NCBI RefSeq assembly: GCF_017352095.1
Contig: NZ_CP071463.1
Coordinates: 62,001-126,000 of the forward strand
Length of the DNA: 64,000 nucleotides
Reading direction: 5' to 3'
From: Natrinema longum
GTDB lineage: Archaea > Halobacteriota > Halobacteria > Halobacteriales > Natrialbaceae
A program made the position numbers and the translations under genes. Below, piece by piece: positions 1 through 64,000 of the stretch. The first letter of the stretch is position 1. Every line of letters starts with the position of its first letter. A model generated the notes under the pieces. The model saw nothing but the letters and a program-made list of their open reading frames with translations. It ran no database searches and was not told where the DNA came from.

Positions 1-168
1 TTCGAACCGGGCTGTGAACGCGACGTCGATCTCGTCGATATCGCCGGCGATCGGATCGTCCACGGAATGGGCGGGCTGGTCGGCGGCGAACTGGACGACG
101 AGGACGTGAAAGCGACCGCGCTCGAGCGCGCTCGAAAGCAGGGCTACGTCTCGGAGGGCGACGAATGA
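1..168 (+). CDS. ureB: Urease subunit beta, C-terminal part (5' end outside window)
   Basis: The window opens inside a reading frame of 55 codons ending in TGA at 166-168. The peptide starts [16 protein letters not shown] and continues with a [11 protein letters not shown] stretch, which matches the conserved C-terminal part of urease beta subunits. These normally have a FEPGD..V.LV..AG..-like block followed by a G-rich strand. The beta subunit is a non-catalytic structural chain of the cytoplasmic nickel urease. Its stop overlaps the ureC start by ATGA (165-168), so the two are probably translationally coupled. The N-terminus lies upstream of the window. The assignment rests on this short motif plus the position directly before ureC. 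Confidence 0.9.
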
Positions 169-1871
169 GCCGCGACCTGCCGCGGACGGAGTACACGGAA
201 CTGTTCGGCCCGACCGAAGGCGACCGACTCCGACTCGGCGATACGAACCTGCTGGCGAAGATCGAGCGCGATCACGGCGTTCCCGGCGAGGAGGCGGTCT
301 TCGGCGGCGGAAAGACGATGCGCGACGGGATGGGGATGCAGTCGGGGACGACACAGGCCGAGGGCACGCTCGACTGGGCCTTTACGAACGTCGTAATCAT
401 CGACCCCGTTCTGGGGATTCGAAAGGGCGATATCGGCGTCCGAAACGGAAAAATCGTCGGCGTCGGCAAGGCGGGCAATCCGGACACGATGGACGGCGTG
501 GACATGGTGATCGGGCAGAGCACCGACACTATTCCCGCCGACGGGCTAATCGCGACGCCCGGCGCGCTCGACATTCACGTCCACTTCAACAGTCCGCAAC
601 TGGTCGAACACGCCCTCGCCTCGGGAGTGACGACCATGTTCGGCGGCGGCTTCGGCGGTGGTGCGACGACCTGCACGCCGGGTCCGCGGAACATCCAGCG
701 GTTCCTGCAGGCCGCCGAGGAGTGGCCGGTCAACGTCGGCTTCTACGGGAAAGGTAACAGTAGCCGACCGGAGTCGTTGCGCGAGCAGGTCGAGGCCGGC
801 GCGGCCGGACTCAAACTCCACGAGGACTGGGGGTCGACCCCCGCTGCGATCGACACCTGCCTCGAGGTCGCGGAGGCCGAAGACGTCCAGGTCTGTATCC
901 ACACGGACACGTTAAACGAGTCGGGCTTCGTCGAGGACACCTTCGACGCCATCGACGGCCGCGCGATCCACACCTTCCACATCGAGGGAGCCGGCGGCGG
1001 CCACGCACCCGACGTCCTCGAGTTGATCGGCCACGAGCACATGCTGCCGTCGTCGACGAACCCCTCGATGCCCTACACCGAGAACACGTTCGACGAGCAC
1101 CTGGATATGGTGATGGTCTGTCACCACCTCAACCCCGACGTTCCCGAAGACGTCGCCTTCGCCGAGTCGCGCATCCGTGCGGAGACGCTGGGCGCGGAGG
1201 ACGTCCTCCACGACACCGGCGCGATCTCGATGATGACGACCGACTCGCAGGCCATGGGCCGGATGGCCGAGATGGTCTGTCGAACGTGGCAGACCGCCCA
1301 CAAGATGAAGGCCCAGCGCGGCCCCCTCGAGGCCGACGCTGGGACCGACGCCGACAACGCACGGATCAAGCGCTACGTCGCGAAGTACACGATCAACCCC
1401 GCTATCACCGCGGGGATCGACGACTACGTCGGCTCGCTCGAGCCCGGAAAACTCGCCGATATCGCGCTGTGGGAGCCGGGCTTCTTCGGGATCAAGCCGC
1501 AGGCGGTGATCAAGGGCGGCTTCCCGGTCTGGTCCCAGATGGGTGAGGCCAACGGCTCGCTGATGACCTGCGAACCGGTCATCGGCCGCGAACGCGCGGG
1601 GGCACAGGGCCGAGCGAAACACGCCCTCTCGGTGTCGTTCGTCAGCGACGCCGCCTACGAGAACGACGTCGGCGACGCCTACGACCTGCAGACGCCGGTT
1701 CGGCCGGTCGAGGGGACCAGGTCGGTCCGGAAGTCCGACATGCTCCACAACGACCACTGTCCCGACGACATCGAGATCGACGCCCAGACGTTCGAAGTCG
1801 AGGTGGACGGCGAACACGTCGCCTGCGACCCCGCCGACGAAATCCCCCTCGCACAGCGGTACCTGCTCTGA
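165..1871 (+). CDS. ureC: Urease subunit alpha (catalytic)
   Basis: Catalytic subunit of urease, hydrolysing urea to ammonia and carbamate in the cytoplasm. The 568-residue length is normal for the family. All active-site residues can be placed: the HVH nickel pair at 138/140, the lysine that becomes carbamylated at 217 (GLKLHEDWG), His219, His246, His272, the mobile-flap Cys319-His320 (MVCHH) and Asp360. These are almost identical to classical bacterial urease numbering. It overlaps ureB by ATGA and is followed after 120 bp by ureA. Everything visible suggests an intact, functional enzyme. Ammonia production would serve nitrogen assimilation, although no urea or nickel transporter gene is visible here. 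Confidence 0.98.
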
Positions 1872-1991
1872 ATCCATGACTCACGGACACACACTTACGA
1901 CGACGATCGCGGCAGTATCGGCGACGCGAACAGGCGGCTCGAGCCGGTCCGTACGGACGGCTCGGTCGACCCCGCGGACGGAGGTGAGCCG
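1872..1991 (+). other. ureC-ureA spacer with a 39-codon bridging frame
   Basis: This is the only sizeable gap in an otherwise overlapping operon. An ATG at 1876, five bases after ureC, opens a 39-codon frame whose TGA (1993-1995) overlaps the ureA ATG as ATGA. The peptide ([14 protein letters not shown]...) is Thr/Arg/Ser-rich and basic, unlike haloarchaeal proteins, and its third positions are less GC-rich than the flanking genes. It could couple translation from ureC to ureA without encoding a functional protein. I do not call it a gene. Confidence 0.3.
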
Positions 1992-2384
1992 ATGAACCTC
2001 TCGCCAAAGGAGATGGAGCGGCTAACGGTCTTCATGGCCGCCGAACTCGCCCGCCGGCGCAAGGACCGCGGCGTGAAGCTCAACCATCCCGAGACGGTCG
2101 CCTACATCTCCGATTGGGCCTGCGAGGCCGCCCGCGAGGGCAAGTCCGTCTCCCGGATCCGTTCCGAGGCGACGCAACTGCTCACCCGCGAGGACGTCAT
2201 GGACGGCGTCCCCGAGCTAGTCGACATGATTCAGGTCGAGCCGGTCTTCCCCGACGGCACCAAGCTCGTCACCGTCCACGACCCGATTCGTGCCGACAGT
2301 CCGGCCCAACTCGAGACGGTCGATCCCGATCCGGGCGCGGACCTCGAGACCGCGGCGGATACCGAGAGCGCGGAGGGCGAGTAA
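1992..2384 (+). CDS. ureA: Urease subunit gamma with acidic C-terminal extension
   Basis: Small structural subunit of urease. Residues 1-100 carry the typical gamma-subunit sequence ([11 protein letters not shown] start, [21 protein letters not shown]-like [18 protein letters not shown]). The family is usually about 100 residues long. This one has 130, the extra 30 being an acidic Asp/Glu/Ala-rich tail likely to be surface exposed and salt-adaptive. The start ATG overlaps the stop of a 39-codon frame that bridges the gap from ureC. The stop shares one base with the ureG start (TAATG). The order C-A with a separate B upstream is usual for haloarchaeal urease operons. Confidence 0.96.
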
Positions 2385-3004
2385 TGGGGTACCGCGACGT
2401 CGCGAAGGTCGGTCTCGGTGGTCCCGTCGGTTCGGGGAAGACGGCGCTGGTCAGACGGCTCGTTCCCGAACTCGTCGACCGGGGGTACGAGGTGGGGGTC
2501 ATCGCCAACGACATCATGACCCAGGAGGACGCCGACGTCTTCCGGGAGTCGTTCGCCGATCTGCTGCCCGCAGACCTCGTCGAGGGCGTCGAAACCGGGG
2601 CCTGTCCGCACACGGGGATCCGTGAGGATCCGTCGATGAACCTCGCGGCCATCGACGAGTTCACCGAGCACCACCCCGAGCTGGACGTGGTCCTGATCGA
2701 GAGCGGCGGCGACAACCTCGCCGCGACGTTCAACCCCGAACTGGCGGACTACTTCCTGTTCATCATCTCCGTCGCGGAGGGCGAGGATATCCCGCGCAAG
2801 CGCGGCCCCGGCGTCACGCAGGCCGACCTGCTGGTCGTCAACAAGACGGACCTCGCACCCCACGTCGACGCCGATCTGGACGTGATCGAGGACGACGCTG
2901 CCACGGTCCGGGGCGACGACCCCTTCGTGTTCACCAACTGCAAGAACGGCGACGGGGTCGACGACGTGCTCTCCCACGTCGAGCGTGAGGTGTTGTTCGC
3001 GTGA
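2384..3004 (+). CDS. ureG: Urease accessory GTPase UreG
   Basis: SIMIBI-class GTPase that drives nickel insertion into urease together with UreD, UreE and UreF. It has 206 residues, the usual length. The P-loop GPVGSGKT is at residues 13-20, followed by the metal-binding CPH motif in [11 protein letters not shown], the ESGGDNL switch and the guanine-specificity NKTD. The frame is open further upstream, but the ATG at 2384 is chosen because it starts the conserved [16 protein letters not shown] block and couples to the ureA stop. The 3' end overlaps ureD by GTGA (3001-3004). Confidence 0.97.
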
Positions 3005-3960
3005 GCGGGGCTCACTCGAGCGCAACGGACCCCGATACGGCGCGATTGCCGCCCGCTTTCGAAGCCTACGCCACCGACTCGCTCGCGCAGGCTCCCGCGG
3101 GCGGGCCGGGCAAGAACGGGCTGCTCGAGGCGACGTTCGCCCGCGAGGGGGGCAGTCCGACCCGGCTCGTCCGCGATCGCGTGCGCGTCCCCTACCATCT
3201 GACCGGCACCCTCGAGACCGATCCCGCACCCGGTCTCACGACGCTGGTCGCACAGGAGCCGACCGGCGGCGTCGCACAGGGCGACCGGCATCGGATGCGA
3301 CTCGACGCGCGGGCCGGTGCTCGCGCACACGTGACGACCCAGAGCGCGACGAAGGTCCACAGCATGGCCGCCAACTACGCCCACCTCGAGACCGCGATCC
3401 GGGTCGCTGAAGGGGGGTACCTCGAGTACGTACCGGGGCCGACGATCGTCAACGAGGACGCCCGCTGTCTCCAGACGATCGCGGTCGATCTCGCCCCGGC
3501 GTCGGTCGTCGTCGTCGCGGACGTGCTCGTTCCCGACGGCTTGACCGACCACGAGCCGTTCGGCTTCGATCACTACCACGCGCGCGTCGAGGCCGAGTAC
3601 GACGGGCGGCTGGTCTGTGCCGACGCCGTCGACCTCCGGCCCGACGAGCGCGATCCGCGGGACCCCGCAAGCGTCGGCGAGTACGGCGTCGTCGGCTCGC
3701 TGTATGCTTTCGCTCCGGGCGAAGCCGATCCCGACGGGCTCTCTCCCGACCTCGAGTCGCTCGTCGAGGCGATTCGCGACCGGCTCGCCGAGCGCGAGGA
3801 CGTCGCGGTCGGCGTCTCGAGGCTCCCCTCCGATGCCGGGGCGATCGTCCGGCTCCTCGGCCATCGACAGACGGACGTCACTGCGGCCGTCCGCGATGCG
3901 TGGGACGAAACGAGACGGGCGACGCTGGGGGTCGGCGCACCCGCCGACCGGCGATACTGA
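3001..3960 (+). CDS. ureD: Urease accessory protein UreD (UreH)
   Basis: Urease maturation scaffold that binds apo-urease and UreF/UreG. The 319-residue protein is recognised by the family pattern [10 protein letters not shown] near the N-terminus, [16 protein letters not shown], the GGVAQGDRH block, the QSATKVHSM strand and the LEYVPGPTI motif that follows. The GTG start at 3001 overlaps the ureG stop; no better ATG is nearby. The end touches ureE through TGATG. An N-terminal alanine/proline-rich stretch of about 35 residues is less conserved. Position inside the urease operon supports the call strongly. Confidence 0.94.
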
Positions 3961-4604
3961 TGAAGCGAATCGACGGTATCGTCGGCAACGTCCACGCCGA
4001 CGACGAACTCGCCGCTCGACGCGTGGCCCACGAGGAAAACGGCACGCTCGAGCGTGTGGTCATCGATGCCGAGAACCGCCGCCGATCCCGGTTCCGGGCG
4101 ACGACCGACGCGGGAACGGACGTCGGCGTCGTCGTCGACACCCCTGCGGTGTCGGCTGGCGACGTGTTACTCGCCGCGGACGACCGGATGATCGTCGTCG
4201 CGTTCGAGCCCGTCGACGCGCTCGCGCTCGCGCTGCCCGACGCGACCGCGGCGCGTCTCGAGGCGGCGGTCGAACTCGGCCACCGCGTCGGCAACCAGCA
4301 CTGGGACCTCGCGGTCGACGACGGAACCGTCTACGTCCCGCTCGAGGCGGACCGCCACATCGTCGAGCGCGTCGTCGACGACGTCGTTCCCGGTGCGGAA
4401 CTCCGTGAGACGACCGTCGAGGCCGACCTGTTCGTGACGGCCCTCGAGGACGAGGAGGCTGGCTCCGACGGCGGTCCCGGAACCGAGCGCGGTCACGGTG
4501 TCGTGGATCACACCCACGGCCACGACGGAAGCCGACACACGCACGAGCACGGTCCGGATGGCACCGACCATACCCACGAGCACGATCACAGCCATGACCA
4601 CTGA
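3960..4604 (+). CDS. ureE: Urease accessory nickel metallochaperone UreE
   Basis: Nickel carrier that delivers Ni2+ to the UreG/UreF/UreD complex. The 214-residue protein has a UreE-like N-terminal domain and a middle domain containing ELGHRVGNQHWDLAV and FVTALED. It ends in a histidine-rich tail of about 36 residues with 13 His, typical of nickel-storing UreE proteins. I chose the ATG at 3960 ([12 protein letters not shown]). It shares one base with the ureD stop, and the peptide encoded further upstream in this frame is basic and unlike the family. The 3' end overlaps the ureF start by 11 bp. Confidence 0.94.
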   Translation: MKRIDGIVGNVHADDELAARRVAHEENGTLERVVIDAENRRRSRFRATTDAGTDVGVVVDTPAVSAGDVLLAADDRMIVVAFEPVDALALALPDATAARLEAAVELGHRVGNQHWDLAVDDGTVYVPLEADRHIVERVVDDVVPGAELRETTVEADLFVTALEDEEAGSDGGPGTERGHGVVDHTHGHDGSRHTHEHGPDGTDHTHEHDHSHDH

Positions 4605-5370
4605 GCCCGGTTCGTTCCTGACGGCACTCCGGCTCGCCGACTCGTTCCTCCCCGTCGGCGGCTACACGGCCTCCTACGGCCTCGAGCAGTATCTCAACGA
4701 GGATCGTATCGAGGACGGCGACGACCTCCGGGAGCTGATCGCGGCCTATCTCCGGCGCGTGGTCGGTCCCTGCGAGACCGTCGCGCTGGCGAACGCCCAC
4801 GCCGCGAGCGCCGACGGCGACCTCGAGGGGCTGCTGGCGGTCGACGAACGGCTCCACGCGGTGACGATGCCCCGAGAGTTCCGCGAGAGTTCGACGAAAG
4901 CGGGTGCGAAGCTGAGCGAACTGCTGGCGTCGGACTCGAGTGGCGGTGCCGCGACCGCGGTCGGGGAAGCCCGTGGAGAGAAGGTCGAGGGAGCCTCCGG
5001 GTCGCCACCGGCGGCCGACGGCGGTGATCTCACTGTCGCTTTCGCCGACGCGATCGAGACCGATACGACGCCGGGCCACTACCCGGTCGTCTTCGGCGTC
5101 GTCAGCCAGGCGCGCGGACTCTCGCGGCTCGAGGCCTGTCTCTCGCACGCGTACTCGTTCGTCACCGGATTGCTGGGTGCGGCCCAGCGCCTCGGCCGCT
5201 TTGGTCACACCGAGATCCAGTCGGTACTCGAGGAACTGGAGCCGGCGGTCGTTGCAGTCTGTGAGCGCCACGTCGACGACGACGCGGCGACGATGGCATC
5301 CTTCGCACCGCTGGCCGAGATCATGGGGATGCGCCACGAACGCGCCGGGCGACGGCTCTTCATGAGCTAA
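4594..5370 (+). CDS. ureF: Urease accessory protein UreF
   Basis: All-helical urease maturation factor that acts with UreD and UreG. The ATG at 4594 gives MTTEPGSFLTALRLADSFLP followed by VGGYTASYGLEQ, the conserved UreF N-terminus. Residues upstream in the same frame would be Thr/Ser-rich sequence shadowing the ureE His tail, so they are not used. The protein has 258 residues, longer than the common size of about 225. Residues roughly 114-145 form a Gly/Ser/Ala-rich low-complexity insert before the conserved TPGHYPVVFGVV block. It is the last gene of the urease operon; the strand switches after it. Confidence 0.94.
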   Translation: MTTEPGSFLTALRLADSFLPVGGYTASYGLEQYLNEDRIEDGDDLRELIAAYLRRVVGPCETVALANAHAASADGDLEGLLAVDERLHAVTMPREFRESSTKAGAKLSELLASDSSGGAATAVGEARGEKVEGASGSPPAADGGDLTVAFADAIETDTTPGHYPVVFGVVSQARGLSRLEACLSHAYSFVTGLLGAAQRLGRFGHTEIQSVLEELEPAVVAVCERHVDDDAATMASFAPLAEIMGMRHERAGRRLFMS

Positions 5371-5468
5371 CGTGAGGCAATCGAGAGTAGCAACGATGTC
5401 GCGTTCAGATGCAGCGACACCGGTCCACACTGTTAGAGCGCGGTCGGACAGTGCTCACCGTCGGTCTC

Positions 5469-5882
5469 TCACTCGAGGTCGGGCCGGGGCGCGTTTTCGT
5501 ACTTGATCATCTTCTCGGGTTTATCGGAAATCGTCTCGTAGATTCGCTGGAGCGTCTCCTCGGCCGCGAGCAGGTTGTGCTTCTCGAGGAACGCCCGTCC
5601 CTCGTCGGTCAGCCGGTAGAACTTCCAGGGATAGCCTTGCTGGCGCTCGTCGTCCGGCAGCGTGACTTCTTCGACGATCCCGGCGTCGATCAGTTTCTGG
5701 ACGTGTTTGTAGACCGTCGCCTCGCTCACGCTCGGGTTGAGCTGCTCGAGTTCGTACATCGAGGGGAGTCCCTCGGGGTGTTGCAGGATATTGGAAAGCA
5801 GCGCGAACCGCGTCTCTTGGGTGACGAAGCGGACGAGTTCGCGGGTGTTCGCCCCCTCTGGAGTCCCCACGTCGGTGCTCAT
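5469..5882 (-). CDS. Winged-helix transcriptional regulator (PadR/ArsR-like)
   Basis: A 137-residue DNA-binding protein. The pattern TRFALLSNILQHPEGLPSMYELEQLNPSVSEATVYKH is a winged helix with recognition helix around SEATVYKHVQKL. It is followed by a wing with KFYRLTDEGRAFLEKH and a C-terminal helix for dimerisation. The start at 5882 (MSTDVGTPEGAN) is preferred over upstream in-frame codons, whose peptide (MIYCRVTYLM) looks non-coding. It is convergent with ureF and divergent from the gene at 6023, so the spacer 5883-6022 probably holds both promoters. The target is unknown; urease control is possible but not shown. Confidence 0.8.
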   Translation of the reverse strand: MSTDVGTPEGANTRELVRFVTQETRFALLSNILQHPEGLPSMYELEQLNPSVSEATVYKHVQKLIDAGIVEEVTLPDDERQQGYPWKFYRLTDEGRAFLEKHNLLAAEETLQRIYETISDKPEKMIKYENAPRPDLE

Positions 5883-6022
5883 GCCGTCAGCTACGAAGCG
5901 TGGCATCAAGTAAGTTACCCTGCAGTAAATCACTCGCTGGTAAACTTCCGGGGACTGCGGAGACTATCGGAAACGGAACGGACACGGAAACTACTATCCA
6001 CAATTCGCGATAATCACTGCGT

Positions 6023-6571
6023 ATGACAGACGACGATCCGCCGGTCCCCGAGGCGGTCCTCACGAGCGCGACGGAGCGACTCGAGGCCGAGGAGCTCTCG
6101 CTTGCGGACAACGAAGAGATCCTCCAGGCGTTGAGCGAGCTCCGGCCGGTCTACGAGAGCGAACGGTCGTACTTCGTCCTCGGCAACTACGACCGCGAGC
6201 CGATTCGGCGGCTGAACCTCGTCGTCGATCGGCTGAACCGCCGGTCGGACGCCTACGCCTTCCGAATGGTCGACGTTCGCGGCGAGTGGGACAACGGCAT
6301 CCAGAAGTTCTGCCTGATCGCGGACCTGGTCACCCACGTCGTCGGCGTCGCCGAACGAGAACCGAGCGGCTTTCTCGTCGAACAGGGCCTGCTCGCGGGC
6401 ACCGAGGAGTACTTCGAGAAGACCCACGTGCTCAAGCGCGAGTACCCGGACGAGGACCGCCCCTACGACTGGATGCAGGACGGCGTCTTCGACCTGCTCG
6501 AGGAGGAGGGACGACTGTACCGGTGGGAAACCGAAGCCGAACTTGCCGAGATCACGGAGACGATCCCGTGA
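6023..6571 (+). CDS. Conserved haloarchaeal protein of unknown function
   Basis: A 182-residue acidic soluble protein without signal peptide or membrane segment. It has a helical N-terminal half (ATERLEAEELSLADNEEILQALSEL) and an aromatic and charge-rich C-terminal half (YDWMQDGVFDLLEEEGRLYRW). Codon use and acidity match the neighbours, so it is very probably a real gene. I do not recognise the family and see no catalytic motif. It faces the regulator at 5469-5882 across a 140-bp spacer and converges with the regulator ending at 6572, with no gap between the two stops. Confidence 0.7.
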   Translation: MTDDDPPVPEAVLTSATERLEAEELSLADNEEILQALSELRPVYESERSYFVLGNYDREPIRRLNLVVDRLNRRSDAYAFRMVDVRGEWDNGIQKFCLIADLVTHVVGVAEREPSGFLVEQGLLAGTEEYFEKTHVLKREYPDEDRPYDWMQDGVFDLLEEEGRLYRWETEAELAEITETIP

Positions 6572-7228
6572 TCACGACTCGAAGAGAGACCACATCACAG
6601 TCGATTCGGCCTTCTGGAGGTGCTCCGCCGCGGTCGCGGTCGCACACCCGAGCTCGTCGGCGACGTCCTCGCTCGTCGCGTTGCGCGGCACGTCGAAATA
6701 GCCGAGTTCGAGGGCGGTTTCGACCGCGTCCCGCTGTCGGGGTGAGAGTCGGCCAACGACGCTATCGGGAGCAACTCGCTTTCCACCGACCGCCTCGACG
6801 GTGACGCCGACCGCGTCGGGAACGCCGTCGACTGCGGCCTGAACCTCCGCCTCCGTCCCGATGATCGTGTACGTGGTGCTTCCGTCCTCGTTACATTCGA
6901 TGGGCGGAACCGTCATCAGGCTCCCGCTCGTGAAGGTCTCGAACAACGAGCGCGCGGCCGGCGAAACCTCCCCCTCGAAGAAGCAGTAACACTCCCGGTC
7001 GGTGATCGGAAGGAGTTCGGAGTCCGAAACCATCCCGCTCTCGTCGAGCACGCGTTCGAACCGCTCGTACGCTCCCTCGAGCCGGAACAGAAACGCCGTC
7101 GGCGGATTCGAGACGTTCCAGTTGACGATCCGGGCTCGCTCGAGGTAGCTTGCCCCACCTGCGAGGAGTTCGTATATCGGCGGTGCGTAGTCGCCCCGTG
7201 GACGGAGGGTTATGCGGACGCGTTTCAT
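6572..7228 (-). CDS. HTH-10 (bacterio-opsin activator-like) regulator
   Basis: A 218-residue transcriptional regulator. Residues 165-215 carry the HTH-10 signature of the haloarchaeal Bat family: LSPRQRDAVETALELGYFDVPR, then ATSEDVADELGCATATAAEHLQKAE. The N-terminal 150 residues form a ligand or sensor domain of the type found in Bat/DmsR/NarO-like proteins. It lacks the cysteine cluster known from NarO, so I do not call it NarO. The target is not evident. It diverges from the small membrane protein at 7367, with 138 bp between the starts. Confidence 0.85.
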   Translation of the reverse strand: MKRVRITLRPRGDYAPPIYELLAGGASYLERARIVNWNVSNPPTAFLFRLEGAYERFERVLDESGMVSDSELLPITDRECYCFFEGEVSPAARSLFETFTSGSLMTVPPIECNEDGSTTYTIIGTEAEVQAAVDGVPDAVGVTVEAVGGKRVAPDSVVGRLSPRQRDAVETALELGYFDVPRNATSEDVADELGCATATAAEHLQKAESTVMWSLFES

Positions 7229-7366
7229 GATCCGTCGTTCGTATTGCGGGGCGAAATAACTGGTCTAGGAACAGACCGCGTGGGATCGGGTGGTTCGGCT
7301 TGCTGTATAAATCCGCCCGAGCGATTCGGCTGTACTCGTTACTGCGTTCGGCCCCTTCGATCGAAT

Positions 7367-7591
7367 ATGGAACGGAACGTCGGCGGACTGGATCGAATCG
7401 TCAGGGGCGTCTTGGGACTCTGGTTGCTCGCGGTCGCCGTCGCGGCACTCGTCGCCGATCGGCGCGGGACCGCCGTCGCGACGGGAATCGCGGCGGCAGG
7501 CTTGCTGTTCAACGCGACGACCCGGTTCTGTGGCGGGAACTACTTGCTCGGCATCGATACGACCGAGGGCGCGTCCTGTTCGCGAGAGTAA
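7367..7591 (+). CDS. Small DUF2892-type membrane protein
   Basis: A 74-residue protein with two hydrophobic helices separated by a short charged turn (VADRRG). The opening MERNVGGLDRIVRGVLGLWL and the end CGGNYLLGIDT match the DUF2892 family (the membrane part of YgaP-like proteins), whose members begin MKxNVGxxDRIIR and end with C.LYxLLGI.T. The ATG at 7367 is chosen for that motif; the frame upstream to 7244 is Cys-rich and unlike the family. The palindrome TTCGATCGAA (7356-7365) sits immediately before the start, and a TATA-like TGTATAAATCC lies around 7303-7313. Confidence 0.8.
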   Translation: MERNVGGLDRIVRGVLGLWLLAVAVAALVADRRGTAVATGIAAAGLLFNATTRFCGGNYLLGIDTTEGASCSRE

Positions 7592-7621
7592 CGCGACGGT
7601 AGTGGCGTTCGAGGAACGCCT

Positions 7622-8596
7622 TCAGCTGTGTCCGGACACCGGAAGCGGCTCGTAGGGCTCCTCGAGGTACTCCATGTCCGACTCCGATAGCTCGATCTCG
7701 AGGGCTTCGACGGCCTGCTCTAAATGCTCGACGCTGGTCGTACCGACGATCGGCGAGTCGACCCAGTCCTTGTGGAGCAGCCACGAGAGCGCGATCTGGG
7801 CCATCGTCGCGCCCCTGTCGTCGGCCAGGTCGGCGACCCGTTCGTTGATCTCGCGGCCGCCACCCTCGCGGTAGGGGTGTTCGTACATGTGCTCCTCGGT
7901 CTCGCCGCGGGTCGTGGCGTCGATCTCCTCGTGGGGCCGCGTCAGGTATCCCCGAGCCATGGGTGACCACGGAACCACGCCGATCCCTTCGTTCTCACAG
8001 AGCGGCAGGGTCTCGCGTTCTTCCTCGCGGTAGACGAGGTTGTAGTGGTTCTGCATCGTGGCGAAGCGCTCGAGACCGAGCCGATCGCTGGTGTGGAGCG
8101 ACTCGGCGAACTGGTGGGCCCACATCGAGGAGGCCCCGATGTAACGGATGTGGCCCCGCCGGACGGCGTCGTCGAGCGCTCGCAGCGTCGTCTCGATCGG
8201 CGTGTCGTAGTCCCAACGATGGGGTTGGTAGAGGTCGATGGTATCCATCCCGAGTCGCTCCCGGCTTGCGGCCAACTCCTGTTCGATCGCCTTCCGGGAG
8301 AGCCCACCCGAGTTCGGGTCGTCGTCGCGCATCCGGAAGTAGCCCTTCGTCGCGACGACGGCCTCCTCGCGGTGCCCCTCGAGTGCCTCGCCCAGGATCC
8401 GCTCGGACTCGCCCCGCGAGTACATGTTCGCGGTGTCGAAGAAGTTGATCCCCAGATCGAGCGCCCGATCGATGATTTCCTTGCTCTCCTCGTCCTCCAG
8501 GACCCACTCGCGCCAGTCGCTCGAGCCGAAGCTCATACAGCCCAGACAGATGCGACTGACTTCCATGCCGGTCGATCCGAGGGTCGTGTACTCCAT
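7622..8596 (-). CDS. Aldo/keto reductase
   Basis: NAD(P)H-dependent oxidoreductase of the AKR superfamily, 324 residues. The start MEYTTLGSTGMEVSRICLGC is typical. Catalytic residues are visible: Asp and Tyr in NFFDTANMYSRGESE, Lys in VVATKGYF and His in YQPHRWDYD. The C-terminal NADP-binding region contains SPIVGTTSVEHLEQAV. The ATG at 8596 is used because the frame upstream is Arg-rich and non-family. The substrate is not predictable. It is convergent with the DUF2892 gene; the 176 bp behind its start hold nothing I can name. Confidence 0.93.
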   Translation of the reverse strand: MEYTTLGSTGMEVSRICLGCMSFGSSDWREWVLEDEESKEIIDRALDLGINFFDTANMYSRGESERILGEALEGHREEAVVATKGYFRMRDDDPNSGGLSRKAIEQELAASRERLGMDTIDLYQPHRWDYDTPIETTLRALDDAVRRGHIRYIGASSMWAHQFAESLHTSDRLGLERFATMQNHYNLVYREEERETLPLCENEGIGVVPWSPMARGYLTRPHEEIDATTRGETEEHMYEHPYREGGGREINERVADLADDRGATMAQIALSWLLHKDWVDSPIVGTTSVEHLEQAVEALEIELSESDMEYLEEPYEPLPVSGHS

Positions 8597-8772
8597 AGCG
8601 AGGGTACGGAAACCGGAGGGAAAACAGTACGTACTGTGGCAATCGATGACAGCCGTCTCGCTCCGTCTCGGGGGCGCGCTCGAGACGATAACCGCCCGAG
8701 GTGACCAGCGTCGACGCCGTGGGATCGGGAAGCGAGATCGCGATGTGGAGCGACGGGCCGGACGCCCGCGGA

Positions 8773-10644
8773 CTACCAGTGGCCGAACAGCCGCTGGACG
8801 ACGCTGCGGTCGCTGGGCCGTTCGGCGAGCAGGACCGAGCTGTCGACCTCGTTGACGACGTCCATGTGCAACGAATCGCTCATCAACCGCGAAACCACCC
8901 CTTCCTCGGTCGCCCCGATGAGGATGAGCGAGTGGTCCTTCGACTGCCGGCAGATGGCGGTCTCGACGTCGCCCGAGTCGTCGACGACGATCTCGGCGTC
9001 CTCGAGGTCGCGTTCGGCGGCCCACTCGGCGAGGAACTGTTCGCCCCGCTCGCGGTCCTCCGGGCTGGCGACGACGTGTTGGAGCGTGATCTCGGCCCCG
9101 GAGTGGTCGCGAAGCGTCCGTGCGACCTCGGCGCTCAGGTCCGAGTCCGGGCCGCCCGCGGTCGGGAGGAGGACTCGCGAGGTGTCCAGGTCCCGATCCT
9201 TGAGGATCAGGAAGTCACAGGGGAGGTTGCTGGTCAGTTCGTTTATCCGACCCTCGGCACGACCCTGGCCCCACGGTCGGTCCTCTCCCCAGCCAAGCAC
9301 GACGAGATCGGCCTGCTCGCGTTCCGCGGTGTCGAAGACGTCCTCGAACGAGCGGTGGGAAACGACCGTCGACGTCTCGCAGTCGACGTCGTAGGACGCC
9401 GCTCGCTGGCAGACGCTTTCCATTCGCTGCTCGGACTCGGAGACGATCCGCTCGGTCTGGCCGGCACCGTATCGCATCGACGCACGACCCGGCATCTGGA
9501 CGATGTGGACGGCGTGTACTGTCGCGTTCTCGTGGCCGCTGGCCAGCCGGCAGGCGAGGTCGACGATCGTCGACTCGGTTCGCGGGTTCGAAATCGGGAC
9601 GAGCACGCGATAATCGCCGTTGTCGGTCGCGTGGGTCTCGGCAGTGTCTATCAAGGGAACGTACGACCGACCCACGTAGCTGCCGAACAACCACTCAGAT
9701 ATCGAGAGCTGGCGATCCGCTCCCTCGAACCGGGCGGACTCGAGGCGGTGTTCGCTGGTCTGGAAGTAGTTGACGACCGTGACCAGGACGATGCCGCCGA
9801 TGGTGTTTCCGAGCAGGACGGGCAGGACGAAGTCGGTGACGCCGACGAAGGGGTGGAGGCCGCCGTCGAGCACCAAGTAGACCATTTCCGTAAACGAGAC
9901 GACGACGTGAAACAGGTCCCCGAGTGGAATGGCGAGGAAGGCCATGTAGACGACGACGAGCCGCGAGATCGTGTCGCGGGAGGCGTAGACGATCCAGACG
10001 ACGCCGGCGACGATCAGCCCGGCGAATGCGGCCTTCGAGAAGAGGGCCCACCACGAGGTCTCGACACCGTGTTCCGCGAGGCTCATCGCGGCAGCCGCCG
10101 TGTTATCGTCGAAGACCTGACTGTAATACAGCGCGATCGCCCCGAGCCCGCCGCCGGCGAAGTTACCCGCGAGGACGATCGTCCAGTGGCGAAGCAGTGC
10201 GGGGATGCTGGCCAATCGCTCGAGCGTCAGCGCGACCGGCGGCAGCGTGTTCTCGGTATAGAGCTGGTAGCCACCGATGATGATGTAGATGAAGCCAAGC
10301 GGATAGAGCAGTTTGCTCAGAATCGGGTTGTCGGTCTCCGCCGTCAGGGACGCGTACAGCAGGAACGTAATCGTGATCGCAAACCCGGCGGCGAGACCGC
10401 TGAAGAACAGTTCACGACCGCCGGAGGTGATTTCCTCGTCGGCGGCGGCGACGATCCGCTGGAAGATCTCGTCGGAGGAAAACCGATCCCGGACGACCGC
10501 TCCGACCGCCGGCGCACCGCTTCTGGACCGTTCGACCGCCTCTCGAACCTGTTCCTGTTCGGGCGGGTCTCGGTCCTGTCGTGGGGGGTCGCGACCCTGT
10601 TTTGGGGGGTCTCGGTCGGTCCGCTCCTGATCGGGATTACTCAT
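8773..10644 (-). CDS. Formate/nitrite-type (FNT) transporter fused to two universal-stress domains
   Basis: A 623-residue membrane protein. Residues 1-55 form a hydrophilic cytoplasmic tail with three heptads beginning RDPP (11-31). Residues 56-300 are an FNT channel with about six helices, recognised by GGYQLYTENTLPP, VLAGNFAGGGLGA and LLGNTIGGI. Residues about 345-485 and 486-612 are two UspA-like domains (YRVLVPISNP... and SRVLLPTAGG...), which may bind nucleotide and gate the channel. FNT proteins transport formate, nitrite or related monovalent anions. Nitrite would fit the nirK island about 6 kb away, but specificity cannot be read from the sequence. An antisense frame across the gene is a GC artefact. 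Confidence 0.88.
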   Translation of the reverse strand: MSNPDQERTDRDPPKQGRDPPRQDRDPPEQEQVREAVERSRSGAPAVGAVVRDRFSSDEIFQRIVAAADEEITSGGRELFFSGLAAGFAITITFLLYASLTAETDNPILSKLLYPLGFIYIIIGGYQLYTENTLPPVALTLERLASIPALLRHWTIVLAGNFAGGGLGAIALYYSQVFDDNTAAAAMSLAEHGVETSWWALFSKAAFAGLIVAGVVWIVYASRDTISRLVVVYMAFLAIPLGDLFHVVVSFTEMVYLVLDGGLHPFVGVTDFVLPVLLGNTIGGIVLVTVVNYFQTSEHRLESARFEGADRQLSISEWLFGSYVGRSYVPLIDTAETHATDNGDYRVLVPISNPRTESTIVDLACRLASGHENATVHAVHIVQMPGRASMRYGAGQTERIVSESEQRMESVCQRAASYDVDCETSTVVSHRSFEDVFDTAEREQADLVVLGWGEDRPWGQGRAEGRINELTSNLPCDFLILKDRDLDTSRVLLPTAGGPDSDLSAEVARTLRDHSGAEITLQHVVASPEDRERGEQFLAEWAAERDLEDAEIVVDDSGDVETAICRQSKDHSLILIGATEEGVVSRLMSDSLHMDVVNEVDSSVLLAERPSDRSVVQRLFGHW

Positions 10645-10740
10645 TAACAGGTACGCACGCCTAGAAGGACTAAGCGTTTAGGATCTGCCACTGCAACCGG
10701 GTCGAATCGCGGTCCGCGACGGCCAGGTTCGCTCGAGGCG

Positions 10741-11889
10741 TTACAGCGAATCCGCCTCGAGTCGGCCGATGGCCAGCCTGAGCGCGACGAACGCTCCGAC
10801 GGCGAGCAGGCAGTAGGCGGCGAGCAGTCCCCAGGTCGTCGCCGTCGGGTTCCCGATCGCGAACTTCGCGACCGTGTTCGCGGGGTGTTCCGGAAGGGCG
10901 GTTGCGACGACCAGCGCGCCGACGGTGGCTACCGAGTAGAGCAACTGAGCCTGCCGTCGATCCGGGGCCCACAGCGCGACCCCGGTCCCGACGGTGACGA
11001 CGAGCACCGAGAGCGCGGCCACCACTACGATCAGCGCCGCCGGTCCCGCGATCGTGGTCCCGTTGACCGCCAGCAAGAGGAGCCAGGCGATCGCCTGAAC
11101 CGGTGCCAGTGCCGCGATCGACAGCAACTTCGTGTCGATCACGTCCGCGAGCGACAGCGGGGCGACCCGGAGCAGTTCGAGCGTCCCGCGCTGGCGCTCC
11201 TCGATCACCGAATCGACGACGATCGAGCCGCTGATGAACACCGGCAGGAAGCACAACAGCGGGAGCAAGACCGTGTACGTGAAACCGACGTATGGACTCG
11301 CCTGGATCTGCGACGGGACCGGAACCGGCGACTGCTCGAGCCGGCCCGCGTCGGCGTTTTGCTGGCGCTCGACGCGTTCGACGTGCTCTAAGGTGTTTCG
11401 AAGCTGAACGACGAGCAGGGTCGTCCGAAGCCCCTCCTCGGGCGCGGTCACCCTGACGCTGAGCCGGCCGTCGTCGGTCCTGTTCGCGTCGAGAACCGCG
11501 GCTACCTCGTCGGTCTCGAACGCGTCGTAGGCGGTCCCCCGATCGCTGTAGCGCCGGGCGGTGACCCCACTTTGTTCGCTCGCAGCCGCGAGCAACTCCT
11601 CGGTGTCGTCGCCGGTGACGGCGACCGTCGTCTGGTAGTCGTCGATCGATCCCGGATCGTACAGCGAGACGAGTCCGACCACCAGAAACGAGGAGAACCC
11701 CGCGATGAAGAGCTGGATCGCCAGCGCCAGCAGGATCGTCTTCTCCGAGCGCAGCGACGCTAGTTCTCGGCGGGCGATGGCCCAGCGTGCACCCCAGCTC
11801 GAGCCGGCGTCGATACCGCCGTCCGGGCGCGCCGGCGGGTTCGGCCCGCGCCGAATCGACTCCCGATCGGGGTCGCGCTCACGCGACAA
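10741..11889 (-). CDS. ABC-2 type transporter permease
   Basis: A 382-residue permease. It starts with an Arg/Pro-rich cytoplasmic tail, then one membrane helix (about residues 50-75) and a large extracytoplasmic domain (80-200). Five further helices follow, with the DSVIEERQRGTLELLRVAPLS coupling region typical of ABC-2/CcmB-like exporters of the NatB type. Its start overlaps the end of the preceding permease gene by 11 bp, so it is the third gene of the ATPase-permease-permease operon 14643 to 10741. The substrate is unknown; Na+ or drug efflux and lipid export are all precedented. Confidence 0.87.
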   Translation of the reverse strand: MSRERDPDRESIRRGPNPPARPDGGIDAGSSWGARWAIARRELASLRSEKTILLALAIQLFIAGFSSFLVVGLVSLYDPGSIDDYQTTVAVTGDDTEELLAAASEQSGVTARRYSDRGTAYDAFETDEVAAVLDANRTDDGRLSVRVTAPEEGLRTTLLVVQLRNTLEHVERVERQQNADAGRLEQSPVPVPSQIQASPYVGFTYTVLLPLLCFLPVFISGSIVVDSVIEERQRGTLELLRVAPLSLADVIDTKLLSIAALAPVQAIAWLLLLAVNGTTIAGPAALIVVVAALSVLVVTVGTGVALWAPDRRQAQLLYSVATVGALVVATALPEHPANTVAKFAIGNPTATTWGLLAAYCLLAVGAFVALRLAIGRLEADSL

Positions 11890-13732
11890 GCCGGAACACC
11901 CCCAGGTTGTAGGTCACGTGGAGGATCGTCGCTGCGACGAGCCCGACGACGTAGCCGGCTCGACCGCGGGTCGCTCCGAGCGAAGCGGTGACGGCCGTCA
12001 CCGCATGTAAGCCAAGCGGTGCGAGAAAGACGAGCAGGAGTATCAGCGGATCGCTCGAGAGGGCGGGGCCGAAGGCGGCGGCACCGACTGCAAGTTCGGG
12101 CAGACCGACGAACTGGACGACGTGGGTGAGTTTCTCTCCGACGAAGAAACCGGCCCCCGAGAGCGCGCCGACGACGGCGGCCGTCCGCAGCGTCGGCTCG
12201 AACCGCGAGCGGGCGAAGCCGGCGTAGACGTGGATGCTCTTCGCGACTTCCTCGATCGCTGCGGCGACGACGACGATGACGGGCAACGCGACGCCCTGCG
12301 GAACGACGAACAGGAGGGCAACGGCGACGAGCTGACCCGCGAAGACGAACGGAATGAAGAGGATCGAGAGTAGGGAGATACTCCACGAGCTGTGAATCCG
12401 CCTCGCGATCGCGTCGACGACTTTCGCCGGGATCGGCTTCTGTGCGAACATGTCCTCCTCGCGGTAGACGCCGATCCCCAGCAGGAAGCAGACGGCCGCG
12501 CTGAGATAGAACGGGCCAGTCGAAAACAGGTACTCCCCCAGTCGAACCGATTCGTCTTGCAGATCCATCACGACCAGCGTCAGCGGCGAGATCAGCGCGA
12601 TCGGGTTTACCTCCGTGAAGATCGCCGGAATGAACGTATACGTCGTCAGCACGACGCTGATCGTGACCGTCACGAACGTCAGCTCCTTGAACGAGCGGGC
12701 GAGCATCGCGCCGATGAACGTCGACGCCAGAAAGAGTACGGCGATCGGTATCGCCCCGGCGACGGCCAGCGGGCCGCCGTCGATCGCGACGGCGATCGCG
12801 ACGACGATACCGACGAGCCCGAGCAGATACGGCAGCGTCTTTCCGGCGACGATTTCGTAGCGCGACGCCGGTGACACCAACAGGAGTTCGCCCCGTCGCT
12901 TGACCCGCTCGTCCATGATCGTGCTTCCGTACGACTGGATGACGAAGTTCATCGGCACGATAAACAGGAACGCGAGGACGAGCGATTTGAAGGGGAACGG
13001 CGGCGCGATCGAGCCGGGCGTCTGCGACGTCGTCGATCCGCCACCGACGGTCGGAACCTGCAGGGGCCCGTCTCCCCCGGTCCCGTCGGTACTGCGATCG
13101 CTACCGCCGACGGTCGTCGATCCGTCTCCACTACCGCCTTCGGCCCCCTCGTCGGATCCGTCCCCAGCATCGGTTTCGCCCCCAGTGGAGACACCGGAGC
13201 CGGTCGTCCCGCCAGGATCGCGTTGCCGATACTCGATCGAAACGGAAACCGGATAGGCGGCCGCCCGATCGGATTCGTTCTCCATGAGCCGCGAGTTGTA
13301 CGCCGTGATCGAGCCGCGAAACGCCTCGTAGGCGGCCGCGCCGTTGTCGCCGACGTGTGTAATCCGCCCGCCTTGTGTCACCACGAGATCGACGTTCGCC
13401 GGGTCCCCGTGCTCGCGTTCGACGTCCTCGAGCGGTATCGCCCGGAACTCCTCGCTCTGGACCGCGACGTCGTGATACTGACTGTCCTCGTCGACGCCGA
13501 CGACGTAGAGCTCCCGCTCGAGGCCGGGGCCGTCGTCGGCGACGGAAGCCCCCGCGACGCCGACTACGAGCACCATCGCGAGGAGCGCAAGCGCCGTCTT
13601 CCGGTCGACGGTGCCGATGCTCCGGGAGACCTCCCAGCGGGCGATCCGACTCGTGCGCGCGATGATACCTTGAAGCCAGCGACCGAACCGAAGCACGTGC
13701 GAGAGGAGCCACTGCAGACGGCCGTCGCTCAC
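11879..13732 (-). CDS. ABC-2 permease fused to a PrsW-like intramembrane protease
   Basis: A 617-residue protein with two membrane modules. Residues 1-430 are an ABC-2 permease: one helix, an extracytoplasmic domain containing a Gly/Ser/Thr/Asp-rich linker (about 165-225), then helices with the DERVKRRGELLLVSPASRYE coupling loop. Residues about 440-617 match PrsW-family glutamic proteases: IEEVAKS (EExxK) near 490, FFVGE in the next helix pair, and later histidines in GLHAVTA and HVTYN. It overlaps both neighbours (ATGA with the ATPase, 11 bp with the next permease), so it is clearly co-expressed with them. It may be an exporter that also cleaves a membrane substrate; this is inference. Confidence 0.85.
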   Translation of the reverse strand: MSDGRLQWLLSHVLRFGRWLQGIIARTSRIARWEVSRSIGTVDRKTALALLAMVLVVGVAGASVADDGPGLERELYVVGVDEDSQYHDVAVQSEEFRAIPLEDVEREHGDPANVDLVVTQGGRITHVGDNGAAAYEAFRGSITAYNSRLMENESDRAAAYPVSVSIEYRQRDPGGTTGSGVSTGGETDAGDGSDEGAEGGSGDGSTTVGGSDRSTDGTGGDGPLQVPTVGGGSTTSQTPGSIAPPFPFKSLVLAFLFIVPMNFVIQSYGSTIMDERVKRRGELLLVSPASRYEIVAGKTLPYLLGLVGIVVAIAVAIDGGPLAVAGAIPIAVLFLASTFIGAMLARSFKELTFVTVTISVVLTTYTFIPAIFTEVNPIALISPLTLVVMDLQDESVRLGEYLFSTGPFYLSAAVCFLLGIGVYREEDMFAQKPIPAKVVDAIARRIHSSWSISLLSILFIPFVFAGQLVAVALLFVVPQGVALPVIVVVAAAIEEVAKSIHVYAGFARSRFEPTLRTAAVVGALSGAGFFVGEKLTHVVQFVGLPELAVGAAAFGPALSSDPLILLLVFLAPLGLHAVTAVTASLGATRGRAGYVVGLVAATILHVTYNLGVFRLVA

Positions 13733-14643
13733 GCCTCCGTCCTCCCCGGTTCGCTCGCGACCTCGAGGAAGATCTCCTCGAGACTCGGCGTCTTCGTCTG
13801 GATGTCGGTCACCCGACCCCCGTCCGATTCGACGCCCTCCCGGACGGCATCGACGGCGGTCATATCGCCGACGACGTGACGGACCTGCCCGTTCTCGCGC
13901 GTGACCTCGATCGGCGAGTGTCCGTCGACGGCGCGGCTCCCGTCGGCCGTCGCGTAGACGTGGTACTCGGTGCCGCCGTGGGCGTCCCGGATCTCCTCGA
14001 GGCTACCCCGGGCGACGATCCGGCCGTCGTTCATGATGACGATCCGGTCGCAGATGCTCTCGACGTGGAAGAGGTTGTGCGCGCTGAAGACGATCGTCTT
14101 CCCCTCGTCGCTCAGTTCGCGGGTGAACTCGATGATGTAGTTGGTCGTCAACGGATCCAACCCCGACGCCGGCTCGTCGAAGATCAACACGTCGGGATCG
14201 TTCACCAGGGCACGCGCGATCGCGACCTTCCGTTGCATCCCCTTGGACATGTTGCCGATCCGTCGCTCGCGGTGCTCGAGGTCGAGGCGGTCCAGCGAGT
14301 CGTGGATCCGCTCCCGAGAGACGTCGGCGGGAACGTCGTAGAGGTCGGCGAAGAACTCGAGGTAATCGATCGCCGTCATCTCCTCGTAGAGCGGCGATTC
14401 CTCGGGGAGGAAGCCGAGTCGGCGCTGCATCGCGGGTTCGCCGGGCGTCTGCCCGGCGACGACGGCGGTGCCGGCCGTGGGTTCGATCAACCCTGCGAGC
14501 ATCTTCAGCGTGGTCGTCTTGCCTGCGCCGTTCGGGCCGACGACGCCGAAGACCTCGCCGCGCTCGATTTCGAAGGAGCTCCCCTCGACTGCGGTGAATC
14601 CGCCGTACTCCTTCCGGAGGTCGTCTACCTCGAGTATGGCCAT
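13729..14643 (-). CDS. ABC transporter ATP-binding protein
   Basis: A 304-residue ATPase for the two permeases that follow. Walker A is GPNGAGKTT (about 37-45), the signature reads MSKGMQRK in place of LSGGQ (common in NatA-like exporters), Walker B is VLIFDEPASGLDP, and the switch His is in VFSAHN. The C-terminal 80 residues are the accessory domain seen in NatA-type ATPases. It is first in the operon and overlaps the permease-protease gene by ATGA. The spacer 14644-14836 towards the divergent SRPBCC gene should hold its promoter. Confidence 0.95.
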   Translation of the reverse strand: MAILEVDDLRKEYGGFTAVEGSSFEIERGEVFGVVGPNGAGKTTTLKMLAGLIEPTAGTAVVAGQTPGEPAMQRRLGFLPEESPLYEEMTAIDYLEFFADLYDVPADVSRERIHDSLDRLDLEHRERRIGNMSKGMQRKVAIARALVNDPDVLIFDEPASGLDPLTTNYIIEFTRELSDEGKTIVFSAHNLFHVESICDRIVIMNDGRIVARGSLEEIRDAHGGTEYHVYATADGSRAVDGHSPIEVTRENGQVRHVVGDMTAVDAVREGVESDGGRVTDIQTKTPSLEEIFLEVASEPGRTEA

Positions 14644-14836
14644 TCGTTAGCCCGACGGAAGGAGTCAGCCAAGTAAAATCTAGCGGCTGACGACAGTCAA
14701 GATACGCTGATCGATGGCGCTCCCGGCCCGCTCGGGCGTCCGTCTCCAAACCCCCGTTCGCGCCACCGCGGCTCGTCGACGCCGACGTCCCCACGCCGTG
14801 GCAACGCCCTTGGTCGCTGACCGCATAGCAACGGCC

Positions 14837-15259
14837 ATGACTCGAGTTCGGACCGCGCGAACGGGAGACGGTCGCTGCCTCGAGGTGTCGCACGTCCTCG
14901 GGGTTCCGGCGGCCGACGCCTGGGACCCCCTCGTCGATACGACACAGTGGCCGGCGTGGTCGCCGACCGTGATCGGTGTCGAGGCGACGGACCGCCGGGT
15001 TCGAACCGACACGACGGGTCGGATTCGGGTTCCGGGCGTCTGGCTGCCGTTCAGGATCACGTCGTGTACCGAGCGCCGGTGGGCCTGGCGCGTGGCGGGA
15101 CTCCCCGCGACCGGCCATCGCGTCGACGACCTCGGGGACCACCGGTGTCGGATCGCGTTCGAACTGCCGCTCTCGGGGTCGGGATACGTGCCGGTCTGTC
15201 TCCGCGCACTCGAGAACCTCGAGGAGTTGCTCGACGACCGGGCAGCGATGGAGCAGTAG
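14837..15259 (+). CDS. SRPBCC-family (START/polyketide cyclase-like) protein
   Basis: A 140-residue protein with the ligand-cavity fold pattern: VSHVLGVPAADAWDPLVDTTQWPAWSPTV at the N-terminus, alternating strands, and a C-terminal helix (YVPVCLRALENLEELL). SRPBCC proteins bind hydrophobic ligands or act as cyclases or dehydratases. Nothing here points to a substrate. The ATG at 14837 is preferred because the 41 residues encoded upstream are Arg-rich and unlike the family. It is divergent from the ABC ATPase gene and convergent with the hydrolase at 15320. Confidence 0.78.
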   Translation: MTRVRTARTGDGRCLEVSHVLGVPAADAWDPLVDTTQWPAWSPTVIGVEATDRRVRTDTTGRIRVPGVWLPFRITSCTERRWAWRVAGLPATGHRVDDLGDHRCRIAFELPLSGSGYVPVCLRALENLEELLDDRAAMEQ

Positions 15260-15319
15260 CAGCGAGCCGAAGACTGACCCGCGGGGCCACGACCGACGCC
15301 GCGAGACCGGGTTACGCGA

Positions 15320-16255
15320 TCACGATCCCAGATGCGAGCGGAGCAGTGCGGTCACCCGGTCGGGCTCCTCGTGGAGCACCCAGTGGCTCGCCGCGGGGAA
15401 CAACTCGAGACGGCTGTCGGAACAGAAGCCCGCGCTGTCGACCGCCAACGCGGGGACGAGCGCGTCGTCGTCCTCGCCCCAGACCACGAGCGTCGGTGCA
15501 TCGACCTGCTCGCGTGGCGGCGTCGATGGATATCGTGTGGCCGCGCGATACCAGTTGAGCATCCCGGTGAGCGCGCCGTCTCGATCCCAGGCACGCCGGT
15601 AGGCGGCCACCTCGTCGTCGCCGAACGTTCCCGGTCGGGCCGTCCGCCGAAGCGCTCGCTCGAGCAGGCGGTAGTCGTCGTACCGACAGGCGAACTCGGG
15701 TAACCACGGCAACTGGAAGCCGATCGCGTACCAGCTTCGACGCAGTTGCTCCGGGTTCGAGCGGAGTTGCCGGCGATAGGCGGTCGGATGCGGAGCGTTG
15801 ACGATACCGAGCCGATCGATCACCTCTGGATACCGAAGCGCGAGTTCCCAGGCGACCATCCCGCCCCAGTCGTGGCCGACCACGTGTGCGGCCGCTTTTC
15901 CCTCGCTTCGGATCAGGGCACGGACGTCCCCCGCGAGTTCTCGAGTGCGGTAGGCTCGGACCCCCTGTGGTTTTTCGCTCAGGTTGTACCCCCGTTGATC
16001 GGGAACGAGTACCTGGTAGCCGGCCCCGACGAGCGGCGCGATCTGCTCCCGCCAGCCGTACCAGAACTCGGGAAAGCCATAGAGCAAGACGACCAGCGGA
16101 TCGTCCTCGTCGCCGGCAGTGACGACGTTCAACTCGACTCCGTTGACGACGCGAGCGGTCGCGTCGATATCGATCGATGCCGGAACGACGGACTCGATAT
16201 CGAGTTCCGTGGTCGTCGATCGCTGGTTCGATCCCATCGGGTTTCCATGCGTCAC
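15320..16255 (-). CDS. Alpha/beta hydrolase, epoxide-hydrolase-like
   Basis: A 311-residue alpha/beta hydrolase. The nucleophile elbow is GHDWGG (Asp nucleophile, as in epoxide hydrolases and haloalkane dehalogenases). The acid is likely in VVWGEDDDALV and the histidine in AASHWVLHEEP. The oxyanion motif, normally HGxP, reads YGFPEFWYGW here, with Tyr for His. A cap domain follows APHPTAY. Start: the ATG at 16255 gives MTHGNPMGSNQ; a second ATG seven codons on is possible. It is divergent from nirK, so the spacer 16256-16502 holds two promoters. Confidence 0.87.
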   Translation of the reverse strand: MTHGNPMGSNQRSTTTELDIESVVPASIDIDATARVVNGVELNVVTAGDEDDPLVVLLYGFPEFWYGWREQIAPLVGAGYQVLVPDQRGYNLSEKPQGVRAYRTRELAGDVRALIRSEGKAAAHVVGHDWGGMVAWELALRYPEVIDRLGIVNAPHPTAYRRQLRSNPEQLRRSWYAIGFQLPWLPEFACRYDDYRLLERALRRTARPGTFGDDEVAAYRRAWDRDGALTGMLNWYRAATRYPSTPPREQVDAPTLVVWGEDDDALVPALAVDSAGFCSDSRLELFPAASHWVLHEEPDRVTALLRSHLGS

Positions 16256-16429
16256 GAACGGTCATATCGGTTGGGTGACCGACCGGGAGAACTCGTTCTA
16301 TAGACGGGCGACTCGAATGGCTGGTCGGCGGTGAGCGGACGATCACCGGACTCCGAAGGGTCGGGACCCGTTCTGTCCACACGGTCGACCGGAGAGGTAT
16401 TTAAATGACCACGATATACGGGGATTCTT

Positions 16430-16446
16430 CGAATGGATTACTATAC
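16430..16446 (+). promoter_or_regulatory. Candidate nirK promoter with imperfect CGAA-N4-TTCG half-site
   Basis: CGAATGGATTAC (16430-16441) matches six of the eight fixed bases of the CGAA-N4-TTCG motif described for the haloarchaeal anaerobic regulator NarO. It runs directly into a TATA-like TACTATAC (16439-16446). From there a leader of about 35 nt would precede the nirK ATG at 16503. The spacing resembles that of the perfect site before the SCO1 gene (62 versus 69 bp to the ATG). A second TATA-like ACTATATG (16484-16491) is too close to the ATG for a leaderless start. Confidence 0.4.
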
Positions 16447-16502
16447 AGCGGGAACCGTCGCGATGGTTGATCATACGTCCACCACTATATGCAGATAGGA
16501 CA

Positions 16503-17591
16503 ATGACCCAAACTCAAATCAGTCGACGGCGGGCGATGCAGGCGATTGGGGCGACCGGCGCGCTGGCGGTTGCCGGCTGTCTCGGTGGAAGCGGAGCGGA
16601 GAACGACGCAGAACCAAACCAGTCGGCCGATGGGGAGGGACTACCGGAAGCGAAGGCGGTCGACGTCGACCGGATCGCACGGGATCCGACGGACATCCCC
16701 CCGCCGGTCGACTGGAACGAGCCCCGCGAGCACGACGTGACGGTCGAAACGGTCCGGCAGACGGCCGAGATCGAGCCCGGCGTCACGTTCGAGTACATGA
16801 CCTTCGAGGGGCAGGTGCCGGGGCCGATGATCCGCGTCCGGCGCGGTGACCGCGTGAACCTCACGTTCGACGTCCCGGAGGACCTGAACATGGCGGCTCA
16901 CAATATGGACTTCCACGCGGTCTATGGCCCCGGCGGCGGAGCCGAGGCGACCACGATCGCACCCGGCGACGACCCGGCCCGGATCAGCTTCACCGCCGAC
17001 TACGCCGGCGTGTTCATCTACCACTGTGCGATCCCGAACATGGATCAACACATCAGCTCGGGGATGTTCGGCTCGATCCTCGTCGAGCCCGAAGACGGCC
17101 TCCCCGAGGTCGATCACGAGTACTACCTCGGCCAACACGAGATCTACACCGACGGCGACGTCGGCGAAGCCGGCCACCACAGCTTCGACTTCGACGCCAT
17201 GCTCGAGGAGTCGCCGACCTACGTCGTCTTCAACGGCCAGGCCTACGGCTTCACCGAGGACGGCGTCGGGCCCATGACGGCCGAAACCGGCGACACCGCA
17301 CGCGTGTACTTCGCCAACGGCGGGCCCAACCTGCTGAGCTCGCTCCACCCCATCGGCAACGTCTGGAGCCGCTACTACCGCGACGGCGACCTCCTGAGCG
17401 AGCCCGACCAGAACATCGAGACCGCGCCCGTCGCCCCCGGGACGACCACGGCTGGCGAGATGGAGTTCCCCGTCCCCGGTCCCGTCAAAATCGTCGACCA
17501 CGCGCTGACGCGGGCCACTCGCCGCGGTGCCCTCGCCGTCATCGACGTCGACGGCGAGCCCACTCGAGACGTCTACGACGAGGATCCGTAA
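16503..17591 (+). CDS. nirK: Copper-containing nitrite reductase
   Basis: Reduces nitrite to nitric oxide on the outer face of the membrane, the defining step of denitrification. The 362-residue precursor has a Tat signal with RRR and a lipobox (VAGC, Cys26), so it is probably a lipoprotein. Two cupredoxin domains follow. Type-1 copper ligands are His133, Cys175, His183 and Met188. Type-2 ligands are His138, His174 and His282 (LHPIGN). The catalytic Asp is Asp136 in HNMDFHA. All ligands are present, so the enzyme should be active. It is followed by a blue-copper protein gene, its likely electron donor or a related carrier. Confidence 0.96.
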   Translation: MTQTQISRRRAMQAIGATGALAVAGCLGGSGAENDAEPNQSADGEGLPEAKAVDVDRIARDPTDIPPPVDWNEPREHDVTVETVRQTAEIEPGVTFEYMTFEGQVPGPMIRVRRGDRVNLTFDVPEDLNMAAHNMDFHAVYGPGGGAEATTIAPGDDPARISFTADYAGVFIYHCAIPNMDQHISSGMFGSILVEPEDGLPEVDHEYYLGQHEIYTDGDVGEAGHHSFDFDAMLEESPTYVVFNGQAYGFTEDGVGPMTAETGDTARVYFANGGPNLLSSLHPIGNVWSRYYRDGDLLSEPDQNIETAPVAPGTTTAGEMEFPVPGPVKIVDHALTRATRRGALAVIDVDGEPTRDVYDEDP

Positions 17592-17648
17592 GCGATCCCG
17601 AACGGTCCTCCCGGACGGGGGACCGACGACCGACCACACACCACCACT

Positions 17649-18236
17649 ATGACGTTCGTTTCCCGTCGTACCGTGCTTCGATCGGCAGCCCTCGCGGTCG
17701 GCATCGGCCTCGCGGGCTGTCTCGAAGACGTCGCCGACCGCTCGAGCGACGGCGACGAGCAGCCGCCCGAGAACGCCGGCGAACCGGGGATCCCCGCCGA
17801 ACGGATCACCGTTACGGCGAATTCTCGACCCAACCCCAAATTCGAACCGCAGGTCGTCCACGTCGTCCCCGGTGGGACCGTCGAGTGGCTCGTCGAGACC
17901 GGTCGCCACGACGTCACCGCCTACCACGAGGACGGCCACGGCCCGCACCGAACACCCGAAGGCATCGAGTCCTGGGGGAGCGACCGGCTCAGCGGCGTCG
18001 GCGCGGCCTACGAGCGCCCCTTCGAGACCGAGGGCGTCTACGACTACGTCGACACCCAGCAGGTCTGTACCTCCCACGAGGTCGCCGGCAACGTCGGCCG
18101 TATCGTGGTCGGCTGGCCCGACCCCGACGACGAACCCGCGATGGTCGACCCCCAGCCCGAACTCCCGTCGCAAGCCGCGCGAGCGATCGAACTGTTCAAC
18201 GAGGAGACTCGGCCGATCCTCGAGGCCGGGCCGTGA
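17649..18236 (+). CDS. Halocyanin-like blue copper lipoprotein with altered axial ligand
   Basis: A 195-residue exported cupredoxin. The Tat/lipobox signal SRRTVLRSAALAVGIGLAGC ends at Cys24. Copper ligands His87 (GRHDV), Cys140 and His143 (CTSHE) are visible. The usual halocyanin pattern is C..HE..GMxG with Met five residues after the His; here that position is Asn148 (HEVAGNVG). Four or five extra residues also precede the Cys. It lies 57 bp after nirK on the same strand, so it probably belongs to that transcript and may carry electrons to NirK or to the heme-copper complex downstream. The Met loss could change redox potential or metal affinity. Confidence 0.85.
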   Translation: MTFVSRRTVLRSAALAVGIGLAGCLEDVADRSSDGDEQPPENAGEPGIPAERITVTANSRPNPKFEPQVVHVVPGGTVEWLVETGRHDVTAYHEDGHGPHRTPEGIESWGSDRLSGVGAAYERPFETEGVYDYVDTQQVCTSHEVAGNVGRIVVGWPDPDDEPAMVDPQPELPSQAARAIELFNEETRPILEAGP

Positions 18237-18416
18237 CGGTCGGCGTCTCGTCCGCGCGACCGTCGAGCCGACCCGGCGACGAACCACTGTAAATCAGTGG
18301 AGCGTACCCGCGAACCGACCTGGGTTGCACCGGGAGATCGGTCCAGCGGACCGGAGCGACGATCGCGGTTCGTCGCTTCGAACGGCGGCACTGACCGAAT
18401 AAACGGCAGATATGGA

Positions 18417-18440
18417 CGAATATGTTCGCCCCTTTCTAAG
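18417..18440 (+). promoter_or_regulatory. Perfect CGAA-N4-TTCG inverted repeat (NarO-type) and TATA box
   Basis: CGAATATGTTCG at 18417-18428 is an exact match to the CGAA-N4-TTCG palindrome known from promoters controlled by the haloarchaeal regulator NarO. It is followed by a TATA-like TTTCTAAG (18433-18440). Transcription would start near 18465, leaving a short leader before the SCO1 ATG at 18498. This suggests that the SCO1-TlpA-CcdA unit is induced under anaerobic or denitrifying conditions together with nirK. Confidence 0.6.
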
Positions 18441-18497
18441 GGAGCGGGAATCCTGGCGATGCTTTAGCGCACCAAATGACGAGGTCCAGTCACGACC

Positions 18498-19253
18498 ATG
18501 ACCCCAACACCTACTCCAATCGACAGGCGAACGCTCCTGCGCGCGGCGGGCACGGCGGCGATCGGCGCATCCCTCGCGGGCTGTTCGCAACCGGGTCGGT
18601 CCAGCGACGCGGAGGACTCCCTCGTCCTCGATCCGCCGGAGAACCACGACCGGATCGCGAACGCGGACCTCCCGCACCCGATCTACGGGGAAGCGATTCC
18701 GGAGGCGACCGTCCCGGCCCCGCTGCACGACCGGACGGTCACGACCACGGAGTTCACCGGGAAGCGCCACCTGATGCTGACGTTCATCTACACGAGTTGT
18801 ACGACCGTCTGCCCCGGCCTGACCGCGGCCCTGCGGCGCGTCCAGGCCGACGCGATCGAGGAGGGGTACGCAGACGAGATCGCGTTCCTCCCGATCACCT
18901 TCGACCCCGAGCACGACACCGACGAGGTCCTCGAGACCTACGGCGAGGACCACGGGGTCGACTTCGACGCCGGCAACTGGTACTTCCTGCGACCGGAGAC
19001 GCCCGAGGACGCCGAGGCAGTCGTCGAAGATACGTTCGGCGTGGCGTTCGCACCGAGCAACGAGGGAGACGGCGACGGGATGAACGGGAGCGACGGGATG
19101 GACGACGGCGACGGCCACGCCCGCCACTTCGTCCACACGTCGTTGATCCTGATCGTGAACAAGGACGGCCTCGTCGAACGCTCCTATACGGGCGGCTCCC
19201 CCGGCGGGAACGAAATCGTCGAGAACGCCCGCACCGTCGTCGAGGGGTGGTGA
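18498..19253 (+). CDS. SCO1/SenC-family copper chaperone (lipoprotein)
   Basis: Thioredoxin-fold protein that delivers copper to, or reduces, the CuA centre of heme-copper enzymes. It has 251 residues: Tat/lipobox signal with DRRTLLRAAG and LAGC (Cys29), then the thioredoxin-like domain with the metal-binding CTTVC (Cys101, Cys105) and the third ligand His213 (FVHTSL). All three copper ligands are present. Residues about 190-205 hold an insert rich in Gly, Asp and Met. It is followed after 3 bp by the TlpA-like gene and lies behind a perfect CGAA-N4-TTCG box. The CuA acceptor is encoded at 20794. Confidence 0.93.
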   Translation: MTPTPTPIDRRTLLRAAGTAAIGASLAGCSQPGRSSDAEDSLVLDPPENHDRIANADLPHPIYGEAIPEATVPAPLHDRTVTTTEFTGKRHLMLTFIYTSCTTVCPGLTAALRRVQADAIEEGYADEIAFLPITFDPEHDTDEVLETYGEDHGVDFDAGNWYFLRPETPEDAEAVVEDTFGVAFAPSNEGDGDGMNGSDGMDDGDGHARHFVHTSLILIVNKDGLVERSYTGGSPGGNEIVENARTVVEGW

Positions 19254-19256
19254 TCC

Positions 19257-19787
19257 ATGCGCCGTCGAGAGGTCATCGTCGGTACCGCCGGCCTCGCTGC
19301 TCTCGGCGGCGGCGCGATCGCCGTCAGCGAGTGGAACCCTCGCGAGAGCGGCGCGGCCGTCGATTCGATCGAACTCGAGACGATCGACGCGCCGGGGAGC
19401 GAGGCCGGAACCGCGACGGTGCCCGAACGCGGTCGGGTGACGTTCGTCGAACTGTTCGCCACCTGGTGTTCCGTCTGTCAGGACATGATGGAACCGCTCG
19501 GCCAGGTCCACGACGACATCGACGCGGACGTACAGTTCGTCTCGGCGACCGGCGAGCCGATCGGGAACACCATCACCCGCGAGGACGTCGCGGACTGGTG
19601 GCGCGAGCACGACGGGACCTGGCCCGTCGCCCTCGACGCCGATCTCGAACTGACGGAAGCGCTCGACGCCTCGGGCGTCCCGTACGCGTTCGTCCTGGAC
19701 GCGGACAACGTCGTGACCTGGTCCGGTCGGGGGCGGAAGTCACCCGACGAGATCCGATCGGCCATCGACGACGCTGGAGGTGAGTGA
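19257..19787 (+). CDS. TlpA/ResA-like exported thioredoxin
   Basis: A 176-residue membrane-anchored or Tat-exported thiol-disulfide protein (MRRREVIVGTAGLAALGGGA at the N-terminus). The active site is FATWCSVCQDM with Cys71 and Cys74. The cis-Pro region is GVPYAFVLD. Such proteins keep the CuA cysteines of subunit II, or heme-binding cysteines, reduced. It sits between SCO1 and CcdA, the classic set for CuA assembly, and overlaps the ccdA-like gene by 8 bp. Confidence 0.9.
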   Translation: MRRREVIVGTAGLAALGGGAIAVSEWNPRESGAAVDSIELETIDAPGSEAGTATVPERGRVTFVELFATWCSVCQDMMEPLGQVHDDIDADVQFVSATGEPIGNTITREDVADWWREHDGTWPVALDADLELTEALDASGVPYAFVLDADNVVTWSGRGRKSPDEIRSAIDDAGGE

Positions 19788-20451
19788 CGTGGCGGGTGGC
19801 GAACTCCTCGGGACGATGGTGTTCGCCCTCGGCGTGGGCGTGGCGACGTTCTTCTCGCCGTGTGCGTACGCACTGTTGCCCGGCTACGTCGGGTACTACG
19901 TCGCTGCGACCGGCGAAGAGACGACGCCACCGCTCTCGGGGACCCTCGCACGCGGTCTCGCAGCGGCCGCTGGCGCGATGGCCGTCCTCGGCTCCCTGTC
20001 TCTCGCCGCAGTCGTCGCCGGCGAAACGGTCGGACGAGCGGTCCCACTACTCGAGTACGGTGTCGGCGTCGCGTTGATCGTGCTCGGCCTGTGGGTACTG
20101 TACGGCGGGAGCGGTGCCGTCCACGTGCTCCTGCCCGAGCGCCGATCGACCGTCCTGGGGTTCGGGCTCTTCGGCGCGATGTACGCCCTCGCGGCGACGG
20201 CCTGTGTCCTTCCGGTGTTCCTGGGACTGGCGTTTCGTTCGCTTCCCATGCCGCCACTCGAGACGGCGCTGGTGCTCGGAACGTACGCCGTCGGGTTCGG
20301 CACGCTCATGGTCGCGGTTACGGTCGCGACGGCGTTCGGGTACGCCCTCGGGGCCGGTCGCATCGCCAACTACGTCGACCGGGTGATCCGCGTCGCAGGG
20401 GTCGTACTGGTGATCGCCGGCGTCGGCCAACTCTACGTCGCCGCGGTCTAA
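19780..20451 (+). CDS. CcdA-like thiol-disulfide transporter
   Basis: A 223-residue polytopic membrane protein that passes electrons from cytoplasmic thioredoxin to the exported TlpA/SCO proteins. It has six predicted helices and the two conserved cysteines in FFSPCAYALLPGY (Cys28) and ATACVLPVF (about Cys142), both followed by Pro as in CcdA/DsbD-beta. Start: a GTG at 19780 overlaps the previous stop; a GTG three codons later is also possible. It completes the SCO-TlpA-CcdA unit. Because no c-type cytochrome is evident here, its role is more likely CuA assembly than heme attachment. Confidence 0.9.
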   Translation: MSDVAGGELLGTMVFALGVGVATFFSPCAYALLPGYVGYYVAATGEETTPPLSGTLARGLAAAAGAMAVLGSLSLAAVVAGETVGRAVPLLEYGVGVALIVLGLWVLYGGSGAVHVLLPERRSTVLGFGLFGAMYALAATACVLPVFLGLAFRSLPMPPLETALVLGTYAVGFGTLMVAVTVATAFGYALGAGRIANYVDRVIRVAGVVLVIAGVGQLYVAAV

Positions 20452-20639
20452 CGTCGGCCCGCTCACGCTCCTGTTTTCGCCCGGTCGTGACGACTAGTCC
20501 CGCTCCACCCGTGACTGCAGGCGTGGACCGCCACTAGCCGAGCTGCCATGGTCGAAGCGCCGTCGAATCTTCCCTCCGAGGAATATGTGCGGGACAATGG
20601 ATATGCAAGTACCACGACGACTCCCGGCTGAATAGAGCT

Positions 20640-20789
20640 ATGCCTTCGTCACACACGCGTGAATCGGAACCGGTGATGCAACGACTCTACGATCGGATCT
20701 GGCTGCTCGCGGCAGCAGCGCTCGTGTTCTTCGCCGTCTCCTACGTCGCGTGGGGATGGGTAGACGTGTTCTCGGTTCCCATGGGGTGA
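20640..20789 (+). CDS. 49-residue single-helix subunit of the heme-copper complex
   Basis: A short frame (MPSSHTRESEPVMQRLYDRIW...) encodes one transmembrane helix, about residues 20-40, rich in Ala, Val, Phe and Trp. It ends four bases before the subunit II gene and has the same strand and codon use. Small single-helix subunits commonly accompany ba3-type complexes (for example the IIa subunit in Thermus and the small Cba subunit in Natronomonas), so I interpret it as such a subunit. The gene would often be missed because of its size. A TATA-like GGATATGC lies at about 20599-20606. Confidence 0.7.
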   Translation: MPSSHTRESEPVMQRLYDRIWLLAAAALVFFAVSYVAWGWVDVFSVPMG

Positions 20790-20793
20790 TTCG

Positions 20794-21333
20794 ATGACGT
20801 CACCAATCAAACCTCCGGACGGAAACTGGTGGAATCAACCGGTCAACAGACGGGAGTCGATCTGGCTGGGGCTCGGTGTCGGCTGGTCGCTCATCCTCTT
20901 CGGGTGGATGAGCGCCTGGACGCGCGTCGGGGATCAGAACCCGATCGGCGAGACGTTCCGGATCGAGGGCGACGAGTACCGGGAGAAGATGAGCGACTAC
21001 AAGGACCGGGCAACCGAGACCGACGACGGCCTCGTCCCGCCCGATCGAGACGTGTACCTGCAGGCGATGCGCTTCCAGTGGGACGGCGCACCGGTCGTGC
21101 TCGAGGCGGGAACGGAATACGACATCCACCTCAACTCCCTCGACGTCCAGCACGGCTTTTCCCTTCGCCCCGAGGAGGCGCTCAGCAAACAGATCAACCT
21201 GCAGGTGTTGCCGGGGTACGAGTGGGTCGTCCCCATGACCTTCGACGAACCTGGCACCTACCACATCATCTGTAACGAGTTCTGTGGACAGGGCCACAGG
21301 AGTATGCACGGCACGATCGTCGTGGAGGAGTGA
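20794..21333 (+). CDS. Heme-copper oxidoreductase subunit II (CuA)
   Basis: A 179-residue protein with one N-terminal membrane helix (about 23-42) and an exported cupredoxin domain carrying the binuclear CuA site: His120 (DVQHGFS), Cys160 and Cys164, His168 and Met171 in CNEFCGQGHRSMHG. It accepts electrons from a blue copper protein or cytochrome and passes them to subunit I. The short form with a single helix is typical of B-family (ba3) complexes. The conserved Cys pair is intact and the SCO/TlpA/CcdA genes just upstream are the expected assembly factors. Confidence 0.94.
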   Translation: MTSPIKPPDGNWWNQPVNRRESIWLGLGVGWSLILFGWMSAWTRVGDQNPIGETFRIEGDEYREKMSDYKDRATETDDGLVPPDRDVYLQAMRFQWDGAPVVLEAGTEYDIHLNSLDVQHGFSLRPEEALSKQINLQVLPGYEWVVPMTFDEPGTYHIICNEFCGQGHRSMHGTIVVEE

Positions 21334-21338
21334 TATCG

Positions 21339-23084
21339 ATGACACACAAACTCGACGTTCTCGGTCTGTTCGACAACGAGTATCGCGACGACGGCTTCCG
21401 GAGCTGTTCCGTTACGGGGCTCGAGGTCCACCGCACCGTCGACAACTACGTCAAACTGTTCGGCCTCACGGCGGTCATCGCCCTGCTGTTCGGCGGTATC
21501 TTCGCCTTTACCGTCGCGATGACCCGCTGGGAAGTGGTCGGACTGCTCGAGCCCGCCGACTTCTACACGCACCTCAGCATGCACGCGTGGAACCTGCTGA
21601 TCTTCTGGATGGTGTTCATGGAGATCGCCATCCTCTACGTCGGCGGCCCGATGGTGCTTGGCAGACGGCTCCCGATCACGATGGTCGCGAAGGCAGGATG
21701 GGCCGTCATGGTCGGGGGTGCCCTGCTGGTCAACTACGCCATCTGGACCACCGAACCACCCAACGAAGCACCGCTGTTGACCGCCTACGTCCCGATGCCC
21801 ATCTCACCGTTGTTCTACGCGGGTGCGATAATCTTCATCCTGGGCACCGTCGTCGCGGCGTTGCCCTTTTTCGTGACGATGTGGTACGAGAAGCGCGAGA
21901 ATCCGGGGACGACGCTCCCGCTCGTCAGCTTCGCCGCGTTCGTCACGTCGATCATCGCCGTCGAGGCGCTGGTCGGCGGTCTGTTCGCGTTCGTTCCCAC
22001 CCTGTTCTGGCGACTCGAGATGATCGAGTGGTGGGACGCGGCCTGGTACCGCCAGATGTACTGGATCATCGGCCACGGGACCCAGCAGATCAATCTGGTG
22101 GCGATGATCGCGGTCTGGTACTTCCTGACTCACGTCGTCGCCGGCGCGGAGGTCGTCAGCGAGAAGGTCTCGCGGACCGCGTTTATCCTCTACCTGTTCT
22201 TCATCAACCTCGGGGCGGCACACCACCTGCTGTCCGACCCCGCGGTGTCGACCGGCTGGCGGATCTGGAACACGTCCTACGCGTTCTACGGGGCGACGTT
22301 CGCGAGTCTGATCCACGCCTTCGCCATCCCGGCGGGGATCGAGGCCGGACGGCGCAAGCGGGGGAAAGGCGGCGGCCTATTCGGGTGGCTGACGTCCGCT
22401 CCCTGGTCGAACCCGGTGTTCTCCTCGACGATCTTCTCGATCATCCTCTTCGGATTCCTCGGGGGGATCACGGGCGTCATGATGGGACAGCTCCAGCTCA
22501 ACATGACCTGGCACAACACGTTCGCGACGGTCGGCCACTTCCACGCCACGGTCGTCCTCGGGACGACGGTCGCGTTCATGGGGCTGATCTTCTTCGTGAT
22601 CCGGACGATGTTCATGCGCCAGTACATCTCCCAGCGGCTCGCGTCGATTCAGCCGTTCTTCTACTCGGCTGCGATGGGCGTAGCGGTCCTGATGATGATG
22701 TACGTCGGCATCCTCTATGGGATTCCGCGCCGAACCGCGGAAGTCGTCGAGAACATTCCCGGGACGGAGTTCAGCCTCTCGGCCGCATCGCCGCTGTTCG
22801 CGGTCTTCGGAATCTTCGCCCTGCTCGCCATCGCGGGCGGCGTCCTGTTCGTCGTCGTGGCGGTCGGATCGCTGGTCTTTGGCGACCGCGTCGAGAACGG
22901 CGCGGAGAACGCGGATCTCGTCGCCGACGGCGGGCTCGGGATGGCGCAGGATCCGGACGATCCGGTCCACGCATACGAGATGCGCGGGACGTTCGTCCTC
23001 TGTCTGGTCTTCCTCGCGGCGTTCGTGATCACGTACCTGCTGAACTGGTATCTACTGACCCAACTCTGGTCGATCGGGGCCTGA
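21339..23084 (+). CDS. Heme-copper oxidoreductase subunit I lacking the catalytic Tyr (candidate NO reductase)
   Basis: A 581-residue integral membrane protein with 12 or more helices, B-family-like. Residues that I can place: low-spin heme His82 (helix II, SMHAWN), CuB His246 (helix VI), CuB His295/His296 (GAAHHLL), and heme ligands His400 and His402 in GHFH. In oxygen reductases of types A and B, helix VI reads HPxVY and the Tyr is crosslinked to the CuB His. Here the sequence is HGTQQ, so Pro is Gly and Tyr is Gln250. No Tyr sits in the helix VII position used by cbb3 enzymes either. Loss of this Tyr is a hallmark of NO reductases. A GTG at 21330 could extend the start by three codons. Confidence 0.88.
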   Translation: MTHKLDVLGLFDNEYRDDGFRSCSVTGLEVHRTVDNYVKLFGLTAVIALLFGGIFAFTVAMTRWEVVGLLEPADFYTHLSMHAWNLLIFWMVFMEIAILYVGGPMVLGRRLPITMVAKAGWAVMVGGALLVNYAIWTTEPPNEAPLLTAYVPMPISPLFYAGAIIFILGTVVAALPFFVTMWYEKRENPGTTLPLVSFAAFVTSIIAVEALVGGLFAFVPTLFWRLEMIEWWDAAWYRQMYWIIGHGTQQINLVAMIAVWYFLTHVVAGAEVVSEKVSRTAFILYLFFINLGAAHHLLSDPAVSTGWRIWNTSYAFYGATFASLIHAFAIPAGIEAGRRKRGKGGGLFGWLTSAPWSNPVFSSTIFSIILFGFLGGITGVMMGQLQLNMTWHNTFATVGHFHATVVLGTTVAFMGLIFFVIRTMFMRQYISQRLASIQPFFYSAAMGVAVLMMMYVGILYGIPRRTAEVVENIPGTEFSLSAASPLFAVFGIFALLAIAGGVLFVVVAVGSLVFGDRVENGAENADLVADGGLGMAQDPDDPVHAYEMRGTFVLCLVFLAAFVITYLLNWYLLTQLWSIGA

Positions 23085-23121
23085 TCGGCCGCCCGAACCG
23101 TTTCGATCGATTTCATCCACC

Positions 23122-23841
23122 ATGACACGTTCCGAATCCGACGCGACCGCATCGCCACTCCAGTTCCTCAGGCGCGCCATCGGCCAGGCCTGGCGGGACC
23201 TCTTGAGCGTCTACTACGCGAACACGCCGATCTGGCGGCTGTTCAAGAGCGCCGGGTTGCTCTTCTTTGGCTTCTTTTGCTGGTCGGCCTCGAGTCTCGT
23301 CCTCTCCTATGGAATCGAGTGGACGATCCTCGAGTACACGAGGGCCTACGGATTCGTTCTCATTCTCTGGGGGCCGTTGACCCACGCCGTGATCGTCCCG
23401 CTCGTGATCCGGCTTCGACGGACCGCCGAGCACCCAGTGGTGCGGGCGGTCGCCCGGAACGGCTCGAAGATCAACCTCTCCGTCTTTCTGGCCATCGTCC
23501 TGATCCTCGGGACGGTTCCCATCTCCCCCATGTTGCTCGACTTTCAGTCGCCCCTCGAGAGCGCTTCGGGCTCGGACGTCAATCCCGATCTCTCCTGTAC
23601 CCGGTCGGATGGGATCGTCTCCTGTTCGCTCTCCGAGTCCGAGGGGATCGACAGCGTCGTGGTGACCAGCGGCAACCGCGAGATCGAACGCGTCGAGGAG
23701 CCACCCCTCGAGTTCACGTTCCGTGAGGACGACCTCGAGGAGGTGGTCGGCCAGAAGGAATTCGTCGTCGAACTCCGCGACGAGGACGGCGAGACGCTCC
23801 GCCGATACCGGCGATCCGTCTCGTCAGTCCCCGAGGCGTGA
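23122..23841 (+). CDS. Membrane protein downstream of the heme-copper complex (possible accessory subunit)
   Basis: A 239-residue protein with three hydrophobic segments (about 45-65, 75-95, 118-140) and a C-terminal acidic domain of about 95 residues that is probably extracytoplasmic. That domain contains a Cys pair (LSCTRSDGIVSCSLS) that could form a disulfide and looks beta-rich. I do not recognise the family. It starts 37 bp after subunit I on the same strand and has matching codon use. In Natronomonas a small membrane subunit follows ba3 subunit I, so a subunit or assembly role is plausible. Confidence 0.65.
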   Translation: MTRSESDATASPLQFLRRAIGQAWRDLLSVYYANTPIWRLFKSAGLLFFGFFCWSASSLVLSYGIEWTILEYTRAYGFVLILWGPLTHAVIVPLVIRLRRTAEHPVVRAVARNGSKINLSVFLAIVLILGTVPISPMLLDFQSPLESASGSDVNPDLSCTRSDGIVSCSLSESEGIDSVVVTSGNREIERVEEPPLEFTFREDDLEEVVGQKEFVVELRDEDGETLRRYRRSVSSVPEA

Positions 23842-23948
23842 CGCCACGGCTGATCGCCAAACGGGGACTCTCCGTGCCCGTTCGCTTGCAGCGGTGTACT
23901 GACGAAGGGGTGTCGAACGCTGGTCCGGAGCCGTCGGGAGGCAGGGGC

Positions 23949-24674
23949 TCATTCGAAAGTCGCAACCAGGTCGCCGTCCGCGAGCGGATCGGGTGCACGA
24001 GATTGCCACTCGTCGGAGTCGAGCGTGGCTGCCTCGTCGAACTCGACCCTGGCCGCGCCGCTCTCGTCGACCGCGTACACGACGCCGCTGGGTGCAACGT
24101 CGGCGACCGAAACGCTGCCGTCCTCGTGGAGCATCGATCCGATCGCGTCCGTTCGGAGGAGGAAGACGACCGTCGGGTCTTCGTCCCACGTCTCGCTCTC
24201 CTGTACGTTGTAGGAGATCTCGAGGACGTGGGTCGGCTCCCGTCTGTCACAGAGCACGTCGTGTGTCACGTAGCCGTGCTCGAACTCGTCGACGAAGTCG
24301 ACGATTCCGTCGGTCGTATACGCCGCCGGTGCGTCGGGGTACGGAACCGTCGCCGCGGTCTCGTATTCGCGGGTCTCACCGCCCTCGGCCTCGACTTCGA
24401 TGCGCTTCGAGTCCCGCGTGCACTCCGGTCGGTTCGGCTCGTCGTCGAACTCACTTCGGACCGATCCGGTCGGTGTCTTTCCGTCGGAGTGGGTCGGTTC
24501 GTCGTTGTCGTTTCGCTCATCGCTGGACTGGTCCGGTTCGTCGTCGTTTCGCTCGTTATCGCTGGACCGATCCGGTTCGTCGCCGTTTCGACCGTCGTCG
24601 CTGCCGTCATCGAGACAGCCGGCGAGCGCTCCCGAGACCGCTCCGAGCGCCGTCAGCATCGAGCGCCGTTTCAT
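23949..24674 (-). CDS. Tat lipoprotein of unknown function
   Basis: A 241-residue exported protein. The signal MKRRSMLTALGAVSGALAGC ends in a lipobox Cys20. It is followed by about 50 residues of Asp/Glu/Asn/Ser-rich linker with near-repeats (NDDEPDQSSDERNDNDEP), then a beta-rich domain of about 150 residues. Cys residues in NRPECTRD and DVLCDRRE could pair. I do not recognise the domain. It lies between the heme-copper operon and the copper ATPase but on the minus strand, with its start about 160 bp from the ATPase stop. A copper or heme role would be guesswork. Confidence 0.7.
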   Translation of the reverse strand: MKRRSMLTALGAVSGALAGCLDDGSDDGRNGDEPDRSSDNERNDDEPDQSSDERNDNDEPTHSDGKTPTGSVRSEFDDEPNRPECTRDSKRIEVEAEGGETREYETAATVPYPDAPAAYTTDGIVDFVDEFEHGYVTHDVLCDRREPTHVLEISYNVQESETWDEDPTVVFLLRTDAIGSMLHEDGSVSVADVAPSGVVYAVDESGAARVEFDEAATLDSDEWQSRAPDPLADGDLVATFE

Positions 24675-24837
24675 CGACCGAGATGTTGTGGCGAGAGTCG
24701 TATAAGATTGCCTTGAGGTAAAACGGGAATTTTAGCCACTCGCGAGAGCTATCCGAGTGACGCTCGGAGTTGGCCATCGGCCCGTCGGCGATCCGGTCGC
24801 GTCGGTCGAGCGGAGGATACGCCGTGACGGGACGACA

Positions 24838-27324
24838 CTATCGATCGTCCTCGAGTATCGACCGCGAGGAGTTGACGACGACGATGGCGCTACTCGTTGC
24901 CATCGCAACGGCCGCGAAAAGCGGGTTAATCAGTCCCACCGCGGCCAGCGGAATCGCGACGGCGTTGTACAGCAGCGCCCAGCAGACGTTCTCGCGGATC
25001 CGCCGCCGGGTCGCACTCGCGAGGTCGAACACCGACCGAACGTCCCGGAGGTCACTCGAGGTGACGACCGCGTCGGCGGCGTCGGTCGCACGGGCCGTCC
25101 CGTTGCCGAGCGCGATTCCGACGTCCGCCGCGGCCAGCGCCGGGGCGTCGTTCGTCCCGTCGCCGACCATCGCCGTCACTCCCTCGCGGGAGAGTCGTCG
25201 GACCGTCTCGACCTTCCCGTCGGGTGGGACGCCCGCGAAGACCCGGTCGACCGCGGGGTGGTCGCGAACGGTCGCCGTCGCGGACTCGTCGTCGCCCGTC
25301 AGCACGACCACCGTTCGGTCGGTAAACGACTCGAGGACCGGCTGCCAGGCCGCTCGCGTTCGATCGCCGACGACGGCGACCGCTCTCGCTCGCCCGCCGT
25401 AGCCGATGACCGTCGCGAGCCGTCCCGTCTCTCGTGCGTCGTCGATCGCCGCCTCGAGTTCGGCCGGGATCGGACCGACCAGCCGCTCGACCAGCGCCGG
25501 CGTTCCGACGACGACCCGCCCGTCGTCGTCCGGTTCGGGACCGGGCAGAGTCGTTCCATCGACCCGCGCGCTGACGCCCTCGCCGGGGTGGCGCTCGAAG
25601 TCGGTGACCGGGAGTGTGCGCTCGTCGGCTGAATCGTCGCCGGCAGCGAGGGACTCGAGGCTCCCGCCGTCGGGAGCGACGCCTGGGCCGCCCGTCCCGT
25701 CGGCTGTCTGCCCCCCTCGCTGGGCGTCACCGGCGGCCACGATGGCGTCGGCGACGGGGTGTTCCGACCGTCGCTCGACGGCCGCGGCGGGGCCGATCGC
25801 ATCCGTCTCTCCGTGGATCTCGAGCACCGTCATCTCGCCGGTCGTCAACGTACCGGTCTTGTCGAAGACGACGGTCTCGACGGCCGGAGCCGACTCGAAC
25901 AGGGTCGCGTTCGCGACGACGATCCCGCGCTCCAAGGCGTCACGGAGCCCGGAGGCGACCGCCAGCGGGGTCGCAAGCCCCATCGCGCAGGGACAGGAGA
26001 CGACGAGTACCGTCAGCCCCGTGAGCACCGCCTCCCCGACCGCGGTTCCCGTCGCGAGCCGCCAGGCCGTCACGCCGACCGCGAGGGTCAACACGAGGGG
26101 GACGAAGACCGTCGCGAGCCTGTCTGCCAGCCGCTGGACCCCCGGCGTCGAACTCTGGATTTCCCACATGAGCGTCGCGATGCGATCGAGCGTGCTCTCG
26201 GCGTCCTCGCCGACCTCGAGGACGAGCGCGCTGTCGGTCACGATCGTGCCGCCGACGACGCGCTCCCCCGGTCGCTTCGTGACCGGGAGCGACTCGCCGG
26301 TGAGGAGGGATTCGTCGACGGCCGCCGTCCCCTCGAGGACCGTCCCGTCGACGGGAATCCGCTCGCCGGGTTTGACGAGGAGTTCGTCACCCGCCGCGAG
26401 CCGATCGACGGGAACCGTCTCGGTCCCGTCGGCGGTTCGACGGGTCGCGTCGCGGACCCGCGTGGCGGTCACGTCCGCGAGCAAGTCGGTCGCCCGACGC
26501 TTGATCCGCCGCTCGTAGTAGCTCCCGAGCGTGACGACCATGATCACCGCGACGGTCACGTCGTAGTAGAGGTGCGTGCTCCCCATGAGCAGCGCGACCG
26601 TGCTGTAGGCGTACGCCGAGACGGCCGCGATCGCGATCAGCAGATCCATGTTCGGCTGCCGGACCCGCAGGCTGACGTACGCGCCGCGCAAGACGGGATG
26701 CCCGGTGTAGAACAACACGCCGCCGGTCAACAGCCCGATCATCGTGAGCGGGAGGTAGGTCCCCACGGGCGAGGTCGCGTCGACCGAGAGGATGCCCGTC
26801 TCGATCCCCACGTAGCTCGGATAGAGGTAGAACAGGTACCACGGCATGACGAGCATCGCCAGGAACCCGCCGACGAGCAGCCGCTGGACGAGTTCCTCGT
26901 CGGCTCGATGGTCCCCCTCGTCGTCACGAAATCGCGCCTCGTAGCCGTAGCCCGAAAGCGTCTCGGGGAGGTCGCCCTCCTCCAGCAGCTCGGGATCGTA
27001 GACGACGCGGGCGGTGTCGGTCGCGTAGCTCGCCTCGACCGCCAGAATCCCCCGTTCGCGCTCGCCCAGCAGGGAGACGAACCCCTCGCAGGTCGAACAG
27101 TGCATGCCGTCGATCGCGAGGAACGTCTCCGCGGCCTCGTCGGGAACCGTCCGCTCGCCGGTTCCCTCCGCCCGGTCGACGACGCGGTCCCGGTCGACGT
27201 CCGCGACCGTCTCCAACGTCTCGCTCACCTCGAGACAGCCCTGACAGCAGAACTGCCCCTCGACGTCTCCCGCCGTCACCGGTGGCTCCGGCGTTGGGAG
27301 GCCACACAGCGAGCACGAACTCAT
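24838..27324 (-). CDS. Cu+-translocating P-type ATPase, CopA2/FixI type
   Basis: An 828-residue P1B ATPase. The N-terminus has the Cys-rich domain of CcoI/FixI-type pumps (CSLCG at 4-8; CCQGC at 26-30), then a heavy-metal-associated domain with GMHCSTC (Cys76, Cys79). Later motifs are TGES, the SCPCAMGL transport site (about 445), DKTGT (about 486), SEHPVAD and GDGTNDAP (about 722). Last come YN and MATSSA in the final helices, as in Cu+ pumps. The nucleotide domain has a Gly/Asp-rich insert of about 45 residues. Such pumps supply copper to secreted or membrane cuproenzymes, fitting NirK and the CuA/CuB complex nearby. ATG 27324 fits the family start better than upstream codons. Confidence 0.94.
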
Positions 27325-27411
27325 CTCGTGGTCGATACTCGCGGACGCCGGGTAGCCGTGGTGCCGAATACGTTCGTCCGCTCGCTCACCGTACGCCCCC
27401 GGTCGTCGCAC

Positions 27412-27537
27412 TCAGGTCCAGACTCGAAGGCAATCGGTCGAACAGAAGTGCAGTTCGACGCGATCCGTTCGATCCGGTTCGACGTGGGTCGTTAACGTGT
27501 ATGCGACCTCGTCGGCATCGCAGTTATCGCAGTGCAT
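27412..27537 (-). CDS. 41-residue Cys-rich zinc-binding protein
   Basis: A short frame starts MHCDNCDADEVAYTL and ends in FCSTDCLRVWT, giving a CxxC near the start and CxxxC near the end. This is the pattern of a small treble-clef or zinc-ribbon protein; tiny haloarchaeal zinc proteins of this kind are known. It is preceded by about 115 bp to the TFB gene stop and lies immediately upstream of the copper ATPase on the same strand (87 bp from its start). It may share a transcript with the ATPase. Too short for most gene callers; codon use and paired cysteines support it. Confidence 0.65.
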   Translation of the reverse strand: MHCDNCDADEVAYTLTTHVEPDRTDRVELHFCSTDCLRVWT

Positions 27538-27653
27538 ACTGGCCCGCTCGACGTGGGCACCCTTCAGTATGAATCGATTACGACCGTCGTGGGACGGTGC
27601 TCACGGCCGTCGCAGGGCCGTAATATCGTATTAACGGTGCCTTCGAGCCGGTT

Positions 27654-28634
27654 TCAGGCCGCCGCTCCCTCCTCGTCGGCCTCGAGCAACTCGTGGTAGC
27701 GGTTGCGGATCGTCACTTCGGAGATGTTGGCGACGTCGCTGACGTCGTTTTGCGTGACCTGCTCGTCGGTCAGGAGCGCGGCGGCGTACACCGCGGCGGC
27801 GGCGAGGCCGACCGGCGACTTGCCGCTGTGGATCCCCGTCTCTTTGGCCGTCGCCAGTAACCCGCGAGCGCGGTGTTCGGTCTCGTCGGCGAGGTCGAGA
27901 TCGCTGGCGAACCGGGGGACGTAGCTCTCGGGATCGGCCGGCTGGATCTCGAGGCCGAGTTCGCGGACGACGTAGCGATAGGTGCGGGCGACCTCGTCTT
28001 TCTCGACGCGTGAAACGGCCGCGATTTCGTCCAGGCTCCTGGGTGTACCGGCCTGACGGGCGGCGGCGTACAGCGAGGCCGTCGCGACGCCTTCGATCGA
28101 ACGGCCCGGCAGGAGGTCGTCCTCGAGCGCGCGCCGGTAGATGACGCTCGCCGTTTCCCGAACGGTGTCGGGGAGCCCGAGTGCGGAGGCCATCCGATCG
28201 ATCTCGCCGAGCGCCTGCTTGAGGTTCCGTTCCCTGGCGTTGCGGGTCCGGAACCGTTCGTTCCAGGTGCGCAGGCGCTGCATCTTCTCGCGCTGGCGGG
28301 AACTCAGGGACTTCCCGTAGGCGTCTTTGTCCTGCCAGCCGATGTTCGTCGAGAGCCCCTGATCGTGCATCATGTTGGTCGTCGGCGCGCCCACTCGGGA
28401 TTTCTCGTCCTTTTCGGCGGCGTCGAACGCTCGCCACTCGGGGCCCCGATCGATCTCGTCCGCGTCGACCACCAGGCCACAGTCCGTACAGACCGTCTCG
28501 GCGTGTTCGTCGTCGGCGACCAGTCGACCGCCACACTCCGGGCACCGCTCTCGCTCGCGGGTGGGTTCGGCGGCCGCGTCGCTCTCGGCTCGGTCTCGCT
28601 CGTCAGTCCGCGTCCGAATGGGTGAGTCAGTCAT
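27654..28634 (-). CDS. tfb: Transcription initiation factor B (TFB)
   Basis: Archaeal TFIIB homologue of 326 residues that bridges TBP-DNA and RNA polymerase. The N-terminal zinc ribbon is CPECGG...CTDCG, followed by the B-reader segment (GPEWRAFDAAEKDEKSRVGAP) and two cyclin-like repeats (about 125-215 and 225-315). The acidic Arg/Asp-rich N-terminal 28 residues are variable. Haloarchaea carry several TFB paralogues, so this is one of a set and may be condition-specific. It diverges from gatC with a 194-bp spacer that should hold both promoters. Confidence 0.97.
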   Translation of the reverse strand: MTDSPIRTRTDERDRAESDAAAEPTRERERCPECGGRLVADDEHAETVCTDCGLVVDADEIDRGPEWRAFDAAEKDEKSRVGAPTTNMMHDQGLSTNIGWQDKDAYGKSLSSRQREKMQRLRTWNERFRTRNARERNLKQALGEIDRMASALGLPDTVRETASVIYRRALEDDLLPGRSIEGVATASLYAAARQAGTPRSLDEIAAVSRVEKDEVARTYRYVVRELGLEIQPADPESYVPRFASDLDLADETEHRARGLLATAKETGIHSGKSPVGLAAAAVYAAALLTDEQVTQNDVSDVANISEVTIRNRYHELLEADEEGAAA

Positions 28635-28828
28635 TATCGACGTCTCGGGAACCGATCGCTGGAAAACGTTCTCTGGACTATCTTAACGGATCTCTGTCAC
28701 TTAAACGCTTGGGTCGACGACAGCGTGGGGACGACCGGCCCCCGCGAACGAACCCAGAGACGCCAGCGACCGCCGATCGTGGCGGCAGTATCGAAACCCT
28801 TACTCTCCGGAGGCCGGTGCGAACACGT

Positions 28829-29107
28829 ATGAGCGACGACGCCGTCAGTCCCGAGGAAGTCCGCCACGTTGCGGAGCTGGCTCGTGTCGACCTCGACGAC
28901 GACGAGGTCGACCGGTTTACCGGGCAGTTCGCGGACATCCTCGAGTACTTCGAGACCCTAGACGAGGTGCCGGAAGTCGACCGTGACGCCGATCTCGCGA
29001 ACGTGATGCGGCCGGACGAGGAACGCACATCCCTCGAGAGCGAGGCCGCACTCGGAAACGCGCCGGAAACCGAGGACGGCTACTTCAAAGGCCCCAACGT
29101 CTCGTGA
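28829..29107 (+). CDS. gatC: Glutamyl-tRNA(Gln) amidotransferase subunit C
   Basis: Small subunit of the GatCAB amidotransferase, which converts Glu-tRNA(Gln) and Asp-tRNA(Asn) to the amidated forms. The 92-residue protein shows the GatC pattern VRHVAELARVDLDDDEVDRFTGQF, ILEYFETLDEVP and the C-terminal NVMRPDE. The ATG at 28829 is used; the frame is open upstream but unlike the family. A TATA-like CCTTACTC lies about 27 bp before the start, so the transcript is probably leaderless. The stop overlaps a possible GTG start of gatA. Confidence 0.95.
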   Translation: MSDDAVSPEEVRHVAELARVDLDDDEVDRFTGQFADILEYFETLDEVPEVDRDADLANVMRPDEERTSLESEAALGNAPETEDGYFKGPNVS

Positions 29108-29109
29108 TC

Positions 29110-30378
29110 ATGTCGGACGATATCTTCATCACCGAGGAGCGGATCGAAGGGGCCGACGACGGACCGCTCGCCGGCAAAACGGTCGCGGTCAAGGACAACA
29201 TCTCGACCGAAGGCGTCCGAACGACCTGTGGCTCGCGGATGCTCGAGGACTACGTCCCACCCTACGACGCCACGGTCGTCTCCCGACTCACGGAGGCCGG
29301 CGCGACGATCGTCGGGAAGGCGAACATGGACGAGTTCGGGATGGGAACGACCACCGAGACCTCCTACTTCGGCGAGACGGACAACCCCGCCGCACCGGGA
29401 CACGTCCCCGGTGGCTCCTCCGGTGGCTCCGCGGCCGCCGTCGCCGCCGGCGAGGCCGACCTCGCGCTCGGTTCCGACACCGGTGGCTCCGTCCGCTGTC
29501 CCGCCGCCTTCTGTGGCGTCGTCGGAATCAAACCCACCTACGGGCTGGTCTCGCGGTACGGCCTCGTCGCCTACGGCAACAGTTTAGAGCAGATCGGCCC
29601 CTTCGGCGAGACGGTCGAGGACGCCGCCGAACTGCTCGACGTGATCGCCGGCAGCGACGACCGCGACGCGACCACCCGCAGCGAGGGCGACGACGCGAAC
29701 TACGCCGAGGCTGCCACCGGCGACGTCGACGGACTCTCGATCGGCGTTCCGACCGAGTTGCTCGAGGGAGCCGACGAGGGCGTCGTCGAGACGTTCTGGA
29801 AGGCGCTGGGCGAACTCGAGGATCGCGGGGCCGAGTACCACGAGGTCTCGCTCCCGTCGGTCGAACACGCCGTCGAGGCCTACTACGTGATCGCGATGTC
29901 GGAGGCTTCCTCGAACCTCGCGCGGTTCGACGGGGTGCGCTACGGCCACTCGGGCGGATACGACGGGAACTGGAACGAGACCTTCGCCCGCGCCCGCGAG
30001 GAGGGCTTCGGCGACGAGGTCAAGCGTCGGATCCTGCTCGGAACGTACGCGCTCTCGGCGGGCTACCACGACAAGTACTACAAGAAGGCCCAAGACGCTC
30101 GCGCGTGGGTCAAACAGGACTTCGACGAGGCGCTTTCCGAGGCCGACGTACTCGCGAGCCCCACGATGCCGGTCCCGCCGTTCGAACTCGGCGAGAGCCT
30201 AGACGATCCGCTCCAGTTGTACCTCGCCGACGCGAACACGGTGCCGGTCAACCTCGCGGACCTGCCCGCGATTTCGGTCCCGGCGGGCGAAACCGACGGG
30301 CTCCCCGTCGGCCTCCAACTCGTCGGCCCCGCCTTCGGCGAAGAACGCCTGATCCGGGCCGCGAGCGCGCTCGCCTGA
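29110..30378 (+). CDS. gatA: Glutamyl-tRNA(Gln) amidotransferase subunit A
   Basis: Amidase subunit of GatCAB, 422 residues. The Ser-cisSer-Lys triad is visible: Lys in TVAVKDNIS, the cis-Ser in GGSSGGSAAAVA and the nucleophile Ser in SDTGGSVRCPAAFCG. Start choice is between GTG 29104 and ATG 29110; the ATG two bases after the gatC stop is preferred. gatB is not in the window. The gene ends in TGA at 30376-30378 and the inverted copy of an 83-bp structured element begins at exactly that point. Confidence 0.96.
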   Translation: MSDDIFITEERIEGADDGPLAGKTVAVKDNISTEGVRTTCGSRMLEDYVPPYDATVVSRLTEAGATIVGKANMDEFGMGTTTETSYFGETDNPAAPGHVPGGSSGGSAAAVAAGEADLALGSDTGGSVRCPAAFCGVVGIKPTYGLVSRYGLVAYGNSLEQIGPFGETVEDAAELLDVIAGSDDRDATTRSEGDDANYAEAATGDVDGLSIGVPTELLEGADEGVVETFWKALGELEDRGAEYHEVSLPSVEHAVEAYYVIAMSEASSNLARFDGVRYGHSGGYDGNWNETFARAREEGFGDEVKRRILLGTYALSAGYHDKYYKKAQDARAWVKQDFDEALSEADVLASPTMPVPPFELGESLDDPLQLYLADANTVPVNLADLPAISVPAGETDGLPVGLQLVGPAFGEERLIRAASALA

Positions 30379-30460
30379 TACGGTTTGCTGTCCCGATGTC
30401 CCGGTGAGACCGCAGGGCGGTCCCGGTCCCACCGGCACTGACGGACAGGAGACCGTCTGA
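30378..30460 (-). repeat. 83-bp structured element, copy 1 (inverted relative to copy 2)
   Basis: Reading the minus strand, this segment matches 61687-61769 at roughly 89% with one 1-bp indel. The ends are imperfect inverted repeats (ACGGTCTCCTGTCC and ACGGTTTGCTGTCC, 11 of 14 identical). A second inverted pair inside (GGTGGGACCG and CGGTCTCACC, 9 of 10 with the odd pair a G-T wobble) would make a nested hairpin. The element begins right at the gatA stop codon. It may be a small non-autonomous mobile element, a REP-like sequence or a 3'-end RNA structure. Confidence 0.75.
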
Positions 30461-30610
30461 GTTCTCCCGGACAGCACCGCGGTGAAACTGACGGGAGTGC
30501 GGGGTTCGTGATAGCGTGACAGTGGCGACAATACGGTCGTCTGAACAACACCTTTTTGTACTATTTTGGATAGGGTAGATATACCGACGGAATCACTCGA
30601 AGAAAGGACC

Positions 30611-31024
30611 ATGAAAATCGCACAGAACCAGACCGTCGAGTTCGACGAGTTCTCGAGGGCGTGTGACCTCGTGGAGGCGTACTTCGGCGACACCATCGAC
30701 GACGTCGCGTTGCACGCGCCCGTATCACGTCGCCAACTCATCGCCGTCCTCGCTCGCGCACAGCTCTCGGGCCGTCAGTTCACGATCGATGGACTGACCC
30801 AGCAAGGCGAGATCGTCTACCAGTCCACCACCGAGACCCTCCTCTGGCTCGACGGCGGGTTCTGGACGGATATGCGGGGCCGACACCACTTGACGCCCGA
30901 CGAGGGACGGGCGGCACGCGAAGTCCACCGACGAATCATCGACGCCCTCGACGGCGACGTGTCCTACTACAACCGCGAACGCGACCCGTTCGTCCTCATC
31001 GAGCGCTTCGATCCCTACGAGTGA
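30611..31024 (+). CDS. Conserved hypothetical protein
   Basis: A 137-residue acidic soluble protein with no signal or membrane helix. The N-terminal region (TVEFDEFSRACDLVEAYFG) is helical. The middle is mixed (RRQLIAVLARAQLSGRQFTIDGL), and the C-terminus has LTPDEGRAAREVHRRIIDALDGD followed by PFVLIERFDPYE. I do not recognise the family. The ATG at 30611 is chosen because a TATA-like AGATATAC (30577-30584) lies 27-34 bp upstream, giving a leaderless or near-leaderless transcript. Confidence 0.7.
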   Translation: MKIAQNQTVEFDEFSRACDLVEAYFGDTIDDVALHAPVSRRQLIAVLARAQLSGRQFTIDGLTQQGEIVYQSTTETLLWLDGGFWTDMRGRHHLTPDEGRAAREVHRRIIDALDGDVSYYNRERDPFVLIERFDPYE

Positions 31025-31085
31025 GCGAGGAACGATCCCTGCGAAAGACGGGTTCCGACCGGTCGGTCCCGCCCGCGACCGGCGT

Positions 31086-31445
31086 CTACTCCTCGTAGGC
31101 GAGGTTCATGATCCACTGCGAGAAGGCGTCGCTGTTGGGATCGACCTCCTCCTCGCCGATAAAGGGCGAGAGCATGTCGCCGGCCATCAGAAGGGTGAAA
31201 TCGAGGTCGCGAGCGGTCGGCGAGATGTAGTAGGTGTTGTGGCCGTTGTAGACGGTTTCCTCGCGATCGACCAGCTCTTTTTCGACGAGCGACTCGACGA
31301 TTCGACTGCCCTTCCGCGATGAAACGTCCAGTTCCTTCCAGAAATCGCTCTGATGAATGCCGCCGGTTTCCCGAACGAGCTCGAGGCCGGCCCGTTCGTC
31401 CTCGGAGAGTTCGGCTTCGGTCGCGGAAACGCTCACGGAGACCAC
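31086..31445 (-). CDS. MarR/TrmB-like winged-helix protein
   Basis: A 119-residue protein with a winged helix: LSEDERAGLELVRETGGIHQSDFWKELDVSSRKGSRIVESLVEKELVDREE, followed by a wing (YNGHNTYYISPT). The C-terminal 40 residues (DFTLLMAGDMLSPFIGEEE) are likely to form a dimerisation or sensor part. This architecture is widespread in haloarchaea and usually annotated as a MarR-like regulator. No ATG is available; GTG codons at 31445, 31436 and 31430 are alternatives, so the exact start is uncertain by a few residues. It converges with the hypothetical gene at 30611. Confidence 0.78.
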   Translation of the reverse strand: MVSVSVSATEAELSEDERAGLELVRETGGIHQSDFWKELDVSSRKGSRIVESLVEKELVDREETVYNGHNTYYISPTARDLDFTLLMAGDMLSPFIGEEEVDPNSDAFSQWIMNLAYEE

Positions 31446-31599
31446 CTCGCCGTGCGCGTCGCTACAGGCAGGAGTGCGTCCATATCCATACGAGAGGGAG
31501 CGAGCCGCTTAAATGTGCCCTTCGCCGTCGACTGCGGGCGCGGTCGGTTCACCGCGGCCCGCGAGAACGGTCTCCGCGGAGCCGTCACCACCCAGACTC

Positions 31600-32343
31600 T
31601 CACTCGGTCTCGAGGCTGATGGCGTCGTAGGTCGTCCGACACGGTGGCCCCGAGGCGAAGGCGTATCGTGACGTTTCGGGGCCAAGCGCGATCAGTGACG
31701 ACGATCGGGTTCCGAACCCGTTTCGGTGAATGCAGACGCCGTATTCGTGATCACCGAGTACTTCGCCCGCGCGTTCGAGCCAGTCGCCGGCAGTTTCGTC
31801 GGATTCGACCGCGAGCGCCTCCCGAACGGCTCGAGCGTTCGCCGCCTGTTCTCGCCCCATCTCGGGTCGAATCGAGGGGACGTCGACGTCGTCGTCGACG
31901 GCGACGTTGACGACGACGTGGACGCCGGGGTCGAACTCGGTCAGGGAAAGGCTCCCATCCCACTGGTAGCAGAACGCGTCCGCCGCGTCGGCGACGACGA
32001 GGTAAAAGCCACTGTACTCGTCGTCTTCGATCGCAGTTTCGACGACGGCTTTCGCGTCCGCGGCGGATCGTGCCTCGAGGGCGTCGGCGACGAGCAGCCC
32101 GCGCGAGCGGTCGCCGGCGAGGTCCGCGTTGTTCCATTTGTTCGTGATCCCGACGAAAACGCCGAACTCGTTGTAGCCGATCCAGGTTCCGCCGGCCTCG
32201 GCGTCACGCGGCGCGACGATCAGCGGGTCTTCGCGGTAGACGTCCGGCGGTTCCGAGGGCCGGCCGACCGCCTCGTCGCGGTTCGCGGCGACGGCGACCG
32301 GTGCCTCCTCGAAGACCTGCCAAGCGAGCGTGAGCGTACACAC
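31600..32343 (-). CDS. NRDE (TANGO2-like) family protein
   Basis: A 247-residue cytoplasmic protein. A GTG at 32343 gives MCTLTLAWQVFEEAPVAVAANRDE, matching NRDE family proteins, which start MCT and carry the NRDE motif about 20 residues in. An N-terminal Cys2 would be exposed after Met removal, as in N-terminal nucleophile hydrolases, to which the family has been likened. Further family features are GGTWIGYNEFGVFVGITNKWN, RSRGLLV and the C-terminal TRSSS. Residues encoded upstream to 32466 are not family-like. In animals TANGO2 affects heme and lipid trafficking; the archaeal role is unknown. Confidence 0.88.
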   Translation of the reverse strand: MCTLTLAWQVFEEAPVAVAANRDEAVGRPSEPPDVYREDPLIVAPRDAEAGGTWIGYNEFGVFVGITNKWNNADLAGDRSRGLLVADALEARSAADAKAVVETAIEDDEYSGFYLVVADAADAFCYQWDGSLSLTEFDPGVHVVVNVAVDDDVDVPSIRPEMGREQAANARAVREALAVESDETAGDWLERAGEVLGDHEYGVCIHRNGFGTRSSSLIALGPETSRYAFASGPPCRTTYDAISLETE

Positions 32344-32579
32344 GGCTCCGGGTAGGGCCGCAAGCGGCTTAACTCCGGCTTCGGCGGCAATCCCGTTGCC
32401 TCCGTCCGGCGGTCCCGCAGTGTGATACCGATCCTGTATCGGCGTTCGATACAAAGGGTACTTCAACGATTAGCGGCGGGATCCGAGACACATCTGATGC
32501 TAGCTCACACAACCGTGAGTAGCGACGACGTGCAGTCGACTGCCCACGACGGGCACGAAACACCCAGCGGGGTCGGACG

Positions 32580-34169
32580 ATGAACGTCGGACGGCTCCTC
32601 GGCCTCGAGGACGCGTCGCGGGGGGAGCGGGCCCTGTTCTTCGTGACGATGGGCGTGATGCTCTCGCTCGGGACGGTCGGGTTCTTCCGGCCGACGGCGT
32701 TGAGTAACGCGCTCACCGGCGCGAAAGACTGGATCCTCGTTTACTTCGGCTGGTGGTTCATCCTCCTCGGGTTCGTCCTGCTGGTCGCCGCGACCGCGTT
32801 CACGGCCTCGCGATACGGCCGGATCCGGATCGGCGGCCCCGACGCCGAGCCCGAGTTCGATCGCTTCTCGTGGCTGTCGATGGTCTTTACCGTCGGGTTC
32901 GGCGCGTCGGTCCTCATCTGGGGCGTGGCGGAACCGGTCTCGATCGTTCAGCAGCCACCGCCGGATCCCGCACCGGTACAGAACGCGTCCACCGAGTCGA
33001 TGGCGCTCGCGTTCATGTTCATCCACGAGGTGTTCCCGGGGCTGGCGATGTGGTATCTGCCCGTCGCGATCGCCTTCGGGATCGCGGTCTACACGGACGG
33101 GATCGGCGACTACAAGATCAGTTCGATGCTGGCCGGCGTCGTCGACGCCGACCGGATCCCCGGTCTCTACTGGCTGGTCGATCTGGCGGCGCTGATTGCC
33201 ACGATCGGCGGCATCGCGACGACGCTCGGGTTCAGCGCACAGACGATGTCTGCGATCCTCGGCGGCGTCTTCGGCCTCGAGGCACGGATCCTGACCTACG
33301 CGGTGTTCGCGCTGATCGGGCTGGTCTTCCTCGGCGACGTCTGGCTCGGCCTCCGGAAGGGGATCCGTAATGCGGCCCGCGCGACGGTGGTCCTCATCGG
33401 CGTCGCGATGGCCCTGCTCATCGTGGTCGGGCCGACGCTGTACATGCTCGAGTTGCACCTCGATGCGACCGGCGTCTGGCTCAGCAACCTGTTCCGCCTG
33501 TCGCTGTACACCGCGCCGGGGGCCGAGGGCAACTGGGCGGCCAACTGGACCGGCTTCTGGTGGGCCTGGTGGGCCGCCTGGAGCATCTTCGTCGGGAGCT
33601 TCGTCGCCCGCGTCTCGAAGGGCCGCACGATCAGGGAACTGTTCACCGTCCTCGTGCTGGTTCCGACGCTGTTCACCTGGATCCAGCACGGCCTCATCGG
33701 CGGCTGGGCGCTCGCGCCGGGGTATCAGGCCCCGATCGCCGAGGCCATGGCCGCGGCGGGCAAGCCCGCAGCCGTCGCGAAAGCCCTCGAGATCACGCCG
33801 TACGGCACCGTCCTCGCGGTGCTTTTCGTCTTCATCATCGCTGGCTACATCGTCACGTCGCTCGACTCGGCGGTGTTCATGATCTCGGCGATTACGCTGG
33901 GCGACGAGAACCCGAACCCGCGAAACCGTGCGTGGTGGGGCGCGCTACTGGCGCTCTTTGGAATGATGTCGCTCGAACTCGAGGAGTTCAGCGCCATCGA
34001 GTCGCTGTCGGTGACGATGGCGCTGCCCTTCTCGCTGTTCCTGTTGCTCGTCCTGTACGGCAGCTACGTCGTCGCCAGGGACTACGTCCGTGAGAACGAG
34101 ACGCCGATAGCCGACCCGCGGGCCCGCCATCGGCAGTCGGCGTCGAAGAGCGTCTCCGACGACGACTGA
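32580..34169 (+). CDS. BCCT-family transporter (compatible-solute or betaine uptake)
   Basis: A 529-residue secondary transporter with 12 predicted helices. The BCCT signature is recognisable in helix 8 (NWTGFWWAWWAAWSIFVGSFVARVSKGRTIRE), together with FGASVLIWGVAEP in helix 3 and TSLDSAVFMIS. BCCT carriers take up glycine betaine, choline or carnitine with Na+ or H+ and respond to osmotic stress. The ATG at 32580 overlaps (ATGA) the end of a 28-codon frame from 32497 that I do not call a gene. The C-terminal tail is short, acidic and Ser-rich. Confidence 0.94.
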   Translation: MNVGRLLGLEDASRGERALFFVTMGVMLSLGTVGFFRPTALSNALTGAKDWILVYFGWWFILLGFVLLVAATAFTASRYGRIRIGGPDAEPEFDRFSWLSMVFTVGFGASVLIWGVAEPVSIVQQPPPDPAPVQNASTESMALAFMFIHEVFPGLAMWYLPVAIAFGIAVYTDGIGDYKISSMLAGVVDADRIPGLYWLVDLAALIATIGGIATTLGFSAQTMSAILGGVFGLEARILTYAVFALIGLVFLGDVWLGLRKGIRNAARATVVLIGVAMALLIVVGPTLYMLELHLDATGVWLSNLFRLSLYTAPGAEGNWAANWTGFWWAWWAAWSIFVGSFVARVSKGRTIRELFTVLVLVPTLFTWIQHGLIGGWALAPGYQAPIAEAMAAAGKPAAVAKALEITPYGTVLAVLFVFIIAGYIVTSLDSAVFMISAITLGDENPNPRNRAWWGALLALFGMMSLELEEFSAIESLSVTMALPFSLFLLLVLYGSYVVARDYVRENETPIADPRARHRQSASKSVSDDD

Positions 34170-34192
34170 GACGGTCCATTGTAACGATTGAC

Positions 34193-34224
34193 CGGTGCAA
34201 CCGTAGGTCGTCGCGGTTGCACCG
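34193..34224 (+). terminator. Hairpin between convergent BCCT and menE genes
   Basis: A perfect inverted repeat, CGGTGCAACCG (34193-34203) and CGGTTGCACCG (34214-34224) with a 10-nt loop, lies 23 bp after the BCCT stop and 42 bp before the menE stop. Convergent placement suggests a bidirectional 3'-end structure. There is no T-run on either side, so it is not a classical archaeal terminator. Confidence 0.45.
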
Positions 34225-34266
34225 AAAACGACTTACAACAGCCCGTATGACCGCCGAGCCGGTTTC

Positions 34267-35826
34267 TTAGCCGCTGACGTCCGTTCCGTCAGCGCGCAGG
34301 CGCTCGCGGACCGCCTCGCGGTCGACGGTGCCCGAGGCGGTCCGTGGGAGCGTGTCGGCGACCCCGATCGTCTTCGGCCGCTTGAAGCCCGCGAGGCGCT
34401 CGTCGCAGTGGGCGAGCAGGGACGCCGGCTCGAGCGAACCCGCCGCCCCCGCCTCGGGAACGACGAGCGCCGCGACGCGTTCGCCCCACTCCGGATCGGA
34501 GAGGCCGACGACCGCGGCGTCGTCGACGGCCGGATGGACCCGCAGCGCCGCGACGACCTCGCCGGGATCGACGTTCTCCCCGCCGGTGACGATGCGGTCG
34601 CTGCGGCGGTTGAGAACCCACAACCGGCCGCCCTCGTCGCGGTAGCCGACGTCGCCGGTGTGGAGACCGTGGTCGCCGAAGGCCGCGTCGGTCCGATCGC
34701 CGTCGAGATAGCCCGGCGTCACCGTCGGCCCCGAGACGACGAGTTCGCCCTGTTCGCCCGGCCCGAGAACCGTTCCCTCCTCGTCGACGACGGTCACGTC
34801 GGTCCCGGAGAGCGGCCGGCCGACGGTCCCCTCGTGGGTCGCGGTTTCGGCCGGCGTCGCCGTCGCGATCTGGGAGGCGGTCTCGGTCATGCCGTAGGTC
34901 GGGTGGGCTGGCACGCCCCGCTCCCGACAGCGTTCGAGCAGCTCCCGCGAGGCCGGCGCACCGCCCAACAGGACGAACCGCAGCGTGTCGGGCGGGGTCC
35001 AGCCGGCCTCAAGCAGACGCTTGCACATCGTCGGCACGAGCGAGACGCCCGTGATTCCGTACTCCTCGATGACGCGAGCGGTTTCGCGGGGATCGAACGC
35101 GGGCTGGATCACGGCGGTCGTCCCGTAGAGCGTCGATCGGACGATCGGGGCCAGGCCGCCCATGTGGTACATCGGTAGACAGCAGAGCCACCGATCGTCC
35201 GGCAGGACGCCCAGTCGGAACGCCGAAGCGGTCGCGCTGGCGACGAGGTTGCCGACCGTCAGGCGGACGGCTTTCGGCTCGCCCGAGGTTCCGGACGTGA
35301 ACATGAGCAGGTGGGTACGATCGCGCTCGAGCGTCGTCGGGATCGAACCACCCCCGGTACCCGATCGGTCCGGCTGGTTCGCTTCGCCGACCGGCCGAAC
35401 GGAGCGGACGGAATCGTGCTCGGGCTCGTCGACGGAGACGACCGGACAGTCCGCGATCTCGAGCGCGAGCCCTTCCGTCTCCGACTCGCAGACGACCGCA
35501 TCGAGGGCGAGTCGGCCCGCCTTCGCCTCGAGTTCGGCGGCCGTTTCGCGGACGTTCAGCGGGGCGATCGTGACGCCGCGACGCATCGCCGCGAAGTACA
35601 CCTCGGCGAACGCGACGCGGGTCCCCATGAGGACCCCGAGGCGATCGTCCGGACCGGAGACGACGGGTTCGAGCCGCTCCGTGACCGAATCAACCCGGAG
35701 ATCGAACTCCTCGTAGGTCCACTCCTCGCCCTCGTCGGCGTCGACGAGTGCCGTCGCGTCCGGAGTCGCCGAGACGCGATGCGACAAGAGGTCACGCGTC
35801 GGCCAGTCGACCTGCTCGTCTCTCAT
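34267..35826 (-). CDS. menE: 2-succinylbenzoate--CoA ligase
   Basis: AMP-forming ligase of 519 residues that activates o-succinylbenzoate with CoA in menaquinone synthesis. The ANL-family motifs are LMFTSGTSGEPKAVRL (P-loop), YGMTETASQ (A5), the TGDVGYRDEGGRLWVLNRRSD hinge region and the catalytic lysine in TASGTVDREAV/FKRPKTI. Start: the ATG at 35826 overlaps the menC stop by ATGA. A GTG four codons upstream is possible. Last gene of the menA-menC-menE overlap chain, which reads leftwards. Confidence 0.93.
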   Translation of the reverse strand: MRDEQVDWPTRDLLSHRVSATPDATALVDADEGEEWTYEEFDLRVDSVTERLEPVVSGPDDRLGVLMGTRVAFAEVYFAAMRRGVTIAPLNVRETAAELEAKAGRLALDAVVCESETEGLALEIADCPVVSVDEPEHDSVRSVRPVGEANQPDRSGTGGGSIPTTLERDRTHLLMFTSGTSGEPKAVRLTVGNLVASATASAFRLGVLPDDRWLCCLPMYHMGGLAPIVRSTLYGTTAVIQPAFDPRETARVIEEYGITGVSLVPTMCKRLLEAGWTPPDTLRFVLLGGAPASRELLERCRERGVPAHPTYGMTETASQIATATPAETATHEGTVGRPLSGTDVTVVDEEGTVLGPGEQGELVVSGPTVTPGYLDGDRTDAAFGDHGLHTGDVGYRDEGGRLWVLNRRSDRIVTGGENVDPGEVVAALRVHPAVDDAAVVGLSDPEWGERVAALVVPEAGAAGSLEPASLLAHCDERLAGFKRPKTIGVADTLPRTASGTVDREAVRERLRADGTDVSG

Positions 35827-36908
35827 CGGCCACCCCACACGTCCGAGACCCCGAGCCCCTTCGCCTGCGGAACGACCGCCGACCCCTTCTCGAGCAAGAC
35901 GGGATCCCGTCCCAGGTCGGTCGCGAGCAGGTCGCCGGTCGCGAGCCCGCAGGCCGGGACGTTGGAGATCGTCGCCGCGAGGTGGACCGCCCCCGTCCGC
36001 GCGACGACCCCGTCGATCGTCGTCGTCACCAGCGGCGTGATATCGAGTTCGCTCACCCAGGCTGCGACCTTGCGGGCGACGTCGACCCCGCCAAGCGCCA
36101 TCGGTTTCAGAACCACGATGTCCGCCGCGTCGGCATCACAGATCGCGTCGACGCCGTGCTCGAGGAGTCCCTCGTCGAGCGCGATCGAGACCGCACCGCT
36201 CCGGACTCGGAGGTCGGCGTGTCCCTGCAACGCCCCCGCTGGAAGGGGCTGCTCGAGGGTCGAAACGCCAAGCTCCGCGAAGGACTCGAGTGCGGACGCG
36301 GCCTCCTCGTAGGTCCAGGCCTCGTTGGCGTCGGCTCGCAGTTCGACGGTCGAGCCGACGGCGTCGCGGACGCGACGAACGCGCTCGACGTCTTCTTCGA
36401 CGCTCCGAACGCCGACCTTTAGCTTGCAGCACTCGAACCCGCGGTCGACGGCGCGGCGCGCTTGCGCGGCTGTTTCGGCCGGCGACCCGTCGCCGATCGT
36501 CGCGTTGACTGGGACCCGACCGACCAGCTCTCCCCGGCCGAGGTACCGATACAGCGGCATCGACTGTCGGGTCGCCTGGAGATCCGCCAGCGCAAGCGCC
36601 AGCGCGTGTCGCGCCGCGACCTGCCGATCGACCGCCGCGAGCGCCTCGCTCGGGCCGCCGGTCCGAATCGCGTCACGGGCGCGCTCGAGGGCCCGTTCGC
36701 AGTCCTCGCGGGACTCCGTCCAGCCGGGCAGCGGCGTCGCTTCGCCGTAGCCGACGGCCGGCTCGTCGCCGGGGTCGGCCCCCTCCGCGACTACCCGAAC
36801 GAGAAACCCGTCCCGGGATTCGATCGTCCCGTCGCCCGTCTCCAGGGGCTCGGCGAGCGAGAGGGAAAACGGCCGATACTCGAGCACGAGGGCGTCCGCC
36901 GAACTCAT
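35823..36908 (-). CDS. menC: o-Succinylbenzoate synthase
   Basis: Enolase-superfamily dehydratase of 361 residues that makes o-succinylbenzoate from SHCHC. The active-site set is in order: KxK in CCKLKVGV, metal-ligand Asp in RADANEAW, Glu in STLEQPLP, Asp in IALDEGL, and the second-side Lys in VVLKPMALGG. Start: the ATG at 36908 (MSSADALVLEYRPFSLSL) overlaps the menA stop by ATGA. The frame extends far upstream but that peptide is Arg-rich antisense-type sequence of menA. Confidence 0.93.
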   Translation of the reverse strand: MSSADALVLEYRPFSLSLAEPLETGDGTIESRDGFLVRVVAEGADPGDEPAVGYGEATPLPGWTESREDCERALERARDAIRTGGPSEALAAVDRQVAARHALALALADLQATRQSMPLYRYLGRGELVGRVPVNATIGDGSPAETAAQARRAVDRGFECCKLKVGVRSVEEDVERVRRVRDAVGSTVELRADANEAWTYEEAASALESFAELGVSTLEQPLPAGALQGHADLRVRSGAVSIALDEGLLEHGVDAICDADAADIVVLKPMALGGVDVARKVAAWVSELDITPLVTTTIDGVVARTGAVHLAATISNVPACGLATGDLLATDLGRDPVLLEKGSAVVPQAKGLGVSDVWGGR

Positions 36909-37849
36909 ACGACCACCAGTCCGCCGGCGAAACAGACCGCGTACATCGCGAGCAGTTTGCCGGTTCGCTCGAGTGCGGGGTTGAGGGCCTCGCCGTCCGT
37001 TCGCGTACAGACCGTCCGGGCGACCATCGCCGCGTACGGCAGGGTCACGAGCGGGAGCAACACGCCGGGACCGAACTCCGCCGCGAGCCAGAACCAGAGC
37101 GGAACGACGTAGGCGAGCGCGAGCACGGCGACGTACTCGAGGCGACTCCACCGGTAGCCGAGCCGAACCGCGAGCGTTCGCTTGCCGGTCTCGGCGTCGG
37201 TCTCCCTGTCGCGGATATTGTTCACGACGAGGATCGCCGTCGAGAGCCCGGCGATGGGCAGGCTCGCCGCGACGGCTTCGCGGGTGACCGTTCCGTCGGG
37301 AATCGTCGTCGTCAGCGGCTCGGCCAGGACGGCGACGGCTTGCACGTAGTAGGTCCCCGTCACTGCGACGAAGCCGAAGAAGACGAACACGAAGAGGTCG
37401 CCCAGCCCGTGGTATCCCAGCGGGTAGGGGCCGCCGGTGTAGGCCCACCCACAGAAGACGCTCACGAGCCCGATCACGAGGATCGGAAGCCCGCCGACGT
37501 AGACGAGATAGGTGCCGGTGAGGATCGCCAGGCCGAAGGTCACGACCGTCGCGAGCTTGACCTGGTCGGGCGAGATGAGCCCCGACTGGGTGACCCGGGT
37601 AAAGCCCTCGCGGTCCTCGGTGTCGGCACCCTTGATCGCGTCGTAGTAGTCGTTCGCGAAGTTCGTTCCGATCTGGATCAGTGCTGCCCCGACGAACGCC
37701 AGTATCGCCGGTAGCGGCGCGAACACGCCCTCGTGGACTGCGAGTCCCACCCCCACGATGATCGGTGCCGCAGCCGCGGGCAAGGTCTGGGGGCGGGCCG
37801 CCATCAGCCACGCCTTCGTCCGTGAGATGTCGACCTCAGCCGAACTCAT
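36905..37849 (-). CDS. menA: 1,4-Dihydroxy-2-naphthoate polyprenyltransferase
   Basis: UbiA-family membrane prenyltransferase of 314 residues that attaches the polyprenyl chain to DHNA. The first Asp-rich motif is NFANDYYDAIKGAD, the second is NIRDRETDAETGKRTLAVRLG, and about eight or nine helices are predicted. The N-terminal AARPQTLPAAAAPIIVG is characteristic of MenA. It overlaps menC by ATGA and is the first gene of the A-C-E chain. A lipoprotein gene lies 63 bp upstream on the same strand. Confidence 0.95.
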   Translation of the reverse strand: MSSAEVDISRTKAWLMAARPQTLPAAAAPIIVGVGLAVHEGVFAPLPAILAFVGAALIQIGTNFANDYYDAIKGADTEDREGFTRVTQSGLISPDQVKLATVVTFGLAILTGTYLVYVGGLPILVIGLVSVFCGWAYTGGPYPLGYHGLGDLFVFVFFGFVAVTGTYYVQAVAVLAEPLTTTIPDGTVTREAVAASLPIAGLSTAILVVNNIRDRETDAETGKRTLAVRLGYRWSRLEYVAVLALAYVVPLWFWLAAEFGPGVLLPLVTLPYAAMVARTVCTRTDGEALNPALERTGKLLAMYAVCFAGGLVVV

Positions 37850-37912
37850 TGGTCGAGTATCCCACTCGAGAGAGTGTCAACGTTGGCATTGCGAGTCGGG
37901 AATCGGCCAGGC

Positions 37913-39118
37913 TCACGCCGGCGGGACGACCACGTCGAGCGGTTCCATCTCGAAAAACGCCGTCTCGTAGCCCTGATGGCGTGTCGCTTGCGGTGGTGAG
38001 TCGACGAAGATCGTCACCGAATCCCCCTGCCGTCCGGATGCGAGCGACGCCCCGTAATGCAGCCCGTACTCGGCGTCGAGCGTTTCGGGTAGCTCGAGGG
38101 AGTCGACGACCGGGTCGCCGTCGCGCTCGACGACGGCCCGCAGGGACATGGTCGGCAGCGGAACGCGGTTGTACGGTGTCCGCGGCGAGACGAGCAGGTA
38201 TCGGTCGTCGCCGTCGGCCAGCCGGGAACCCGGCTCGAGGAGCGTGACGACGAACGCCGCGTCGCCGCTTCTGGGAGGCTCGTCGGTGGCCGGATCCGCG
38301 TTCGGATCGACCAGACGGGTCCCGGGGTACTCGTCGGCCGGCGGGAGCGCGGAGTACGGGATCTCGGCGGGCATAGCGGTCTCGCCGTCACCGTCAGTCA
38401 TCGGCTCGAGGGCACCCCGGTCGCCCCAGCGTTCCCGCTCGAGGAGTTCGAACCCGTCGACGACGTCCTCGCGGAACGCCTGATCGTACGTGAATTCGAA
38501 CGTCGCAGTTCCACCGTCGGTGAACCGTCCCGCGAGCGTGCCGGTTCGTCGCGTCGGAAGTGGGGGGAGTTCGACGCTGACAGTGTGGGTGCCGTCCTCC
38601 CGCAGGGAGAGGTTGTCGCCGAAATGAACCCCCATCTCCTGTGAGAGCATGGGCCACAGCCGCCGCGACGCGATCTCGTCGCCGTCGTGCGTAATCGTCA
38701 CCCTCGGCTCGGCGTCGCCGGGGAGGACGACTCCCGTCTCCGGATCCCAGCAGACGAGCATGAGATGGATCCCCCGGTCATCCGCCGGTTCGACGAGTTC
38801 GCGGTCCGTCCCTGTAACGACCCAGAACGGGTGGGGGTACGTGAGCATCGGTGCGACCATGGAGTCGCCGGCCGCGATCGGCTCGAGCACCCGCATCGAC
38901 TTCCGGTGACCCGGGAGGTAGACCGCGTCCGGCGGATCCTCGAGCATCGGGATCGGTACACTGCCCGCGCTTTCATCGCCGGTACCGGGCACCTCGTTCC
39001 CGCGGCCGTCGGTACGTTCGTCGGTCCCGTCAGTGCCGGTGCCCGGGGCGGAACACCCCGCGAGGGCGAGGGCGACCGGAAGGGCAGCCGTTCGTTGGAG
39101 GATGGATCGTCGGTTCAT
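37913..39118 (-). CDS. Tat lipoprotein with two P19-like (iron/copper transport) domains
   Basis: A 401-residue exported protein. The signal is MNRRSILQRTAALPVALALAGC with lipobox Cys22, followed by a Gly/Thr/Asp linker. Two similar domains follow. The first ends QEMGVHFGDNLSLREDGTHTVSVELPP. The second ends YGLHYGASLASGRQGDSVTIFVDSPP. Both resemble the Hx/YGxxxxLxxxGxYxVxVxxPP ending of P19/Tp34 periplasmic metal-binding proteins. A divalent-metal transport function is inferred from this motif only. It lies between menA and menB on the same strand. Confidence 0.7.
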   Translation of the reverse strand: MNRRSILQRTAALPVALALAGCSAPGTGTDGTDERTDGRGNEVPGTGDESAGSVPIPMLEDPPDAVYLPGHRKSMRVLEPIAAGDSMVAPMLTYPHPFWVVTGTDRELVEPADDRGIHLMLVCWDPETGVVLPGDAEPRVTITHDGDEIASRRLWPMLSQEMGVHFGDNLSLREDGTHTVSVELPPLPTRRTGTLAGRFTDGGTATFEFTYDQAFREDVVDGFELLERERWGDRGALEPMTDGDGETAMPAEIPYSALPPADEYPGTRLVDPNADPATDEPPRSGDAAFVVTLLEPGSRLADGDDRYLLVSPRTPYNRVPLPTMSLRAVVERDGDPVVDSLELPETLDAEYGLHYGASLASGRQGDSVTIFVDSPPQATRHQGYETAFFEMEPLDVVVPPA

Positions 39119-39160
39119 GTCGGCTGTGTCCTCGAGCAGTATCGCAGTTCGTCGACGGAT

Positions 39161-40051
39161 TCAGTAGTGCCACGGGAAGTCGTCGAAGTCGGGGTCGCGA
39201 CCCTCGACGAAGGCGTCCCGTCCTTCCGCCGCTTCGTCGGTCATGTAACCAAGCCGCGTCGCCTCGCCGGCGAAGACCTGCTGGCCGACCATCCCGTCGT
39301 CGGTCATGTTGAAGGCGTACTTGAGCATCCGCATCGCCGTCGGGCTCTTCGCGTTGATACGCTCACCCCACTCGAGGGCGGTCTCCTCTAACTCCTCGTG
39401 TGGGACGGCCTCGTTGACCATTCCCATATCGGCGGCCTCCGCGGCGTCGTAGGTCTTGCCGAGGAAGAACACCTCGCGGGCCTTCTTCTGGCCGATCTGT
39501 TTCGCGAGGTACGCCGAGCCGAAGCCGGCGTCGTAGCTGGCCACGTCGGGATCGGTCTGGAGGAACTTCGCGTGCTCCTCGCTCGCGAGGGTCAGGTCAC
39601 AGACGACGTGCAGCGAGTGGCCCCCGCCGACGGCCCAGCCCGGCACCACCGCGACGACCACCTTCGGGATGTGCCGAATGAGCCGCTGGACCTCGAGGAT
39701 GTGGAGCCGTCCCTGTTCGGACGCTCGTTCCTCGTCGCCTTCGTACTGGTAACCGTCCTCGCCCCGGATCGTCTGATCGCCGCCGGAACAGAAGGCCCAG
39801 CCGCCGTCCTTCGAGGACGGGCCGTTCCCGGTCAGCAGGATACAGCCCACGTCGGTCTGGCGCTTGGCGTGGTCGAGCGCGTCGTAGAGTTCGTCGACGG
39901 TGCCCGGCCGGAATGCGTTGCGCACGTCGGGCCGGTCGAACGCGATCCGGACCGTTCCGGAGTCGACCGCGCGGTGATAGGTGATATCCCTGAACTCGTC
40001 GTTCAATTCCGCAGGCTCCCACTGCTCGGGGTCGAAGAGTTCCGAAACCAT
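39161..40051 (-). CDS. menB: 1,4-Dihydroxy-2-naphthoyl-CoA synthase
   Basis: Crotonase-family ring-closing enzyme of menaquinone synthesis, 296 residues. Diagnostic motifs are SGGDQTIRG (oxyanion/bicarbonate-side loop), PGWAVGGGHSLHVVCDLTLASE and the DAGFGSAYLAKQIG loop with the Asp characteristic of MenB. The ATG at 40051 is used since the 53 residues encoded upstream are not family-like. The C-terminal DFDDFPWHY also matches MenB. The spacer 40052-40252 separates it from the divergent J-domain gene. Confidence 0.95.
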   Translation of the reverse strand: MVSELFDPEQWEPAELNDEFRDITYHRAVDSGTVRIAFDRPDVRNAFRPGTVDELYDALDHAKRQTDVGCILLTGNGPSSKDGGWAFCSGGDQTIRGEDGYQYEGDEERASEQGRLHILEVQRLIRHIPKVVVAVVPGWAVGGGHSLHVVCDLTLASEEHAKFLQTDPDVASYDAGFGSAYLAKQIGQKKAREVFFLGKTYDAAEAADMGMVNEAVPHEELEETALEWGERINAKSPTAMRMLKYAFNMTDDGMVGQQVFAGEATRLGYMTDEAAEGRDAFVEGRDPDFDDFPWHY

Positions 40052-40252
40052 TTGCTCGACGTTGGTGTGCCGACCATGAAATAGGTTCGCGTCGCGGTTC
40101 GACCGATTTCGTATCGCACTATAGAATTCATCTGTAGGGTCTGAACCGCCAAGCAACGACGACACACGACTCGAACGTCGTCCTGTCTCCATCGGTGACA
40201 GTCTTCTCACCCGATTGATTTTTCACCCGGTCGTTCGACATCCGCGTAGGGA

Positions 40253-41302
40253 ATGGGCGAGACGTACTACGACGTCCTCGAGGTCGATCCGGACGCGACC
40301 CAGGACGAAATCGAGTCGGCCTATCGCGACCGCGTCCTCGAGACGCATCCGGACCACTCCGACGACCCCGACGCGGCCGAGCAGTTCCAGCGTGTCACGA
40401 CCGCGAAGTCCGTCCTCACCGACGGAACGGAACGCGCACGCTACGACCGCCTCGGCCACGAGACGTACGTCGGACTCGCCCAGGAGACGCGCGACTCGAG
40501 CGACGGAAGCGAGGAATCCGAGAGTCGAGAGTCGGACTCCGATCGAACCGACACCACGCAGCGGTCGACGGGGAGCAGGCGGACGGCCACCGGGAGAAAC
40601 GGACCGTCCGCCGGGCCGGGGCGGACCGCGACCGACGCGGGGACGACGTCGAACGGCAGGCAACGGCGCTCGACCAGCACGGACGCCGGGGCTGGCGGGG
40701 AAACGGGGACGACCGAGACCGCCGGCGGACGGACGGCGACGAACGAGGGAACCGAACGGGGGAGCCACCACGCTCGACAGCGATCCAAACGCCGCCGTCG
40801 ACGAGCGAAACGGCACGCGGCGACCGACGGCCCGTTCGTCGGCGACGACGGTAGCGACCTCGGAGCCCCCGGAACGGGAACGACCACGACGGTCGGCGAA
40901 TCGACCGACTCACAGGACGAGGAAGCCGAATACTCCGTCCACGACTGGAACGACGAGATCGATCTCGAGCGGAACGGACACCCGTTCGACCGGACGACGG
41001 TGGTCTCGGTGGGTGCCGTCGCCCTCCTCTATCCGCTGTTCGTCGCCGCGAGTCTGACGACGATGTTTTCGCTCCCGGTCAACGCGATCATCGCGGCGTG
41101 TACGCTCGCACTGGTGGGCTATCTGCTGACGATGCCCCGCGTCGCGATCCCGACCTTCGGAGTCTGGAGCGTCCTCTTTCCCGTCGGCATGCTCCAGACC
41201 GGACTGGCCGACCCGTTCACCCTGGTCGGCTTACTGACGCTCGCGTTCGCCTGGGTCCCGCTGGGCAACGCCGTCGCTCTCTGGTGGGTGCTCCGTCCCT
41301 GA
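40253..41302 (+). CDS. Membrane-anchored J-domain protein
   Basis: A 349-residue protein. Residues 1-65 are a J-domain (YYDVLEVDPDATQDEIESAYR, HPD at 32-34, RARYDRLGHE). Residues 70-225 are a low-complexity Ser/Thr/Arg/Gly linker, unusually basic at about 180-200 (QRSKRRRRRAKRH). Residues about 245-349 contain three or four hydrophobic helices. It would recruit DnaK/Hsp70 to the membrane. No dnaK gene is nearby. It is the only plus-strand gene within the men cluster, divergent from menB and convergent with menD. Confidence 0.85.
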   Translation: MGETYYDVLEVDPDATQDEIESAYRDRVLETHPDHSDDPDAAEQFQRVTTAKSVLTDGTERARYDRLGHETYVGLAQETRDSSDGSEESESRESDSDRTDTTQRSTGSRRTATGRNGPSAGPGRTATDAGTTSNGRQRRSTSTDAGAGGETGTTETAGGRTATNEGTERGSHHARQRSKRRRRRAKRHAATDGPFVGDDGSDLGAPGTGTTTTVGESTDSQDEEAEYSVHDWNDEIDLERNGHPFDRTTVVSVGAVALLYPLFVAASLTTMFSLPVNAIIAACTLALVGYLLTMPRVAIPTFGVWSVLFPVGMLQTGLADPFTLVGLLTLAFAWVPLGNAVALWWVLRP

Positions 41303-43129
41303 TCACTCGGGAGTCCCGTCGACGGCCGACCTGACGCGGTCGGCGAGTGTGTCCCGACGCCGGTGGCTCGCTTCGGAATCGAATTCGACCGCGAGGAGTT
41401 GCGTCCCCGACGCGTCGATCGATCGACGGTACGCGTCGTCGAACGCCGTGGGAGTCACGCGCTGGAACTCGAGTCCGTACAGGTCCGCGAGCGCGTCGAA
41501 CTCGAGGCCGTGGGGCGTCTTGAACTGCTCCGTGAACGGCGGGTCGAACGCCTCGATGGGGAGTTCGTGGAAGATGCCGCCGCCGTCGTTGTCCAGCAGC
41601 ACGATCGTAGCGTCGACGTCACAGCGATCCACCGCGAGCAGCCCGTTCGAATCGTGATAGAGGGCCAGGTCGCCGGTGACGAGTACCAGCGGTTCGTCGG
41701 TCGTGGTGCCAGCACCGAGTGCCGTACTCGTGATTCCGTCGATACCGCTTGCGCCGCGATTCGCGAGCACCGTCAGGTCGGCGGGTCGCGGTCGCGCGAA
41801 CCGGTCGGCGTCCCGAATCGGCATGCTGTTCGAGACGAACACCGTCGCCGGGTCCGGCGCGTTCGAGACGGCCGACGCGAGGATCGCTCCCTCGAAGGGG
41901 TCGGACTCGAGGACCGCTGGTTCCAGTGCCTCGTCGCGGACCGTCCAGTGGCGACGTTCGGCCGCGTCGAACCGGGCACGCCAGTCGTCGTCGGTCACGA
42001 CCCCCTCGTTCAGCCCGCTATCGGTCGTCGCCAGCGCCTCGAGCAGGCCGTCGACGACGGCCGCGGGCTCGGCGGCGAGCAGGTCGGTGGCGGTGAACGT
42101 CGCCTCGCGCCACGCGCCTGCGGGATCGACGAGGAACTGCCGGGCATCGGCGTCCCGAAGCCAGTGACGAAGCGGTTTCGACGTCGGGGACGCGCCGAAC
42201 CTGAGAACGACATCGGGGGGTGGTAGCTCTCCGACGTAGGTGTCGTACCCGCCGTAGATCGTCCGCGGTCGCCCAGCCACGTCGTCGCTCTCGGGGCGAA
42301 CGTGCGGGCCGAATCGCAGTCCCGAAAGCGGGTCCGCGAGGATCGGCGCGCCGAGGCGGTCCGCGAGTTCGGTGACGGCCGCAGGCTCGAGTGTGGAAAG
42401 CGCCGTCGGATCGGCGGGACCCGCGACGACGAGCGGTCGGTCGGCGGTTTCGAGCGCTTGCAGAAGCGCTCCGTGCTCCTCGGCCGCGAGCGTTCCCGTC
42501 CCGCGAGTCGTTTCGACGAAGGGGCCGTCACGACCCTTCGCGGCCGTCGTCTCGGCGAACGCGTCGGGCACGTCGCCGGGCACCGCGGTCGGCTCGAGTG
42601 GCTTGCGAAACGGACAGTTACAGTGGACTGGCCCGGGCGGGTCGCCGGTCGTTTCGGAGAGCGCCCGCGCGGCGGTCGTCCGGAGCCGCCGCACTTTCCG
42701 CTCGTCGGGCTCGGGTTCGGGCAGTTCCGTGTACCACCGGACCGCGTCGCCGTAGAGTTTGACCTGATCGACGGTCTGGTTCGCGCCGCTGTCTCTGAGT
42801 TCGGGCGGTCGGTCGGCCGTGAGCACGAGCAGGGGGACGCGGGCCTGATCGGCCTCCATCACGGCGGGATGGAAGTTGGCCGCCGCCGTCCCGGAGGTAC
42901 AGACCACTGCCGTCGGCTCGCCGGTGCGACGGGCACGACCGAGCGCGAAGTACGCCGCCGAGCGCTCGTCGAGGTGCGAATAGACGTCGATAGTCGGGTG
43001 TTCGGCGAACGCGACTGTCAGCGGCGTCGAGCGGCTGCCCGGCGCGAGACAGACGGCCTCGAGTCCCTGCTTTGCCAGTTCGTCGACGAGGACGCGACCC
43101 CACAGCGTCGCGCGGTTTGGTGCCGTCAT
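41303..43129 (-). CDS. menD: SEPHCHC synthase (menaquinone biosynthesis)
   Basis: ThDP-dependent enzyme of 608 residues that adds succinic semialdehyde to isochorismate. The N-terminal PYR domain has CLAPGSRSTPLTVAFAEHP and the family Glu region. The C-terminal PP domain carries the ThDP/Mg2+ motif GDLALYHDSNGLLA...LLDNDGGGIFHELP. It overlaps menF by ATGA (43126-43129), so menF and menD form one transcript read leftwards. Convergent with the J-domain gene with no gap between stops. Confidence 0.95.
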   Translation of the reverse strand: MTAPNRATLWGRVLVDELAKQGLEAVCLAPGSRSTPLTVAFAEHPTIDVYSHLDERSAAYFALGRARRTGEPTAVVCTSGTAAANFHPAVMEADQARVPLLVLTADRPPELRDSGANQTVDQVKLYGDAVRWYTELPEPEPDERKVRRLRTTAARALSETTGDPPGPVHCNCPFRKPLEPTAVPGDVPDAFAETTAAKGRDGPFVETTRGTGTLAAEEHGALLQALETADRPLVVAGPADPTALSTLEPAAVTELADRLGAPILADPLSGLRFGPHVRPESDDVAGRPRTIYGGYDTYVGELPPPDVVLRFGASPTSKPLRHWLRDADARQFLVDPAGAWREATFTATDLLAAEPAAVVDGLLEALATTDSGLNEGVVTDDDWRARFDAAERRHWTVRDEALEPAVLESDPFEGAILASAVSNAPDPATVFVSNSMPIRDADRFARPRPADLTVLANRGASGIDGITSTALGAGTTTDEPLVLVTGDLALYHDSNGLLAVDRCDVDATIVLLDNDGGGIFHELPIEAFDPPFTEQFKTPHGLEFDALADLYGLEFQRVTPTAFDDAYRRSIDASGTQLLAVEFDSEASHRRRDTLADRVRSAVDGTPE

Positions 43130-44493
43130 CGGTTCGGCCGCGATCGGAGTTCATCGAGGATCGGTCGGAACTTGAGCTGTACTTCGTCCCACTCCTCGGC
43201 CGGGTCGCTGTCGGCGACGATCCCGTTGCCCGCAAAGAGCGTCACCGCGCCGTCGGCCGCGATGCCGGATCGGATGGCGACGGCGAACTCGCCGTCGCCG
43301 TCGGCGTCGAACCACCCCACGGGTGCGGCGTACCAGCCACGATCGAACGCCTCCGTCTCGCGGATCGTCTCCCAGGCCGCGTCGGGCGGGACGCCGCCGA
43401 CCGCGGGCGTCGGATGCAGCGCCTCGACGATCTCGAGGACGTGCCGATCCCCCGCGAGCCTCGCTTCGATCGGCGTCTGGAGGTGTTGAATGGTCGCCAG
43501 CCGCCGAATCGTCTGCTCGCTGACGGTGAGTTCACTCGCGAGCGGGGCGAGCTGTTCACGGATCGCGTCCACGACGAGCCCGTGTTCGTGCTGGAACTTC
43601 GCGTCCGCCCGCATCCGATCGACGTGTTCGTCGTCTTCGGCCGGCGTCTCGCCGCGCGGGACCGAGCCGGCGAGCGCTTCCGTCTCGACGCGGTCGCCGC
43701 GCTTCGAGACCAGCCGTTCGGGTGGTGCACCGAAGAAGGTGCCGCCGATTTCGTGACCGACCAGAAAGCGATAACAGTTCGGATACTGGCGGCGCAGGCG
43801 CTCGAGCGTCGCGGGGACATCGACGGGCCCCTCGAGGTCGACCGAGAGGGCCTGCGCGAGGACGACTTTCCGCAACCGGCCGTCGGCGATCCGCTCGAGT
43901 GCGGTCTCGACCTGGGTCGACCAGTCCGCGGGCGAGGTCGTCCGCCGTGTCGCGGCGACGCCCGGCGTCGACCCGCTCGGTCGCATCGCCGGGAGGGCTG
44001 CCAGCCGCTCGTGCCAGTCCTCGAGTCGGTCGGCGGCTTCGTCTTCGCCGGGTCCGACGGCCGTCAGCCACGTCCCGTCGTCGGTCCGAGCGACGAGAAC
44101 CTGCGGGACGACGAACGACGCCGCGTCGAAGCCGGTCCAGGGTGGCGCTGCCTCGTGGCCGTCGTGAAACGAAAACCCGCCGAACGCTCGCGGCCGGGCT
44201 GCCGGGGGCCCCTCGTGTTCGAGCCCATCGAAGGCTCGGCCGGCCTGCGATCGAATCCGATCGAATCGGTCGGGGCCACCGGCCCTGAACCGGGCGGCGA
44301 CGCCCCGACCGACGAGTTCGAGACCGTCGGGGGTAGCCCACTGGACGCACGACTCGGCACTGCCATCGAGAATCGCACCGAAGGAGACGCCCTCGAGTTT
44401 GCGACTCCGGCCGACGAGGTCGACAGTGCCGGCCGCCGACTCACCCTCACTCGCCAGTCGACCATCGCCCGACGATCGATCCATCGACCGCAC
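43126..44493 (-). CDS. menF: Isochorismate synthase
   Basis: Chorismate-utilising enzyme of 455 residues that feeds MenD. The C-terminal chorismate-binding domain contains LRKVVLAQALSVDL, YRFLVGHEIGGTFFGAPPERLVS, LAGSVPRGE, KFQHEHGLVVDAI and HPTPAVGG. The first 170 residues are the variable N-terminal domain. First gene of the menF-menD pair. The catalytic-domain motifs fit isochorismate rather than anthranilate synthase; its coupling to menD supports this. Confidence 0.94.
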   Translation of the reverse strand: MRSMDRSSGDGRLASEGESAAGTVDLVGRSRKLEGVSFGAILDGSAESCVQWATPDGLELVGRGVAARFRAGGPDRFDRIRSQAGRAFDGLEHEGPPAARPRAFGGFSFHDGHEAAPPWTGFDAASFVVPQVLVARTDDGTWLTAVGPGEDEAADRLEDWHERLAALPAMRPSGSTPGVAATRRTTSPADWSTQVETALERIADGRLRKVVLAQALSVDLEGPVDVPATLERLRRQYPNCYRFLVGHEIGGTFFGAPPERLVSKRGDRVETEALAGSVPRGETPAEDDEHVDRMRADAKFQHEHGLVVDAIREQLAPLASELTVSEQTIRRLATIQHLQTPIEARLAGDRHVLEIVEALHPTPAVGGVPPDAAWETIRETEAFDRGWYAAPVGWFDADGDGEFAVAIRSGIAADGAVTLFAGNGIVADSDPAEEWDEVQLKFRPILDELRSRPNR

Positions 44494-44564
44494 GTCAGGA
44501 CCGCCCGGCCTTCAGCCTAACTATTCGCCGACCGATCGAGCGACGACCGTTCGCGGTGGATATC

Positions 44565-45161
44565 TCAGCTGTATCGTTCTTCCTGCCACGGATCGGCCGT
44601 CTGCGAGTAGCCGCGCCGTTCCCAGTAGCCCCGCTGGGGTTCGGTAAGGAACTCGATGCCGTCGACCCACTTCGCTCCCTTGTAGGCGTATCTGTGGGGC
44701 GTGACGACCCGCAGCGGGCCGCCGTGGTCTTCGGGAAGTGGCTCGCCGTCGAACTCCCACGCGAACAACACCTCCTCGCGCATGCACTCCTCGAGCGGGA
44801 GGTCCGTCGTATAGTCGTCGAGCGCGGCGAACATGACGTGGACCGCATCCTCGTCGACGCCGGCCCGGTCGGCGAGTTCGAGGAACGGAACGCCCGTAAA
44901 CTCGCAGTCGAACTTGCTCCAGCCGGTCACGCAGTGGAAGTCCTGTCGTTGGGTGACGCTCGGCAAGGACCGGAACTCGTCCCACGAGAAGCGCAGTTCC
45001 TCCTCGACCGCGCCGGTGACGGTAAACTCCCAGGTCTCCGGATCCCAGTCGGGCCGCCCCCCCTTCGAGAGGACCGGAAACGCGGTGGTCTCGCGCTGTC
45101 CCGGCGGCAGTCGGTCGTCGCCGAACTCCTGGTAGAGATCCGTAACGTCAGTGGTATCCAT
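44565..45161 (-). CDS. Sulfite-oxidase-fold molybdopterin oxidoreductase
   Basis: A 198-residue protein of the sulfite oxidase/MsrP (YedY) family. The molybdenum-ligating Cys is Cys77 in DFHCVTGWSKFD. Further family features are FTGVPFLELAD, the GEPLPEDHGGPLRVVTPH strand and YKGAKWVDGIEF. No signal peptide is seen with the ATG at 45161 (MDTTDVTDLYQEFG), so it is probably cytoplasmic, as in many haloarchaeal paralogues. The substrate is unknown. The frame upstream to 45233 is Arg-rich and not used. Confidence 0.9.
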   Translation of the reverse strand: MDTTDVTDLYQEFGDDRLPPGQRETTAFPVLSKGGRPDWDPETWEFTVTGAVEEELRFSWDEFRSLPSVTQRQDFHCVTGWSKFDCEFTGVPFLELADRAGVDEDAVHVMFAALDDYTTDLPLEECMREEVLFAWEFDGEPLPEDHGGPLRVVTPHRYAYKGAKWVDGIEFLTEPQRGYWERRGYSQTADPWQEERYS

Positions 45162-45461
45162 GGTCGTGCGTTCGTCCCGACGGACGTAGATGTGACGCCA
45201 TCGACTGCCATCCGTTCGCCGGTGCGCCGACACCTCGTGTTCGATCGAACTCGGAGGAACGACTCGCCGTGAGCGAGGCGATTCGAGTTCCGATCGGCGA
45301 CTGTCACACGGGTCGACATCCGTCCGCTGGAGAAATCCGGAATTAGCCCGACGGCGTCGGGCCAGAAACCGAGAGAAAGAATCGACTCGGCGTCACAACG
45401 TGGCTCTGTCCCGCGAAACCCTCGCCACCCCTTAGTACAGTCTCGGCGAGACTACCGATGC
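45162..45461. promoter_or_regulatory. 300-bp divergent spacer with leaderless promoter and palindrome
   Basis: No gene is visible. On the right, a TATA-like CTTAGTAC (45431-45438) is centred about 27 bp before the ATG at 45462, so that gene is probably leaderless. The palindrome TCTCGGCGAGA (45441-45451) lies between TATA and start, where an operator could block polymerase. The left end should hold the promoter of the molybdopterin oxidoreductase; I cannot place its TATA box. Confidence 0.45.
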
Positions 45462-45761
45462 ATGGCTAGCACAGAACAGCTCACGGAACGGGAAATATCC
45501 GGACAGTCAACGACAGAGGTCGGCGAACAGGCGATGGGGCCCGCGTTCATTGCGTCGGCTGCATCGGTCGGGCTCGCACTATACTACTACTTCGTACAGG
45601 GAGAGCGCGAACTCGGCACGTTCGTCGGCCTCTGGCCGCCGACCATCCTCGCGTTCGCCAGTTACTTCAACCAGCGCCGGATGCGCCAGCAACTCGAGAC
45701 GTTGACCAAGCCCGGGACGAAACTGCGTGACGCGATCGATTCGATGATGGGCAGTCGCTAA
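45462..45761 (+). CDS. Small membrane protein of unknown function
   Basis: A 99-residue protein with a polar N-terminus rich in Thr, Glu and Gln, two hydrophobic helices (about 28-46 and 54-68), and a basic amphipathic C-terminal helix (FNQRRMRQQLETLTKPGTKLRDAID). The family is unrecognised. A TATA-like box about 27 bp upstream and the palindrome just before the start support real transcription. It is followed by a CopG-like gene after 149 bp. Confidence 0.65.
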   Translation: MASTEQLTEREISGQSTTEVGEQAMGPAFIASAASVGLALYYYFVQGERELGTFVGLWPPTILAFASYFNQRRMRQQLETLTKPGTKLRDAIDSMMGSR

Positions 45762-45910
45762 CCGGGCGGCGAATCGACGCCTCGACAACACCCGCCGTAC
45801 CTTCGGTACTCCTCGAGGGCCAGCAATACGTTCGATAGTTCACATATTTGTCCCAGTAGATGTGCGTTCCCCGTCAAACCTAAATACCCCCTCGCCGAAA
45901 GCCGAATCAG

Positions 45911-46138
45911 ATGCCGAAAGTAGAGATCACCATACCGGAACACCTCGAGATGCAGATCGCCCAGATGGTCGAACGCGGCGAGTTCGTCAATCGTGAGGAG
46001 GCGATCGAGGACCTCCTCTCGACGGGCATCAAGGCCTACAAGACCAGTGGACCGATGGACGAAGAGGAGGGAACGACCGGCGGCACCGGCCTGGAAGACG
46101 ATGGCATGATGGGCCACGACGACGAGTACGTCTTTTAA
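45911..46138 (+). CDS. Ribbon-helix-helix (CopG-like) protein
   Basis: A 75-residue protein. The N-terminal 45 residues have the strand-helix-helix pattern of CopG/MetJ regulators (KVEITIPEHLEMQIAQMVERGEFVNREEAIEDLLSTG). The C-terminal 30 are an acidic Gly/Asp/Met tail. RHH proteins of this kind bind DNA as dimers, and many small ones act on their own promoter. A TATA-like CTAAATAC (45880-45887) lies about 27 bp before the ATG, indicating a leaderless transcript. It converges with the next gene with a single base between stops. Confidence 0.8.
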   Translation: MPKVEITIPEHLEMQIAQMVERGEFVNREEAIEDLLSTGIKAYKTSGPMDEEEGTTGGTGLEDDGMMGHDDEYVF

Positions 46139-46139
46139 C

Positions 46140-46328
46140 TCATATTCCGACTGCGAGTACCGGAATTCCGAACGCGATCGCTGCGCCGACGAGCGCGACG
46201 ACGACACCGACGAGGACGGCTCGCGACGAGTAGTCGCTCATCGGCGCGGTCGTTCGTTCGGTTTCGAGATCGTGACCGACGTCGGCTCCCGTATCGTCAT
46301 CGGCGGGGGTTGCGGTATCGTCCGTCAT
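46140..46328 (-). CDS. 62-residue single-helix membrane protein
   Basis: A very small protein: an acidic Asp/Thr-rich N-terminal half (MTDDTATPADDDTGADVG), then one membrane helix (SRAVLVGVVVALVGAAIAFG) ending near the C-terminus. This tail-anchored layout is common among small haloarchaeal proteins. A TATA-like sequence (CCCTTAAAGA on the plus strand, 46351-46360) lies 23-32 bp before the start codon at 46328. Function unknown. The long frame continuing upstream to 47015 is Arg-rich antisense sequence and is not used. Confidence 0.65.
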   Translation of the reverse strand: MTDDTATPADDDTGADVGHDLETERTTAPMSDYSSRAVLVGVVVALVGAAIAFGIPVLAVGI

Positions 46329-46444
46329 GAGTGCCTCTTCTCGGCTCGGTCCCTTAAAGACATCTACAGCGGAGCGTCGGAGACGCCGCCTCGACCGTTC
46401 TGTCATCCGGAAGTATATATCGCTCGAGTAACCATCGGTGGACG

Positions 46445-47152
46445 ATGTCCTCCACGACGTTCTCCCGCAGGCGGGTACTCGCTGCCGGCGGTAGTTGCCT
46501 TTCGGCGGTGGTTGCGGGGTGTTCCGGGAGTGGCGGATCGACCAGCGACAGCGAGACCGCTCACGACACGGATCGGGTGTCCGAGTCGACTCACGAGTAC
46601 GACGTACTGTTCGTGCGCTCGGCCGACGGGGCACCGTTCGTCTACCCGAACGAAGCGGCGGCCCAGCGGCAGAAAGACGAGGATCGGCCGCCGCTACACA
46701 CCGGGTCGTTTTTCCTGATCGACGACGGTGATGCCGATGCGCTCCGGATCGATCTCGAGGAGAACGCCGAGGGAACGGCCGAGATACGCGAGTTCGTCGA
46801 CGACACTGATTTCGAGACCGAATCGATCGTCGTCGATCAGCGCCCCATCGGCGACTGTTATCACAGACACGTGCGGAGCGTTCAGGCGACGGACGGCGAT
46901 TTTCATCGACGGTACTGCCGCACGCTGAAAGACCCGAAGACGCCCTGTGAGGCAGATACCGACGTGATGGAAGTCGTCGTTTTCCGTATCCAGCGGTCGT
47001 ACGAGGACGCGCCACCGAGTCACTCGAGTTCCGAGAGCGCGTCGTGTCGAGGCCCGATCATCGAGGGAGAGAACGGATCCGAGCGGGTCTCGAACGGGAC
47101 CGACTCCCGAGACGCGAACGCAACCGACAGCGAGGGAGGGAGTCGCGAATGA
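46445..47152 (+). CDS. Tat lipoprotein of unknown function (first of a pair)
   Basis: A 235-residue exported protein. The signal has SRRRVLAAGG and lipobox VVAGC (Cys26), followed by a Ser/Thr/Asp linker and a domain with four Cys (about 140-180: DCYHRH, RYCRTL, TPCEAD and later SCRG) that could form disulfides. The C-terminal 40 residues are Asn/Ser/Asp-rich. A strong TATA-like AGTATATAT (46412-46420) lies about 29 bp before the ATG. It overlaps the following lipoprotein gene by ATGA, so the two are co-expressed. Family unrecognised. Confidence 0.72.
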   Translation: MSSTTFSRRRVLAAGGSCLSAVVAGCSGSGGSTSDSETAHDTDRVSESTHEYDVLFVRSADGAPFVYPNEAAAQRQKDEDRPPLHTGSFFLIDDGDADALRIDLEENAEGTAEIREFVDDTDFETESIVVDQRPIGDCYHRHVRSVQATDGDFHRRYCRTLKDPKTPCEADTDVMEVVVFRIQRSYEDAPPSHSSSESASCRGPIIEGENGSERVSNGTDSRDANATDSEGGSRE

Positions 47153-48501
47153 CCCCGTCGAACCGGCAGTCGACTGACCGACGGCGGTTCCTCGCCGGGC
47201 TCACTGCGGTCTCCGGGGTCGCCGTCGCCGGCTGCAGTAGCCTCCCGTGGATCGACGACGAAACGAGCGGGTCGTTTCCCGTCTCGGAAGTCGCTAGCGT
47301 CCTCTCGCCGCCCGCTCCGCGGATCGACGGACCGGTTCCGGTCCAGCCAGACGCGAGTGCGATCGAAACCGCACTCGAGCGGGTCGACGAACTGGTGGCA
47401 CCGATCCCCGACCCGCTCACGGCGGAGGCGGTCCCGAACGGCGTCGTCCGCGAATCGATCACCGACGCGCGCGACGAGGCCGGCGAGAGCCGGGCCGAGG
47501 CGGCCGACGCGACGGGGCCAGCGCTGTATCACGCGCTTCGTGATCTCCGAGGGGGCCGTGCCAGCGCTCGGCAGGCGATGACGACGTGGGCGGCCATCGA
47601 CGACGAGACGCTCACCGCCGATCTCGAGGACGAATACAGCGACCTCCAGCCGCGGGTCCGCGATCAGCACACGTCGCTCGCGTACCGCGGAAACGCCACC
47701 GACGACGAACTGCTCCGCTCGGCCCTCTACTACTCCCGGCTCGAGGCTGCCCTCAACCGGGCGGTCGAGTCCCTCCGGCGATGGGGGCTCGACGGGAGCG
47801 CAACCGTCATCGACACGGGCGAGGCCGCCGCCGACCTGGAGTCCGCGGCGGCGACGGCGAGCGGCTGGGAGCACTTGGCCGATCGGTACGAGGCGACGCT
47901 CGAGGAGCCGGTCGATCTCGAGTCGATCCTGCGCGGCGCGCTCGAGCGGTGCGTCGACCACGCCGACGGCGTCGCCTTTCCCGCACAGGACGACGACTGG
48001 TTCGACGAGATCGGCGTCGGCGACATCGACGAGACGTACCTCGAGCACATCCTCTGGCGGACCGGTGGTGCCGTCACGGACGAGCGGGAGAGAATGGAGA
48101 CTGCAGTGAGCGACGGGGACCTCGGAACGGGCCTCTATCACGCTGTTCGGTTCGAACAAGCGTTCCGGGCGTTCGAGGTCGTTCGCGACCGAATCGCGGA
48201 CGGTTCGGTCTCGCTCCCCGAAACGCTCGCCGACGTCCGCGACGAACGGGAGACCGCGATCGGCGCGGCCGAGACGGCACGAGACGAACTCACCGACCCA
48301 TCGCCCGGGGCGTTGGCACTCGCGGAGACGGGGCAGCGACTCGAGTGGACCGACCAGTCCGTGCGACGAGTGGCCGATACCGACTCCGACGCCGTCACCT
48401 CGCTGAACAGCGAGTACGGTGACTACGTGCGCGTTCGGGCATCGCTCGAGGTGCTTCCGGAGGCGGTCGATGCGTTTCGGTCGCGCGTGCTCGAGGGATA
48501 G
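47149..48501 (+). CDS. Tat lipoprotein of unknown function (second of a pair)
   Basis: A 450-residue exported, mostly helical protein. The ATG at 47149 gives MTPSNRQSTDRRRFLAGLTA with RRR and a lipobox (VAGC). The remainder is rich in Glu, Asp, Ala and Leu, with many heptad-like helices (LVAPIPDPLTAEAV, ARDELTD). Internal Trp-containing motifs such as TTWAAIDDETL and DDDWFDEIG occur. I see no metal or catalytic motif. ATGA overlap with the preceding Cys-containing lipoprotein suggests that the two form a surface complex. Confidence 0.72.
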   Translation: MTPSNRQSTDRRRFLAGLTAVSGVAVAGCSSLPWIDDETSGSFPVSEVASVLSPPAPRIDGPVPVQPDASAIETALERVDELVAPIPDPLTAEAVPNGVVRESITDARDEAGESRAEAADATGPALYHALRDLRGGRASARQAMTTWAAIDDETLTADLEDEYSDLQPRVRDQHTSLAYRGNATDDELLRSALYYSRLEAALNRAVESLRRWGLDGSATVIDTGEAAADLESAAATASGWEHLADRYEATLEEPVDLESILRGALERCVDHADGVAFPAQDDDWFDEIGVGDIDETYLEHILWRTGGAVTDERERMETAVSDGDLGTGLYHAVRFEQAFRAFEVVRDRIADGSVSLPETLADVRDERETAIGAAETARDELTDPSPGALALAETGQRLEWTDQSVRRVADTDSDAVTSLNSEYGDYVRVRASLEVLPEAVDAFRSRVLEG

Positions 48502-48586
48502 CACGAACGTCGTCACGACGGACGGAGCCGTTGCCCGATCCAGACCCCTTTACTATCCCCGGTGCGAAGGCTCGCCTAACAACCAC

Positions 48587-49402
48587 ATGGTACTGACAAA
48601 GCGAGTCATCCCGTGTATCGACGTGGATCTCGACGAGGACGGGAACCCGGCGGTCTACACCGGCGTCAACTTCGAGGACCTGAAATACACCGGCGATCCC
48701 GTCGAGATGGCCCGCGCGTACAATCGTGCGGGCGCAGACGAGTTCGTCTTCCTCGACATCACCGCCTCCGCGGAGGGCCGCGAGACGATGCTCGATGTCG
48801 TTGAGCGCGTCGCCGACGAGGTCTTTATCCCGCTCACAGTGGGCGGCGGCATCCGCACCACCGAGGACATCAAGGAGACCCTGCGGGCCGGCGCGGACAA
48901 GGTCTCGATCACCACCGGGGCGCTCGAGCGGCCCGAACTGATCAACGAGGGTGCTACGGCCTTCGGCAACCAGTGTATCGTCATCAGCGTCGACGCCCGG
49001 CGGCGCTTCGACGAGGGGGGCGAGCACTACGTCGAGATCGACGGCGAGTCCTGCTGGTTCGAGTGTACGAAGAAGGGCGGCCGCGAGGGGACCGGCATCG
49101 ACGTCCTCGAGTGGGCCGCGGAGGCCGAGTCCCGCGGGGCGGGCGAACTGTTCGTCAACTCGATCGACAAGGACGGTACGAAAGACGGCTACGACCTGCC
49201 GTTGACGAAGGCGGTCTGTGACACCGTCGACACCCCGGTCATCGCCTCCTCGGGCTGTGGCGGCCCCGAAGACATGTACGACGTCTTCACCGAGGCGGGT
49301 GCCGACGCCGGCCTCGCGGCCTCGATCTTCCACTTCGACGAGTACTCCATCGAGGATACCAAAGCGTACCTGGACGAGCGGGGAGTTCCGGTACGATTGT
49401 AG
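48587..49402 (+). CDS. hisF: Imidazole glycerol phosphate synthase subunit HisF
   Basis: Cyclase subunit of histidine biosynthesis, a (beta-alpha)8 barrel of 271 residues. The two catalytic Asp are in [11 protein letters not shown] (Asp11) and VISVDARR. Phosphate-binding loops are [10 protein letters not shown] and [12 protein letters not shown]. The ATG at 48587 fits the family start [15 protein letters not shown]-like TTTACTATCC lies about 30-38 bp upstream. No other his gene is in the window, so the pathway is dispersed in this genome. Confidence 0.97.
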
Positions 49403-49465
49403 TCCGACTCGGTTGCATCGGATCGGTCCCGACAACTGTCGCTCCGTCACAGGAACGGCCCGTGT

Positions 49466-51265
49466 TCAGGGCTCTACTGGAGTTACACGCTCAGGTTCTC
49501 GTTCCGACGTGTCTGGTTGACGCTCTCGGGTTGGGTCTGCCCTGAGCACGGCGAGACCGGCGGCGGACTGAACTCGGCCGACGCTCTCGAGTGAGTCCTC
49601 CACGCTTGACTGGTGGGTGGGCGCAACGGCGATTCGCTCTTCGTCAGCGACGAGGTGCCACGTCCAGCCGGGATCGGACATCCCGATTTCGAAGACGGAT
49701 CCAGAGCCGACTGCGATCGCTAGGCTCTCACCGAACAGTTCGGCACCAGCCCTCGCGTCCGCCTCGGAGGGGAACGGCCCAGTCGCCTGGGCCACGGTGT
49801 CGTCGGTATCGTTCACCATCCACGTCCACCCGTCGGCGGTTTCGGCGACGATGACCTGGAAGCCACCGATCGACAGCACGGATCCGACTGCGGCCGGATC
49901 TGCCGTGTCCACGTGTCGTCCCTCGTGGCTGGTCTTCTCCCACGCCAGGTGGCCGAACCCGAGTTGGACGAACGCGCGAACGTCTGCGCCCCACTGAAGC
50001 ACCCAGTACAGGGGTACGCTAACGAAGGTAATCGTCGCCCGTACGATGCGGATCAATCCCCGGTTATCGGTGACCTGCCAGTAACCGACCGTGTGCATCA
50101 CCATCTGCTGAATGGCCATCGAGAGACCGATCAGCAAGACGACAGCGACGACCGGTGCCGCGAGGAATCCGACCAACCTCGCGTAGATCAACACGAGCAA
50201 GATTCCGACGACGTTGATCGGTCCGAGATGTGGCATCGCAGACTGGGTGTAGATGTGGACCTTTCGGCGGATCCCTGCCGGCGGGTAACGGAGTCGCTGG
50301 GAGAGGGTGAACAGCTTCCCTTTCTGCCACCGGGTCCGCTGCCGTACCCATCCGTTGAGTCCGATGGGAGACTCCTCACGAGTAACCGCGGTAACCATCG
50401 CCATACTGTAGCCGGTCTCCCAGAGCAAGAGCCCGAGCTCGAAGTCCTCAGTTACGTTTCGAGGATCCCACGGCACGACGCCGGCAGATCCCGTTTCGGC
50501 CAGCGTCTCGCGTTCGGCGTCGTTCCAGGGGGAACCGAACCGCTCGAGCCGTTTCGCTGCGGCTGCCTCGAGGACTGCACGCGTCGCGAAATTGGTCGTT
50601 CCGCCGAGGGGCACCGGATAGCCGACGCGGAAGTAACTCGGGATGATCATCCCGTACCAGAAGCCGTACTCACCCCTAAACAGGGTGTTCAACAGGCCAT
50701 CGTCCTCGTTTTCCATGTCGAGTCGTCCCTGAACGTAGTCGTGGTCGCCGTCGACGAGCGCGCAAACGACCTGCCGGAACAGTTCCGGCGCAACGACGTC
50801 CTCGGCATCGATGACGCCGACGATATCGCCGGTCGTCCGTTCGAAGGCGTAGTTGAGTGCTCGTGGCTTGTTCGGAGTCCCGGGATACGACGGCGGGACG
50901 ACGATCTCTCGAAAGTCGTAGCGGCGCTTGAGCTGAGAGAGCGTACCGCGAGTGGTCTGATCCGAGGCTTCGACGACGACGTGAACACGTAGCTTCTCGG
51001 TGGGGTACTCGGCCGCTCGCAGCGCACGAATGGAGTAGCCGATCGTCTCGCTCTCGTCGTACGCCGGGAGTAGCACGTCTATCACCGGCAGTTCCCCGTC
51101 AGCGACTGCGGTGCCTTCGTCGTAGACCCGCGGGTCTTTCGCCCGTCCAATGAGCGTATAAAACGCCTTCCGGTAGACGGGTGCGAACGTATAACCGTTG
51201 ACGTAGAGCCAAACGAGTCCGAACACGATCGCAACGGCCGACAGGAACCCAATCGGAGTACTCAT
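49466..51265 (-). CDS. Membrane glycosyltransferase (GT2) with C-terminal DUF1508-like repeats
   Basis: A 599-residue protein. One N-terminal helix (5-25), then a GT2 catalytic domain: LLPAYDESETIGYS, DAEDVVAPE (DxD), VTEDFELGLLL (TED) and QRTRWQKGK (QxxRW), as in processive synthases. Four helices follow (about 345-430). Residues about 450-550 hold two copies of a DUF1508/HVO_2922-like motif, GFQVIVAETADGWTWMVND and VFEIGMSDPGWTWHLVAD. The end is a charged tail. It is likely to make or export a polysaccharide or decorate lipids. The start overlaps the partner gene by ATGA. Confidence 0.88.
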   Translation of the reverse strand: MSTPIGFLSAVAIVFGLVWLYVNGYTFAPVYRKAFYTLIGRAKDPRVYDEGTAVADGELPVIDVLLPAYDESETIGYSIRALRAAEYPTEKLRVHVVVEASDQTTRGTLSQLKRRYDFREIVVPPSYPGTPNKPRALNYAFERTTGDIVGVIDAEDVVAPELFRQVVCALVDGDHDYVQGRLDMENEDDGLLNTLFRGEYGFWYGMIIPSYFRVGYPVPLGGTTNFATRAVLEAAAAKRLERFGSPWNDAERETLAETGSAGVVPWDPRNVTEDFELGLLLWETGYSMAMVTAVTREESPIGLNGWVRQRTRWQKGKLFTLSQRLRYPPAGIRRKVHIYTQSAMPHLGPINVVGILLVLIYARLVGFLAAPVVAVVLLIGLSMAIQQMVMHTVGYWQVTDNRGLIRIVRATITFVSVPLYWVLQWGADVRAFVQLGFGHLAWEKTSHEGRHVDTADPAAVGSVLSIGGFQVIVAETADGWTWMVNDTDDTVAQATGPFPSEADARAGAELFGESLAIAVGSGSVFEIGMSDPGWTWHLVADEERIAVAPTHQSSVEDSLESVGRVQSAAGLAVLRADPTRERQPDTSEREPERVTPVEP

Positions 51266-51933
51266 TCGTTCTGGACCCCGCTGACGGTCACTTCGGTTCC
51301 GGCGACGGGGAGCGTGACGGAGAGTTCAGTGACCGCGTCTCGTGCCGCCGCTCGCTCGTCGAACGGGACGGTACTTTCGGCGAGGGGGTGGCCGACGCTA
51401 TCGTAGAGGATCCACGTCCACCCACCGTCTCCCTCGTGGAGTTCGTAGTAGGGCTGCCGTGATGGGCTCTGATTGGGGGTCGCAACTGTCGGAGTGGTCA
51501 CAAAGGGAACGACTGTCAGTCCCGCTGCCAGGAACGTCACTCCGCCGGTGTAGGTCAGCAGAACCGAACTCGGCCCCGCGAACGTCCACTGACTCGGATA
51601 CAACTGCAGGAACCACCCGATCGCCGCGCCACAGAGGAGCACGCCGACGCCACCGATCACGGTAGCCGCCGGCTGGAGTGGAAGACGGAACGTCATCCCG
51701 AGCATCGCCAGCGGCAGTGCGCTCGCGGCAAGTGCGATACCAGCCTGCCTGTATTGCCAGTACGCCGGATCCCCACGGGGAAAGCTCGATGCCCAGAAGA
51801 ACGACGCGATTCCGACGAGTGCGAGTACAGTACCCATGGTAATCAGCCAGTAGCCGACTGCTTCGGATGTGTCCCCACTTGGATTTATTCTAGAATTGTA
51901 GACGCGAACGAAGATGTTGGAGCTTCTTTTCAC
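51262..51933 (-). CDS. Four-helix membrane protein with DUF1508-like C-terminus
   Basis: A 223-residue protein. Residues about 25-145 contain four helices resembling those of the protein at 58480 (shared ALPxAMLG and a YPxxW turn). Residues 165-205 carry the same WTW motif domain (PYYELHEGDGGWTWILYDS) as the glycosyltransferase. It overlaps that gene by ATGA and precedes it, so they work together. The GTG start at 51933 gives MKRSSNIFVRVYN and would be leaderless from the TATA-like sequence at about 51956-51962. A later start is possible, as the first 20 residues are not obviously conserved. Confidence 0.78.
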   Translation of the reverse strand: MKRSSNIFVRVYNSRINPSGDTSEAVGYWLITMGTVLALVGIASFFWASSFPRGDPAYWQYRQAGIALAASALPLAMLGMTFRLPLQPAATVIGGVGVLLCGAAIGWFLQLYPSQWTFAGPSSVLLTYTGGVTFLAAGLTVVPFVTTPTVATPNQSPSRQPYYELHEGDGGWTWILYDSVGHPLAESTVPFDERAAARDAVTELSVTLPVAGTEVTVSGVQNE

Positions 51934-52256
51934 TATATCTGTAAGTTCTCACGAGAATATAGCTCTTTCTGAGAATATATCGAATAGTGGACGAATCGAC
52001 GACAACAGGTCCCGGTCAGTATCCGGCGGAAGAACGACGTGTGGCCGTTCCACGTCGTCGACCACGGCCGGTGCGACGACGCGGATCCGTTCGAGGACGG
52101 AGCGTGCAACCGAGCCCACGGTCTCGAAGCGGAAAAACCGCTCCGACCCGCGGTCAGTTCGGGACGAGGAACGGCATCGAAGTCGGACTCCTGCTCACGG
52201 TCGATCGTCTCGACTATCCAGTACGCTTATTGCCACGCGGTCGTCCACGTCTAGCA
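51934..52256. promoter_or_regulatory. 323-bp spacer with promoter and paired operator-like repeats
   Basis: On the minus strand a TATA-like GCTATATTC (about 51956-51964) is 25 bp before the GTG of the membrane-protein gene. The palindrome TTCTC-AC-GAGAA (51946-51957) overlaps it. A second copy, TTCT-G-AGAA (51967-51975), follows with its centre about 20 bp away. Towards the right end GTACGCTTATTG (52220-52231) could be the promoter of the zinc-ribbon gene starting at 52257. The rest (about 51990-52215) shows no gene I trust; plus-strand frames there are Arg-rich. Confidence 0.45.
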
Positions 52257-53135
52257 GTGAAGTGGCGGTGTACGTGGTGTGGCAAACCGCACGCCGAAAA
52301 CGATCCTCCCTGCGATGAGTGCGGTCACAACGCCTTCGAGAAGGCGATCGTCCGAGCGGAGGACGAGAGCGAACGCGATAGCAACAGCGATCCCGACGGC
52401 GATGGCGAGCCGATCCCGTCCGGAACCGTCGAGACCGGGCCGGAGTACGTCTGGGCCTGTCCGAACTGCGGCCGCGAACACGTCCGGAACACCCCGCCGT
52501 GTTCCCGCTGTGGCAATCCCGACCTCGAGCGGGTCGAACGGACCTACGAGGGGCTCGAGCAGGATCTCGACACGCCGAGCTGGTTCGAGGTCGCAAAGCC
52601 CTATCTGCCGCTCTTCGCCGTCGTCGGCGTCGTCATCGCGCTGTTCGCGACGGGGATCGTTCCGCTTTCGGTGCTACCGGGGATCGGCCAGCCACCGCCG
52701 CCCGAAGCGCCGGGCGATGGAGCCGAGGCAGCAGGGTTCGATCTCGAGGCGATGGAAGGCGAGATTCACGACCGACTCGAGAGAGAACGGGAATCCTCGG
52801 CGGGACGATCCTACGACGAGGGGCTCGCGGACTACGCCGAGTACGAAAACCGACGGCTCGTCGCGGAAGCGTTCTCCGACAGGGATCCCGACGACGTGAG
52901 GGCCAGCGAGTTCGATCACGGATGCGGTAACGCACGGGTCTCCGGCGCGCCACTGATCCTCTCCGAGCGGCCGATCGGAGCGTACGACGACGAGTCGGCA
53001 CTCGCCGACGACATCGCTCGGGCGCTTCTCTCCTCACAGTTCGGTGACGCCGTTCGGGCCGGGTTCGACGCCGAAGGGATCGACGTCCACGTCGCACCGA
53101 ACGACGACATCTACGTCTTTTATACCGTCTGCTAA
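52257..53135 (+). CDS. Double zinc-ribbon membrane protein with CAP-like C-terminus
   Basis: A 292-residue protein. Two zinc ribbons begin it: CTWCGKPHAENDPPCDEC (5-22) and CPNCGREHVRNTPPCSRC (about 69-86), both ending PPCxxC. A membrane helix follows (about 115-140), then an extracytoplasmic domain whose start (EIHDRLERERESSAGRSYDEGLADYAEYENRRLVAE) resembles CAP/SCP domains, with a HGCGN motif later. A GTG start at 52257 follows a TATA-like sequence at about 52222-52231, giving a leaderless transcript. The role is unknown; signalling across the membrane is a guess. Confidence 0.75.
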   Translation: MKWRCTWCGKPHAENDPPCDECGHNAFEKAIVRAEDESERDSNSDPDGDGEPIPSGTVETGPEYVWACPNCGREHVRNTPPCSRCGNPDLERVERTYEGLEQDLDTPSWFEVAKPYLPLFAVVGVVIALFATGIVPLSVLPGIGQPPPPEAPGDGAEAAGFDLEAMEGEIHDRLERERESSAGRSYDEGLADYAEYENRRLVAEAFSDRDPDDVRASEFDHGCGNARVSGAPLILSERPIGAYDDESALADDIARALLSSQFGDAVRAGFDAEGIDVHVAPNDDIYVFYTVC

Positions 53136-53162
53136 CCGCTCTCGACGGCGGGGTCGAGGCGA

Positions 53163-53171
53163 TAAAAAAAC
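53163..53171 (-). terminator. T-run terminator of rpo11
   Basis: On the minus strand the sequence reads a run of seven T (A run at 53164-53170 on the plus strand), 65 bp after the rpo11 stop. Oligo-T alone commonly suffices for archaeal termination. The GC-rich surroundings make the run conspicuous. Confidence 0.5.
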
Positions 53172-53234
53172 CGCGAGAATAGGTTCGCGCCAATACGAGA
53201 CCAGCGAGAGCGCTGCGATCGACTGTCGGAGGGA

Positions 53235-53519
53235 TCAGGCGGCCGCTTCGAACGCGTCCCGGAACGACGTCGCCTTCTCGCGGACGGTCACGGCCGCCTC
53301 CTCGAGGCACTCGAGGGGATCCGCGCCGCCTTCGGTCTTGATCGTCAGGATCGGCTCGGTCTGGCCCCCCGACTGCTCAGGGTTGACGTCGTAGGTCGCT
53401 GCGCTCACGTCGTCGTGCTCGAGCAGCGCGCCCTTGAGCACGTTCATGAAGGTGTGATCCTCGCCGGCGATCTCGATCGAGAGTTCGTTGTCGGTGCTCT
53501 CGGTGACCCGCAGTTCCAT
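53235..53519 (-). CDS. rpo11: RNA polymerase subunit Rpo11 (RpoL)
   Basis: Archaeal counterpart of Rpb11 and of the bacterial alpha N-terminal domain, forming the assembly platform with Rpo3. The 94-residue protein shows the family signature [31 protein letters not shown] (HTxxNxLRxxL-like) and the C-terminal helix [19 protein letters not shown]. Length and strand order are normal. It is divergent from the rhomboid gene, with 103 bp between starts, and convergent with the zinc-ribbon gene. Confidence 0.95.
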
Positions 53520-53622
53520 GTCATCCAGTCCGGTCGTCGGCTGCTTGTACCTTTCGAAGCCGCCGCTGGACGGCCGTTCCCTGAAGGCAAATCACTATAC
53601 GCCCCCGTTCGAACGACGGGAC

Positions 53623-55464
53623 ATGCTCTCGCTTGCGGCCACGCTGTCGGTCCTCGTCGCCGCGGCGCTAGTGGGATCGATCGCGATCGTCAGGCGGGTC
53701 CATCGGCCGGAGCGACGCTGGCGCGACGTGCTCCGATCCCGACTCGTCTACGGAATCCCGTGGGGAACGCTCGTGGTGATCGCGTTCGTCGTCGCCGTCT
53801 ATCTCTTCGTCCAGGATGGCCTTACGAACGTCGGCGATCCGGTGACGATACCCTACCGCACCTGGTCGTACTTCTACCCGCTGGGAATGGCGACGGCGTC
53901 GTTTTCTCACGCCGGCCCCGGCCATCTCGTCGGTAATCTCGCCGGGACGGTCGTCGTCGCGCCGCTGGCGGAGTACGCCTGGGGTCACTATCCGGACGAG
54001 CGCGACCCACAGCGGCCCGACTCGTGGCGAGCCGATCCGCGGGTTCGGGCGTTCGTCCTCTTCCCGCTGGCCGTCGTCGCCATCGGGCTGGTGACGAGTC
54101 TGTTCGCGCTCGGCCCCGTGATCGGCTTCTCGGGCGTCGTCTTCGCCTTCGCCGGGTTCGCCATCGTCCACTATCCGATCGTGACGATCGTCGCCACGCT
54201 AGGCGTCCAGAGCGTCGTCCTGCGGCTCTTTTATGCGCTGCAGGACCCGATTCGAACCTACACCGCCCAGCCGAGCCCACCCTCGGCACCCTCCTGGGCC
54301 GGTATCGCCATCCAGGGCCACGCGCTGGGCCTCTTCCTGGGTTTCGTCCTCGGAATCGCGCTCCTGAAGCGGCGGGGGACCCGCCCGAACCCGTTCCGAC
54401 TCTGGCTCGCTGTGCTCCTCTTTGGGTTCTCCAAGGGATTGTGGGCGATCTACTGGTTCGGGGGCGAGAACTCGTACATCCTCTTTCAGGGCCCCGGCGT
54501 CGCCATCGTCTCGGTACTCGCGCTCGTCGTTACCCTCTCGATGACCGCCTCGGAGACTCCCCTCCTCCCCCGACGGATCGAGGGCCTGCTCGCGGGGTCG
54601 ACGGCACCACCGCCGGGGCCGACTGACGACGGGGCGTCCTCGGTCGTCCGACCGCTCGAGCTCGCAGGCAGCGGTCGCGACGACGGCCCCACCACGGCTC
54701 GGCTCGACCGCGTTCGAGAGATCGTCGGTGGCGGCCGACGGCGCGCCCGCGAGTCGAACTGGCTGTCGGCCCTGACCCCCAAGGGAGTCGCGTTCCTCGC
54801 CGTCGTCGGAATCCTCGCGCTTCTGGCCGGCATCGCCGTCCCGGCCAACTTCCTCGTCGTCGACGACGCGAGCGCGTCGTCGGACGCGGCCGTCCAGATC
54901 GAGGACTACACCGTCGAGTACGTCGAAGGCGTCCCGAACGGACTCGTCACCGGGATCGGCATCGACGCGGTCGAGAGCGACGAGGGCCTCGAGGCAAGCG
55001 GGGTGGTCGTCGCCAGCGAGCGACGCCAGATCTGGCTCGAGGCGATCAGTACCCAGCGACTCGCCTTTACCGGCGAGGAGACGGTCGCCGTCGGCGGCCC
55101 CGGCTGGCGAGAGACCGTCCACGTCGAACGGACCGGCTGGGAACCCGTCGGCAACGAGACCGTCTATCAGGTCTGGCTGTGGGAGGACGGCGACGACCGC
55201 CAACTCGCGTACGAATCCAACGAATCACGAGCGGAAGCCGAGATCGCCGGGCGGAACGTGACGATCGACTCCGCCGACGACACGTTCGTCCTCGCGGTCG
55301 ACTCGAGCGAAACCGAGACCGTCACGACGCCGCTCCCGAACGATAACGAAACGGCGTCGGCGGGCGGACTCACCTTCCAACGCGAGAACGAAACGATCTA
55401 CGCGAGTGCCCAGGGCACTCGAGTCGCGATCGCGAGCGAGGAGACCTACGATACGGTCGGCTGA
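53623..55464 (+). CDS. Rhomboid-family intramembrane serine protease with extracytoplasmic domain
   Basis: A 613-residue protein. Helices of a rhomboid core: HAGPGHLVGNLAG loop (96-108), nucleophile Ser170 in GFSGVVFAFAGF, and the catalytic His233 in QGHALGLFLGF. After further helices there is a cytoplasmic Ser/Pro-rich linker (about 325-385), one more helix (about 390-408) and a C-terminal beta-rich domain of about 190 residues that should be outside the cell. The ATG at 53623 is used; codons upstream overlap the rpo11 promoter. Haloarchaeal rhomboids affect surface glycoproteins and motility; the large outer domain could select substrates. Confidence 0.9.
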   Translation: MLSLAATLSVLVAAALVGSIAIVRRVHRPERRWRDVLRSRLVYGIPWGTLVVIAFVVAVYLFVQDGLTNVGDPVTIPYRTWSYFYPLGMATASFSHAGPGHLVGNLAGTVVVAPLAEYAWGHYPDERDPQRPDSWRADPRVRAFVLFPLAVVAIGLVTSLFALGPVIGFSGVVFAFAGFAIVHYPIVTIVATLGVQSVVLRLFYALQDPIRTYTAQPSPPSAPSWAGIAIQGHALGLFLGFVLGIALLKRRGTRPNPFRLWLAVLLFGFSKGLWAIYWFGGENSYILFQGPGVAIVSVLALVVTLSMTASETPLLPRRIEGLLAGSTAPPPGPTDDGASSVVRPLELAGSGRDDGPTTARLDRVREIVGGGRRRARESNWLSALTPKGVAFLAVVGILALLAGIAVPANFLVVDDASASSDAAVQIEDYTVEYVEGVPNGLVTGIGIDAVESDEGLEASGVVVASERRQIWLEAISTQRLAFTGEETVAVGGPGWRETVHVERTGWEPVGNETVYQVWLWEDGDDRQLAYESNESRAEAEIAGRNVTIDSADDTFVLAVDSSETETVTTPLPNDNETASAGGLTFQRENETIYASAQGTRVAIASEETYDTVG

Positions 55465-55494
55465 TCCCGATCTTCCGGGCTCATTTCTCCACAT

Positions 55495-55503
55495 ACTTTT
55501 TTG
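55495..55503 (+). promoter_or_regulatory. T-run that may end the rhomboid transcript and serve as TATA box
   Basis: A run of six T (55497-55502) lies 33 bp after the rhomboid stop and 26-31 bp before the ATG of the next gene at 55528. It can act as the terminator of the first gene or as the AT-rich core of a leaderless promoter for the second. Confidence 0.4.
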
Positions 55504-55527
55504 TGATCAGAGTGAGTAGTTAGAACG

Positions 55528-56070
55528 ATGTCATCTGACGATAGCGGACTCCGAAAGCTACACCAATCGGGACGCTCGCTCGTCTCGGCGGTACCGTCCT
55601 GGCTCGTCGGCAATCGACTCGACAGATCCATGGTCACCGTTCTCCTGGCAGCCGTACTCGGGCTCGCGGTTGCAGTGGGGGCCGGGACGACGATTGGCAG
55701 TGACCGCGTTGCCGACCTCGTCGTCGAAACGTGGACCGGGGCCGAATTCCACGTCGAGGTCGCGGTCGCGGCCTGTCTACTCGTCGGCATCGGCGCGCTC
55801 AGCGCCGCCATTACGTCCGGATTCCTCCCGACGTTCGCGCTGGTCGCCAGCGTCCCGTTCGGCATCGGACTCGGCCGGTACGGAACCGTGTACGCGGTCG
55901 AACAGTTCACGATGGTCGTCTCGCTTCCGGAAGCGATTGCCGACGGAACGGGTGCGGCAATCGTCGTCGGTCTTCCGCTTGCGGTGCTTGGCTATCTCGT
56001 CGGTGCCAGCCTCCGGCGCATCGCCGGCAGCAATGGCGGTCGTTTCGGGCCCCGATTCCGTCCCGGCTGA
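55528..56070 (+). CDS. Membrane protein of unknown function
   Basis: A 180-residue protein with a 33-residue polar N-terminus (LRKLHQSGRSLVSAVPSW) and four hydrophobic segments (about 37-55, 77-95, 98-118, 142-162). It ends in a short basic tail (GSNGGRFGPRFRPG). No conserved polar residues inside the helices stand out. I do not recognise the family. It converges with the methyltransferase gene at 56078 with a 7-bp gap. It could be expressed with the rhomboid gene if the T-run at 55497 is read through. Confidence 0.65.
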   Translation: MSSDDSGLRKLHQSGRSLVSAVPSWLVGNRLDRSMVTVLLAAVLGLAVAVGAGTTIGSDRVADLVVETWTGAEFHVEVAVAACLLVGIGALSAAITSGFLPTFALVASVPFGIGLGRYGTVYAVEQFTMVVSLPEAIADGTGAAIVVGLPLAVLGYLVGASLRRIAGSNGGRFGPRFRPG

Positions 56071-56077
56071 TCGCCCG

Positions 56078-56716
56078 TCACCCCCACTCGATGCGGAACA
56101 CTTCGACCTCGAGGGCCTCCTGTGTCTCGGTGTGGAACGCGAACCGCTTCGCGATGGGGAATTCCGCGCGGAACGCGTGTGTCACGTCCCCGCCCTCGTC
56201 GGCGGCGAACGACTCGACGAACGGCTGGCTTCCTTCGTTGTGAATCGTGTACGAAACCGTCGCGATCTCGCTGGCCGTCTCGAGGAAGGCCCGATCCGCG
56301 TGCCTGTTTCCACGCTGTGCGCCGAATGGGGGATTCGAGACGACCGTCGCATCGGCGATCGAAAACGGATGGCGGGCAACGTCCCCGCGGAGCCACGCGA
56401 GCGCGCGGTCGGTATCACCACTCTCGCCGACGGCTGCCCGTTCGTTCCGACGAGCCAACTCGAGTGCGTCGGAATCGACGTCGATGCCGGCAACCCGATC
56501 GGCACCGGCGAGTGCCGCCCCGATCGCGAGCATTCCCGTCCCGGTTCCCAGATCGACGACCTGTCGGTCGAGGTCGTCCTGTAACCCCGCCAGATGACAG
56601 ATGTGGGCGGCGAGCTCCGCCGGCGTCAGATACTGCTCGAGGGAGACGGAGGGATCCTCGAAGTCCGCGATCGACTCGAGTCGCCGGGCGAGGGTCCGTC
56701 GTGAGAGCCCGCTCAT
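56078..56716 (-). CDS. METTL5-like N6-adenine methyltransferase
   Basis: A 212-residue SAM-dependent methyltransferase. Motif I is VVDLGTGTGMLAIGAALAGA, acidic motif II is AGIDVDSDAL, and the catalytic motif IV is NPPFG in VVSNPPFGAQRGNRHADRAFL. In eukaryotes METTL5 makes m6A in small-subunit rRNA; archaeal relatives are presumed to act on 16S rRNA. The start at 56716 (MSGLSRRTLARRLESIADF) matches the family beginning. The frame extends upstream to 56896 but that peptide is basic and not used. Confidence 0.88.
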   Translation of the reverse strand: MSGLSRRTLARRLESIADFEDPSVSLEQYLTPAELAAHICHLAGLQDDLDRQVVDLGTGTGMLAIGAALAGADRVAGIDVDSDALELARRNERAAVGESGDTDRALAWLRGDVARHPFSIADATVVSNPPFGAQRGNRHADRAFLETASEIATVSYTIHNEGSQPFVESFAADEGGDVTHAFRAEFPIAKRFAFHTETQEALEVEVFRIEWG

Positions 56717-57024
56717 CTCGGCCGACGACGGCGATCGATTCCTCGCGTCCGACGGTCTCGAGAGCGACGGAGAACAGTCACGGACTGGTGACAGCCGATC
56801 GCGCGAGCGGACGACGGTCTCATTGCCGTCGAATACACGAATGACGTGCAAAAAGGTTCGTAAATGCGTGAACCGACCGATCCGAGTGGACACCATCGAC
56901 CGAGGGATCCGGGTCGTCGAGGAACCGGTCGACCTGGAACGACGATGGGAAACTCCCAGATCGAACGGTACGGTTTCACGACAGGTTCGAATAGAGTTAA
57001 GGATTCCCCGTGACAGTTACAGGT
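56717..57024. other. 308-bp spacer between divergent genes
   Basis: No gene is supported. On the right, a TATA-like AGTTAAGG (56995-57002) sits about 26 bp before the ATG at 57025, suggesting a leaderless small-protein transcript. In the middle, around 56848-56866, an A-rich patch (GCAAAAAGGTTCGTAAATG) could hold a promoter for the methyltransferase, with a leader of about 120 nt. Frames through the rest are Arg- or Ser-rich and unconvincing. Confidence 0.4.
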
Positions 57025-57207
57025 ATGGACGAGTGCCCACGGTGTGGGGGATCCATCGAAGAGTTCTCGCTCGGGGACGTGTCGACGATCACGTGTTCCC
57101 GCTGTGGGTTCGCCGATATCCCCGTCGAACACCAGCCGGCCGGTGAGGACACCGAGTCCTGGCGGGACGCGTTCAACCGGTTTTACGAGGACTCCGCCGA
57201 GGGCTGA
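57025..57207 (+). CDS. 60-residue zinc-ribbon protein
   Basis: A small acidic protein with two CPxCG-type knuckles: DECPRCGGSIEEF at the start and ITCSRCGFADI in the middle, giving CxxC-x17-CxxC. The C-terminal part (EDTESWRDAFNRFYEDS) is an amphipathic helix. Small zinc-finger proteins of this class are numerous in haloarchaea and some affect motility and biofilm. The ATG at 57025 follows a TATA-like box at the right distance. A GC hairpin AACCGC-AAG-GCGGTT (57237-57251) follows 29 bp after the stop. Confidence 0.8.
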   Translation: MDECPRCGGSIEEFSLGDVSTITCSRCGFADIPVEHQPAGEDTESWRDAFNRFYEDSAEG

Positions 57208-57236
57208 GACCAACTCCTGTCAGTCGGTGGCGAGTC

Positions 57237-57251
57237 AACCGCAAGGCGGTT
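57237..57251 (+). terminator. Hairpin after the zinc-ribbon gene
   Basis: AACCGC-AAG-GCGGTT is a perfect 6-bp stem with a 3-nt loop, 29 bp past the stop codon. No T-run follows, so it may shape the 3' end of the mRNA rather than terminate by itself. Confidence 0.35.
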
Positions 57252-57323
57252 CGCGGTTACGCCGATAAGGCGTTCCAGCAGACCAGCTGACGTTCGAGTC
57301 GTCACTTCGGGAACTCGCCGTCG

Positions 57324-57329
57324 AAAAAA
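57324..57329 (-). terminator. T-run terminator of the actin-like gene
   Basis: Six consecutive T on the minus strand, 21 bp after the stop of the gene at 57351-58382. A plausible archaeal oligo-T terminator. Confidence 0.45.
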
Positions 57330-57350
57330 CGAGCGCCGCGGAGCCGACGG

Positions 57351-58382
57351 TTATTCGTTTGCGGCCGCCGCTTCCGCCTCTTCGTCCGCGTCCTCGTGGT
57401 CGATGTCCTCGTCGGAGCGGGCCGCGACGAGACCACCACGTGCCACGCTGTACAGCGGTTCGTTCGCGTGCGTGACGCCGCTGATCGAGAACGGGATGTT
57501 CGCTTCCGAAAGGTGGTCACGGAACAGCGCCTCGAAGCCGTCGGGACTCGAGGTCCCGCCGGTGACGACGACCGGGACGTCCAGCCCTTCTTCGACGTCC
57601 TCCTCGTCGACTTCCTTGACGATGTTCTCGATGACGTAGTCGAGCAGGTTCTCGTAGTAAATCGAGAGCGCACCCTCGACGCCGCCGACGTCGGTCGTGA
57701 AGTCGAGTTCGAAGTCGTCTTCCTTGATCGAGGTGACCTTGTCGACGGGCGTCCCGGTCGCGCGGGCGGCCTGCTCGTCGACCCAGTCGCCACCGCGAGC
57801 GACGGAGAACTTCATGACAGGCACCGCGTAGTAGGAGAGACAGACGTTCGTCATCCCGGCACCGAAACTGATCCCCAGTCCGGTGAAGTTGTTGTCCGCG
57901 AGCTCGCTGTAGATGACGGACATCCCTTCGTTGATCGGTTCGGAGTCGTACCCCATGTCGTCGAGGAACGACTCGATCGTCTTCTGGTGGTACAGCGTCG
58001 AGAGATCGGAGTCGATCGGGTCCGCCGGGGACGAGAAGTAGAGTTTCTCGTCCGGATAGGCGGGCTCGCCGACGACTTGCTCGATGATGAGTTTCATCAT
58101 CGGGATCGCGCTCTGCTCGTCGTTCGAGAGGATCCCGTGTTTCATCGGACGGCGGGTCTCCTTGTTGAAAATATTCGCAAAGTTCAGCGCGTCGTCGCCG
58201 ACGACGTATACCTTGTCGTCTTTGCGAATGTGGAGTACTTCGCTTCGCGAGAGCATCTGCTCGGCCATATCCGAGTATTCGATCTCGACGAACGAATTAC
58301 GCTGTTGCACGAAAACCGTATCGTTCCCATCCTGTTGTGCCGACAGAATGTTCATCGTTCCGACGTCTAGGCCTTTGGCCAT
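57351..58382 (-). CDS. Salactin-like actin homologue
   Basis: A 343-residue actin-fold ATPase. Phosphate-1 loop LDVGTMN near the N-terminus, phosphate-2 loop [15 protein letters not shown] (about 168-182) and adenosine motif [12 protein letters not shown] (about 270-281) are visible. The region between ([19 protein letters not shown]) matches MreB/actin connect segments. The acidic C-terminal tail (about 20 residues) is a haloarchaeal addition. I recognise it as the type of protein described as salactin, a dynamically unstable filament former of haloarchaea, though from memory only. A TATA-like TTTATAAT (minus strand, 58405-58414) is 23-32 bp upstream, so it is probably leaderless. Confidence 0.75.
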
Positions 58383-58479
58383 ATGTGGGCAAGGCCACCG
58401 ACGGATTATAAATCTATGTGAGTTAATTCCAGTTCGCGGGAAGACAGATTAATACGATATTTATCCAGCCCCTTGGTCG

Positions 58480-59403
58480 TTAATTACGTTTTAGGAGGGT
58501 ACGGAACCGCTCGAGCAGGTTCTGGAACGGTTTCCCCAACGTGTCGACGGCACCATCGTCGTCGGCGGTCGCCAGTTCCTCCGCTCGTTGCTGCTCGCGC
58601 AGTTCCTTGAGTTTCGCCGTCTGATCGTCGACCGTCGAACTCGAGGTCGTCTGCTTCGTCTCGCCGCCTTTCATCCCTTTGAGACCGGCGACCTGTGCGT
58701 CGACGCCCGAAGAGCGGGTGGTCGTGGTGCCGACGCTGCTATCGACGTCGACGTCGTCGAGGCTGTCTTCGTCGAAGCTCAGTCGCGTGTGTTCGGTCTT
58801 CTCGACGCCGCCCCACGACAGTTCGACGTCGTCCATCGCCTCGTCGATGTCCCGTTGGACCTCCGCGTCGCTCACGTCGGGTTCGTCGTCCGTCTCGTCG
58901 GCGTCGGATTCGACTGCCTCGACTCGCTGTGCCATATCCAGGTAGTGAGCGATCAGTGCGGCACCGGTCGACGCGGTAATACCGGCGAGGCCGACGGCGT
59001 AGACCGCGATGACCTGGACGGTGTAGTCGTTGCCGTAGCCGTTCCAGTCTTTGGGATAGGCGACGAGGAAGCCGACGACTGCAGCGATCGTGACGGCGGC
59101 ACCGGCGATCGAGATGTACAACACTCGTCGTTCCGAGGGGAGCAACACGACGATTCCGAGCATCGCGACGGGAAGTGCGACCATCGCGAGGGCGTATGCG
59201 GGGCCGACCCACGCGAAGTAGCCGACGGATCGCGCATCGAACGTATTGCCCCACAGAAAGAGCAGGAGTCCGACGATCGCGAGCCCGATTCCGCCGAGAA
59301 ACAACCCGAACCCGACGTAGACGTCCGTCCGGTCTTCCGGTTCACCGATGTATCGACGGTAAAGGTCGAAGAGATAGCCGTCTGCGGCCTGTTCCGCTGA
59401 CAT
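58480..59403 (-). CDS. Four-helix membrane protein with cytoplasmic coiled tail
   Basis: A 307-residue protein. Residues about 28-165 hold four helices (VGFGLFLGGIGLAIVGLLL, ALAMVALPVAMLGIVVLL, then two more), related in pattern to the protein at 51262. Residues 170-307 are an acidic, Asp/Glu/Thr-rich cytoplasmic tail containing a coiled segment (DDQTAKLKELREQQRAEELAT) and a basic end (LLERFRTLLKRN). It lies 97 bp upstream of the actin-like gene on the same strand. A TATA-like CATAGTAC (minus strand, 59425-59432) precedes its start. It might link the filament to the membrane; this is inference. Confidence 0.75.
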   Translation of the reverse strand: MSAEQAADGYLFDLYRRYIGEPEDRTDVYVGFGLFLGGIGLAIVGLLLFLWGNTFDARSVGYFAWVGPAYALAMVALPVAMLGIVVLLPSERRVLYISIAGAAVTIAAVVGFLVAYPKDWNGYGNDYTVQVIAVYAVGLAGITASTGAALIAHYLDMAQRVEAVESDADETDDEPDVSDAEVQRDIDEAMDDVELSWGGVEKTEHTRLSFDEDSLDDVDVDSSVGTTTTRSSGVDAQVAGLKGMKGGETKQTTSSSTVDDQTAKLKELREQQRAEELATADDDGAVDTLGKPFQNLLERFRTLLKRN

Positions 59404-59719
59404 TAGTACTCCGTTTACGCTCCAGTACTATGACTGTTGGGACGAAAAACGAACTCGCTGTCCGACCGCATTTTCCCACCGGGGAACGAACTGGTGGACC
59501 GAATCGACGAAACGCCTCTTCGGGTGGCGTCCGAACCGTCGTGTCGATACCACCGTGGTCGCCTCCACGACGACGACCACCTGTTTTCGAGCGCGTTCCA
59601 CGATCGCCCGCCGAGTGCCTGGTGACCGGAACGCCGGACCGAAATTCGACGCTGCGTGCCGTATTTCTGTGTCTCGAAACAACGTGCAGTATATACGTCC
59701 GTGGCCGTTAGGACGGCCA
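59404..59719. promoter_or_regulatory. 316-bp divergent spacer with two promoters and a hairpin
   Basis: No gene is supported. At the left, the minus-strand TATA-like CATAGTAC (59425-59432) serves the membrane-protein gene. At the right, AGTATATA (59689-59696) is about 27 bp before the dph2 ATG. Between it and the ATG lies a perfect inverted repeat GGCCGT-TAGG-ACGGCC (59703-59718), at the expected transcription start. The central 250 bp show nothing recognisable. Confidence 0.5.
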
Positions 59720-60769
59720 ATGAGTCAGGAGTCGGAGTACACCGAGGGGGACCTCCGGAATACGGGAATGCGTCTCAAGCACGATCGCGAATGGGATTAC
59801 GAACTCGAGGAGATCGTCGATGCGATCGAGGAGCGAGACGCGACGAAAGTCGGACTGCAGTTCCCCGAGGGACTGAAACGACGGGGACCAGCCGTCGCGG
59901 ACGACCTTCGGGCGCTGGCCGACGACGACGTGACGTTCATGCTCTCGGGACAGCCCTGCTACGGTGCCTGCGATCTGGACACCTATCTGATGAAGCGGAC
60001 CGACGTGTTCGTTCACTTCGGTCACTCGCCGATGAAGGACACGGACAAGGTGATCTACGTGCCGCTGTTCTCGAACGTCGAGGTCACGCCGATCATGGAG
60101 GAGGCACTGGACACGTTAGAGCCCCCCGAGGAGACCGAGGGCGTCGGCCTCGTCACCACGGCCCAGCACATGAACCGGTACGAGGAGATGACCGAGTTCC
60201 TCGAGGAGCGGGGCTACGAGGTTCAGAGCCGTCGCGGTGACGAGCGACTGACCCACGAGGGACAGGTACTGGGCTGTAACTACGCGAGCGCAGACGTCCC
60301 CGCGGAGCAGGTGCTATACGTCGGCGGCGGGAAGTTCCATCCACTCGGATTGGCGATGGAACACCCCGACAAGCACGTCGTCATCGCGGATCCGGTCAAC
60401 AACGTCGTTACCGTCGCGGACACGGACAAGTTCATGAAACAGCGCTACGGTGCCATCCACCGCGCGATGGACGCCGAGAAGTGGGGCGTCATCTTCTGTA
60501 CCAAGATCGGACAGGGTCGCTGGGAGATGGCACAGGACATTCTCGACGACAACGATAACGCCTACCTCATCACGATGGACGAAGTGACGCCGGACCGCCT
60601 CCGAAATTTCGATATGGACGCGTTCGTCAACACCGGCTGTCCCCGAATTACGACCGACGACGGCCCGCAGTTCCACAAACCGATGCTCACCCCCGGCGAA
60701 TACCGGATCGCCGTCGGCGACGAACCCCTCGACAGCCTCTCGTTCGACACGTTCCACGGTACCTGGTAG
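59720..60769 (+). CDS. dph2: Diphthamide biosynthesis enzyme Dph2
   Basis: Non-canonical radical-SAM enzyme that transfers the 3-amino-3-carboxypropyl group of SAM to the target His of elongation factor 2. The archaeal homodimer subunit has 349 residues here. Three cysteines for the 4Fe-4S cluster are placed in GQPCYGACD, VLGCNYAS and NTGCPRITTD, one per domain. The ATG at 59720 is used, directly behind a 6-bp hairpin; the frame is open upstream but not family-like. The transcript is probably leaderless or nearly so. Confidence 0.95.
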   Translation: MSQESEYTEGDLRNTGMRLKHDREWDYELEEIVDAIEERDATKVGLQFPEGLKRRGPAVADDLRALADDDVTFMLSGQPCYGACDLDTYLMKRTDVFVHFGHSPMKDTDKVIYVPLFSNVEVTPIMEEALDTLEPPEETEGVGLVTTAQHMNRYEEMTEFLEERGYEVQSRRGDERLTHEGQVLGCNYASADVPAEQVLYVGGGKFHPLGLAMEHPDKHVVIADPVNNVVTVADTDKFMKQRYGAIHRAMDAEKWGVIFCTKIGQGRWEMAQDILDDNDNAYLITMDEVTPDRLRNFDMDAFVNTGCPRITTDDGPQFHKPMLTPGEYRIAVGDEPLDSLSFDTFHGTW

Positions 60770-60950
60770 CGCACTGGATCTCGTGCACCTTTCGACGGTC
60801 GTCACGCTTTCAACCCCGGCGAGCGTCGTTGCTCATGACGGTCTGCTGAATCGGAGGGTTAGACAGCAGACGGGAGTTCACCGTTCCGTTCGAACGACAA
60901 TGGTACTATATGGTTGAATATCACCCTGATTGGGAGATATAATTCGACGT

Positions 60951-60968
60951 TTCCAAAGTGATTTGGAA
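60951..60968 (+). promoter_or_regulatory. Perfect palindrome TTCCAAA-N4-TTTGGAA before a regulator gene
   Basis: A 7-bp perfect inverted repeat with a GTGA centre lies just upstream of a TATA-like CCTTTTGC (60972-60979), which in turn is about 29 bp before the ATG of the tandem winged-helix gene at 61005. The position, adjacent to the TFB/TATA site, is that of an operator, probably for the gene's own product. More AT-rich sequence (ACTATATGG at about 60904-60912, AGATATAATTC at 60936-60945) precedes it. Confidence 0.6.
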
Positions 60969-61004
60969 GAGTCCTTTTGCACGCTAGACGCCGACCAGTA
61001 GTCG

Positions 61005-61688
61005 ATGAATAACTCAGTTCCGAGCGGATCGCCGGCCGCTCCTCGCGAGGTGCCGTTCGATGTCCTCGCCGACGCTCGCCGACGGACCGCCGTCCGACTC
61101 GTCCACGAAGGGTCGCCGGAGGGTGTCGGGAAACACGATCTTGGGTACCAACTCGCCGCAGTAATATCGGACAAACCCCTGGCCGCGATCACTGACGGCG
61201 ACCACCAGCGGGCGCTCGTCGACCTCCATCACCGGCTCCTGCCGCAGTTGACGGACGCGGGCCTGCTCGAGGAAGGCGACGACGAGACGATCCGGACGGC
61301 CGACCATCCGGTGTTCGACGAGTCCGCGTTCGAAGCGGTCATCACGGGCGATCATACCGCCGACGCCGACGAACTCGATACGATGTTCGGGGCCCTCGCC
61401 AACGAACGCCGACGGACGATCCTCGCAGTACTCGACGACCAGTTCCACCCGATCGCGACCGAAACGCTCGCTCGCGACGTCGCGGTTCGCGAGGCCGAGA
61501 CGACCCAGCGTGCGGTCCCCCGAGAGCGCGTCGACGAGGTACTGGCATCGCTGGTTCACGTCCACCTCCCGGTGTTGCACGACGCGACGCTCGTCGGCTA
61601 CGACGCCGAGTCGGGCCGAGTCTCCGACGAGCGCCACTCCGCACTTCGCGGACTGGCTCCGGTCCGGGAACGAGTCGCCGGCGACTGA
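61005..61688 (+). CDS. Tandem winged-helix (DUF7344-like) regulator
   Basis: A 227-residue protein made of two similar halves. The first (about 15-100) has FDVLADARRRTAVRLVHEG and a helical end (LLPQLTDAGLLEEGDD). The second (about 120-215) has DTMFGALANERRRTILAVLDD and VDEVLASLVHVHLPVLHDATLVGYD. This repeated (F/L)xALAxxRRRxxLxxL pattern is the DUF7344-type winged helix common in haloarchaea. A dimer-like single chain could bind a two-fold site such as the palindrome 36 bp upstream. The gene ends at the boundary of the second 83-bp repeat. Confidence 0.8.
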   Translation: MNNSVPSGSPAAPREVPFDVLADARRRTAVRLVHEGSPEGVGKHDLGYQLAAVISDKPLAAITDGDHQRALVDLHHRLLPQLTDAGLLEEGDDETIRTADHPVFDESAFEAVITGDHTADADELDTMFGALANERRRTILAVLDDQFHPIATETLARDVAVREAETTQRAVPRERVDEVLASLVHVHLPVLHDATLVGYDAESGRVSDERHSALRGLAPVRERVAGD

Positions 61689-61769
61689 GACGGTCTCCTG
61701 TCCGTCAGTGCCGATGGGACCGGGACCCCCCCTTCGGACCCACCGGGAGATCGGGACAGCAAACCGTAT
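61687..61769 (+). repeat. 83-bp structured element, copy 2
   Basis: Partner of 30378-30460 in the opposite orientation. It starts at the stop codon of the winged-helix gene (TGA 61686-61688). The ends (GACGGTCTCCTGTCC and, on the other strand, ACGGTTTGCTGTCCC) are imperfect inverted repeats. The inner stem (GATGGGACCG with CGGACCCACC, 8 of 10) is somewhat degraded relative to copy 1. The 213 bp from 61770 to the next ATG hold no gene I can support. Confidence 0.75.
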
Positions 61770-61982
61770 GGGGGCGGCCACTGGTGCCGTCGAGACCACC
61801 AGTACGGGCGTCATACGCTCGAGGACCGAGCGTCCGACAGCCCGTCGCAGTTCCCGCTATCGGCTGTGGCGGCGGATCGTCGGGCGTCGCTTCGAGTGTG
61901 CCGCGCTATCCGTTGAGGTCGGCGATACCGGGTACCGTCGGAGAGGATAACACTTACCCAGTCGGTCGCCGCATCGTCGGGT

Positions 61983-62816
61983 ATGACTCGGAGCGACTGG
62001 GGCGACTGGCTCGTCCGCGACGTCGAAGAAACGGATCCGGAGGGCGTCTCGATCTGGTATCTCGGCTGTAACGGCTTCATCCTGAAGGGGACTGGCGGAA
62101 CGACGATCTATATCGATCCGTACGTCGGCCTCGGCGACCCGCCGCGAACGGTCCGCATGATCCCCGTCCCGTTCGATCCGGACGATGTCGAGGAAGCCGA
62201 CGCCGTCCTCGTGACCCACGAACACACTGACCACGTCCACGGGCCGAGCCAGGCACCGATCCTCGCGAACACCGGCGCAACGCTGTACGCGCCCGACGAC
62301 AGCGTCGCGGTCGCCCGCGAGGAGGAGGCGTGGACCGACGAGTGGGCGGTCACCGACGACCAGTTGACCGAAGTCACCGAAGGCGACACGATCGAGGTCG
62401 GCGAGTTTACGATCCACGTCGAGCAAGCGTCCGATCCCGACGCGACCCATCCCGTAAGCTACGTCTTCGAACACGAGGCAGGGACGTTCTTCCACGGCGG
62501 CGACACGAAGCCGTGCGAGGAGTTCGAGCGAATCGGCGACGAGTACGCGATCGACCTCGCGGCACTCGCCTTCGGAACCGTCGGACAGATCCTCGACAAA
62601 CGGACCCGCGAGCCGAAACGGACCCGCTGGTACAACGACGAGAACCAGCTCATCGAGTGCGCCGCTGCCCTCGAGTGTGAACGACTCCTGCCCAGCCACT
62701 GGGATATGTGGAAAGGGCTAACCGCCGATCCGACGGCGCTCCATCACCACGCACAGAGTTTCGAGTATCCACAGCGCCTCGAGATCGTCGAGATCGGGGA
62801 TCGAACCGACCTGTAA
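61983..62816 (+). CDS. MBL-fold metallo-hydrolase (UlaG-like)
   Basis: A 277-residue metallo-beta-lactamase-fold hydrolase. The metal motif HxHxDH is THEHTDHVHG (about 79-88). The further ligands are probably His in DPDATHPVSYVFE, Asp in FHGGDTKP and His in LLPSHWDMWKG. The order and the short TVGQILDKR insertion resemble UlaG/L-ascorbate-6-phosphate lactonase-type proteins. Substrate unknown; sugar-lactone or phosphate-ester hydrolysis are possible. Starts MTRSDWGDWLVRDVEE; no signal peptide. Confidence 0.87.
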   Translation: MTRSDWGDWLVRDVEETDPEGVSIWYLGCNGFILKGTGGTTIYIDPYVGLGDPPRTVRMIPVPFDPDDVEEADAVLVTHEHTDHVHGPSQAPILANTGATLYAPDDSVAVAREEEAWTDEWAVTDDQLTEVTEGDTIEVGEFTIHVEQASDPDATHPVSYVFEHEAGTFFHGGDTKPCEEFERIGDEYAIDLAALAFGTVGQILDKRTREPKRTRWYNDENQLIECAAALECERLLPSHWDMWKGLTADPTALHHHAQSFEYPQRLEIVEIGDRTDL

Positions 62817-62881
62817 CGCTGACAGTCCCGACAGACGATCCGTCCACACAATTTATAACAGTATGGTAACGTTGATCTCAT

Positions 62882-64000
62882 ATGAGTAGTACCGCCGACA
62901 CGGACGACGTGATCGAGGTCAGTACTGACGGGATAGCCGTCCGAAAGACGTTCGCTGCGGACGATTTTCCCGTCCCTGCGATCCGGTTCGAGATCGAGTC
63001 GGACCGCCCGAATCCAGTAACGTTTCAGCTCTCGGAGGAAATCCCCGAATCGTTCCCGATGGACAAAGTCGGGTTTCATCCGGATTATCACAGCGACGAC
63101 TGGACCGCGTTTCAGGACCATCACGTCGAGTTTACCGCGACGCTCGAACCCGACGAACAACTCGAGACGGTCTATGGCATCCAGATCGACGACGAGAGCC
63201 AGGCCGCCGAGTTCCTCACCGAACCGACGATCGTCGAACGCGACGCCGGCACCGATAGCGAGGGAGAGGCCGACGAAGTCGACGACGGGGTGATCGACAA
63301 TATCGTCTCGGAAGATCGAAACCAGCCCGTCAAAGACATGATTTCCGGAGAGTCGGACTCGGTTCCCGGCCTCGAAGACGAGGCCGAAACCGACGACACC
63401 ACAGTAGAGGAGTCGGGCGGACTCGACCTGGATCTCGGCGATGTCGATACGGATCCCGATCCGGTCGACGACGAGGCAGACGACACGGCAGCGGAGGACG
63501 ACACGCCGGATATCGATCTCGGATTCGACGAAGAGGAGATTCCGGAACCGGACGACGACGAGGAGCCCACGGTCGACCTCGACCTCGGAACCGACACCGA
63601 CGACACCGACGACGAGATCGACCTCGGAACCGACACCGACGACACCGACGACGAGATCGACCTCGGAACCGACACCGACGCCACCGACGACGAGATCGAC
63701 CTCGGAACCGACACCGACGCCACCGACGACACCGAATCCGAACCCGAACCCGAAATCGAGCTCGATCTCGAGGATTCGGCAGCCACACTCGACGAAGACG
63801 AGGAGGAGGAAACCGAGTCTGAGACCGTCGAGACGGTGGATGAACCCGTCGACGACGAGTCAGTGGAGCCGGAACCCGAATCCGAGTCCTCCGAACCGGA
63901 GCCCGAAGCCGAATCCGAGGAGACGATCGAAGCGTCGGCCGATCCGGACTCCGACTCCGTAGCCGACACGACGGAGGAAGAGGGGACACCCGCGACCGAC
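62882..64000 (+). CDS. Acidic repeat-containing protein, 3' end outside window
   Basis: An open frame of 373 codons from ATG 62882 to the window edge, not closed here. Residues 1-110 form a compact domain (VRKTFAADDFPVPAIRFEIES, then MDKVGFHPDYHSDDWTAFQDH and LETVYGIQI) that looks conserved but that I cannot name. From about 125 the protein is extremely Asp/Glu-rich, with four 13-residue repeats LGTDTDDTDDEID at about 235-286. No signal peptide or membrane helix is seen. An antisense Ser-rich frame opposite (63172-63969) is a shadow of this composition. Confidence 0.8.
   Translation, partial: MSSTADTDDVIEVSTDGIAVRKTFAADDFPVPAIRFEIESDRPNPVTFQLSEEIPESFPMDKVGFHPDYHSDDWTAFQDHHVEFTATLEPDEQLETVYGIQIDDESQAAEFLTEPTIVERDAGTDSEGEADEVDDGVIDNIVSEDRNQPVKDMISGESDSVPGLEDEAETDDTTVEESGGLDLDLGDVDTDPDPVDDEADDTAAEDDTPDIDLGFDEEEIPEPDDDEEPTVDLDLGTDTDDTDDEIDLGTDTDDTDDEIDLGTDTDATDDEIDLGTDTDATDDTESEPEPEIELDLEDSAATLDEDEEEETESETVETVDEPVDDESVEPEPESESSEPEPEAESEETIEASADPDSDSVADTTEEEGTPATD
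63584..63739 (+). repeat. 39-bp tandem repeat, four units
   Basis: Units begin at 63584, 63623, 63662 and 63701. The first two are identical (CTCGGAACCGACACCGACGA and so on). In units 3 and 4 one GAC is replaced by GCC, and unit 4 diverges at its end. In frame they encode an acidic 13-residue repeat. The near-identity suggests recent slippage or unequal exchange. Confidence 0.9.

Follow-up and report, generated by a model that had tools for sequence, protein, structure and literature searches.

The heme-copper complex encoded beside nirK in Natrinema longum is, on the evidence of its sequence, a member of the known eNOR family of NO reductases and not a new type of enzyme. The explanation that best fits the data, and that is very probably correct, is that it acts downstream of NirK and would reduce NO to N2O by means of CuA and a heme-CuB site devoid of the crosslinked Tyr. 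The window analysed here comprises 64,000 nucleotides (positions 62,001 to 126,000 of NZ_CP071463.1, from a genome of 3.59 Mb), and the features of the locus are listed in Table 1. Scanning with models of promoters and terminators yielded nothing useful, as expected for bacterial-type models applied to an archaeal host.

Table 1. Features of the eNOR locus, in window positions; roles are predictions
Feature	Position	Strand	Evidence	Predicted role or remark
nirK, copper nitrite reductase	16467..17591	+	TIGR02376, 360.4 bits (cut-off 296.3)	Tat/lipobox-like N-terminus (SRRRAMQ...AGC start), from direct reading
Small blue copper protein (halocyanin/plastocyanin-like lipoprotein)	17649..18236	+	PF00127, E 9.5e-5; halocyanin model score below its cut-off	May donate electrons to NirK, CuA or both
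SCO1/SenC family protein	18498..19253	+	PF02630, E 3e-14; CxxxC = CTTVC	Putative role in CuA assembly
TlpA/ResA-like thiol-disulfide protein	19257..19787	+	PF08534, E 1.4e-11; CxxC = CSVC	
CcdA/DsbD-like multi-helix membrane protein	19780..20451	+	Name assigned from its reading and context; no match in Pfam	Gene kept beside eNOR in related loci
49-aa single-helix protein	20640..20789	+	MQRLYDRIWLL...WGWxDVFSVP	Conserved small component
eNOR subunit II, CuA cupredoxin	20794..21333	+	PF00116	
eNOR subunit I, heme-copper catalytic subunit	21330..23084 (GTG) or 21339..23084 (ATG, 581 aa)	+	PF00115, 171 bits	Residues numbered from the ATG at 21339
ORF3, uncharacterised membrane protein	23122..23841	+	Adjoins eNOR in 37 of 38 eNOR genomes	
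Copper-type P-type ATPase with HMA domain	24838..27411	-	TIGR01511, 420 bits (cut-off 397)	Likely copper supply; neighbour of eNOR in most named haloarchaeal loci

The sequence-only reading had proposed that subunit I retains the heme and CuB ligands of the heme-copper superfamily and has lost the catalytic Tyr, and both proposals were borne out. His82, 246, 295, 296, 400 and 402 are all present and align with His72, 233, 282, 283, 384 and 386, respectively, of the Thermus thermophilus ba3 oxidase. The helix VI motif does read HGTQQ, and Gln250 occupies the position of ba3 Tyr237, so that the CuB-crosslinked Tyr of the B-family oxygen reductases is absent. Nor is there a Tyr at the helix VII position used by cbb3-type enzymes, which lies six residues ahead of the His-His pair; Ile289/Asn290 are found there, as had been stated. 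The complex cannot therefore be placed among the C-family (cbb3) oxygen reductases, which would require a Tyr where Ile289 stands.

To determine how widely these features are conserved, subunit I was aligned with T. thermophilus ba3 and related proteins. The Gln249-Gln250 pair was invariant in 77 of 77 eNOR-type rows, although these include several near-duplicate Natrinema sequences from two collections and are not 77 independent observations. Identity to the window protein was 60-100% for 73 of the rows and 38-42% for those from Thermus, Thermomicrobium and Defluviimonas; these deepest members also retain Gln-Gln. (With the N. ejinorense protein, identity was 99%.) Because of this invariance, HGTQQ cannot be put down to a chance substitution or a sequencing error. 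His82, 246, 295, 296 and 400 were likewise invariant in the 77 rows, and His402 was present in 75, the other two, from Thermus, having Lys. The residues Glu95, Asn252, Asn311, His326, Tyr285 and Tyr314 are invariant across the eNOR-type rows and differ in ba3. Tyr285, Tyr314 and Tyr317, all invariant or nearly so, correspond to Phe, Leu and Phe of ba3, and could reach the active site. A single proton channel is predicted for eNOR. Tyr244, Tyr248, Ser309 and Thr312 are the ba3 residues to compare for the K-type proton path; two of these positions are kept in the Natrinema protein (Tyr261 and Ser323, for Tyr248 and Ser309), while Ile257 replaces Tyr244 and His326 replaces Thr312. Two eNOR-type proteins encoded on T. 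thermophilus plasmids (L081 and L084) contain the motif GHFK, in which Lys stands in place of the helix X low-spin-heme His, as an unusual possible heme ligand.

The presence of a CuA subunit, also claimed in the sequence-only reading, is equally apparent. The gene for subunit II, a cupredoxin, lies directly upstream of that for subunit I, and its product has a complete set of CuA ligands (His120 and C160-x-E162-x-C164-x3-H168-x2-M171). These were retained in all 16 aligned subunit II rows, with the Glu position conserved in over 90%.

A maximum-likelihood tree was constructed in order to place subunit I relative to the oxygen reductases. All of the Gln-bearing sequences (28 rows) formed one clade, with support of 100/99, apart from the Tyr-bearing B family (99/99), which included both T. 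thermophilus ba3 and the organism's own ba3-like oxidase. Subunit I thus falls outside the Tyr-bearing oxygen reductases and does not cluster within them, in a tree that was built without verified bNOR, sNOR, gNOR, nNOR or cbb3 sequences and in which the Natronomonas, Rhodothermus and Thermus rows represent genera named for eNOR, not accession-matched reference proteins. The five plasmid matches retrieved as candidate references (L085-L089) all have the Tyr motif, and in L090 there is no usable motif. Identity to subunit I is 69-70% for the Natronomonas rows and 64% for those of Rhodothermus, the genus from which (as R. marinus) the characterised eNOR reportedly came.

The residue at the Tyr position is considered diagnostic of the various families: it is Y in the oxygen reductases, E in cNOR and qNOR, N in sNOR and CuANOR, D in gNOR and Q in eNOR (PMC8756737, Table A4). 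By this criterion Gln250 excludes membership of the cNOR/qNOR (Glu), sNOR (Asn) and gNOR (Asp) families. Gln at this site is the eNOR hallmark, and HG[T/S/A]QQ with Gln is the family's signature (PMC8756737), which settles the question, previously left open, of which NOR family shares the HGTQQ motif. The Natrinema complex also resembles eNOR in its full set of heme and CuB His residues, its upstream cupredoxin CuA subunit II and its association with nirK; an eNOR-nirK operon has been published for Ardenticatena (PMC4653789), and eNOR is listed among the biochemically characterised NORs (PMC11388526). The novelty implied by the sequence-only reading was not sustained, as eNOR had been reported in Natronomonas, with a cluster extending throughout the Halobacteria (PMC8756737); it is this earlier publication, together with the Gln hallmark, that makes the Natrinema enzyme a member of a known family. 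No eNOR structure was found among the PDB sequence matches. In NCBIfam there was no model naming eNOR, the best match, to a model for cytochrome c oxidase, falling well short of the cut-off of that model, and annotation pipelines therefore probably label the enzyme an oxidase.

It was of interest to determine whether the proximity of nirK, which ends 3.05 kb before position 20640 and scores above the TIGR02376 cut-off, in agreement with the distance of 3 kb given previously, reflects a general association. To this end, 121 Natrialbaceae genomes were scored for eNOR, for nirK (over the curated cut-off) and for intact qNOR; presence of a gene in this sample depends on the search thresholds and on draft assemblies. 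eNOR was found in 38 of the 121 genomes, always together with nirK, compared with 28 nirK-bearing genomes among the 83 without eNOR (Fisher 8.7e-14). When the genomes were stratified by genus, so that much of the shared ancestry is taken out, the exact probability was 1.8e-8. In 22 of the 38 genomes nirK was situated within 10 kb of eNOR. Ten nirK genomes (e.g. G004, G019 and G027) were observed with neither eNOR nor intact qNOR; these may have another NO sink, or may truly release NO.

Intact qNOR accompanied eNOR in 25 of the 38 genomes, and the remaining 13, all with nirK, had eNOR without it. Surveys based on qNOR would therefore mis-score these 13 as NO-releasing dead ends, and such species make the function of eNOR directly testable. 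qNOR (NorZ) has been called the only NOR in haloarchaea (PMC8400030, PMC8301774). The eNOR counts contradict that statement at the gene level, and reviews naming qNOR as the only class there overlook eNOR. The N. longum genome itself has, outside the window, one intact qNOR (G000:C1:1768745-1771060) and a second nirK (G000:C1:2654331-2655263), and one nosZ lies on the same chromosome at about 2139800. With an intact qNOR present, eNOR is not the organism's sole NOR, nor is a second NOR strictly required. The two enzymes found together in this genome would catalyse the same reaction; qNOR differs in being a single chain of approximately 770 aa with Glu in the site and no CuA, and is 25% identical over the aligned part.

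This redundancy bears on a variant of the preferred explanation, compatible with it, in which eNOR serves mainly in detoxification or under microoxic conditions and qNOR carries out respiratory NO reduction. Such a division of labour is possible but somewhat doubtful: it is consistent with the 25 genomes having both enzymes and with a published statement that NO reduction by eNOR takes place in microoxic conditions (PMC11388526), whereas the 13 genomes in which nirK and eNOR occur in the absence of an intact qNOR, and the operon-like arrangement of eNOR with nirK and genes for CuA assembly, argue against it.

A different reading is that the complex belongs to the B-family oxygen reductases as a divergent member that works without the crosslinked Tyr, its proximity to nirK being incidental. 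The organism is aerobic, the best Foldseek matches are ba3 structures (24% identical, VIA alignments), with which the complex shares its fold, CuA subunit and His ligands, the K-channel is partly kept (Tyr261, Ser323), and Tyr285/314/317 are candidates for an active-site Tyr. Against these points stand the replacement of the Tyr in 77 of 77 rows and the separate clade, the strong co-occurrence and linkage with nirK, and the fact that the genome already contains three A-family oxidases and one Tyr-bearing B-family oxidase, and this reading is accordingly regarded as improbable. The crosslinked Tyr of oxygen reductases gives an electron and a proton for O-O cleavage. Since Gln250 replaces it, four-electron reduction of O2 should be poor. 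Ordinary ba3-type oxidases do also reduce some NO (PMC8780969), and residual O2 reduction by the Natrinema eNOR is for that reason possible.

The sequence-only reading had suggested a CuA-type NO reductase, and a CuA-bearing NOR is indeed the best description of the complex; that it belongs to the CuANOR/bNOR family of Bacillus is barely credible, because that family, which is likewise published as a CuA-bearing NOR of B-family descent and so shares the CuA-bearing subunit II and the ancestry seen here, carries Asn where the Natrinema protein has Gln (PMC8756737, Table A4).

The Natrinema eNOR, then, almost certainly converts NO to N2O. From the observed gene content, residues, phylogeny and linkage we infer the reaction, the source of its electrons, the route of its protons and the parts played by the accessory proteins as follows. 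NO would be produced by NirK outside the membrane. Electrons from the small blue copper protein would enter at the CuA of subunit II and pass by way of the low-spin heme (His82/His402) to the heme-CuB centre (heme His400; CuB His246, 295 and 296), where two NO would be reduced to N2O. Protons would probably be drawn from the cytoplasm through a modified K-type channel, with Tyr261 and Ser323 kept and His326 in place of Thr312. Copper loading would be performed by the Sco, TlpA-like and CcdA-like proteins together with the Cu-ATPase. Both ORF3 and the 49-aa protein probably serve either as accessory subunits or as factors for assembly.

The 49-aa protein and ORF3 merit separate consideration. 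Position 20640, at which the sequence-only reading began the complex, is the start of the conserved 49-aa single-helix ORF. Nearly all loci, among them those of Thermus, Thermomicrobium and Defluviimonas, have a similar small ORF just 5' of subunit II, and its product is probably a small subunit. A profile search detected ORF3 in 37 genomes of the 38 that have eNOR and in 0 of the 83 that do not (Fisher 2e-30); the exception is G068, in which the contig breaks off within the eNOR gene (L078). Where eNOR is present twice in a genome, so is ORF3. Of 41 copies, 38 have the two genes 73-350 bp apart, and the other three have them 1.1 kb apart. In Rhodothermota and Bacteroidota, too, eNOR is followed by ORF3, with 35-41% identity, but no ORF3 was found beside the eNOR genes of Thermus, Thermomicrobium, Defluviimonas and the uncultured bacterium L056.

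ORF3 has three predicted membrane helices and an Ig/FN3-like domain, with Cys159 and Cys168 invariant, and its predicted structure (pLDDT 84.5, pTM 0.50) consists of the helices followed by a beta-sandwich. Fold searches returned generic Ig/FN3 domains only (best Z 8.4), and no fitting Pfam or NCBIfam family was found. ORF3 thus seems to be undescribed and is possibly the new element of this locus; it provides an easy marker for eNOR as well as a new protein for study. The available descriptions of eNOR, as a two-subunit enzyme, mention neither ORF3 nor the 49-aa protein, and compared with them the Natrinema copy has, in addition, the dedicated ORF3 and a Cu-assembly cassette. Their obligate linkage to eNOR suggests that both proteins are either subunits or factors dedicated to assembly. 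There is perhaps an even chance that the eNOR of haloarchaea and Rhodothermota is a larger complex than its two subunits, with these two proteins as constant and hitherto undescribed components, whether subunits or factors dedicated to its assembly, and that together with nirK and the copper-loading cassette it forms an NO-producing and NO-consuming module, which may have moved between archaea and Rhodothermota.

The eNOR proteins of Rhodothermota and Bacteroidota (L033, L036-L038, L049 and L050) are 64-67% identical to the archaeal one, and the NirK of R. marinus lies inside the archaeal NirK cluster (PMC4770552). These two observations fit a joint transfer of nirK and eNOR between the domains. 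In Thermus, the eNOR-type genes (L081, 6001-9052) are followed by genes for an Rrf2 regulator and a DUF542 protein, with a multicopper oxidase gene upstream, in what looks like an NO-response neighbourhood.
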